Shown in pieces: positions 1 through 37,100 of a stretch of 37,100 nt of DNA. The position numbers were made by a program, and so were the translations under genes. This stretch comes from Gammaproteobacteria bacterium (lineage in GTDB: Bacteria; Pseudomonadota; Gammaproteobacteria; Eutrophobiales; Eutrophobiaceae): contig JACPSH010000035.1 in assembly GCA_016193395.1 (NCBI GenBank), forward strand, positions 1 to 37,100, written 5' to 3'. The notes under the pieces were generated by a model. The model was not told where the DNA came from. It saw only the letters and a list, made by a program, of their open reading frames with translations, and ran no database searches. Each line of letters begins with the position of its first letter. Positions within the stretch are counted from its first letter, which is position 1.

Positions 1-814
1 GGCCCGGCGGCACCGTGAAGCAGAGTTCATAATCGTCCCCCGCGCAGAGCGCGATCCGCCGGCGCAAATCCGGATCGCGCATCGAAGCCAGCGCCTGGCA
101 AACCGGCAGGGATTCCAGTCGGACTTCAGCCCCCGTGCCGCTCTGGCTGGCGAGGTGTTCCAGATCGCCGGCCAGGCCGTCCGAAATATCAATCGCCGCG
201 CTGGCGATACCGCGCAGCCCAATGCCGGCCTCGATACGCGGCTCAGGCCGGTGCAGTCGCTCAAAACAGGCCTCAGGGACCTCATTGCGATCGATATCCG
301 GGCCGGACGAAGCCGCGAACGCGAGTCCCGCACTGCCCAACTCTCCCGTGACATAGATTTCGTCGCCCGGGGCAGCGGTGTCCCGGCGAATCGCCGTGCC
401 GGCGGGCACGCAGCCCAGGACCTGTACAGTGATATTGAGCGGGCCGTGAGCGAGGTTACCGCCGACGAGGCTGACGTGGTGACGGTCCGCGAGCTTACGG
501 AACCCCTCCGCGAACGCCCTCAGCCAGTCGGGATCGGCGTGTGGAAGGGTCAGCGCCAGCGTGGTCCAGCGTGGTTCCGCACCCATGGCGGCGATATCGC
601 TCAGGTTCACGGCGAGCGACTTGAATCCGGTGTCGAATGCCGCGGCGTCGGGGAGAAAGTGGACTCCGTAGACCAGCGTGTCGGTCGTGACGACCAGTTC
701 CTGGCCGGCCGGCAGGTGCAGTACCGCGGCATCATCGCCTATCCCCAGGACCACATCGCCGCGTCCGCAGGTCAGGCCGGCGAAATATCGCCGGATGACT
801 TCAAACTCGTCCAA
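1..814 (-). CDS. thiL: Thiamine-monophosphate kinase ThiL (3' end outside window)
   Basis: ThiL phosphorylates thiamine monophosphate to thiamine diphosphate with ATP. It has the AIR-synthase/PurM-like fold. The visible ~271 residues show GDDAAVL (about 26-32), TDTLVYGVHF (44-53), VNLSDIAAMGA (69-79), YVTGELGSAGLA, DISDGLAGDL and GDDYEL, all family signatures. An in-frame TGA (the nusB stop) lies 9 nt upstream, so the start must be downstream of it; the first usable codon is TTG at 812-814, giving MDEFEVIRRYF, the usual N-terminus. The gene follows nusB directly, so translational coupling is likely. Two positions differ from E. coli ThiL: GGD-T is GGN-L here, and the residue after TLV is Tyr. 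The identification is secure; the C-terminus is not visible. Confidence 0.95.
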   Translation of the reverse strand, partial: MDEFEVIRRYFAGLTCGRGDVVLGIGDDAAVLHLPAGQELVVTTDTLVYGVHFLPDAAAFDTGFKSLAVNLSDIAAMGAEPRWTTLALTLPHADPDWLRAFAEGFRKLADRHHVSLVGGNLAHGPLNITVQVLGCVPAGTAIRRDTAAPGDEIYVTGELGSAGLAFAASSGPDIDRNEVPEACFERLHRPEPRIEAGIGLRGIASAAIDISDGLAGDLEHLASQSGTGAEVRLESLPVCQALASMRDPDLRRRIALCAGDDYELCFTVPPG

Positions 815-823
815 CGGCGTGCC

Positions 824-1282
824 TCAGCGACCTTCACCGGGCGCGGCGGGCCGGATCCTGCGCGCAGCCGCGTCCAGCACGCCGTTGATGTACTTGTGCG
901 ATTGCTCCGCGCCGAACATCTTCGCCAACTCGATTGCCTCGTTGACGATGACGCGCCACGGCAGGTCGGGCCGGTACTTCAATTCGTATATTCCCAGATA
1001 CAGAACCACGCGCTCGACCGGGTCGAGTTGCGCGACCGGCCGGTCCAGATGCATGCCCAGTTCCTGGTCCAGCTGCTCGCGGCGCTCGGTCACGCCGGTG
1101 ACGACGTCGCGGAAATAAACGAGATCCGCATTCTCCAGTTCCGAACGATCGCTCTCGAACTCGGCAATCACCTGCGCGATGGGAGCGCGCGTGATGTCCC
1201 ATTGGTAGAGCGCCTGGACCGCGTTGCGCCTGGACCTGGCGCGTGCCTGCCGGTTGAAGCCCTGACGCCGCGCCGGATTCAT
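824..1282 (-). CDS. nusB: Transcription antitermination factor NusB
   Basis: A 152-residue all-helical RNA-binding protein that, with NusE/S10, binds boxA RNA and supports antitermination of rRNA transcription. The N-terminus has the family pattern of basic residues followed by [10 protein letters not shown] (about 21-30). The C-terminal half shows the conserved [26 protein letters not shown] and KYINGVLD stretches. An upstream in-frame extension exists but runs inside ribH. The chosen ATG at 1280-1282 overlaps the ribH stop as ATGA, which fits translational coupling and the usual protein length. The ribH-nusB-thiL order is a standard gammaproteobacterial arrangement. Confidence 0.97.
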
Positions 1283-1755
1283 GGCGCGAGCTTGCGCAGG
1301 ATGCCGATCATCTCCAGCGCGGCCGCGGCCGCCTCGCTGCCCTTGTTGCTCTCGTCGTCGCCGGACCGGTCCAGCGCCTGATCGATCGTGTCCACGGTCA
1401 GCACGCCGAAGCTCACCGGTACGCCAGCGGCGGTGGCGACGCCGGCGACGCCGCGCGCGCATTCGGCGGCGATGAAATCGAAATGCCGCGTCTCGCCGCG
1501 GACAATGGCGCCGAGGGTGACGATGGCGTCGGCGACACGCCGGTCGGCAAGGGCCTTCGCGGCCAGCGGGATCTCGAACGCCCCGGGGACGCGGACGATG
1601 GTGATGCGATCCGCGCGGATACCGCGCCCGATCAGGGTGCGCAGGCAGCCCGCGATCAGCCGCTCCACGACCTGGCGGTTGTAGCGGCTGGCGACAACGC
1701 CGATGCGCCAGTCGCCGGCGCGGGCGTCCGCTTCGATGACCTCCGGCTCCGCCAC
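1279..1755 (-). CDS. ribH: 6,7-dimethyl-8-ribityllumazine synthase RibH
   Basis: Condenses 5-amino-6-ribitylamino-uracil with 3,4-dihydroxy-2-butanone 4-phosphate to form lumazine, the penultimate riboflavin step. At 158 residues it has normal family length. Visible motifs are SRYN (substrate loop, about 23-26), VPGAFEIP (about 56-63), [13 protein letters not shown] (His is the catalytic base region) and SFGVLT. The start codon is GTG at 1753-1755, 6 bp after the ribBA stop. Its own stop overlaps the nusB start. It lies in one polycistronic riboflavin unit with ribD, ribE and ribBA. Confidence 0.97.
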
Positions 1756-1761
1756 GCGCGC

Positions 1762-2871
1762 CTACCCCGTGATGTAGTCCACGACTTCCAGCCCGAAGCC
1801 GGACAGCGCATGGAAACGCTTCGGCGAACTCATCACGATCATGCGCCGCACGCCGAGTTCGGAAAGGATCTGCGAGCCGAGCCCGATCGTACGGAGGTCG
1901 CTGCCCTTCTTGCCCGGCTCCGCCGCTTCCCGGTCGTCACCGTCGCGGAGCCGGTCAATCTGCGCGATCAGTGCATCCGGCTCGTACTGGTTGCACAGGA
2001 TCACGACCACGCCGCTCTCCTCGCGCGCCATGCGCTGCAGGACATCGTTGATGGGCCAGCGCCTGCCGTTCAGGTTGGCGCCGGTCAGGTCATAGATCGG
2101 GTTCTCCAGATGCACACGCACGAGAATCGGCTTCTGCGCGTCGATCGTTCCCTTGACGAGAGCGAAGTGCAGATCGCCCTTGACGCTGTCGCGGAATGCC
2201 ACCAAGCGAAACTTTCCGAACGGGGTCGGGAAGTCGCTCTCGGCGACCCGCTCGATGTTCTTTTCGTTCACGGTACGGTAGTGGATCAGATCGGCGATCG
2301 TGCCGATCTTCAGGCCGTGCGCGCCCGCGAATTTCTCCAGGTCGGGGCGTCGTGCCATGGTGCCGTCATCGTTGAGGATCTCCACGATCACGGCCGCGGG
2401 CTGGAACCCCGCGAGGCGCGCGAGATCGCAACCGGCCTCTGTATGGCCCGCCCGCGACAGTACGCCGCCGGGATGTGACATGAGTGGAAACACGTGTCCC
2501 GGCTGCACCAGATCGGAAGGCCGCGCGTCCGGCGCAACTGCCTTGCGTATGGTGAGCGCGCGGTCGGCGGCGGAGATCCCGGTCGTGATCCCGTCGGCCG
2601 CCTCTATCGACACGGTGAAGTTCGTGGAGTGAGTCGAGTAGAAATTGCGCGCCATCAGCGGCAAGTTGAGCCGCCGGCAGTGTTCGCGCGTCAGCGTCAG
2701 GCACACCAGGCCGCGGCCGAACCGCGCCATGAAGTTGACGTCCTCCGGGCGGACGCATTCGGCTGCGATCAGCAGATCGCCCTCGTTTTCGCGTTCCTCG
2801 TCGTCCATGAGCACGACCATGCGGCCGGCGCGGATCTCCTCGATCAGTTCTTCGGTGCTGTTCAGTGGCAT
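1762..2871 (-). CDS. ribBA: 3,4-dihydroxy-2-butanone 4-phosphate synthase with degenerate GTP cyclohydrolase II-like domain (RibBA/RibBX type)
   Basis: The N-terminal ~200 residues are a complete DHBP synthase that converts ribulose 5-phosphate to the four-carbon precursor of lumazine. It shows [11 protein letters not shown] (about 23-33), [25 protein letters not shown] and a closing DLIHYR. Residues ~205-369 follow the GTP cyclohydrolase II fold (FRLVAFRD near its start) but lack the Cys cluster that binds the catalytic zinc: no Cys occurs where CxxGDVFGSxxCDC is expected. Family knowledge: such hybrids (called RibBX) have a working RibB half and a non-catalytic RibA half. A genuine ribA would then be expected elsewhere in the genome. 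ATG start at 2869-2871. A 288 bp gap separates it from ribE. Confidence 0.95.
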
Positions 2872-2930
2872 GACGGAATGTACGGCGATTCGATGGCGGA
2901 GTGCATCTTACCAGTTTGCACGCGCGGGCG

Positions 2931-2995
2931 ATCCGGCCGGATTCACTTTGCGTGCGTGGGCGAGCGGGTCCTGTCGTCGGGAAACCGCTCTAGCC
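2931..2995. repeat. Partial copy of palindromic intergenic element
   Basis: Begins CCGGCCGGATTCA (2933-2945) and continues with CGGGTCCTGTC, matching the left part of the longer element at 2996-3145. It abuts that element head to tail. It lies in the ribE-ribBA gap and is probably a truncated duplicate. Confidence 0.5.
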
Positions 2996-3145
2996 CCGGC
3001 CGGATTAATGTGAGCGCAGTGCCGGACGGGTCCTGTCACCGGGCACCCCTTTTCCGTGCTCGCTCGGTCCCCTCGCTTGCGCGCGGAAAAAGGGGAATAC
3101 CCGGTGCCACCCGCCCGCCCCGAAGCAGTATTGAATCCGGCCAGA
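2996..3145. repeat. Palindromic MITE-like intergenic element, copy A
   Basis: The ends form terminal inverted repeats: CCGGCCGGATTAAT at 2996-3009 and ATTGAATCCGGCCAG at 3130-3144. Inside them is a second inverted pair, CACCGGGCA..CCCCTTTT against AAAAAGGGGAATACCCGGTG, so the whole element can fold into one long imperfect hairpin. A related ~140 bp copy sits at 28970-29109, also just past a stop codon. It carries no coding capacity. It could be a non-autonomous transposable element, a REP-type repeat, or a transcript 3' end structure. Confidence 0.6.
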
Positions 3146-3159
3146 TGAATGCCGGGAGG

Positions 3160-3759
3160 TTACGCGGGTTTTGCGCGCAGCAACTGCTCGATGTAGCGCG
3201 CCAGAATATCGACCTCGAGATTGACCTCGGTCCCGGACCGGTACGTTGCAAAAATGGTTCGCTCGAGCGTCGCGGGAATGATGTTGACGCTGAAGCGGCT
3301 GCCGGCCGCGTCGTTGATGGTCAGGCTCGTGCCGTCTACGCACACCGAACCCTTGCGCGCCCAGTAGCGCGCCAATGCGTCCGGAGTCTCGATGTCCACA
3401 CGCTTTGAACGGCCTTCGGGGCCGATGGTCGTGATGCGTCCCGTGCCGTCGACGTGGCCGGTGACGAAATGCCCGTCCAGCCGGCCGCCAGCGGCCAGGG
3501 ACTTCTCGAGGTTGACGGGACTGCCCGGAGCAAGCCGGCCGAGGGTCGTACAGCTCAAGGTCTCGGCCGATATATCCGCGTCAAACTCCCGCGCGGTGCT
3601 CGCAATGACGGTCAGGCAAACGCCGTTCACGCAGAGGCTTGCGCCGGGCCGGACATCATCGAGCCCCAGGTCTCCCGCATCGAACTTGAAGCGCCGGTCG
3701 GTGCCGGCCGATTCGATGCGCGCGATCCTGCCTACCGCCTGGACGATTCCGCTGAACAC
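3160..3759 (-). CDS. ribE: Riboflavin synthase, alpha subunit
   Basis: Dismutates two lumazine molecules to riboflavin and the pyrimidine precursor, the last riboflavin step. At 199 residues it has the usual length. It contains two tandem lumazine-binding barrels: the first starts MFSGIVQAVG and carries SLCVNGVCLTV (about 41-51); the second carries DGHFVTGHVDG (about 94-104) and SVCVDGTSLTI. The start codon is GTG at 3757-3759, fixed by the conserved N-terminus, since the family needs the free MF(S/T)GI end. It is 19 bp after ribD. The gene is called ribC in enterics and ribE in many other bacteria. Confidence 0.97.
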   Translation of the reverse strand: MFSGIVQAVGRIARIESAGTDRRFKFDAGDLGLDDVRPGASLCVNGVCLTVIASTAREFDADISAETLSCTTLGRLAPGSPVNLEKSLAAGGRLDGHFVTGHVDGTGRITTIGPEGRSKRVDIETPDALARYWARKGSVCVDGTSLTINDAAGSRFSVNIIPATLERTIFATYRSGTEVNLEVDILARYIEQLLRAKPA

Positions 3760-3778
3760 GATCGCGCTCCGCGGTTCC

Positions 3779-4882
3779 TCAGACCCCGTCCGGCAACGGC
3801 CGGAAGGTCAGGCGCCAATCGTTGCCGACCGCGCGTCGATCGGCCAACCTCCATTCAGCAGGCCTGGAATGGCCCGCCGAGCCCGGCATGGGAAACGGCG
3901 CCGCGCCCCGCGCGCCGAGCTCACGCCTGGACTGGTACACGATCAGCTCATCCACCCGTCGCAATGACAGCAGGGCATCGGTGAGCGTCCTCCCGGCTTC
4001 AACGAGGATCTCGTTCACCTGCTCCTTCTCCGCCAGGTATTTGAGCGCGGCGTCCGCGAACTCGTGCTCCGAGGCATCCAGCAATGCGATGTCCGCGCCT
4101 GCCGCGCGCAACTTCGCCTGCCGCCCGGGATCCGCATTTCGCGTGAAGATGAGCGTCCGTCCCGGCAGCCTGAGCATCGCGGCGGCGGCCGGAAAGCGCA
4201 ACCTCCGGTCCAGCACGGCGCGCAGCGGCTGTCTGCCGCTGAGCTCCGTCCTGCGCACATTCAGTTGCGGGTCGTCCGCAAGTACGGTGCCAATCCCGGT
4301 CAGTACGGCGCAGCTTTCCGCACGCAGGCGCTGCACGTCGGCGCGCGCCGCTTCGCCGGTGATCCATTTGCTCCCGCCGTGGACCGCCGTGAATCCATCC
4401 GCGCTCAACGCCAGCTTGCAGCGCATGAACGGACGGCCCGTGCTCATGCGCATGACAAAGCCGCGGTTGATTTCCGCGGCATCGGCCTGCATCAGCCCGC
4501 TCGCGGCGGCGACGCCCGCCTCGGCCAGCAACCGCAGGCCACGGCCCGAGACCCGGGGATCGGGATCCGTCATCGCCGCCACAACGCGGGTTACGCCGGC
4601 GTCGATCAGCGCATTGGCGCAAGGCGGCGTGCGCCCGAAATGGGCGCACGGCTCGAGGGTCACATAGCAGTCCGCGCCGCGGGCCGCTCCCCCCGCCTCC
4701 GCCAATGCCGCGACTTCGGCATGCGGGCCGCCGGCGCGTTCGTGCCAGCCCTGGGCAATGATTGCCCCGCCTCTGACCAGCACGCTGCCGACCCGGGGAT
4801 TGGGCGCCGTGGTATACAGTCCGCGCCGCGCCAGTTGCAGCGCGCGCGCCATGAACGCGTGATCAGCCGCCGACCAGCTCAA
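3779..4882 (-). CDS. ribD: Bifunctional diaminohydroxyphosphoribosylaminopyrimidine deaminase / reductase RibD
   Basis: Carries out the second and third steps of riboflavin synthesis. The N-terminal zinc deaminase domain (about 1-145) has the HAEV zinc/catalytic motif (54-57) and [11 protein letters not shown] (78-88), giving the Cys ligands. The C-terminal NADPH-dependent reductase domain begins near [11 protein letters not shown] (about 156). The start is TTG at 4880-4882, overlapping the nrdR stop as TTGA. An ATG ten codons later is possible but would remove the DHAFM segment conserved in the family, so the TTG is preferred. 367 residues is the normal length. Coupling to nrdR is typical. 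Confidence 0.95.
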
Positions 4883-5391
4883 TGTTCGTCACTTTCCGGC
4901 TTGAGGAGGTCGAGCTGGCTCTTGCGGAGTTCGGGTGGCAGTTCGTTCTGAAGCCGTTCGATTTCGTCGAGGAAGGCGCGCACGTCCTCGAACTTCTGGT
5001 ACACCGACGCGAAGCGCACGTAGGCAATGTGATCCAGGCCGCGCAGCTCCTCCATGACGAACTCGCCGATCTTCCGGGATTTGATCTCGCGCTCGCCGCT
5101 CGCGCGCAGCTTGTGCTTGACCCTGGCGATCGCGGACTCGACCTGGTCCATGCGCACCTTGCACTTCTCGAGCGCGCGCAGGAACCCGCCGCGCAGCTTC
5201 TCCTCAATGAAGGGTTCACGCCGGCCGTCGGATTTGATGACGCGCGGGTAGTTCAGCTCCGCGGATTCATACGTCGTGAACCGCTCCTTGCACTCCAGGC
5301 ACTCGCGCCGCCTGCGGATCTGATCCCCCTCGCCGACCAGTCGCGAATCGATCACTTTCGTGTCCGGGAAGGAGCAGAACGGGCAGTGCAT
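4879..5391 (-). CDS. nrdR: Transcriptional repressor NrdR
   Basis: Nucleotide-sensing repressor of ribonucleotide reductase operons. A zinc ribbon with Cys3, Cys6, Cys31 and Cys34 (CPFC ... CLEC) is followed by an ATP-cone domain (about 49-139) with [11 protein letters not shown]. The C-terminal tail is acidic. 170 residues is slightly longer than many homologues. It lies 27 bp downstream of glyA and overlaps ribD, the conserved glyA-nrdR-ribD order. It binds NrdR boxes upstream of nrd genes; no such gene lies in this window. Confidence 0.97.
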
Positions 5392-5418
5392 GGATTCGGG
5401 CCGGCGCGGATCCGGGGA

Positions 5419-6771
5419 TCAGCGGCGGCGCGCCTTCGATCGTTGGTTCGGGCGCCTCGCGGAGCGCCGGAAGGATTTTGCCTTGGGCCTGGCTCCGACT
5501 GCGACCGATCCTGAAATCCGGCCGTACACCGGGAACTGCCTGCACAGTTTCGCCACCTGCCCGCGAACGTGATGGATCAGGCTTTCGTCCTTGATGTTGT
5601 CGATGATGTCGCAGATCCAGCCGGCAATCATTGCGCACTCCCGTTCCTTCATGCCGCGCGTCGTGACCGAGGGCGTGCCGATGCGGATGCCGCTGGTCAC
5701 GAAAGGCGGTTGCGGATCGTTCGGCACCGCGTTCTTGTTCACCGTGATGTGAGCGCGCCCGAGAGCCGCGTCGAGTTCCTTGCCGGTCAGTCCCTTCGCG
5801 ATGAGGTCCACCAGGAACAGGTGATTGTCCGTCCCGCCGGAGACGATCTTCACGCCGCGCCGCATGATCACCTGCGCCATGCGCCGGGCGTTCTTCAGGA
5901 TCTGCTTCTGGTACTGCTTGAATTCCGGCTGCATGGCCTCCTTCAACGCCACCGCCTTGGCAGCGATGACATGCATCAACGGCCCGCCCTGATAGGCCGG
6001 GAATACCATGAAGTTGATCTTCTTTTCGATGTCGGGGTTCGCCTTGCCCATGATCAGCCCCGCGCGCGGGCCTCGCAGCGTCTTGTGCGTGGTCGTGGTC
6101 GTCACGTCCGCGATTTTCACCGGGCTCGGGTACAGGCCGACCGCGATCAGCCCCGCGACGTGCGCAATGTCCGCCACCAGGCAGGCTCCCACGCCGTCGG
6201 CAATGGCGCGAAAGCGCTTCCAGTCCACGACCCGTGAATAGGCGGAGAAGCCGGTCATGATCAGCTTCGGCTTGTGTTCCTTCGCCAGCCGCTCGGCCTG
6301 GTCGTAATCGATCTCACCGGTCGTCGGGTTCAGCCCATACTGCACCGCCTTGTACAGCCGGCCTGAGACGTTGACCGACGCGCCGTGCGTAAGATGGCCG
6401 CCGTGCGCCAGGCTCATGCCCATGATCGTGTCGCCTGGCTCGCACAGCGCCAGATATACCGCACCGTTCGCCTGCGAACCGGAATGCGGCTGCACATTTG
6501 CGAAGTCCGCGCCGAAGAGTTTCTTCGCGCGGTCAATGGCGAGCTGCTCGACCACGTCCACGTGCTCGCAGCCGCCGTAGTAACGCTTGCCCGGGTAGCC
6601 TTCGGCGTACTTGTTGGTCAGAACCGAGCCCTGCGCCTCGAGCACGCGCGGGCTCACGTTGTTCTCCGAAGCGATCAGTTCAATGTGATCCTCCTGCCGC
6701 CTGCGCTCTCCTTCCATCGCGGCCCACAGCTCCCTGTCGAAGCCGGCGATTTTCATGCCTTTCCTGTACAT
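5419..6771 (-). CDS. glyA: Serine hydroxymethyltransferase with a basic C-terminal extension
   Basis: PLP enzyme that interconverts serine plus tetrahydrofolate with glycine plus 5,10-methylene-THF, the main one-carbon source. [21 protein letters not shown] and the PLP lysine K230 in [11 protein letters not shown] are present. The ATG at 6769-6771 gives the same N-terminal register as E. coli GlyA (MxKxxMxIAxxDxELW); a second ATG five codons later has a better Shine-Dalgarno (AGGAAAGG). Homology ends near residue 416 (RQFPVY). The last ~34 residues are extra and highly basic (ends [12 protein letters not shown]), with GC-rich codons; this tail is absent from E. coli GlyA. The FPGxQGGPL motif reads FPAYQGGPL. 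Confidence 0.96.
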
Positions 6772-6810
6772 TCGTGATTTCTCCAGCGCGCTTGATTCGT
6801 CGAAATTATA

Positions 6811-7566
6811 TCAGGGTGTCTTCGGCCCGCCGACATTCGCGAAAGTCCGCAAAAACTCGATCGGGAGGGGAAAGACGATCGTTGAATTGTGCTCGGATGC
6901 GATCCCGGCCAGCGTCTGCAGGTAGCGCAACTGCATCGCATTCGCGTGCCGGCCGAGCACTTCGGCCGCTTCGAGCAGCTTCTGCGAGGCCTGCATTTCG
7001 CCTTCCGCGTGGATGACCTTGGCCCGGCGCTCGCGCTCCGCTTCCGCCTGGCGGGCAATGGCGCGGATCATGCTTTCGTCGATATCGACGTGCTTGATTT
7101 CGACGTTGGCGACCTTGATCCCCCAGGCATCCGTCTGCGCATCCAGGATCGTCTGGATATCCCGGTTCAGTTTGTCGCGTTCCGCCAGCATCTCGTCCAG
7201 CTCGTGCTTGCCGAGCACGGCGCGGAGCGTGGTCTGGGCGAGCTGGCTGGTGGCGGCGTGGAAATTCTCGACCTGGATGATGGCGCGTTCCGGATCGATC
7301 ACGCGGAAGTAAAGCACGGCGTTGACCTTGACCGAAACGTTGTCGCGCGAGATCACGTCCTGGCTCGGCACGTCCATGACGATGGTGCGCAGCTCGACGC
7401 GCTCCATCTGCTGGACGATGGGAATGAGGATGATCAACCCGGGTCCCTTGACGCCGGAAAAGCGTCCGAACGTGAACACGACTGCGCGTTCGTACTCGCG
7501 CAGGATCTTCAAGAACATCGGGCCGAGGATCACTGCGCCGATAGCGATGTAGACAAACGTCATCAT
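6811..7566 (-). CDS. Slipin / SPFH (band 7, stomatin-like) membrane protein
   Basis: 251 residues. A single N-terminal hydrophobic segment (about 3-20) is followed by an SPFH domain with [22 protein letters not shown] and [31 protein letters not shown] features (about 23-90). Next come a charged coiled-coil stretch ([21 protein letters not shown], about 175-195) and a conserved tail. This is the prokaryotic slipin type, which forms oligomers on the membrane and is thought to organise membrane microdomains. Its start overlaps the stop of the nfeD gene (ATGA), the classic NfeD-slipin pairing. An SD GGAGGG precedes two adjacent ATG codons. The 40 bp gap to glyA suggests possible readthrough. Confidence 0.93.
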
Positions 7567-9014
7567 GATTGTCCCTCCTCTGCAAACTCAACCAGAAGAA
7601 CCAGGCCATCACGGGATACAACCCGCACTTTCGCGCCGCGTCGCACCGGAGCCCGCGAGCGGGCCTGCCAGTCTTCGCCGTGGATGTGAATACTGCCGAG
7701 GCCCTCGAAGTCCTCCAACGCCTCTCCGATCGCGCCGACCAGTTCCTCCGTGCCCGACACGACCGGGCGCCGGTGCGCCGCCAGCACCGAGCGCAATGCG
7801 ATAAGAAAAAACGCAGCGGTCAAAACCGCAACGGCGATGATCAGCGGAAGCGAGATGGGGAGTCCTCCACCGGCCTGGTCGAACAGGATAATCGATCCAA
7901 TCACGAAGGCGATGATGCCGCCGATCCCCAGCACGCCGAAACTGGGCACGAACAGCTCCGCGACCATGAACGCTATGCCGACCGCGATCAGCGCGAGGCC
8001 GGCGTAGTTGACCGGCAGCACCTGGAAGGCATAGAGCGCGAGCAGCAGCGAAATCGCCCCGATGACGCCTGGGAGCACATACCCCGGGTTCGCGAGTTCG
8101 AAGAACAATCCGTACACGCCGAGCAGCATCAGGATATAGGCGATGTTCGGGTTGGTGATCACCGCCAGAAGCTCGGTGCGCCAGTCCGGCTCCACGATCT
8201 CGGTCTGAAGCCCCGCGGTATCGAGCACAATATCGCGGCCCTGCACGTTGACCACGCGCCCGTTGATCATGCGCAGCAGCTCGTCCGCGTCCTCGGCAAT
8301 GAATTCGATTACGCGCTGTTGCAGGGCGCTCTCCGCCGACAGGCTCGCCGCCTCGCGCACGGCGCGCTCCGCCCAGTCGGCGTTCCGCCCACGCAACTCC
8401 GCCAGGCTGCGGATGTAGGCCACGGCGTCGTTGACCATTTTTCTGTTCATCGCGTCCGCGCTCTCCGGCGCGGCATCCGGTTTCGCCTCCCCACCTTTCT
8501 CCTCCCCTCCATCGCCGGACTTGTCGTCCTTTTTCTTCGCGTCGGGTTCTCGGATCTGCGGCGGCTTGGAAGGCTCGATCCCCGGCATTCCCCCGATTTG
8601 GACGGGTGTCGCCGCCCCGAGGTTGGTGCCCGGCGCCATCGCCGCGATGTGTGCGGCGTAGAGCATGTACGTCCCGGCGCTCGCGGCGCGCGCCCCCGAA
8701 GGCGCGACAAAAACCGCCACGGGCACCGGCGAGGCGATTATGTCGCGGATAATGTCGCGCATCGCCGTGTCCAGCCCGCCGGGCGTATCGAGCTGCAGGA
8801 TGACGATCCGCGCCTGTTCCTTCGCTGCGCGCTCGAGTCCGCGGTGTATGTAGTCGCTCGAAGCGGGTCCGATGGCATCGCGCACGTTCAGCAGCAGCGC
8901 CCGGCCTTTTGCTTCTTCCTGCGCCGATCCGTAGAACGCCAACCCGGCGAGAAGCAGTCCGAGGTAGACGATGCAACGTTTTGATTTCCTAAGCAATGTT
9001 TTGTCAGACCTCAC
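7563..9014 (-). CDS. NfeD-family membrane serine protease (long, ClpP-class form)
   Basis: About 483 residues from a GTG at 9012-9014; a TTG at 8994-8996 is an alternative. An in-frame extension back to 9185 runs through intergenic palindromes and is rejected. The sequence shows a signal peptide (about 13-30), then a ClpP/SppA-like protease domain with QLDTPGG and the nucleophile in RAASAGTYM (Ser112), and Lys192 in [10 protein letters not shown] as the probable dyad partner. A charged [17 protein letters not shown] insert lies between them. A block of about four or five transmembrane helices follows (about 310-430), then a C-terminal NfeD OB-fold domain. Family knowledge: archaeal NfeD cleaves the C-terminus of its slipin partner, which is encoded next in this operon. 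Confidence 0.92.
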
Positions 9015-9137
9015 GAGCTTTCGAGGTTCAGCCGGATTGTGGCCTTGCACCTGAAGAGCATTGTACCGCTGAGGGGGATCGCAGGGTGCTCGTTCCGCGA
9101 GCACGCCGGCACTCCGCCCCCGGTCCTGCTGCCTGAC

Positions 9138-9208
9138 GTAGGGTCTATTGAGCGCAGCGAAATCCACCAGTCCCCCGCCCGGCATCCGCTGCGCTCATAC
9201 CACCCTAC
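9138..9208. repeat. Intergenic inverted-repeat element (GTAGGGT type)
   Basis: The left arm runs GTAGGGT..ATTGAGCGCAGCG and the right arm, read on the other strand, GTAGGGTGGTATGAGCGCAGCG. The core GAGCGCAGCG is perfectly mirrored and the two arms are separated by ~25 bp. It resembles the dispersed intergenic palindromes common in GC-rich proteobacteria. No coding role is seen. Confidence 0.6.
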
Positions 9209-9252
9209 ATCCCGTACCGACGCATCCAGCCGCACCGCCCCAAACGGCGCGC

Positions 9253-9282
9253 TTGACGGGCTGAGAAGGCGATCGCTAAGTT
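9253..9282 (+). promoter_or_regulatory. Candidate sigma-70 promoter for the DUF815 / phosphorylase operon
   Basis: TTGACG at 9253-9258 and TAAGTT at 9277-9282, 18 bp apart, 61 bp before the ATG. The -35 is strong and the -10 moderate. Chance is not excluded in this GC-rich region. Confidence 0.35.
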
Positions 9283-9343
9283 ATGGCGCGCAGCGAGCGC
9301 CCCCGGCCGCGGCCCGCCCGCGAGCGCCATTCGCAGACTCCCC

Positions 9344-10213
9344 ATGTCCGAACTCGACAAATTCCTCGCCCGTGCGCACGCGCTGCTCGATCGGATCGAG
9401 CCGTTGCTGCCCGGCGGTGATCGCGCCGCCGGGGCGGAGGCCGCAAGCGCCTTCCGCTGGCGCCGGCGTGGAACCCACGGCGTGCTGGAGGAAATCCGCC
9501 ACAGGAGTCCTATCATGCTGGCCGACCTGCAGTGCATCGACCGGCAGAAAGAGATCATCGATCGCAATACGCGCCAGTTCCTGCGCGGCCTGCCGGCAAA
9601 CAACGTCCTGCTCGCCGGTCCGCGCGGCACCGGCAAATCGTCGCTGGTGAAAGCGCTGCTCAACGCCTATCGAGCCGATGCACTCAAGCTGGTCGAAATC
9701 GGCCGCGACGACGTAGCCGATCTGCGCGACGCGGGCGACGCGGTGGGCGGCAAGGCGGGGCGGTTCATCCTGTATTGCGATGACCTCTCGTTCGAGACGG
9801 GCGATGCCGGATACAAATCGCTCAAGTCGGCCATCGACGGTTCCACCGGCGCAATGCCGGACAACGTCCTCATCTACGCGACGTCCAACCGGCGCCACCT
9901 GGTCCCGGAAACCATGCGCGAGAACCTGGACAGCCACGTCATCGAAGGCGAGCTGCACCTGAGCGAGGCGCTTGAAGAAAAGTTGTCGCTGTCCGAACGC
10001 TTCGGGATCTGGCTCACGTTCCAGCCGTTCAACCAGGAGCAGTATCTTGCCATCGTCGATTACTGGCTGAAGCGACTCGGTGCGCCTGTGGCGCTGCCGG
10101 AGGCCGAGCGTGACGCGCTGCAATGGGCGCTGGAACGCGCGTCGCGCAGCGGACGCAGCGCCTGGCAGTTCGCCTGCGACTGGACCGGGCGGCATCGGCT
10201 CCTCGACGCATGA
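9344..10213 (+). CDS. DUF815-family AAA+ ATP-binding protein
   Basis: 289 residues. A helical N-terminal part leads to a P-loop ATPase: Walker A GPRGTGKSS at 92-100, Walker B-like FILYCDDLSFE near 139-149, and a sensor-1-like LIYATSNRRHL. This arrangement with DDLSFE matches the DUF815 family, whose cellular role is not established. The start follows a divergent intergenic region. The stop overlaps the next start as ATGA, so the two genes are translationally coupled. The pairing with a nucleoside phosphorylase gives no clear functional hint. Family assignment is confident; function is unknown. Confidence 0.88.
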   Translation: MSELDKFLARAHALLDRIEPLLPGGDRAAGAEAASAFRWRRRGTHGVLEEIRHRSPIMLADLQCIDRQKEIIDRNTRQFLRGLPANNVLLAGPRGTGKSSLVKALLNAYRADALKLVEIGRDDVADLRDAGDAVGGKAGRFILYCDDLSFETGDAGYKSLKSAIDGSTGAMPDNVLIYATSNRRHLVPETMRENLDSHVIEGELHLSEALEEKLSLSERFGIWLTFQPFNQEQYLAIVDYWLKRLGAPVALPEAERDALQWALERASRSGRSAWQFACDWTGRHRLLDA

Positions 10214-10950
10214 TTGAGCTGGGCATCATCGGCGGCTCCGGCCTGAAGGCACTGGCCGGATTCGAACTCCTGCACCAGAAAGAACCCTCGACGCCGTTCG
10301 GCGAGGCGTCCTCGCCGCTCAGCTTCGGCACCTTTGCCGGGCGCGAAGTCGTCTTCCTCGCCCGCCACGGGCAACCGCACCACATTCCACCGCACAAGGT
10401 GAATTACCGCGCTAACCTCTGGGCGCTGCGCGCGAACGGCGTAAGCAAGGTGATCAGCATCAACGCCGTCGGCGGCATAAGCGGCGGCATGCAGCCGGGC
10501 CGTATCGTCATCCCGGACCAGATCATCGACTACACCTCGTCGCGGGCCCACACCTTCTTCGATGGCGACACGGCGAAGGTCGTGCACGTGGACTTCTCCC
10601 GTCCTTACGACGAAGGTCTGCGGCGGATACTGGTCGATGCTGTGGTCGGCGACGGGCTGGATGTGCGCGACGGGGGGACGTATGGGGCGACGCAGGGGCC
10701 GCGGCTGGAAACCGCCGCGGAGATCCAGCGCATGGAGCGGGACGGCTGCCATATCGTCGGCATGACCGGCATGCCGGAAGCTTCACTGGCGCGCGAACTC
10801 AGCCTGCGCTACGCGTCGATCGCCGTGGTGGCCAACTGGGCCGCCGGCAAGCTCGATGAGGAAATCAGCATGGCCGTGATCGAGCGCAACCTGGCCGATG
10901 GAATGCAACTCGTGCAGCGCCTGCTCATGCGGGCGGTGCCGCTGCTTTAA
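10210..10950 (+). CDS. S-methyl-5'-thioinosine / methylthioadenosine phosphorylase family enzyme
   Basis: 246 residues, purine nucleoside phosphorylase family 2. It shows GIIGGSGL (phosphate loop, about 5-12), FLARHGQPHHIPPHKVNYRAN (phosphate and sugar contacts), NAVGGI, GGTYGATQGPRLET and MTGMPEASLA near the purine/methylthio site. Downstream, NWAAG replaces the Asp-rich base-binding segment of adenosine-specific MTA phosphorylases. In Pseudomonas the homologous gene, also near mfd/csiV, encodes a phosphorylase specific for 5'-methylthioinosine. By inference this protein splits MTI into hypoxanthine and MTR-1-phosphate, the substrate of MtnA encoded at 33025-34071. The alternative is a plain MTA phosphorylase; the mtaD-like gene in the same window favours MTI. 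Confidence 0.88.
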   Translation: MIELGIIGGSGLKALAGFELLHQKEPSTPFGEASSPLSFGTFAGREVVFLARHGQPHHIPPHKVNYRANLWALRANGVSKVISINAVGGISGGMQPGRIVIPDQIIDYTSSRAHTFFDGDTAKVVHVDFSRPYDEGLRRILVDAVVGDGLDVRDGGTYGATQGPRLETAAEIQRMERDGCHIVGMTGMPEASLARELSLRYASIAVVANWAAGKLDEEISMAVIERNLADGMQLVQRLLMRAVPLL

Positions 10951-11308
10951 CGAGTCAGATCGCTCCCGACAAGACCGGCCAACGGTGACTGTGGATGCCG
11001 ACCATGCTCATCCCCGGACGGGACGACGTCGACATCGCGCGGGGCCGTCAACGTACCTTCCGGCAGATCCGGAATGGCCGCCGCTTTCGAACACGCGCCG
11101 GGGCGGCATCGAGGAGCCCCAGGATTTCCTCCACGACCTGTTCGCTCATCTGCCGCATTCCCCGAGTGAATAGATTATGAATAGATAACAGGCCTGGCGT
11201 ACCGGGACTGCAACGCAGGGGAGCCGGGAAAAAGGCTTGTCTTGACTTATGTGTTATAGTCAACTATAACACTATAGCAGCAAAGCTTGAACCGGCCCCG
11301 GAACCCAC
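10951..11308. other. Gene-free stretch before the GntR/ABC operon
   Basis: 358 bp. The right end holds the promoter/operator at 11242-11272. The left ~230 bp can be read open on both strands (for example a 71-codon minus-strand frame, 11048-11263) but shows no recognisable family and no strong start. No terminator was seen after the phosphorylase gene. Confidence 0.5.
11242..11272 (+). promoter_or_regulatory. Promoter with embedded perfect palindromic operator
   Basis: TTGACT (11242-11247) and TATAAC (11265-11270) are 17 bp apart, a near-ideal sigma-70 promoter 36 bp before the regulator's ATG. Positions 11251-11272 form a perfect inverted repeat, GTGTTATAGT-CA-ACTATAACAC, covering the spacer and the -10. 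GntR regulators of the YtrA group bind GT...AC palindromes of this kind, so the adjacent GntR gene very likely represses its own operon here. The promoter is AT-rich within a GC-rich neighbourhood. Confidence 0.8.
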
Positions 11309-11683
11309 ATGGATCGAGACTGGAATGACCGTCAGCCCATCTACCGGCAGCTCCGGGATCGCGTCATCGAGATGATCCTCGACGGCGTGCTCAAGGAGGG
11401 AGATCCGCTGCCGTCCGTGCGGGCGGTCGCGGCCGAGTACCGCATCAATCCGCTCACGGTCCTGAAGAGCTACCAGTACCTGGTCGATGACGGGCTGGTC
11501 GAGAAGAAACGGGGGCGCGGGATGTTCATCAACGAAGGCGCGCGCAAGTTGCTGCTCGAAGGCGAGCGCCGGAATTTCCTTTCGGAAGAGTGGCCGCGGG
11601 TGCAGGCGACGATCCAGCGGCTCGGCTTCACCGCCGAGGAACTGCTGAACCGTCCCGCGCCGGGCAGGAAAAAGGAGCGCTGA
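11309..11683 (+). CDS. GntR-family regulator, YtrA subfamily
   Basis: 124 residues. A winged helix-turn-helix domain spans about 10-76: PIYRQLRDRVIEMILDGVLKEGD, LPSVRAVAAEYRINPLTVLKSYQ and YLVDDGLVEKKRGRGMFI are the canonical blocks. A short ~48-residue C-terminal tail follows instead of a full effector domain, which defines the YtrA group. These proteins usually control an ABC transporter encoded directly downstream, as here (3 bp gap to the ATPase gene). Autoregulation through the palindrome at 11251-11272 is inferred. The inducer is unknown; in several bacteria such operons respond to cell-envelope antibiotics. Confidence 0.93.
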   Translation: MDRDWNDRQPIYRQLRDRVIEMILDGVLKEGDPLPSVRAVAAEYRINPLTVLKSYQYLVDDGLVEKKRGRGMFINEGARKLLLEGERRNFLSEEWPRVQATIQRLGFTAEELLNRPAPGRKKER

Positions 11684-11686
11684 ATC

Positions 11687-12562
11687 ATGGCATGCATCGA
11701 AGCACGCGGACTGCGCAAGCACTATGGCGCGACGGTCGCCCTCGACGGCGTCGACCTGAAAGTCGAAGAAGGCCGCATCCTCGGCCTCATCGGTCCGAAC
11801 GGCGCGGGCAAGACCACCGCGCTCAAGGCCATGCTCGGCCTCACGGCCTACGACGGCCAGTTGCGCGTGCTCGGCCGCGATCCCTGGATCGAGCGCCACC
11901 GCCTCATGCACGAAGTCTGCTTCATCGCGGATGTCGCCGTGCTGCCGCGGTGGATGCGGGTGTGGCAGGCGCTCGACTACGTCGCCGGCGTGCATCCCCG
12001 CTTCGATCGCGCGAAGGCCGAGGGATTTCTTGCCAGGACCACGATCAAGCACGGCAGCAGGATCAGGGAGCTGTCCAAAGGCATGGTGACGCAACTGCAT
12101 CTTGCGCTGGTCATGGCCATCGACGCGAAACTGCTGGTGCTGGACGAGCCGACCCTCGGTCTCGACATCCTGTTCCGCAAGCAGTTCTACGACTCGCTGC
12201 TGAACGATTATTTCGACCACAGCCGCACCATCCTCGTGACCACGCACCAGGTCGAGGAGATCGAACACGTGCTCACGGATCTCATGTTCATCGATCGCGG
12301 GCGCATCGTCCTCGGCTGCAGCATGGAGGACTTCGAATCGCGCTACACGGAAGTCACGGTGCTGCCGCAACAGCTCGCCGCGGCGCGCGCATTCCGACCC
12401 ATTTACGAACGCGAGGTCCTCGGCCGCACCATCCTGCTCTTCGATGGCGTCGATCGGGGGCAACTGGCCACGCTCGGCGATGCGCGCACGCCGGGCATCG
12501 CGGACCTGTTCGTGGCCGTCATGAACCTCCAGCCCGGACGGACTCAGGGAGCCGCACCATGA
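11687..12562 (+). CDS. ABC transporter ATP-binding protein (YtrB-like)
   Basis: 291 residues with one nucleotide-binding domain. Walker A is GPNGAGKTT (36-44), Walker B is LLVLDEPTLGLD with catalytic Glu, and the switch His is in VTTHQVEEIEH. The signature motif reads LSKGM instead of LSGGQ, a variant common in this exporter subgroup. A ~75-residue C-terminal extension follows. The stop overlaps the permease start (ATGA), so the two are made together. With the adjacent permease it should form an exporter; no substrate-binding protein is present. The substrate cannot be deduced. Confidence 0.93.
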   Translation: MACIEARGLRKHYGATVALDGVDLKVEEGRILGLIGPNGAGKTTALKAMLGLTAYDGQLRVLGRDPWIERHRLMHEVCFIADVAVLPRWMRVWQALDYVAGVHPRFDRAKAEGFLARTTIKHGSRIRELSKGMVTQLHLALVMAIDAKLLVLDEPTLGLDILFRKQFYDSLLNDYFDHSRTILVTTHQVEEIEHVLTDLMFIDRGRIVLGCSMEDFESRYTEVTVLPQQLAAARAFRPIYEREVLGRTILLFDGVDRGQLATLGDARTPGIADLFVAVMNLQPGRTQGAAP

Positions 12563-13473
12563 ATACAGAGTCGAACGCGATGCCGGAACCTTCCGGAGTG
12601 GCTACCATGGTGCCCGCGGCCATCCCGACGAGCCGCCTGCTGTACTGGTCTGTGCGGCGTGAGCTGTGGGAGAACCGTTCGATCTACCTCGCCCCGCTGG
12701 CCGTGGCCGCGGTTCTCCTGTTCGGCCACCTGATCGCCACGATCGGCCGCGCGATGGCGATTGCCGACCTGGCGGAGCGGCAGGCGCTGCTCGAAGAACC
12801 CTCGAACTTCGCCGCCCTCGTGATCATGGGCGTGGCGTTCCTGGTTGCCGTGTTCTACTGTCTCGATGCGCTGTACGGCGAGCGCCGCGACCGCAGCATC
12901 CTGTTCTGGAAGTCGCTGCCGGTGTCCGACGCCATGACCGTCGCCGCGAAGCTCATCATTCCGGTCGTGGTCATCCCGTTGCTGACCTTCGCGATCACAG
13001 TCGTCGCGCAGTTCCTCATGCTGCTGCTCAGCAGTCTCGCGCTGCTCGGCAGCGGGCTGGATGCCTCGATCCTGTGGCAGCGGGCCGCCTTCTTCGAGGC
13101 GTCCGTGGGGCTGTTCTATCACCTCGTCGCCATTCACGGCTTCTGGTATGCGCCGATCTTCGGCTGGCTGCTGCTGGCCTCGGCCTGGGCGCAGCGCATG
13201 CCGTTTCTCTGGGCCGTCCTGCCGCCGGTCGTGATCGCCGCGGTGGAAAAGATCGTATTCGGCAGCACACATTTCGGCAGGCTGCTGCTGAACCACATGA
13301 GCGGCGGACCGGAAGGCGCCAAGTTCCCGCTGGACGCCAATGCGGTGCACGCGCTCGAGCATCTCTCCCCGGGCAGTTTCCTCCTGAGCCCGGGCCTGTG
13401 GATCGGCTTCGCCCTCGCCGCCGCGTTCCTCTACGCCGCCGTGCGCCTGCGCCGGGAGCGCGAACCGATTTGA
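12559..13473 (+). CDS. ABC transporter permease
   Basis: 304 residues, six or so predicted membrane segments: about 44-64, 88-106, 132-165 (long, possibly two), 182-215, 218-234 and 275-297. Between the first two, ERRDRSILFWKSLPVSD (about 112-128) resembles the cytoplasmic coupling loop of ABC-2 type permeases. The N-terminal ~25 residues are hydrophilic. The ATG overlaps the ATPase stop, which fixes the start. It is the membrane partner of the preceding ATPase and lies under the GntR regulator. Confidence 0.88.
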   Translation: MNTESNAMPEPSGVATMVPAAIPTSRLLYWSVRRELWENRSIYLAPLAVAAVLLFGHLIATIGRAMAIADLAERQALLEEPSNFAALVIMGVAFLVAVFYCLDALYGERRDRSILFWKSLPVSDAMTVAAKLIIPVVVIPLLTFAITVVAQFLMLLLSSLALLGSGLDASILWQRAAFFEASVGLFYHLVAIHGFWYAPIFGWLLLASAWAQRMPFLWAVLPPVVIAAVEKIVFGSTHFGRLLLNHMSGGPEGAKFPLDANAVHALEHLSPGSFLLSPGLWIGFALAAAFLYAAVRLRREREPI

Positions 13474-13491
13474 GAGAGCCTGACCAAAGAG

Positions 13492-14172
13492 ATGACCAGT
13501 AGCGAACTGAAGACCGGGCGAATCGTTGCCGCGCTGATCCTCATCCAGATGGCGCTCGGCCCATTCCTCAACTTCGGCCTGCTGGAACCCGTGTTCGCGC
13601 AGCCGGGATTTCTCCAGAACGCCGCCGGGCACTCCACCGAGATGGGGATCGCCGCGCTGCTCGGTATTGCACTCGGTGCCGTCTCGCTCGGCATCGCGAT
13701 CACGGCCTGGCCCGTCTTCTCCCGCCACAGCCAGCGTTTTGCCCTCTGGGTGCTCGCCTTGTCGACCGTGGGACTCGCGCTTGCCACGGTCGAAAGCGCG
13801 ACCGTGCTTTCCCTGCGCTCGCTGAGCGAGAACTATGCGAACACACCGGGTGCCGATATCGCGCTGTTCACCGCGCTCCGCGGTATCGCAGCGGCTGCGC
13901 GCAACTGGGCCCATTACACGCACCTGATCGTCGCCGGCCTGCTGCTCCTGAGTTTCTACGGCCTGCTGTGCCGCTTCGCGCTGGTGCCGCGCGTACTGGC
14001 GGCATTCGGCGTGTTCGCCGCGCTGTGCCAGCTCACCGCGGTCTCCATGCCGCTGTTCGGCCAGCCGATCATATTCGCGTTGCTGTCACCGCTGGGGCTC
14101 AGCCATCTCGTGCTCGCGATCTGGCTGCTGGCCAAAGGGTTCCGGGACACCACACCGACTCACCTGGGGTAA
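13492..14172 (+). CDS. DUF4386-like integral membrane protein
   Basis: 226 residues and strongly hydrophobic, with about six transmembrane helices (roughly 11-35, 50-72, 82-105, 137-158, 163-180, 191-214). GRIVAALILIQM near the N-terminus and a central stretch around LRGIAAAARNWAHY resemble the DUF4386 family, whose function is unknown. It starts 18 bp after the permease stop with an AAAGAG just before the ATG, so it is probably the last gene of the GntR/ABC operon. It may act with the exporter or be an unrelated passenger. The family call is tentative; membrane topology is clear. Confidence 0.7.
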   Translation: MTSSELKTGRIVAALILIQMALGPFLNFGLLEPVFAQPGFLQNAAGHSTEMGIAALLGIALGAVSLGIAITAWPVFSRHSQRFALWVLALSTVGLALATVESATVLSLRSLSENYANTPGADIALFTALRGIAAAARNWAHYTHLIVAGLLLLSFYGLLCRFALVPRVLAAFGVFAALCQLTAVSMPLFGQPIIFALLSPLGLSHLVLAIWLLAKGFRDTTPTHLG

Positions 14173-14289
14173 ACCTATGGAAATCGTACTGGTCGTATAC
14201 ATCTTCACAGGGCTGCTGGCCCTAGCCCTGGCCGATTGAAGGCGCCCCACGCCCTCTACGGCGTTGCTGGACCGCGGCTCCGTACCTGG

Positions 14290-14410
14290 CCTGCGGCTAT
14301 AGTGTGCCCGCATGGGCGACACCTTCGAGAAATTTACGGTCGGCAGTGAGGCCACCGATCGCATCGGCGTCGCCGCAAAAGCCGTAGGCGCGCACGTCGT
14401 GCTGGGGTGA
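14290..14410 (+). pseudogene. Nitrilase 5' remnant, copy 1
   Basis: Positions 14290-14343 match 15366-15419 with about four differences over 54 bp, covering a TATAGT hexamer, the ATG (14312-14314) and the codons for MGDTFEKFTV. The frame continues as GSEATDRIGVAAKAVGAHVV and stops at 14408-14410 after 32 residues. The first ten residues are the N-terminus of a carbon-nitrogen hydrolase (nitrilase). The rest is faintly like the first nitrilase helix and strand but is missing the AAVHAA..FLDR block. It is a deleted remnant, not a working enzyme. Confidence 0.65.
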
Positions 14411-14490
14411 GAAAAGGTGTCAAGTTCATTTTCAGACGCAGCGCTGGATCGAGTCTGTACTGGCGAAAATAAACCTGATACCTCTTTTTT
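14411..14490. repeat. 80 bp inverted-repeat element (GGTGTCAgGTT type)
   Basis: The left arm AAAAGGTGTCAAGTTCATTT begins at 14412; the right arm, read on the opposite strand, AAAAGAGGTATCAGGTTTAT, ends near 14490. The arms are mirrored with a few mismatches around a ~30 bp centre. Sequences of this GGTGTCAGG type are dispersed in many proteobacterial genomes, often as solitary non-coding palindromes. It lies immediately downstream of the zinc-finger gene's stop and could also serve as its transcript end. Confidence 0.6.
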
Positions 14491-14493
14491 GCG

Positions 14494-14760
14494 TCAGGCG
14501 GCGTCGGATTCCCCGAACTGCACGACGGGCACTTCGCGCGTCACGGCGTACTTGCGAGAGTTCTCCCTGATGCGGTCGAGCTCAAGTGCCGCCTCCGCGC
14601 TCAGGTAGCTCTCTCCGCAGTGGGGACAGCTCGTGACAGGGACGTTCTCGACGATAAGGAGACTCCGGCCGCTGCCGTAGCTGCGCGATACATGCCGCAA
14701 CCGCGCCCCCGGCTTGCCGCAGAGGTCACAAAGAACGCCTTTCTCCGTATGAGCCTTCAT
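14494..14760 (-). CDS. YgiT-type zinc-finger protein (MqsA N-terminal-like)
   Basis: 88 residues from the ATG at 14758-14760, which overlaps the toxin stop as ATGA; a longer in-frame reading to 14850 lies inside the toxin gene and is rejected. Two Cys pairs, CDLCG (about 11-15) and CPHCG (about 45-49), frame a strand-rich segment (LLIVENVPVTS). This is the small zinc domain that forms the N-terminal half of the antitoxin MqsA; the C-terminal DNA-binding HTH of MqsA is absent. Proteins like this are normally paired with a small BrnT/DUF4258-type toxin. Here the partner is a ParE-like toxin, making a three-gene cassette. Confidence 0.82.
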   Translation of the reverse strand: MKAHTEKGVLCDLCGKPGARLRHVSRSYGSGRSLLIVENVPVTSCPHCGESYLSAEAALELDRIRENSRKYAVTREVPVVQFGESDAA

Positions 14761-15065
14761 AAACCGGTTGACGGCAGTCTCGATCGCCAAATCGATGGGT
14801 CGCGGTGCTGGTGCAGAATCGCCAGCACCTTTACGAGCCCGCCTTCCCACAGGAAGTACACCGAGTACGGAAACCGGCGTAACAGGACACGCCGGGTCTC
14901 ACGATATTGCCGGTTGTACGCTTCGGGGGCATCAGCAGCCCTCTCCACGGCGGCGTCGATTTCCAGCAAGAACTCGGTTCCCAACCCCGGTCGCTGCGCT
15001 TCGTACCATGCCGCCGCGGCGTCCGCGTCGGCGACTGCCTGCGGTTCGAATCGTACCGGGTTCAA
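14757..15065 (-). CDS. RelE/ParE-family toxin
   Basis: 102 residues. FEPQAVADADAAAAWYEAQRPGLG at the N-terminus and YRETRRVLLRRFPYSVYFLWE in the second half are typical of the ParE side of the RelE/ParE superfamily; VKVLAILHQHRDPSIW closes the fold. The start is TTG at 15063-15065, overlapping the antitoxin stop (TTGA), so production depends on antitoxin translation. ParE members inhibit gyrase and RelE members cleave mRNA; this sequence lacks clear RelE catalytic residues, so the target is uncertain. Confidence 0.88.
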   Translation of the reverse strand: MNPVRFEPQAVADADAAAAWYEAQRPGLGTEFLLEIDAAVERAADAPEAYNRQYRETRRVLLRRFPYSVYFLWEGGLVKVLAILHQHRDPSIWRSRLPSTGL

Positions 15066-15301
15066 GAACCGCGGAGCTTGGCCAGCAGTTGCTCGCGGAC
15101 CTCAGGCCAGGGCCGGCCTCGATCCGGGTCGGCCCGGTACGCTTCGAGCCGCTCATCCAGTATCCGCTTGTGATGGTCCGGGACGGGCACCTTCTCCGGG
15201 TCCTGAGCGATCCGATCCCACAGCTCCTGAACGAAGGCAATCCGCTGCTCTCGGGATGCCGCCTCAAATTCCGGGGGGACTGGAAGCTTGGTCGTACTCA
15301 T
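15062..15301 (-). CDS. Addiction-module antitoxin (Unstab_antitox type)
   Basis: 79 residues. R-x-x-x-VQELWDRIAQDP near the N-terminus and HHKRILDERLEAYRADPDRGRPWPEVREQL in the middle match the small acidic addiction-module component family, which neutralises a ParE/RelE toxin encoded next. ATG at 15299-15301. Its TATAAT lies only 8 bp upstream, so the mRNA is probably leaderless or nearly so. It is the first gene of the three-gene cassette. Confidence 0.9.
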   Translation of the reverse strand: MSTTKLPVPPEFEAASREQRIAFVQELWDRIAQDPEKVPVPDHHKRILDERLEAYRADPDRGRPWPEVREQLLAKLRGS

Positions 15302-15309
15302 GCGCCCGG

Positions 15310-15315
15310 ATTATA
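15310..15315 (-). promoter_or_regulatory. Consensus -10 box of the toxin-antitoxin cassette
   Basis: TATAAT on the minus strand at 15315-15310, 8 bp before the antitoxin ATG, so transcription should start within a few bases of the start codon. No good -35 was found at 16-18 bp. An imperfect GCTCACGCGAGGAGCG just upstream might be an operator. Confidence 0.5.
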
Positions 15316-15365
15316 CGCTCCTCGCGTGAGCACACTACGTCACACCCATGAACGGGCACCCACCA

Positions 15366-15513
15366 CCTGCGGCTATACTGTCCCCGCATGGGCGACACCT
15401 TCGAGAAATTCACCGTCGCGGCCGTGCACGCGGCTTCCCCGTTCCTCGACCGCGACGCGGGCGTGGAGAAGGCCTGCCGCCTGATCGCCGAGGCGGCGGG
15501 ACGCGGCGACGGA
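15366..15513 (+). pseudogene. Nitrilase 5' remnant, copy 2
   Basis: ATG at 15388-15390, preceded by TATACT (15373-15378). The first ~42 codons read MGDTFEKFTVAAVHAASPFL then DRDAGVEKACRLIAEAAGRG, the N-terminal strand and helix of a nitrilase/cyanide hydratase-type carbon-nitrogen hydrolase. Homology stops near 15513, before the catalytic Glu region. The frame then runs antisense through a nuoN remnant to a stop at 15571-15573. A full enzyme is ~310-350 residues, so this is a truncated gene. The first 54 bp are shared with the copy at 14290. Confidence 0.75.
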
Positions 15514-15816
15514 TCAGATCTCAGGATCGTGCAGACGAAACTTGCGAAGCTCGGCGGGAAGGTGAACCACTGACTGCGGCGCGAGTCCCTTGAAGTCGTC
15601 CAGCCGCTCGGCCTCGTGCCCGCTGCGGCCGAGCAGGATGACCATGCCGAAGCTCCCCATGCTCATGAGCGCATAGACAATGATGTAGAACATCGAGCCC
15701 GCGTAGCCCGGCTGTGTGCCGGAGAGAATGCCGAGCAGCAGGAAGTCAACGATGACGAACACCATGCCGAAGGTCAGCACGAGGCTCTCCCCCGAATCGC
15801 GGTTCATGGGGTCCAT
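15514..15816 (-). pseudogene. nuoN remnant with internal deletion
   Basis: From the ATG near 15816 the frame gives about 100 residues. [13 protein letters not shown] (about 15770) matches a NuoN transmembrane segment that normally continues with GxAFKxGAVPFH. Instead it jumps to [40 protein letters not shown] and [11 protein letters not shown], a segment ~80 residues further on in NuoN (quinone oxidoreductase membrane subunit, ~480 residues). The join is in frame. Both outer thirds of the gene are missing and the last ~18 codons are unrelated. The product could still be a small membrane protein, but this looks like debris. The frame can be extended upstream into the csiV 3' end. Confidence 0.7.
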
Positions 15817-15850
15817 GGCATGGAGGGTCAGGTCACGCAATTTTGAGACC

Positions 15851-16615
15851 TCAGTCTTCCGTCGTTTCTTCCGCCGACTCTCCCGCCCCCTCGTCGGGCT
15901 GATCCCCCACCTGCGCAGCGGGCAGATCAATGCGCAACCGGCTGACTTCAATCAGCACTCCGAACAGCGGGTGATCCAGATAATGGAGCTCGTTCAGCTT
16001 GATCTTGCGGCTCGTCTGGATGCGCACGGGCCCGACATGCCGGGAATCGGGACTCGGGACCCGGGACTCGGGATCCAGCACGCCGGCTTCCGGAAAGTAG
16101 GCCATATCCACGTCCACGTGCAAAAAACGGCCGCTGCGCACGCGCACCGTGCCGTCGACGATCCTGGCCGCGGCCGGAGCGGTGGCCGAGAGATCGGCGG
16201 CGGCTGCCGCGACCCCGGCGCCCCCCGATTCCAGGCCGGCGGATCGTTCCACGTGCACGAGCCGGGTCGGACCCTCGCCGGAACCAGGCTGCTCCCAGGC
16301 CACGTGCAACAGCGGACGATAATCCTGCGATGAGCGCAGCGACCCGTACACGCCGCCCAGGCGGTAGCGCGACGGCGTGATCACCCGGTAGGCCGCAAAC
16401 GGCGAAGGATTCGCGCCAGTCGCACCGGTTGCGGTCAGTTCGACGGCGCCTTCCGTCTCCGGCAACCCGGAATTTTCGGCGAACAATTCTCCATCCGGAT
16501 TCGGGCGCAGAGTCTCGAAGACGATGACTTCCACCTGGTACCACGCGGGCGCGGGGAAAGCCAGGACCAGCAGGCCGGCGAATATTCCGGACTTCAGGAG
16601 ACGGGTCGGCCTCAT
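15851..16615 (-). CDS. CsiV-family periplasmic protein
   Basis: 254 residues from the ATG at 16613-16615; a GTG eight codons upstream (16639) is possible. A signal peptide ([23 protein letters not shown]-like cleavage near residue 24) is followed directly by [10 protein letters not shown], the hallmark start of the mature CsiV domain. Later [27 protein letters not shown] and [22 protein letters not shown] are typical conserved blocks. CsiV is described as a peptidoglycan-associated periplasmic protein. It lies downstream of mfd, the same neighbourhood as in Pseudomonas. An in-frame heptanucleotide repeat (16041-16075) encodes a Pro/Ser/Asp-rich insert before HVGPVRI. The tail is strongly acidic. 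Confidence 0.85.
16041..16075. repeat. Heptanucleotide tandem repeat inside csiV
   Basis: Five 7 bp units of the form CGGGA(C/A)(T/C) in a row, 35 bp. Because 7 is not a multiple of 3, a change of one unit would shift the csiV frame in its last third. Confidence 0.75.
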
Positions 16616-16675
16616 CGCGCAATTATCGCCGTGGTTCACCGCGCGAATCCAGAAATCGCGACGCGCAGCCGCCTT

Positions 16676-19600
16676 TCATGCCGCATCCCTGAGGGCAATC
16701 GCCTCAAACAGGCGCGCCAGCATCTTCACCCGCTGCGCGCCGTCCAAACCGTCCTTGCGGATGCGCAGCTTGTCGCGGCCGTCGAACTGGAACGTCTTCG
16801 GGTCGGACTGGATCAGATGCAGAACGCGGGCCGGATCGACGCGCGGTTGCTGGTCGAAATGCACACGGCCCCCGGAGGGACCGAGATCGATCTTGCGCAC
16901 GCCGATGAGCCGCGCCCACTGCTTCAATCGGGCAATGTCCAGCAGATTCATCACCTGATCCGGCAGCGGCCCGAAGCGATCGATGATTTCCTCGCGCAGC
17001 GCGGTCAGCGCCGCTTCGTCCGGGGCGCCGGAAATGCGCTTGTAGAGAATCAGCCGCGCGTGCACGTCGGGCAGGTAGTCCTCGGGGATGAGCGCCGCGA
17101 TGTGCAGGTCGATCTCGGCGCCGTGATCCAGCGGGCGGCTGAAATCCGGCTGGTGGCCGCTTTTCAGCGTGTGCACGGCGCGCTCAAGCAGCTCCATGTA
17201 GAGGCTGTAGCCGATCTCCTGGATCTGACCGCTCTGTTCCTCGCCAAGGATCTCCCCCGCGCCGCGGATCTCGAGATCGTGCGTGGCAAGCGTGAAACCG
17301 ATCCCCAGTTCCTCGAGCGACTCCACGGCTTCCAGTCGCTTCACGGCATCCGCGTTCAGCGCGGCCCGCGGCGGGATGACCAGGTAGGCATAGGCGCGAT
17401 GGTGCGAGCGCCCGACGCGGCCACGCAACTGGTAGAGCTGCGCCAGCCCGAACTTGTCGGCGCGGTTGATGATGATGGTGTTCGCGGTCGGCACGTCGAT
17501 GCCGCTCTCGATGATGGTCGTGCACACCAGGATGTTGAAGCGGCGGTGGTAGAAATCCAGCATGACGCGCTCGAGTTCACGTTCCGGCATCTGGCCGTGT
17601 GCGAAGTGCACGCGGGCGCCCGGCACCATCGCCTCGACCCTGCGCGCCTGCTCGGCGATGTTCTTGACTTCGTTGTGCAAAAAATAGACCTGCCCGCCGC
17701 GGCTGATCTCGCGCAGCATCGCCTCCTTCAGCAAGGCGTCGTTCCATTCGCTGACGAAGGTCTTGACCGCGAGCCGCCGCGCCGGCGGCGTCGAGATGAT
17801 CGACAGATCGCGCAGATCCGACAGCGCGAGGTTCAGCGTGCGCGGGATGGGCGTGGCCGTCAGCGTGAGCACGTCGACTTCCGCGCGCAGCGCCTTCAGA
17901 CGCTCCTTCTGGCGCACGCCGAAGCGGTGCTCCTCGTCGAGGATTGCAAGTCCAAGGCGCGCGAAACGCACATCCTTCTGCAACAGGCGGTGGGTGCCGA
18001 TGACGATATCCACCCGGCCGCTGGCGAGATCGGCGAGGATCTCCTCCTGGCGGCGCCTGGGAATGAAGCGCGACAGCACCTCGATGCGCACCGGCCAGTC
18101 GGCGAAGCGATCGCGGAAATTCTGGAAGTGCTGCTGCGCGAGCAGCGTGGTCGGCACCAGGAGGGCCACCTGGCGGTTGTTGTGAACGGCGATAAAGGCC
18201 GCGCGCATCGCCACCTCGGTTTTGCCGAAGCCGGCATCGCCGCACACCAGGCGATCCATCGGGCGCGCCACTTCCAGGTCGGCGATCACATTGCTGATCG
18301 CCTCCGCCTGCCCCGGCGTCTCCTCGAACGGGAAGGCCTGGGCGAACGCGCCGTAGGCGTCCGCGTCGGTGCCCAGGCTGTCGCCCGGACGGGCTGCGCG
18401 CCGGGAATGGAGATCGAGCAATTCCGCGGCCACGTCATGCACACGCGCCGCGGCGCGCACCCTCGCCCTCTGCCACTCCCTTCCACCGAGTCTGTGCAGG
18501 GGGGCATGCTCCGGATCCATGCCGGTATAACGGCTGATCAGATCGAGCGACGCGACCGGAACGTACAGCTTGTCCCCGCCTTCGTATTCGAGGCAGATGA
18601 ATTCGCCGGGGACGTCGCCCACGGTCAGCGTGGTCAAGCCAAGAAATCGGCCGACGCCATGATCGAGGTGCACGACCGGCGCGCCAGGGGTCAACTCCGC
18701 GAGATCCCGGACGATCGCATCCACGTCATGCTGCCGGGCCTTGCGCAGCCGCCGCTGCTGCGCGCGATCGCCGAACAGTTGCGCCTCCGTGATGACCGCG
18801 ATCCTGGGATCATCGAGCACCGCACCGCGGTCGAGCGGCGCGACCGTCAGGGCCAGTGCCTGATCGCCCGCGAGAAAATCGTTCCAGCCGGGGACCAGCG
18901 CCGGACGCAGATCGTGCTTGCCGAGCAGTTCGAGCAGGGTCTCCCGGCGTCCGGGCGACTCGGCGACGATGAGGACCCGTCCACCGAATTGCCGCAGGTA
19001 GGCCATGAATACGCCGAAGGGTTCCTTCGCGCGGCTGTCGACCGGCAGGCTGGTCGGCGCCCGCGCGGCAAAGCGCACCGAGCCGTCCTCCGTTCCAGCC
19101 GACAGGCCGGAAATATGGATACGAGGGAAGGGATCCAGGAGCGCGCGGAATTCTTCCGCGCCATGGAACAATTCCTGCGGGGGCAGCAGGGGCCGCTCGA
19201 TGTCATGCCGGCCCTGCTCGTAGCGATCGAGCACATCCGACCAGAAGGCGTCGATGGCCGCGCCCGCCCCCTCGTCAAAAGCGATGAAGCAACCCCCTGC
19301 CAGGAAGTCGAACAGGCTTTCGGTCCGTTCGTAGAAGAGCGGCAGGTAGTATTCGATCCCTGCCGGGGCGAGACCGTTGCTGACGTCGCGGTATATCGGG
19401 CAATGATTCGGGTTGCCTGCGAACCGGCTGCGCCAATGCGCGCGGAAGCGCGCAATGCCGGCCTCCGTCAGGTCCACTTCGCGCGCCGGCAGGATATCGA
19501 CGCGTTCGACGGTGGAGAGCGAGCGCTGCGTCTCCGGGTCGAAGCTGCGGATGCTCTCGATTTCATCGTCGAGAAAATCCACGCGCAGCGGCAACTCGGC

Positions 19601-20149
19601 CCCCATAGGGAAGATGTCGAGCAGGGACCCGCGCAGCGCGGCGTCGCCGTGCTCCAGCACCTGCGACACGAAGCGGTAGCCGCCATCGGCGAGCCCGCGC
19701 CGGAAGCCGTGCATGTCGAGCCTCTGTCCCACGGCAAGCTGCAGGCTGTGGGCGCGCAGGTGCCGGCCGGGAAGCAGCCTGTGCATGACGGTCGCGACCG
19801 GCACCACCAGCAACCCGCGCCGCAGCCCGGCCAGCTGGTTGAGCGTGGAGAGCCGGTCGGAGACGATGTCCTGGTACGGGGAAAAGATGTCATACGGCAG
19901 GATCTCCCAGGACGGGAAGGACAGAAGCGGCAGCGCGTTTGCGTCGCCGCGGTAAAAGCTCAGCTCATCAAGCAGCTCCGCCGCGGCGTGTGGATCGGCG
20001 GCGAGCACCACGATCGGCCGGCCCGCGCATGCCGAAGCTGTGCAAAGGGCGATCGCCCGGCTGCTGCCGTACAGCCCATTCCAATGGAGTACCTGCACCG
20101 CGGCTTCGGGCAACCGCGGCCGCAGCGCGCTGGTCAGGCCTTGAGGCAT
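16676..20149 (-). CDS. mfd: Transcription-repair coupling factor Mfd
   Basis: 1157 residues, full length. Mfd pushes stalled RNA polymerase off DNA and recruits UvrA. Order: UvrB-like N-terminal region (about 1-330); a middle domain; the RNA polymerase-interacting domain (about 480-560, with HLDHGVGRFLGL and EYEGGDKLYVPV); then the RecG-like translocase with Walker A GDAGFGKTE (~640; usually GDVGFGKT), DEEHRFGV (~738), LTLTATPIPRTL and GRVGRSHHRAYAYL; and the C-terminal TRCF domain (IPEDYLPDVHARL). ATG start at 20147-20149, 18 bp after the pyrF stop. It lies upstream of csiV. Confidence 0.98.
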   Translation of the reverse strand: MPQGLTSALRPRLPEAAVQVLHWNGLYGSSRAIALCTASACAGRPIVVLAADPHAAAELLDELSFYRGDANALPLLSFPSWEILPYDIFSPYQDIVSDRLSTLNQLAGLRRGLLVVPVATVMHRLLPGRHLRAHSLQLAVGQRLDMHGFRRGLADGGYRFVSQVLEHGDAALRGSLLDIFPMGAELPLRVDFLDDEIESIRSFDPETQRSLSTVERVDILPAREVDLTEAGIARFRAHWRSRFAGNPNHCPIYRDVSNGLAPAGIEYYLPLFYERTESLFDFLAGGCFIAFDEGAGAAIDAFWSDVLDRYEQGRHDIERPLLPPQELFHGAEEFRALLDPFPRIHISGLSAGTEDGSVRFAARAPTSLPVDSRAKEPFGVFMAYLRQFGGRVLIVAESPGRRETLLELLGKHDLRPALVPGWNDFLAGDQALALTVAPLDRGAVLDDPRIAVITEAQLFGDRAQQRRLRKARQHDVDAIVRDLAELTPGAPVVHLDHGVGRFLGLTTLTVGDVPGEFICLEYEGGDKLYVPVASLDLISRYTGMDPEHAPLHRLGGREWQRARVRAAARVHDVAAELLDLHSRRAARPGDSLGTDADAYGAFAQAFPFEETPGQAEAISNVIADLEVARPMDRLVCGDAGFGKTEVAMRAAFIAVHNNRQVALLVPTTLLAQQHFQNFRDRFADWPVRIEVLSRFIPRRRQEEILADLASGRVDIVIGTHRLLQKDVRFARLGLAILDEEHRFGVRQKERLKALRAEVDVLTLTATPIPRTLNLALSDLRDLSIISTPPARRLAVKTFVSEWNDALLKEAMLREISRGGQVYFLHNEVKNIAEQARRVEAMVPGARVHFAHGQMPERELERVMLDFYHRRFNILVCTTIIESGIDVPTANTIIINRADKFGLAQLYQLRGRVGRSHHRAYAYLVIPPRAALNADAVKRLEAVESLEELGIGFTLATHDLEIRGAGEILGEEQSGQIQEIGYSLYMELLERAVHTLKSGHQPDFSRPLDHGAEIDLHIAALIPEDYLPDVHARLILYKRISGAPDEAALTALREEIIDRFGPLPDQVMNLLDIARLKQWARLIGVRKIDLGPSGGRVHFDQQPRVDPARVLHLIQSDPKTFQFDGRDKLRIRKDGLDGAQRVKMLARLFEAIALRDAA

Positions 20150-20167
20150 AAGAAGAGATGACTGGGC

Positions 20168-20914
20168 TCAGGGACGCGCCGGCGCGGGACTGCCGGCAAG
20201 GCCAGCAGGACCGATTTCGGCTTCGATTTCCGCCAGGGCCCGCAACGGATCCGGAGCCTGCGTGATGGGCCGACCAATCACCAGATAGTCGCTGCCGGCG
20301 GCCACGGCTTCCGCGGGTGTGGTCACGCGCCGCTGATCGCCGGCCGCAGACCCGCGCGGCCGAATCCCAGGAGTCACCAGCAGGAAATCGGGCCCGAGCT
20401 CGGCGCGCAGCAGGGCTGCTTCCTGCGGGGAACAGACGACGCCGTCAAGCCCGCACGATTTGCAGAGCCGCGCAAGTCGCCGCCCCTGCTCCGCGATGGG
20501 GGCGTGAGGGATCCCGATCTCCACCAGATCATCGAGGGTCAGGCTGGTCAGGACGGTGACGCCAACGAGCAGTGGCGGCCGGGAGGCGCGATCCACGGCT
20601 GCGCGCGCGCTCTTCAGCATCCGGCTGCCGCCGCTCGCATGAACGTTGATCATCCACGCGCCAATAGAAGCGGCGACCTCGCAGGTCGCGCCAACCGTGT
20701 TCGGGGTGTCATGGAATTTCAGATCGAGGAAGACATCGAAGCCACGCCGCGCCAGGGTGCGCACCATCGCCGGGCCCGCATGCGTAAACAGCTCCGTGCC
20801 GATCTTGAGGCGGCAGCGCGCCGGATCCAGGCGACCAGCGAGGGCCTCGGCCTGTACGGCGTCGCTGAAGTCCAGCGCGACGATGATGCGCGGGTTATTC
20901 GCCTTCGAGTCCAT
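20168..20914 (-). CDS. pyrF: Orotidine 5'-phosphate decarboxylase
   Basis: Decarboxylates OMP to UMP, the last de novo pyrimidine step. 248 residues with an alpha/beta barrel. IIVALDFSD near the N-terminus, then the catalytic [12 protein letters not shown] (Lys and Asp cluster, about 64-75), VHASGG, VTVLTS and the phosphate-binding [16 protein letters not shown] and YLVIGRPIT are all in place. The ATG at 20912-20914 lies 20 nt inside the 3' end of lapB, so the genes are coupled; the lapA-lapB-pyrF order is widespread in gammaproteobacteria. Confidence 0.97.
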
Positions 20915-22076
20915 GGACCGGCTTCACCGTGTTCCAGTTCCTGCAGCTTGGGCACTTCCAGTGCAGCAGCCGGGCGTTGAACCCGCATTGAGTGCACTTG
21001 TAAATGGGTCTCTCGCCGATCCAGCGCGCGGTCAGCTCGCGGATCGATTCCAGGTTATCGCGCGTCTCGCCTCCGGCCTTGCGCATCACGTACTCGATCA
21101 GCCGGTTGACGCCGCGCACCGTCGGCCGCTTGCGCAGCTCACCGGAGATAAAACGGATCGCCTCGTCCTCGCCGCGGACTTCCGCGATTAGATCGGTCAG
21201 CAGCAGCGACGAAGTAATGCTCGCGTGCCGCGCGACGATGCCGCGCAGGTAGGTCATGAATTCCTCGATCCGGCCCAGTTCGCGATAGCGCTGGCACAGC
21301 GGACCGATCACCTCGGGCAGGTAGTCCGGATCCTGCCCCTCGGTCCGCTGGTAGGCGGTGATCGCGGCCGGGATGTCCCCCGCTGCGCGCTTCATTTCGG
21401 CTTCCAGCAGGCTGGCCCGCACACACCTGTGATCGATTTGCAATGCGCGCCCCGCGAGATCCGCGGCATCCGAGTCCTTCTTCGCGGCGAGATGTTCCGC
21501 CGCCAGCTCACAGTAGAACTGCGCGATCATGTACCTCATGTCTTCCTTCGAAGAGTTCTCCAACCTGCGCGCGGTCGCGATGGCGTTCTGCCAATCATTC
21601 TCCTGCTGGTAAATCTCTAGCAGTTGCCGCAACGACGAATCCACGTGTGCGCCCATGTCGACGAGTTCCTTGAACAGCCCCTCCGCGCGATCGAGCAGCC
21701 CCGAGCGCATGTAATCGGTGCCCAGTTCGAGCAGCGCCATCGTGCGCTGTTCCCGGCTCAGCGTCGTGCGCGCGATCAGGTTCTGGTGCACGCGGATGGC
21801 GCGATCGACTTCACCCCGGCGCCGGAACAGGCTGCCGAGCGCGAGGTGCGTCTCCACGGTTTCGCTGTCCACCTCGAGCATCTTGATGAAGACCTCGATG
21901 GCCTTGTCGGGTTGTTCGTTCAGGACGTAATTGAGACCGCGGATATATTCCGGCAGGACAGGCAAACGGCCGGCCGCGCCATTGCGGCCGCCGGTGCGGC
22001 GCGCAATCCACCACCCGGATGCCGCGGCGAACGGCAAGAGCAACCACAGCAGGGTCAGTCCCTGCGGCTCCATCAC
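20895..22076 (-). CDS. lapB: Lipopolysaccharide assembly protein LapB (YciM)
   Basis: 393 residues. An N-terminal membrane anchor (about 5-25) is followed by [20 protein letters not shown], the start of a chain of TPR repeats covering about 45-330. The C-terminus carries a rubredoxin-type metal site with two CxxC pairs (YKCTQCGF and WKCPSCRNW). In E. coli LapB works with FtsH and YejM to control LpxC turnover and so LPS amount. The ATG at 22074-22076 (two ATGs in a row) overlaps the lapA stop as ATGA, and the 3' end overlaps pyrF. Confidence 0.95.
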
Positions 22077-22366
22077 GAAGCGTTTCCGGCCGCCGCTGCC
22101 CCGGCTGGCGCGGCTTCCGATTCTATGCGGCGCAACTGGCGTCGCAGCCGCGAAATCTCGCTCCGCAGGCGCAACAGCAACGGGACGATCGCCAGCAGTC
22201 CGAGGCAGACCCCGATGGTCAGCCAGATGAACACCCAGAGCGAGAACGGCAAAGTGACGCTGTCAGCATAGTAGTCGAGCGTGACGAACTGGCCGTTGCG
22301 CAGATGGAAGGCAAAACCGAACACCAGAATGGCGCCAACCAGGACGATTTGTATGTAACGCGACAT
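22073..22366 (-). CDS. lapA: Lipopolysaccharide assembly protein A (LapA domain)
   Basis: 97 residues with two transmembrane helices (about 5-22 and 42-66). The loop reads LRNGQFVTLDYYADSVTLPFSLW, the typical LapA periplasmic pattern, and a basic coiled tail follows (RLRSEISRLRRQLRRIE). Inner-membrane partner of LapB. It is the first gene of the lapA-lapB-pyrF unit, with a 117 bp gap of hairpins separating it from ihfB upstream. Confidence 0.92.
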   Translation of the reverse strand: MSRYIQIVLVGAILVFGFAFHLRNGQFVTLDYYADSVTLPFSLWVFIWLTIGVCLGLLAIVPLLLRLRSEISRLRRQLRRIESEAAPAGAAAAGNAS

Positions 22367-22404
22367 GGCGGATACCCGGAACCGTTGAGGAACCGGGACA
22401 TTTT

Positions 22405-22463
22405 AGCCTGTGGGCAGGCTTGTGGGGCGGGATTCGTCCCGCCGCCAGCCTGATCAATCAGGC
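22405..22463. repeat. Three consecutive hairpins between ihfB and lapA
   Basis: AGCCTG-TGGG-CAGGCT (22405-22420), GGCGGGA-TTCG-TCCCGCC (22426-22443) and GCCTGAT-CA-ATCAGGC (22448-22463) follow each other with 4-5 bp between them. The middle one, preceded by TGTGG, resembles the REP palindromes common in gammaproteobacteria. No U-tract follows on the minus strand, so a simple intrinsic terminator is unlikely; mRNA stabilisation or partial termination is possible. Confidence 0.65.
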
Positions 22464-22483
22464 CCCAAAGGAGAATACGAAGC

Positions 22484-22804
22484 TCAGCCGGCGCTGGCCG
22501 GCCGGGCGGGCGTCGAAACGCTGCGCGCCTCGTCGACCCGTTCGCGTAATTGCTTACCAGGCTTGAAGTGCGGAACGTATTTCGCCGGCAGCGAAACGGG
22601 ATCGCCCGACTTCGGGTTGCGGCCGACGCGCGGCGGGCGAAAATGCAGGGAGAAGCTTCCGAATCCGCGGATCTCGATGCGTTCGCCGTTGGAGAGCGTT
22701 TGCGCCATATGCTCGAGAATCGTCTTGACTGCGAGCTCAACGTCCTTGTACGCCAACTGCGCCTGGCGCCGGGCCAGGGACTCGATGAGTTCGGACTTGG
22801 TCAT
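22484..22804 (-). CDS. ihfB: Integration host factor beta subunit
   Basis: 106 residues, DNA-bending HU/IHF family. [11 protein letters not shown] at the N-terminus and [31 protein letters not shown] (about 40-70) with the Pro of the DNA-intercalating arm are diagnostic for the beta chain. The C-terminal ~12 residues extend beyond the E. coli protein. It lies 9 bp downstream of rpsA, the conserved cmk-rpsA-ihfB order, and is probably co-transcribed. Confidence 0.97.
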
Positions 22805-22813
22805 GGTGGACGC

Positions 22814-24484
22814 TTATTGGTTGTCGAGATGTTCCTTCAGGATGTCGCCGAGTTTGGCGCCGCTCCCGGATTCCGGCGCATATTCCCGGACGGCCGCGGA
22901 TTCCTCATCCGACTCCTTGGCGCGCACCGATACGGTGATGCTGCGTTTCTTGCGGTCGACGGCCGTGATCTTGACCTCCAGCTCGTCGCCTTCCTTGACT
23001 ACGTGCCGGGCGTCCTGGACTTTATCGGCGCTGGAGAGATCGCCCGCGCGGAGCTGGCCCTCGACGCCATCGGCTAGCTGGACCACGACGTTCTTCTCTT
23101 CGACGGTCAGTACCTTGGCCTTGACCACCTTGCCCTTCGGATTCTCGGCCACGTAGCTCGAGAACGGATCCTTTTCGAGTTGTTTGACGCCGAGCGAGAT
23201 GCGCTCGCGCTCCGCGTCGACCGCCAGCACCACGGTTTCGATCTCTTCGCCCTTGGTGAACTTGCGCATCGCCTGCTCGCCGTCCTCGGTCCAGGACACG
23301 TCGGAGAGGTGCACCAGACCATCGATGCCGCCCTCCAGGCCGATGAAGATGCCGAAATCGGTGATGGACTTGATGGTGCCGCGCACGCGGTCGCCCTTGT
23401 TATGCACCGCCGCGAACTGCTCCCACGGATTCGGCTGGCACTGCTTCATGCCAAGCGAGATGCGGCGCCGTTCGGGGTCGATGTCGAGGATCACCACGTC
23501 GACCTCGTCACCGATGTGCACCAGCTTGGAGGGGTGCACGTTCTTGTTGGTCCAGTCCATTTCGGAGACATGCACCAGGCCTTCCACGCCTTCCTGCAGC
23601 TCGACGAAACAGCCGTAATCCGCGATATTGGTGACACGCCCCTTCATGCGCGTGCCTTCCGGGTAGCGGCGCGTCAGGTCGGTCCACGGGTCGTCGCCCA
23701 TCTGTTTCAGCCCGAGGGACACGCGGTTCCGCTCGCGGTCGAACTTGAGCACCTTGACCTCAATCTCCTGGCCAATGCTGACCACCTCGGAGGGATCCTT
23801 GACGCGCTTCCACGCCATGTCGGTAATATGCAGCAGACCATCAATGCCGCCGAGATCCAGGAACGCGCCGTAGTCGGTGAGATTCTTGACCACACCCTTT
23901 ACCACCACGCCTTCGGAGAGCTTGCCGAGCAGGGCCTCGCGTTCCGCGGAGTTCTCCAGTTCCACAACCGCCCGTCGCGATACCACCACGTTGCTGCGCC
24001 GGCGGTCGATTTTGATGACCTTGAATTCGAGGGGCTTGCCTTCCAGGTAGGTCGTGTCGCGCACCGGCCGCACGTCCACCAGCGAACCGGGCAGGAAGGC
24101 GCGGATGTTTTCGATGTCGACGGTGAAACCGCCCTTGACGCGCTCGGTGATGATCCCGGTGACGGTCGCGCGCTCCTCATGGGCCTTTTCCAGGTGCTGC
24201 CAGGCAATCAGGCGCTTGGCCTTTTCCCGCGACAACCGGGTTTCACCGTGCCCGTCCTCGACGGCATCGAGCGCCACGTCGACCGTATCTCCGACGTTGA
24301 CCTCGACCTGGCCGCGTTCGTTGTAGAACTGCTCGATCGGGATCAGCGCCTCGGATTTCAACCCGGCGTGGACGACGACGGCATCGGCTCGCACGTCCAT
24401 GACCATTCCACTGACGATCGTTCCCGGCCGCATCTTGGTCTCGATCTGGCTCTGTTCAAACAACTCCGCGAAACTTTCACTCAT
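22814..24484 (-). CDS. rpsA: 30S ribosomal protein S1
   Basis: 556 residues with six S1 OB-fold repeats, the gammaproteobacterial form. The N-terminal [12 protein letters not shown] anchors to the ribosome; repeats start near 20, 105, 190, 275, 362 and 449, with typical GxVxxxxDYGxFVxL(E/G)xxxxGLVHxSxM patterns (for example [17 protein letters not shown] and [23 protein letters not shown]). It captures mRNA for translation initiation. A 122 bp leader separates it from cmk, including a possible terminator or attenuator at 24565-24593. S1 represses its own mRNA in E. coli; that leader structure was not checked here. Confidence 0.98.
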
Positions 24485-24564
24485 AAGCTGGTTAAACCCT
24501 CACAATTCGTTGCAGGCGGTTACAGGTATCCTTCCACGCTCGTGCAAAATAGCAGTAAGCGCTT

Positions 24565-24593
24565 GAAAACAAAAGTAAAACCCCTAGGAGGGG
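24565..24593 (-). terminator. Possible weak terminator or attenuator between cmk and rpsA
   Basis: On the minus strand a short CCCCT-CCT-AGGGG hairpin (24593-24581) is followed by TTTTACTTTTGTTTT. The stem is only 5 bp, so termination may be partial. It would separate cmk transcription from rpsA, which probably has its own promoter just downstream. Confidence 0.45.
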
Positions 24594-24606
24594 AAACAGT
24601 GCTGTT

Positions 24607-25311
24607 CTAAAGCCTCCCGATATCGGGGCGTCCGGGAAAACGGCCACGGACCAATCCTGAAACCCGCTTTCTTACTTCGCCCACATTCAGCGTCGTGGTA
24701 TCGATCACGATCGCATCCGGGGCAGGCTTCATTGGTGAAGTGGAACGTTCCCGGTCCCTTGCGTCCCGTTCGACAATGTTCGCCGAAAGGCGCTGCAGGC
24801 TATCACTAATTCCTTTCTCTATCAACTGTTTATGTCGCCTCCGGGCACGCTCCTCCGGCGTGGCGGTCAGATAGACTTTCAGGGGGGCGTCCGGGAAGAC
24901 CACCGTGCCCATGTCGCGCCCGTCCGCCACTAACCCAGGCGGGCGTTGGAACGCTCTTTGCCGGGCCAGCAGGGCTCGGCGTACCGGGGGGTGGACCGCG
25001 ATACGGGATGCTGCGCTGCCGCAATCCTCGCTGCGTATGGCGCCCGTCACATCCTCTCCGTCCAGCAGTGTCGCCATATCCGCGCCGGCAACCCGGAAGC
25101 GAATGGTCAGGGAATTCGTCAATTCGGCCACCATCGAGGCGTCGTCCAGGTCGAGTCGCGCGTGCAAAGCCGCAAGCGCCACCGCCCGGTACAGCGCGCC
25201 ACTGTCCAGGAGATGCCAGCCCAGCGTCTCGGCGAGATAACTGCAAACAGTCCCCTTGCCGGTGCCACCGGGCCCGTCGACGGTGATAACGGGAACGTCC
25301 GTTTCAGCCAT
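24607..25311 (-). CDS. cmk: Cytidylate kinase
   Basis: Phosphorylates CMP and dCMP. From the ATG at 25309-25311 the protein has 234 residues. It has the P-loop GPGGTGKGT near residue 13, LLDSGALYRAVAL, the CMP-binding VADGRDMGTVVFPDA and the lid RRRHKQL. An ATG ten codons upstream (25341) is further inside aroA; the chosen start has GGAAGGG at proper distance and overlaps aroA by 8 nt. The order aroA-cmk-rpsA-ihfB is conserved. Confidence 0.95.
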   Translation of the reverse strand: MAETDVPVITVDGPGGTGKGTVCSYLAETLGWHLLDSGALYRAVALAALHARLDLDDASMVAELTNSLTIRFRVAGADMATLLDGEDVTGAIRSEDCGSAASRIAVHPPVRRALLARQRAFQRPPGLVADGRDMGTVVFPDAPLKVYLTATPEERARRRHKQLIEKGISDSLQRLSANIVERDARDRERSTSPMKPAPDAIVIDTTTLNVGEVRKRVSGLVRGRFPGRPDIGRL

Positions 25312-26641
25312 CGCGCCCTTCCGCATGGACTTCAATTTCACCTCCGACCGATCGAAGCGCCGCCGGGAATCCCGGGAACGAAGTGTCCACGTTCAGGCAG
25401 TCGGTGGCCTTGACCGGCCCGGCGGCCGCCAGTCCCGCGACGGCAAAAGACATGGCAATTCGGTGATCGCCGTGGCTGTTGACCACGCCGCCCGGGGAAA
25501 CGCCGCCGTATACGGTGATGCCATCGGCCGAAGGTTCGGAGCGGATCCCGATCGCCTGCAGCCCGTCAGCCATGGCCGCGATCCGATCGCTCTCCTTGAC
25601 CCGCAGCTCGGCCGCCCCGGACACGCGGGTGACACCGTCGGCGAAGGCGGCGGCGATCATCAGGATGGGAAATTCATCGATGGCGATGGACACCAGGTTT
25701 TCCGGGATCGCGATCCCGCGCAGTGGATGGTGGCGTACACGAATGTCCGCGACCGGCTCAACCGCGTGCAAGGGCTTCCCCCGTACTTCGATGTCGGCGC
25801 CCATCGAACGGAGGATATCGATCACGGCCGATCGCGTTGGATTCACCCCTACCTCTTCCAGCACGAGATCGGAACCCGGGACGATCGAGGCCGCCACCAT
25901 GCAGAAGGCCGCGGAGGAAATATCGCCCGGCACCTGCACGCTCCGGCCGAAGAGCGGCTGCGGACTGACGCAGATCAGGCCGTCCCGGAAGCTCACGGGA
26001 CAGCCGAAGTAATCGAGCATCCGCTCGGTGTGATCGCGCGTGAGGGCCGGCTCGCGCACGCAGGTCGTTCCCTCCGCATAGAGGCCGGCGAGCAGCAGCG
26101 CGGATTTGAGCTGCGCGCTCGCGACCGGCAATTCGTGCTCCATTCCGCGAAGCCGTGCGCCGCCGCGAATCCTGATCGGCAGCATGCCCGAGGGCGTGCA
26201 TGAAAGCGTCGCCCCCATCCGGGTCAGTGGATCCACCAACCGGCGCATCGGCCGGCGGCTCAGCGATTCATCCCCGATCAATTCGCTGTCGAAACGCTGG
26301 CCGGAAAGCAGACCGGCGAACAGGCGCGCGGACGTCCCGGAATTGCCGAGGTAAAGCGGTACGGCGGGCGCCCGCAGGCCGTACAGCCCGGCGCCCTTGA
26401 CCGTCAGTTCCGTGGCTTCCGGCCGGTCGACGTGCACGCCCATCTGGGCCAGCGCCCCAAGCGTGGAATGAGTGTCCTCGCCGGCCAGAAATCCGCTGAT
26501 ATGCGTGTCGCCTTCGGCAATCGCGCCCAGCATGAGCGCGCGATGCGAGATCGACTTGTCGCCCGGCACGCGCAACGAGCCGCGCAACGGCTGGCCGGGC
26601 CGCGTCAGAAAATCGATGGCAGGCGGCGGGGCGGAAGTCAT
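25304..26641 (-). CDS. aroA: 3-phosphoshikimate 1-carboxyvinyltransferase (EPSP synthase)
   Basis: Joins PEP to shikimate 3-phosphate in chorismate synthesis. 445 residues. It shows GDKSISHRALMLGAI (PEP/S3P binding, about 28-42), LGNSGTSARL, SRRPMRRLVDPL, SAQLKSALLLAGL, DHTERML, DEFPILMIAAAFA and RVKESDRI. The RPMxR and DHTExML patterns and the LGNSGTS form resemble class II-type enzymes more than E. coli AroA, but the Gly of the G-N-x-G motif, whose change to Ala gives glyphosate tolerance in class II enzymes, is retained. It starts 9 bp after tyrA. In Pseudomonas tyrA and aroA are fused; here they are separate. Confidence 0.96.
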   Translation of the reverse strand: MTSAPPPAIDFLTRPGQPLRGSLRVPGDKSISHRALMLGAIAEGDTHISGFLAGEDTHSTLGALAQMGVHVDRPEATELTVKGAGLYGLRAPAVPLYLGNSGTSARLFAGLLSGQRFDSELIGDESLSRRPMRRLVDPLTRMGATLSCTPSGMLPIRIRGGARLRGMEHELPVASAQLKSALLLAGLYAEGTTCVREPALTRDHTERMLDYFGCPVSFRDGLICVSPQPLFGRSVQVPGDISSAAFCMVAASIVPGSDLVLEEVGVNPTRSAVIDILRSMGADIEVRGKPLHAVEPVADIRVRHHPLRGIAIPENLVSIAIDEFPILMIAAAFADGVTRVSGAAELRVKESDRIAAMADGLQAIGIRSEPSADGITVYGGVSPGGVVNSHGDHRIAMSFAVAGLAAAGPVKATDCLNVDTSFPGFPAALRSVGGEIEVHAEGRDG

Positions 26642-26650
26642 GGCCGCGAT

Positions 26651-27544
26651 TCACTCCACGGCGCCTGAAGGCGCCCGTCGTTTGCCGCTGAATTCGTCGC
26701 GCGCCTGCCTGGCGCGCGTGAAGATGTCCAGCAGCCGCCGGCTGTCGCCCTTATCGATCGCCTGGCGGATCCCGGACAAATGTTCGCCGAAACTGTCCAG
26801 CGAGCGCAGCAGGTCGTTGCGGTTCGCCATACAGATGTCGTGCCACATCGCCGGGCTGCTGGATGCGATGCGCGTGAAATCGGCGAAACCGCCGGCCGCG
26901 AATTCAAAAATTTCCTCGCGTTCCTGCATGCGCGCCAGGCAGTCGACCAGCGCGTAGGCGAGCAGGTGTGGCAGGTGGCTGGTCGCCGCCAGCACCTTGT
27001 CGTGACGGTCGACGGAGAGTTTGACCACGCGCGCCCGGCAGGCATCCCACATCGCCTGCACCAGCTCCAACGCGCGAATTGAGGTTTCGGGCAACGGCGT
27101 GAGGATCACGACGCGGTCGTCGAACATTTGCGAGAATGAATGTTCCACGCCGCTCTTTTCGGTGCCGGCGATGGGATGGCCCGGCACGAAGTTCGCGAAA
27201 TGCGCCGCAGACAGGCCGGCGCGCGCGGCTTTCACCACACTGCCCTTGGCGCTGCCGACGTCGGTAATGATCGTGTCGTCCCCGAGTCCGGGCGACATGC
27301 CGCGGCACAGGCCTTCCACCGTGGACAGCGGCGTGGCCAGCACGACCAGTCCGGCACCGGCCGCGGCCTTGGCGGGCTCCGTGCTCCCGGAATCGATGAC
27401 ACCAAGCTCGATCGCCTTCTGCAAAGACGCCCGGTTGCGGCCGTAGCCGCAAATCGTGCCGCAGAAGCGGTCGCGCTTCAGGGCGCGGGCGAGCGAGCCG
27501 CCGACGAGGCCGACGCCCAGAATGGCAACGTGCTTGATCAGCAT
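26651..27544 (-). CDS. tyrA: Prephenate / arogenate dehydrogenase
   Basis: Oxidative decarboxylation leading to tyrosine. 297 residues. An N-terminal Rossmann fold carries GVGLVGGSLA (10-19), then VVLATPLS, TDVGSAKGSV and GHPIAGTEKSG (catalytic His region). The second domain has SHLPHLLAYALVD. There is no chorismate mutase or ACT domain, the single-domain TyrC/TyrA form. Whether it prefers prephenate or arogenate, NAD or NADP, cannot be read with confidence. It is followed at once by aroA and preceded by a 169 bp repeat-rich gap to pheA. Confidence 0.94.
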   Translation of the reverse strand: MLIKHVAILGVGLVGGSLARALKRDRFCGTICGYGRNRASLQKAIELGVIDSGSTEPAKAAAGAGLVVLATPLSTVEGLCRGMSPGLGDDTIITDVGSAKGSVVKAARAGLSAAHFANFVPGHPIAGTEKSGVEHSFSQMFDDRVVILTPLPETSIRALELVQAMWDACRARVVKLSVDRHDKVLAATSHLPHLLAYALVDCLARMQEREEIFEFAAGGFADFTRIASSSPAMWHDICMANRNDLLRSLDSFGEHLSGIRQAIDKGDSRRLLDIFTRARQARDEFSGKRRAPSGAVE

Positions 27545-27590
27545 GAGCGTCCGCGTTCGCCGACCCCGGCGTCATACCGCCGGTTCCCTG

Positions 27591-27681
27591 GATTCCCGAC
27601 GCGCGCCCGCCGGGCGCGGTCCGGCGCATCGCCGCCGGCCACTGGATTCCGGACGCGTGCCCTTCGGGCGCGGTCCGGAAT
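27591..27681. repeat. Two tandem hairpin repeats between pheA and tyrA
   Basis: Two related units 55 bp apart: 27591-27626 and 27646-27681. The second folds ATTCCGGAC / GTCCGGAAT with an inner GCCC-TTC-GGGC. The first is diverged on its right arm. They match the general CTGGATTCCGG..CCGGAATGACG style of dispersed intergenic hairpins in proteobacteria. Confidence 0.65.
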
Positions 27682-27713
27682 GACGTCGAAGGTGCGCGTA
27701 CGCGCAGACACGT

Positions 27714-28802
27714 TCAGAGCTGCGAGCGCGGGTACGAACCGAGCAGCTTCACGACCGAGGTCGTACTCTCGAGCTGCCGGATGGCCGCCTTCACGGGCTC
27801 ATCCTGCGCATGGCCGTCGACGTCGACGAAGAAGACATAGTCCCACATGCCGCGCCGCGACGGTCGCGATTCGATGCGCACCATGTTCACGCCGTTATCC
27901 GAGAAGCTGCGCAGGGTCGCCTGAAGGGCGCCGGGCCGGTTGGCGGTGGCAAAAAGCAGCGAGGTCTTGTCATGCCCGCTGCGGCCGGTGGCGTGCCGTC
28001 CAAGCACGAGGAAGCGCGTCGTATTATCCGGTTCGTCCTCGATGTTCCGCGCCAGGATCGGCAGCTTGTAGACCTCGGAGGCGGAGACCCCGGCGATCGC
28101 CGCGGCGTGCTTGTCCTTCCGCGTCAGCCGCGCGGCTTCCGCGTTGCTGGTCGCCGGGATGCGTTCCGCGTGCAGCAGGTGCTTGTCGAGCCAGCGCCGG
28201 CATTGCGCGAGCGACTGCTGGTGCGAATAGACCCGCGCGATTCCGTCCAGCTTCCGGGCGCGGCTCAGCAGGTGCTGGTGTATGCGCAGTTCGACCTCGC
28301 CGCAGATCAGCAGGGGTGAATCGATGAGCACGTCGAGGGTGTGGTTGACCACGCCCTCGATGGAATTCTCCACCGGCACAACGCCGTAGTGGCAGGCGCC
28401 GGACTCCACCTCGCGGAAGATCTGGTCAATGGAGCCGAGCGCGGTGGTCCTGACCGAATGGCCAAAGCGCTTGTGCACCGCGGCCTGCGTGAAGGTCCCT
28501 TCCGGGCCCAGGTAGGCGATCCGGAGTTGCTGCTCCAGGGCGAGGCAGGCGGACATCACCTCGCGGAACAGGCGGGCCATTTCCTCGTTGGAGAGCGGCC
28601 CTTCGTTGCGCCCCACCACCGTCCGCAGCACCTGCGCCTCGCGCTCCGGCCGATAGAAAGACTCGTTGCCGCCGGGGCTCGAGTGCTTGATCTTCGCGAC
28701 CTGCTGCGCCAATTTCGCGCGCTGGTTGATGAGCTTGACCAGCCGCGCATCGAGCTCGTCGATGCGGCGCCGGATCGCTTCGAGTTTGGGATTGCTTTTC
28801 AC
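27714..28802 (-). CDS. pheA: Chorismate mutase / prephenate dehydratase (P-protein)
   Basis: Bifunctional phenylalanine pathway enzyme, 362 residues. The AroQ mutase domain is at about 1-90 (IRRRIDELDARLVKLINQRAKLAQ, EREAQVL). The prephenate dehydratase domain is at about 95-270 (AYLGPEGTFTQAA, VPVENSIEGVV, and NTTRFLVLG with the catalytic Thr-Arg-Phe). The regulatory ACT domain is at about 285-355 with NRPGALQATL and the ESRPSR phenylalanine-binding motif, so feedback inhibition by Phe is expected. The start is GTG at 28800-28802, set by the conserved N-terminus. The 38 bp tandem repeat lies upstream. Confidence 0.97.
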   Translation of the reverse strand: MKSNPKLEAIRRRIDELDARLVKLINQRAKLAQQVAKIKHSSPGGNESFYRPEREAQVLRTVVGRNEGPLSNEEMARLFREVMSACLALEQQLRIAYLGPEGTFTQAAVHKRFGHSVRTTALGSIDQIFREVESGACHYGVVPVENSIEGVVNHTLDVLIDSPLLICGEVELRIHQHLLSRARKLDGIARVYSHQQSLAQCRRWLDKHLLHAERIPATSNAEAARLTRKDKHAAAIAGVSASEVYKLPILARNIEDEPDNTTRFLVLGRHATGRSGHDKTSLLFATANRPGALQATLRSFSDNGVNMVRIESRPSRRGMWDYVFFVDVDGHAQDEPVKAAIRQLESTTSVVKLLGSYPRSQL

Positions 28803-28844
28803 GCGGCGAAGTATACGTGAACCCTCTTGTCATCCCGTACAGGG

Positions 28845-28957
28845 ACTGTACGGGACCCAGTCGCCAGGGACGGCTGATAGCAACTGTACGGGACCCAGTC
28901 GCCAGGGACGGCTGATAGCAACTGTACGGGACCCGGTCGCCAGGGACGGCTGAAGCC
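28845..28957. repeat. Three tandem 38 bp repeats upstream of pheA
   Basis: Units begin ACTGTACGGGACCC at 28845, 28883 and 28921. Units 1 and 2 are identical over 38 bp; unit 3 has a single change (CAGTCG to CGGTCG) and diverges at its end. There are no unique spacers, so it is not a CRISPR array. It lies on the transcribed leader side of pheA or at the serC 3' end. Confidence 0.85.
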
Positions 28958-28969
28958 TTCAGGCTTTCT

Positions 28970-29109
28970 CCGGCCGGATTCATCCTCAGGTGTAGCGCCG
29001 GACGGGTGACATCGGGTCACCGCTCTTCGCGCGCAGTGCCAGCGAGCACGAAGACGGTACCCGATGGCAGGACCCGCCCGCCTCAGATGCTGAAATGAAT
29101 CTGGCCGGA
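28970..29109. repeat. Palindromic MITE-like intergenic element, copy B
   Basis: Ends CCGGCCGGATTCAT (28970-28983) and ATGAATCTGGCCGGA (29095-29109) are inverted repeats with one mismatch in 14. An inner pair, CATCGGGTCACCG against CGGTACCCGATG, continues the hairpin. Shared blocks with copy A include GCCGGACGGGT, the GCGCGCAGTGCCAGCGAGCAC-like centre and the ends. It finishes 6 bp from the serC stop. Confidence 0.65.
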
Positions 29110-29115
29110 CGCCTG

Positions 29116-30200
29116 TCAGCCGTGGCGGCGCTCGAAATCACGCATGAAATCGATCAGCGCGTCCACGCCCTCGTCCGGCATGCCGTTGTACAGGCTCGCG
29201 CGGATCCCGCCGACCACGCGGTGGCCCTTCAATGCCACCAGGCCGGCGGCGGCGGCTTCCTTGACAAAGACATCATCCAGGGACTTGTCGGGCAGGGTGA
29301 ACACCACGTTCATGCGCGAACGGTGGCGCCGCTCGATGGGATTGCGGTAGAAGTCGCTGTCATCGATGATACGGTAGAGCTTGTCCGAGCGTCGGATCGC
29401 GTTCCGCTCCATGGCGGCCACCCCGCCCTGGTCCCGGATCCATTCGAAGGTCAACGCCGCCATATACCAGCTGAAGGTCGGCGGCGTGTTGATCAGCGAT
29501 TTGCTGTCCGCGAATTCCTTGTAGTCGTAGAGCCGCGGCGTGCTCGGCTGCGCGTGGCCCACCAGGTCCTTGCGCACGATCACCACCACGAACCCGGACG
29601 GGCCGTAGTTCTTCTGCGCGCCGGCGTAGATCACGCCGTGGCGAGCGACGTCGATGGGGCGCGACAGGAAATTCGAGGTCATGTCGCTGACCAGCGGGAG
29701 TTCGCCCACGTCGGGCGTGTATTGGAATTCCAGCCCGCCGATGGTCTCGTTGGACGTGTAATAGACGTAGGCCGGGGCGTCACTCAGCTCCCAAGTTTGC
29801 GGGTCCGGGATGGTCGTGAACGACTGGAGCCCCTTCCCGGCGGCAACGTGCACGCGGCAATGCCGCTGCGCGTCCCGGATGGCCTTGTCGGACCAGTGGC
29901 CGGTGCGCACGTAATCCGCCGTGCCGTCCGCGGTCGTGAGGTTGAGCGGCACCATGGCGAACTGCGAGGTCGCCCCGCCCTGAAGGAAGAGCACGTAGTA
30001 ATCATCCGGGATCGACAGCAGAACGCGCAGATCTCTTTCGGACTCAGCGGCCAGCGACTCGAACTCCGGGCTGCGGTGGCTCATCTCGATGATCGAGATG
30101 CCCGTGCCGTGCCAGTCGAGCAGTTCCTCCTGCGCCCGCTCCATCACCGCTCGCGGCAGCATCGCCGGGCCGGCGCCGAAGTTGTAGACCGTCCTGGACA

Positions 30201-30201
<1 letters not shown>
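29116..30201 (-). CDS. serC: Phosphoserine aminotransferase
   Basis: PLP transaminase of serine synthesis and pyridoxal phosphate synthesis. 361 residues. NFGAGPAMLPRAVMERAQ at the N-terminus, the HRSPEF motif, FLQGGATSQFAMVP, and the PLP lysine in YAGAQKNYGPSG (about 195) are family hallmarks. The ATG shares one base with the gyrA stop (TGATG), so translation is coupled. The gyrA-serC-pheA order is the Pseudomonas arrangement, but the hisC gene often placed between pheA and tyrA there is missing here. Confidence 0.97.
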
Positions 30202-32774
<2,573 letters not shown>

Positions 32775-32852
32775 CGTTCCTTTCGAGGGTTCCGGAGGGT
32801 GTTCTTGACGGTGCTTTCGGGTGTCTGAATGGATGCGGCGGAGAGGGCTCGA

Positions 32853-32858
32853 ATTCTA
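32853..32858 (-). promoter_or_regulatory. Candidate -10 box of gyrA
   Basis: TAGAAT on the minus strand preceded by TGG (extended -10 style), about 80 bp before the gyrA ATG. No convincing -35. It is in the right place for the gyrA promoter. Confidence 0.4.
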
Positions 32859-32950
32859 CCACGAACCGCTCCTGAAAATGGATGGCTAACTCATTAAATT
32901 TTCATGGAAAAACCCCTTGACACCGAGGCGATTTCTGGGTTGCTTTCTTG

Positions 32951-33024
32951 CCCCGAAAAAGGGCCGTTTTTCCGGGCTTTTCCGGGGTGTTTTTCGGGCC
33001 TCTTTCCGGGACCCGGTTTTTGGG
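32951..33024. repeat. Degenerate CCCGGAAAA repeats between mtnA and gyrA
   Basis: On the minus strand about five units of the type CCC(G)GAAAAA, spaced ~10-14 bp, end in a CCCGGAAAAA / TTTTTCGGGG hairpin (one mismatch). The stretch directly follows the mtnA stop. It may act as a transcript end, though no clean U-tract follows. Confidence 0.5.
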
Positions 33025-34071
33025 TCAAAAAAGGGCCGAAATTTTGACCCGATCCGGCCTCTCCACAACCCCTTTTTCGGTGACCAGGACGTCCACCAAG
33101 GCGGCCGGCGTGACGTCGAACACCGGATTGTGGACGGCGGCCTCGGGTGGGGCCGTGACGGTGCCCGCGAAGCGACGCAGTTCGTCTGCATCGCGGTTCT
33201 CTATTGGAATAGCGGCGCCGATATCCGTTTTCAGGTCGATGGTCGAGAGCGGCGCCACCACCATCAGGCGCACGCCATGATGGCGGGCGAGCACGGCCAG
33301 CGGGTAGGTGCCAATCTTGTTCGCGACATCGCCGTTTGCGGCGATCCGATCCGCTCCCACAATCACCCAGCGGACCGCGCCCGAATGCATCAGCGAACCC
33401 GCGGCGCTGTCGGCGATCACGGTCACCGGTATCCGATCGCGGGCCAGTTCCCAGGCCGTCAGACGCGCGCCCTGCAGCCAGGGCCGCGTTTCGCCGGCAT
33501 ACACGGCATCCAGTTTTCCCGCGGACCAGGCGCTGCGGATCACACCCAGCGCCGTGCCGTAGCCGCCGGTGGCGAGCGATCCCGCATTGCAATGGGTCAA
33601 TACGCCGCCACCCTCGATCAGCGCCGCGCCGAGTATGCCCATGTGACGGTTGGCGGCGATGTCTTCCTCATGGATTTTCCTGGCGGCCTCGAGCAACGCG
33701 GGTACGGGATCACCCCCGAGTTCCGATGCGAGCTTGCGCATTCTTTCCACCGCCCAGCGCAGATTGACGGCCGTGGGCCGCGCGCTGGCCAGCAGATCCA
33801 GAACCGGGTTGAAGTATTCGAGCCAATTCCCGGGATGGCGCTCCCAGGTCTCGCGTGCGGCGAGCACGACGCCGTAGGCCGCGGCGATGCCAATGGCCGG
33901 CGCACCACGCACGGCCATTGCGCGGATCGCATCGATGACCGCCTCCGCGCTGCGCAACCGGAGGTAAGTCTCGGCCCCGGGCAGCAGCCGCTGATCGAGG
34001 ATTTTGACAGCGCCCTCCTCCCACACGAGTGGCCGCACCGTGTCGTGGGATAGTTTCGCCTTTTTGGCCAT
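33025..34071 (-). CDS. mtnA: S-methyl-5-thioribose-1-phosphate isomerase MtnA
   Basis: Isomerises MTR-1-P to MTRu-1-P in methionine salvage. 348 residues from the ATG at 34069-34071; an open frame continues upstream antisense to the next gene and is not coding. [18 protein letters not shown] (about 49-66), [18 protein letters not shown] with the catalytic Cys, and [21 protein letters not shown] with the catalytic Asp are present. The mRNA start may be at the ATG, since GATAAT (34079-34084) is only 7 bp upstream. It diverges from the mtaD-like gene by 21 bp. Adjacency of mtnA and gyrA is the Pseudomonas order. Confidence 0.95.
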
Positions 34072-34092
34072 AATGCGGATTATCGCAAATAT

Positions 34093-35303
34093 ATGATTAT
34101 CGACACCCTCATCTGCGCCCGCTGGGTCATCCCCGTCGAGCCCGAAGTCAAAGCTCTCGACCACCACGCCGTGGCAGTGGACAACGGCCGCATCGTCGAA
34201 CTCCTGCCCGTCGAAGACGCCCGGGCGAAATACCAGGCGCGCGAAATTCACGAACTCGATTCCCACGCCGTCCTGCCCGGCTTCGTCAATGTCCACACCC
34301 ACGCGGCCATGACGCTGTTCCGCGGCCTTTCGGACGACCTGCCGCTCATGGAGTGGCTGAACCACCACATCTGGCCCGCGGAGATGAAATGGGTCTCGCC
34401 CCGGTTTGTGACGGACGGCTCCGCCCTCGCCGCGGTCGAGATGATCCGCGGCGGCACGACCTGCTTCGGCGACATGTATTTCTTCCCGAATCAGACCGCG
34501 GAAGTCGCGGCCGAGGCCGGCCTGCGCGCCGTCATCGGCCTCATCGTCATCGATTTTCCTTCGCCCTGGGCCCAGGACGCCGCCGAATACCTCTCCAAGG
34601 GCCTCGAGGTGCACGACCGCTGGAAGCACCATCCCCTGATCCGCACCGCGTTCGCGCCACATTCGCCCTACACGGTCTCCGAAAACGCGCTCAGGCGCAT
34701 CAACACCTACGCCGAGGAGCTGGACATCCCCATCCACATGCACCTGCACGAAGTGGAGATCGAGATCGAGCAAAGCATGGAACAGCACGGCAAGCGGCCC
34801 ATGCAACGCCTGGAGGAACTTGGCATGCTGAGCGAACGGCTCATCGCCGTGCACATGACTCAACTGGAGCAAGGCGAGATCGCACTCGCCGCGAAGTACC
34901 GAATTAACGTCGCCCATTGCCCGGAATCGAACCTGAAGCTCGCCAGCGGCTTCTGCCCGGTGCAGGAACTGCTGAATTCGGATGTCAATGTCGCGCTCGG
35001 CACCGACGGCGCCGCGAGCAACAACCGACGATCGGCGGCGCGCGGGCACTGGGACTGGAAAAGGAGATCGGCTCGCTCGTGCCCGGCAAGGAGGCCGACC
35101 TCGTCGCCATTGACCTCGATGCCCCCGAGACCCAGCCCGTCTACGACCCGGTTTCGCAGATCGTCTATTCCGCCAGCCGCTCGCAGGTGACGGACGTATG
35201 GGTGGCCGGCCGGCCGCTCATGGAAAACCGCGAGCTGCTGACGCTCGAGGTGGATTCCACCCTTGCGCCGGCCATGGAGTGGCGGCACAAGATCAGAGAG
35301 TAG
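34093..35303 (+). pseudogene. mtaD: 5'-methylthioadenosine / S-adenosylhomocysteine deaminase, frameshifted by an internal deletion
   Basis: Amidohydrolase that deaminates MTA to MTI. The first ~311 residues are intact: [19 protein letters not shown] (first two zinc His), [31 protein letters not shown] and GTDGAASNN with the metal Asp. After GTDGAASNN (ending at 35025) the frame shifts; the other frame at once continues [20 protein letters not shown] then [10 protein letters not shown] to the normal C-terminus, stop 35301-35303. The usual DLDMxxEMRTAALL segment, about 45 codons, is missing. The sequence fits a deletion of 3n+1 nt between 35025 and 35026. Left as read, the protein would end at 35190 with an out-of-frame tail. 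A sequencing or assembly error is the main alternative. Confidence 0.9.
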
Positions 35304-35412
35304 TCACTTCGAGGCTGTAGGGGCCGACATCGGCTCCAGCGCCAATAGGCGCACCTCGATGCGGCCGATGACGTGCAGCAGCAGCGCCAGTCGGAGGTAT
35401 GGTAGCGTCCAA

Positions 35413-36738
35413 ATGGTGAGACACGCTATTCGAACACCGGTTTTGATTTCCTTCCTCGTGGCCGCAGCCACGGGACCCATGCCAGGCGGGACATGGGCGC
35501 AATCTTCTCTCGACGATACGGAACAGGCCCTCGCCGCTTTCGTCGAGGCGCAGCAGGAACCTGCCATCGCGCTGCTCGAGCGCGCCGTCAATATCAACAG
35601 CGGCACGATGAATCCGGCCGGCGTGCGGCGCGTGGGCGATCTGTTCGCGAAGGAATTCGCGCCGTTGGGATTCAGGACGCGCTGGATCGATGGCAAACCC
35701 TTCCAGCGCGCCGGCCATCTGGTCGCCGAGCGTCCCGGAACCGGGCCGCACGTCCTGCTGATAGGACATCTGGATACCGTGTTCGAACCGGAAAGCCCGT
35801 TTCAGAAATTCGAGCGCGTGGATGCGGACACGGCCCGCGGGCCTGGGACTTCCGACATGAAGGGCGGCATCGTCGTCGCCCTCGCCGCGTTGCGCGCACT
35901 CGCTTCCGTAAACGCCCTCGACGATCTCGGTATCACGTTGGTGCTGAACGGCGATGAGGAAGATGTGGGCGAACCGGTGGAACTCTCGCGTACCGTCCTG
36001 GTGGAAGCCGCGATCGCGGCCGATATCGCCATCGGACTCGAGAACGCCGACGACGATCCGCAGACCGCCGTCACGGCGCGCCGCAGTTCATCGAGCTGGA
36101 CGCTGAAGGTGAAAGCAGGCAGCGGCCATTCGTCGCAGATCTTCCGCGAGGAAGTCGGCGCGGGCGCGATCTTCGAGATGGCCCGCATCCTGGATCAATT
36201 CCATACGCAATTAAGTGGCGAGGAATACCTGACCTTCAACCCCGGCCTCGTGCTGGGCGGCGCGCGGGTCGAGCTGGATCACGGGAACTTTTCCGGCCAC
36301 GCCGCGGGCAAGAGCAACATCATCGCGCCGCTTGCTATCGTCTCCGGCGATCTGCGCGCCCTGACGGTGGAACAACGCGAAGGCGCAAAGGCGAAAATGC
36401 AGGAAATCGTCGCCCACCATCCGCCGCACGCGGGCGCGGAGATCAGCTTCCGGGACGGTTACCCGCCCATGGCTCCTACCGACGGCAACCGCAAGCTGCT
36501 GGGAATGGTTGACCGGGCGAGCCGTGATCTGGGTCTCGGCCCCGTGACATCGGTCGATCCCCGGCGCGCCGGCGCGGCGGATATCTCATTCATCGCCGAC
36601 AAAGTAGACATGGCCATCGATGGCCTGGGACTGCTCGGCGGCGGCAATCATACGCCCGAGGAATTCGCGGATCTCCGCACCCTTCGCATTCAGGCCCAGC
36701 GGCTGGCGTTGCTGCTGTTCCGGCTGGGCCGACCGTGA
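35413..36738 (+). CDS. Exported M20-family metallopeptidase (carboxypeptidase G2-like)
   Basis: 441 residues from the ATG at 35413-35415. A signal peptide (about 1-30, ending near TWAQ) indicates periplasmic export. The catalytic domain has the zinc/base signature LIGHLDTVF (His and Asp), GPGTSDMKGG (bridging Asp), LNGDEEDVGE (catalytic Glu and ligand), GLENA and, at the end, GGGNHTPEEF (last His). The dimerisation domain between them carries AGSGHSSQIF. These fit glutamate carboxypeptidase-type M20 enzymes, which remove C-terminal Glu from substrates such as folates or peptides; the substrate here is inferred only. In Pseudomonas ubiG follows mtaD, so this gene marks a local break in order. 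Confidence 0.92.
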   Translation: MVRHAIRTPVLISFLVAAATGPMPGGTWAQSSLDDTEQALAAFVEAQQEPAIALLERAVNINSGTMNPAGVRRVGDLFAKEFAPLGFRTRWIDGKPFQRAGHLVAERPGTGPHVLLIGHLDTVFEPESPFQKFERVDADTARGPGTSDMKGGIVVALAALRALASVNALDDLGITLVLNGDEEDVGEPVELSRTVLVEAAIAADIAIGLENADDDPQTAVTARRSSSSWTLKVKAGSGHSSQIFREEVGAGAIFEMARILDQFHTQLSGEEYLTFNPGLVLGGARVELDHGNFSGHAAGKSNIIAPLAIVSGDLRALTVEQREGAKAKMQEIVAHHPPHAGAEISFRDGYPPMAPTDGNRKLLGMVDRASRDLGLGPVTSVDPRRAGAADISFIADKVDMAIDGLGLLGGGNHTPEEFADLRTLRIQAQRLALLLFRLGRP

Positions 36739-36925
36739 ATCGCGGTCAGCCCGTTTACCGCATATTGACGCTTCCCGAACAACGCGCCGCCCTCAACCCG
36801 CCGCGGCTTTCTGCTTCGGCGGCCTGCCGCGCGATCGGTGCCTGTGTGTCGCGGCCGGACGCGCAATGAGCAGGACCCTGTGGGGCCGGCTTCAGCCGGC
36901 CGCCGAGCCCCGATTTAAACTAGCT
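36739..36925. other. Gap between the M20 peptidase and sirtuin genes
   Basis: 187 bp. It contains a REP-type hairpin (TGTGGGG then CCGGCTTCAGCCGG, about 36880-36902). A short minus-strand frame ends at 36793-36795 with RGRPPKQKAAAG, an AT-hook-like tail without a recognisable gene body. TAAACT at 36914-36919 could be the sirtuin -10. Confidence 0.5.
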
Positions 36926-37100
36926 CCATGAAACAGGTCCGCACTTGGATTTCGAATGCGAAACGCGTCGTCGTGCTCACGGGCGCCGGCATCTCGACCG
37001 ATTCCGGGATCCCGGACTTCCGCGGCCCACGGGGCGTGTGGACGCAGAACCCGAAGGCGGAGAAGCTCTCCGACATCCGCTACTACCTGGCTGACCCCGA
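36926..37100 (+). CDS. Sir2-family NAD-dependent protein deacylase (5' part only)
   Basis: ATG at 36926-36928; the gene runs off the right edge after 58 codons. [20 protein letters not shown] (about 13-32) is the invariant NAD-binding GAGxS..GIPDFR motif of sirtuins, followed by GVW and the start of the helical insert. A TAAACT hexamer 6 bp upstream suggests a leaderless transcript. The subclass cannot be decided from the fragment. Confidence 0.93.

Follow-up and report, generated by a model that had tools for sequence, protein, structure and literature searches.

A YgiT-type zinc-finger gene joined to an Unstab_antitox–ParE pair: what looks like a one-off chimera of known toxin–antitoxin parts

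What is the gene for a zinc-finger antitoxin doing behind a toxin that already has an antitoxin of another family? The question is raised by three small open reading frames, each overlapping the next, which lie head to tail on the minus strand (14494–15301) of one entire contig of 37,100 bases. This contig, called the window here, is the whole stretch of DNA that was analysed and comes from a 60-contig, 2.7-Mb genome. Are the three genes parts of one working module? Or, is the group an ordinary pair to which a third gene has become attached?

Three overlapping genes and their families

The first gene (15062–15301, minus strand, 79 aa) encodes an Unstab_antitox antitoxin (PF09720, E = 1.7e-13, 50.8 bits against a cut-off of 23.3), and the cut-off of TIGR02574 is exceeded as well. 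The genome contains five Unstab_antitox matches. The second gene (14757–15065, minus strand, 102 aa, TTG start) encodes a toxin of PF05016, ParE_toxin (E = 3.4e-9, 37.6 bits, cut-off 23), and the solved ParE toxins are the best match of its model (pLDDT 91.7), with Z scores of up to 14.1 as against 11.1 for RelE. As described in PMC11980606, PF05016 takes in both gyrase-acting and mRNA-acting toxins. The third gene (14494–14760, minus strand, 88 aa), ygiT, encodes a YgiT-type zinc-finger protein (TIGR03831 YgiT_finger, E = 1.8e-11, 44.1 bits, cut-off 20.2), in which the four cysteines of the two CxxC motifs are all kept. The antitoxin stop and the ParE start have TTGA in common, and the ParE stop and the ygiT start share ATGA; the coordinates of the reading frames and the curated cut-offs thus confirm the anatomy, the families and both overlaps given in the initial annotation.

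The identity of the third protein deserves some comment. The full MqsA model, TIGR03830, gives 19.3 bits against a cut-off of 61.8 and is matched over the first 54 of its 127 positions, and PF15731 also stays below its threshold (18.2 bits, cut-off 30). Judged by its sequence, the window's YgiT is the zinc domain of MqsA without the C-terminal XRE helix-turn-helix (HTH) domain of the full protein. PF13453 was also tried as the finger family and found nothing in the window's own genome, because the right model is TIGR03831. As for its expression, no Shine–Dalgarno sequence is seen by eye directly ahead of ygiT, so that its translation probably depends on coupling across the ATGA.

Genomic neighbours of the pair and of the finger

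The pair is found elsewhere as a unit. A protein search with the window's ParE in 371 related genomes gave matches in 89, and the best 29 other loci were examined (at one of them, L180, the sequence ends less than 300 nt after ParE). An antitoxin homologous to that of the window is recognisable beside ParE in 20 of the 29. The finger does not travel with it: homologous pairs routinely go without the third gene in this sample, given that a profile of YgiT proteins matches none of the 29 loci and finds nothing beyond the two loci that represent the window.

The closest homologue of the pair (L205, on G015:C309) comes from the same family, and its ParE is 64% identical to that of the window. Here, too, the antitoxin comes first, the overlap is TTGA and the toxin has the ParE fold, and there is no third gene. 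At the DNA level, the two loci align from window position 15318, 18 nt before the antitoxin start, to about 14770, the end of ParE. The alignment takes in the TTGA overlap together with a TATAAT shortly before the antitoxin ATG (15310–15315, minus strand). This is a possible −10 element; no complete sigma-70 site came out of a promoter scan. The ParE of the homologue ends after the residues SRLP, whereas that of the window continues for four extra codons (STGL) to a stop inside the ATGA overlap with ygiT (14757–14771, minus strand). Since the stop of the homologue is missing in the window and the alignment ends there, homology ends at the junction. The grouping of the genes exceeds chance, because three curated cut-offs are passed and the antitoxin–ParE part, TTGA included, aligns to a pair from the same family. 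From the families to which they belong, the first two genes most likely form a standard type II pair, in which the antitoxin would hold ParE by binding and its loss would free the toxin.

What company does the finger keep? Directly upstream of the window's ygiT stands ParE, not MqsR or DUF4258. In 59 of 80 loci with YgiT relatives from named genomes, a DUF4258-like reading frame, fragmentary in some cases, lies just upstream; the DUF4258 profile was made from reading frames of these same 80 loci, and all 10 of the upstream frames then checked in Pfam are PF14076. Seven of 193 related genomes, besides the window's own, have YgiT matches. The two closest relatives among them, to which the window protein is 49% (L002/L038) and 55% (L003/L034) identical, likewise follow DUF4258-like toxins, and L034, which is the L003 locus, is confirmed by Pfam. 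In these two loci and 57 further ones, a homologous finger comes second, after the toxin gene, as it does in the window, where DUF4258 is replaced by a ParE with its own antitoxin. Five of the seven YgiT-bearing relatives also have ParE homologues, which are never adjacent to the finger among the matches listed, the nearest being 17 kb apart (G017). According to PMC11980606, DUF4258 is a BECR-fold toxin family of unknown target, and Table 2 of the same source contains DUF4258–MqsA fusions.

Wider samples of the domain give a similar picture. In Pseudomonadota, at least 69 places besides the window match TIGR03831, of which 60 were taken and 57 had an upstream reading frame (83 frames). Of the 21 named-genome loci that lack a DUF4258-like frame, 19 gave frames to Pfam; these, the 57 Pseudomonadota loci and three distant loci make up a set of 117 upstream frames. 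Among the matches listed for this set (25 of 45 families), DUF4258 appears 25 times, MqsR 16 times and ParE once, in the window. In Chloroflexota, the phylum of an Anaerolineaceae record (L015), at least 73 of 301 genomes have a match. Of the 70 loci chosen for study, 68 yielded the finger again and 61 an upstream frame (80 frames). Pfam assigned 25 of these 80 to DUF4258, 12 to signal peptidase S26 and none to ParE. The finger domain thus changes neighbours, with three distinct gene orders (DUF4258, MqsR and, in Chloroflexota, also signal peptidase), and the expectation that YgiT fingers usually accompany DUF4258 or MqsR-type toxins is well founded.

Some side observations were made in these samples. 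The recurrent arrangement with signal peptidase S26 directly upstream of the finger in Chloroflexota does not look like a toxin–antitoxin system. At one Pseudomonadota locus (L129), the frame upstream of the finger resembles, by eye, a BrnA-type antitoxin. The only DUF4258 of the window's own genome is on another contig (C5; L150, 1447–1988) and overlaps a 73-aa reading frame that has no match in Pfam and may represent another family of antitoxins against DUF4258.

The neighbourhoods bear on the proposal, made in the initial annotation, that the third gene could belong to a three-component module. The PaaR–PaaA–ParE and TAC systems likewise combine, within one operon, an antitoxin, a toxin that is a ParE or has the BECR fold, and one more small gene. 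There the additional gene is a regular constituent, whereas the combination seen in the window has no second instance among the loci examined. A conserved but rare toxin–antitoxin module, with the finger as its corepressor or chaperone-like part, would account for so compact and overlapping a triplet, and three-component ParE systems are in print (PMC8630535). However, no second triplet appears in 60 Pseudomonadota, 70 Chloroflexota and 80 mixed YgiT loci or in the best 29 other ParE loci, and ParE stands upstream of no other finger among the matches listed, which makes such a module very improbable. In the open-licence literature, no published ParE–YgiT triplet was found. The finger protein may still have a lineage-specific function.

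The explanation we prefer, with a probability of roughly 0.7, is that recombination has attached a zinc-finger antitoxin gene of the DUF4258-partnered kind to an ordinary type II pair, at the 3′ end of the toxin gene, and that the finger is a passenger or an orphan.

The zinc ribbon and the contact helix

If the finger has left its usual toxin, has it changed? The best structural match of its model (pLDDT 86.4) is MqsA-N, the zinc domain of MqsA, at a modest Foldseek E value of 7e-3. Superposition gives Z scores of 6.4–6.8 and an rmsd of 4.3–4.7 over 67–69 residues, as against Z scores no higher than 4.2 for other folds. MqsA also turns up in a profile search, as a weak match (E = 0.03). The likeness to MqsR–MqsA goes no further: the window has neither the HTH domain nor MqsR, and sequence identity is low (14–15%).

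The pattern of conservation is uneven along the protein. The window's YgiT retains all 18 of the zinc-ribbon positions chosen for their conservation among DUF4258-paired proteins, as well as the motifs of its C-terminal tail. In the helix after the ribbon, 6 of 9 conserved positions are changed (T54S, T57A, H59L, E62D, K65R and R68S), as against at most three of the same nine in any of the other 80 rows; the ranking covers all 81 rows, 78 of them free of gaps in the helix. When conservation is defined less strictly, the window departs from the conserved residue at 8 of 12 helix positions and at 3 of 33 others; the weighted permutation test (p = 0.00014) used 76 of the 80 relatives, L053, L058, L077 and L088 being left out, and helix limits that were set post hoc. 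In the MqsR:MqsA complex described in PMC2791442, the strand that follows the second CxxC forms the centre of the primary interface, to which residues of this helix also contribute. As the changes are concentrated in the helix while the ribbon is kept, the would-be toxin-facing surface has changed and the signature of the fold has not.

Can the change be narrowed to a single contact? In the same structure, Arg61 of MqsA forms a salt bridge to Asp33 of MqsR (PMC2791442). Position 68, a serine in the window, was considered as the counterpart of Arg61 and rejected: only the profile alignment, with a one-residue gap, pairs the two. The structural match (9–76 with 1–68, 68 residues) would put Arg61 opposite position 69, which is still an arginine in the window. 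Because the two pairings disagree, the argument rests on the whole helix and not on a single residue.

In the YgiT tree, the branch of the window is long (2.14, against a median of 0.33), paired and unpaired rows are mixed, and no origin is indicated for the window row. The still longer branch of L058 is an alignment artefact, this row being 13% filled.

The altered helix is compatible with a finger that has lost its original toxin or, with lower probability, one that has adopted ParE instead. In the event of a switch from DUF4258 to ParE, the finger would now be a second antitoxin or a co-factor of ParE, its zinc scaffold kept and its helix rewritten, and ParE would be under two unrelated antitoxins. 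The clustering of the changes in a region that provides primary-interface residues in MqsR:MqsA would suit such an exchange, as would the overlap of the ParE stop with the ygiT start and the fact that PMC11980606 lists ParE, MqsR and DUF4258 as families of one superfamily. Yet relaxed constraint after the loss of the old partner fits the helix pattern equally well, and several of the changes are conservative (T54S, E62D, K65R). Moreover, ParE already comes with an antitoxin family of its own, and the junction looks accidental next to the homologous pair of G015. An exchange of partners is, on balance, unlikely.

The finger might instead have kept its old target and act in trans on DUF4258-type toxins, guarding against incoming DUF4258–YgiT modules. 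PMC7354431 reviews orphan antitoxins for which an anti-addiction role has been inferred, the closest relatives of the window's finger are partners of DUF4258 toxins, and the ribbon and tail motifs are kept. This role is nonetheless rather improbable: the part that has changed is the very helix conserved among the DUF4258-partnered members, and the one DUF4258 of the genome, of a different-looking subgroup, has another overlapping neighbour.

The site of the cassette and the joining of the third gene

The place itself shows signs of rearrangement, namely the remnants of a hydrolase gene and an interspersed palindrome. A carbon–nitrogen hydrolase (nitrilase-type) gene is broken here, with one remnant on each side of the cassette, and a 53-nt direct repeat, 92% identical, that spans the start of this gene flanks the cassette. 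One copy (14290–14342, plus strand) consists of the leader and the first 10 codons; the other (15366–15418, plus strand) has the same leader and gene start and continues as the first 40 hydrolase codons (15388–15507), which match annotated carbon–nitrogen hydrolases. The 25-nt core of the repeat has these two occurrences in the genome and no others. A palindromic repeat with 22-nt arms (14412–14486), a member of an interspersed family, lies next to the 3′ end of ygiT; its half-site has 29 occurrences in the genome at up to three mismatches, compared with none for a reversed control pattern. Folded as a single strand, the palindromic repeat is not exceptional (z = −0.71). The nearest variants of the palindrome are on contig C17, which is also home to another Unstab_antitox–ParE pair.

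Other approaches to the history of the site were less telling. An empty-site comparison with seven relatives found a CsiV-like gene and mfd side by side and detected no other neighbour from the window. GC3 is 0.71–0.73 for antitoxin and toxin, 0.79 for ygiT and 0.78–0.87 for six neighbours, so that codon use would make the antitoxin and toxin weakly foreign, which is not decisive. A mobile-element origin was considered and rejected, YgiT relatives being absent from the plasmids and viral contigs searched; ParE relatives are present in eight plasmid records and in none of the viral contigs. None of the three proteins was matched by PADLOC.

How, then, would the third gene have been appended? 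In the sequence of events that we infer, recombination would join ygiT, normally partnered by DUF4258, to the 3′ end of parE. The join would remove the ParE stop and add four codons, thereby creating the ATGA overlap, and the finger gene would now be co-transcribed and probably translated by coupling. The Unstab_antitox protein alone would hold ParE, the finger would not be needed for its control, and the toxin-contact helix of the finger would be drifting or being re-tooled. In this operon the finger probably has no role, or else one of protection in trans. No remnant of DUF4258 is found at the ParE–ygiT junction, nor was a genome intermediate between the unjoined and the joined state found among those examined. 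The exact ATGA overlap and the 18 kept ribbon positions indicate that ygiT shows no plain signs of decay, and these would suit a working third component. Taken as a whole, the cassette looks like an unusual chimeric operon of known parts, a one-off product of recombination.

Antitoxin families swap toxin families, and to our knowledge the intermediate stages of such swaps are seldom seen. If the finger does not bind ParE, the operon is a reminder that an overlap of start and stop does not by itself prove a functional unit. If the finger has gained ParE binding, nature would have supplied a test case in this operon: the related two-gene locus of G015 could serve as the control, and the altered residues of the helix form a set that can be defined.

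Follow-up and report, generated by a model that had tools for sequence, protein, structure and literature searches.

A 100-base gap in the MTA deaminase gene of a gammaproteobacterial draft genome is most likely an assembly drop-out

Results and discussion

Here we report that the frame-shifting break in an MTA deaminase gene (mtaD), within a 37,100-nucleotide stretch of gammaproteobacterial DNA (the window), most likely reflects an assembly drop-out that affects an ordinary MtaD gene, rather than the loss of a step in the pathway. We place at roughly 0.87 the probability that the organism carries an intact gene of this kind and that 100 bases were lost when sequence pieces were joined during assembly. 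The original prediction described the same break and offered three readings of it: loss of the first step, a phosphorylase acting directly on MTA, or a local assembly error. The deposited sequence does contain this break, although its size had been overstated; the last reading is the best supported of the three, but the error is not merely local, as four more gaps of 89-132 nt were found in the same assembly.

Structure of the broken mtaD gene

The window corresponds to contig 21 in a genome assembly of 60 contigs and 2.71 Mb, with a completeness of 96.65% and a contamination of 0.05%, whose nearest named relatives, judged by mtaD, are gammaproteobacterial metagenome-assembled genomes. The deaminase locus comprises the following features:

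34093-35025, plus strand: 5' part of an mtaD-type deaminase (TRZ/ATZ family hydrolase, residues 1-311, to GTDGAASNN), frame 1; NF006549 506.8 bits, profile positions 8-317
35025/35026, no strand assigned: mtaD junction, 100 bases absent with a frame shift; 102 bases in 56/56 measurable relatives, 2 here
35026-35303, plus strand: 3' part of the mtaD-type deaminase, frame 3, to the stop; NF006549 117.9 bits, profile positions 350-440

The NF006549 scores rule out a chance match, and the two halves belong to one predicted deaminase, as had been claimed. The 5' part shares 59-69% identity with relatives of the same family; its translation contains all of the amidohydrolase metal-site signatures and matches Amidohydro_1 at 167 bits. 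As assembled, the gene has no full-length match above the curated NF006549 cut-off (540 bits), the halves scoring separately. Across 35025/35026, exactly where the break had been placed, GTDGAASNN is followed by TIGGARALG, which is read in a different frame. The DLDMxxEMRTAALL segment expected after GTDGAASNN is absent, in keeping with the prediction, and profile positions 318-349 are unmatched between the halves. Outside the gap the reading frame is undecayed. The gene thus resembles the MtaD of Pseudomonas aeruginosa and its relatives (NF006549) in that its halves follow the order of the family model and it is divergent from mtnA as in relatives, and differs from it in lacking positions 318-349 and in being frame-shifted as assembled.

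Two local explanations for the junction were tried and rejected: the only direct repeats are weak, 12 nt long and away from the junction, and a DNA hairpin at the junction is no more stable than shuffled sequences (z 0.88).

Conservation of both halves might also suggest that the two pieces together yield an active deaminase, through recoding or by acting as a split enzyme. The DNA itself lacks the codons for about 33 conserved residues, including DLDMxxEMRTAALL, which recoding cannot restore, and the mtaD region occurs only once in the assembly of 2.71 Mb and 60 contigs; we give this explanation next to no chance.

The gap measures 100 bases in comparison with relatives

An alignment of both halves to the mtaD of relatives, as had been proposed for close ones, drew on two collections and covered 57 loci. 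Exactly 102 bases separate the SNN codons from the ACG-equivalent codon in all 56 measurable loci, although a few of the 57 may represent one genome present in both collections, so that somewhat fewer than 56 relatives are independent. The window has 2 bases in this interval; therefore 100 bases are missing, or 34 codons minus 2 bases, in place of the approximately 45 codons (some 130 bases) first estimated. The NF006549 profile coverage on either side of the junction agrees with this size.

Similar gaps in other conserved genes of the assembly

A gap in the adenosylhomocysteinase gene (SahH) prompted a wider look for gaps of this kind in the assembly (G000). Genes were compared in both directions between 766 kb of it (28%) and 2.0 Mb of a relative, G010. 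At least four conserved genes besides mtaD carry gaps of 89-132 nt in these 766 kb:

G000:C55:143016-144293 (L074:1501-2793), minus strand: SahH (adenosylhomocysteinase), gap at C55:144155, 132 nt lost in frame
G000:C43:57885 (L091): PurL, 113-nt frame-shifting gap; the halves match PDB 1t3t residues 11-150 and 192-1299
G000:C43 about 490: short-chain dehydrogenase (SDR), 89-nt frame-shifting gap
G000:C55 about 159826, exact junction less certain: pirin-like protein, 113-nt frame-shifting gap

The last of these is presumably pirin-like. In SahH, two profile matches abut in the genome and the 44 profile positions (residues) between them are missing; a PDB alignment places the loss between EEYGPK and HAAAAIA, and with it goes the segment (substrate loop) that holds the HMT substrate-binding motif. 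Four of the five gaps, mtaD included, change the frame, and that in SahH does not. The SahH gap is probably the same artefact as the one in mtaD.

The sequence GCAACAAC precedes both the mtaD and the pirin junctions, which may be coincidence.

Among the approximately 412 G010 genes matched in these stretches of the assembly, none showed a small-indel frameshift. The reverse comparison yielded no comparable gap in G010; of its matches, several fell on antisense open reading frames and a few either were weak or involved shifts of 1-2 bases. The test for recurrence thus gives 5 gaps of 89-132 nt in the window's genome against 0 in G010, in a small comparison covering 28% of the genome.

Faulty joins or true deletions

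Natural gene decay proceeds mostly by small indels and nonsense changes. Losses of 89-132 nt in unrelated genes, without the ordinary mutations of pseudogenes, therefore point to faulty joins in the draft assembly and not to gene decay. In the mechanism that we propose as the simplest, two sequence pieces would have been joined where about 100 bases of mtaD were missing, and the same process would have left the other drop-outs of 89-132 bases across the draft genome. The joins were probably technical; scaffold gaps, for instance, may have been closed at an underestimated length. A run of six Ns between two genes at G000:C24:17426-17431 suggests scaffolding with small estimated gap sizes.

The pattern shares with the join errors of draft (metagenome-type) assemblies the similar-sized drop-outs in several conserved genes, the lack of other decay and an N gap in the assembly, and differs from them in that no N stands at the gap junctions. 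We found no account of this kind of assembly error in the literature searched. The intact partner genes, which encode the MTIP-type phosphorylase and MtnA (described below), and an mtaD frame that is otherwise undecayed count in favour of a drop-out. On the other side stand the small size of the comparison with G010, the lack of an N at the mtaD junction, and the fact that a de Bruijn assembler needs reads spanning a junction, so that the explanation has to call on a gap closer, a scaffolder or chimeric reads.

The same N-free junction is what would be seen if mtaD had recently been inactivated in the population by a genuine 100-bp deletion that shifts the frame, in which case MTA would go without deamination and the steps run by MTIP and MtnA would be left stranded or close to loss; taken literally, the sequence reads so. 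A close mtaD is also absent from 4 of 24 family members (G005, G012, G014 and G024), which makes natural loss possible; two of the four genomes are clearly incomplete. In G005, whose completeness is rated at 100%, the MTIP homologue is interrupted by an in-frame TGA (G005:C6:237377-238096, L216), and a true loss of the MTA deaminase/MTIP pathway is possible there. For the window, however, a true deletion requires that SahH, PurL, the SDR and the pirin-like gene be broken alike, by 89-132 nt, with no small-indel frameshifts in the matched genes, and the MTIP and MtnA genes are still full length. We consider it unlikely. Loss of SahH and PurL would be costly. Were all the deletions real, MtaD, SahH and PurL function would have been lost jointly and recently by deletions of about 100 bp, and the recycling of S-adenosyl by-products would be stranded and supplied by neighbours, which strikes us as a long shot.

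Taken at face value, the assembly would be scored as having no MTA deaminase and as having damaged SahH and PurL, and wrong conclusions about auxotrophies or lost pathways would follow. In an assembly with recurrent drop-outs of 90-130 bases, no broken gene should be interpreted until reads support it.

Partner enzymes of the deaminase

The two other genes of the route, which had been described as intact, look full length:

33025-34074, minus strand: MtnA, S-methyl-5-thioribose-1-phosphate isomerase, full length; TIGR00512 439.9 bits, profile positions 2-334 of 335
10210-10950 (start about 10210), plus strand: S-methyl-5'-thioinosine phosphorylase (MTIP type), full length; NF006599 359.8 bits; best PDB match 3ozb, which we take to be the P. 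aeruginosa enzyme

MtnA is divergent from the adjoining mtaD, and this opposite orientation is kept in 37/37 relatives that have mtnA in the locus. The phosphorylase carries a PNP_UDP_1 match at 10219-10938 (plus strand).

An enzyme working directly on MTA would make the deaminase dispensable, so that it could have been lost without penalty, and the phosphorylase does score above the cut-off of the MTAP model (288.9 against 274.85 bits). Its top model, however, is the methylthioinosine phosphorylase equivalog NF006599 (cut-off 223 bits), its best structural chain is 3ozb, and N/AAGK stands at the site of the DYD motif in the MTAPs compared. On these grounds of sequence the gene is best described as a putative S-methyl-5'-thioinosine phosphorylase, and it is not a likely stand-in for MtaD. 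In P. aeruginosa, moreover, deamination of MTA precedes phosphorolysis (PMC6302742). Direct phosphorolysis also leaves the other four gaps unexplained, and this part of the original prediction is accordingly disfavoured to the point of being very improbable.

With a phosphorylase of the methylthioinosine type and an intact MtnA, the pathway would therefore be stranded without MtaD. If the organism has an ordinary gene, as we favour, intact MtaD would deaminate MTA to methylthioinosine, the MTIP-type phosphorylase would then release hypoxanthine and MTR-1-P, and MtnA would isomerise the latter.

A search of the assembly for a replacement, which had been suggested as a check, returned no second MTA deaminase, no MTA nucleosidase and no member of the adenosine deaminase family (PF00962). 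The only PNP-family gene besides the phosphorylase was rejected as an MTA nucleosidase, being HpnG-like (best model HpnG, slightly under its cut-off). The other amidohydrolases were likewise set aside: for three the closest models are of the Xaa-Pro dipeptidase type and one has no match, with L006 lying outside this classification.

Other irregular genes in the assembly

Two further genes differ from their G010 counterparts. At G000:C45:12601-16965 (L160), a protein of 1454 aa corresponds to one of 1631 in G010, with several in-frame gaps, one of them 273 nt, that may reflect natural divergence or drop-out. At G000:C44:83679-84317 (L088), the match to a G010 protein spans the length of the gene and includes a stop codon close to the N-terminus; these are possibly two open reading frames here that are fused in G010.
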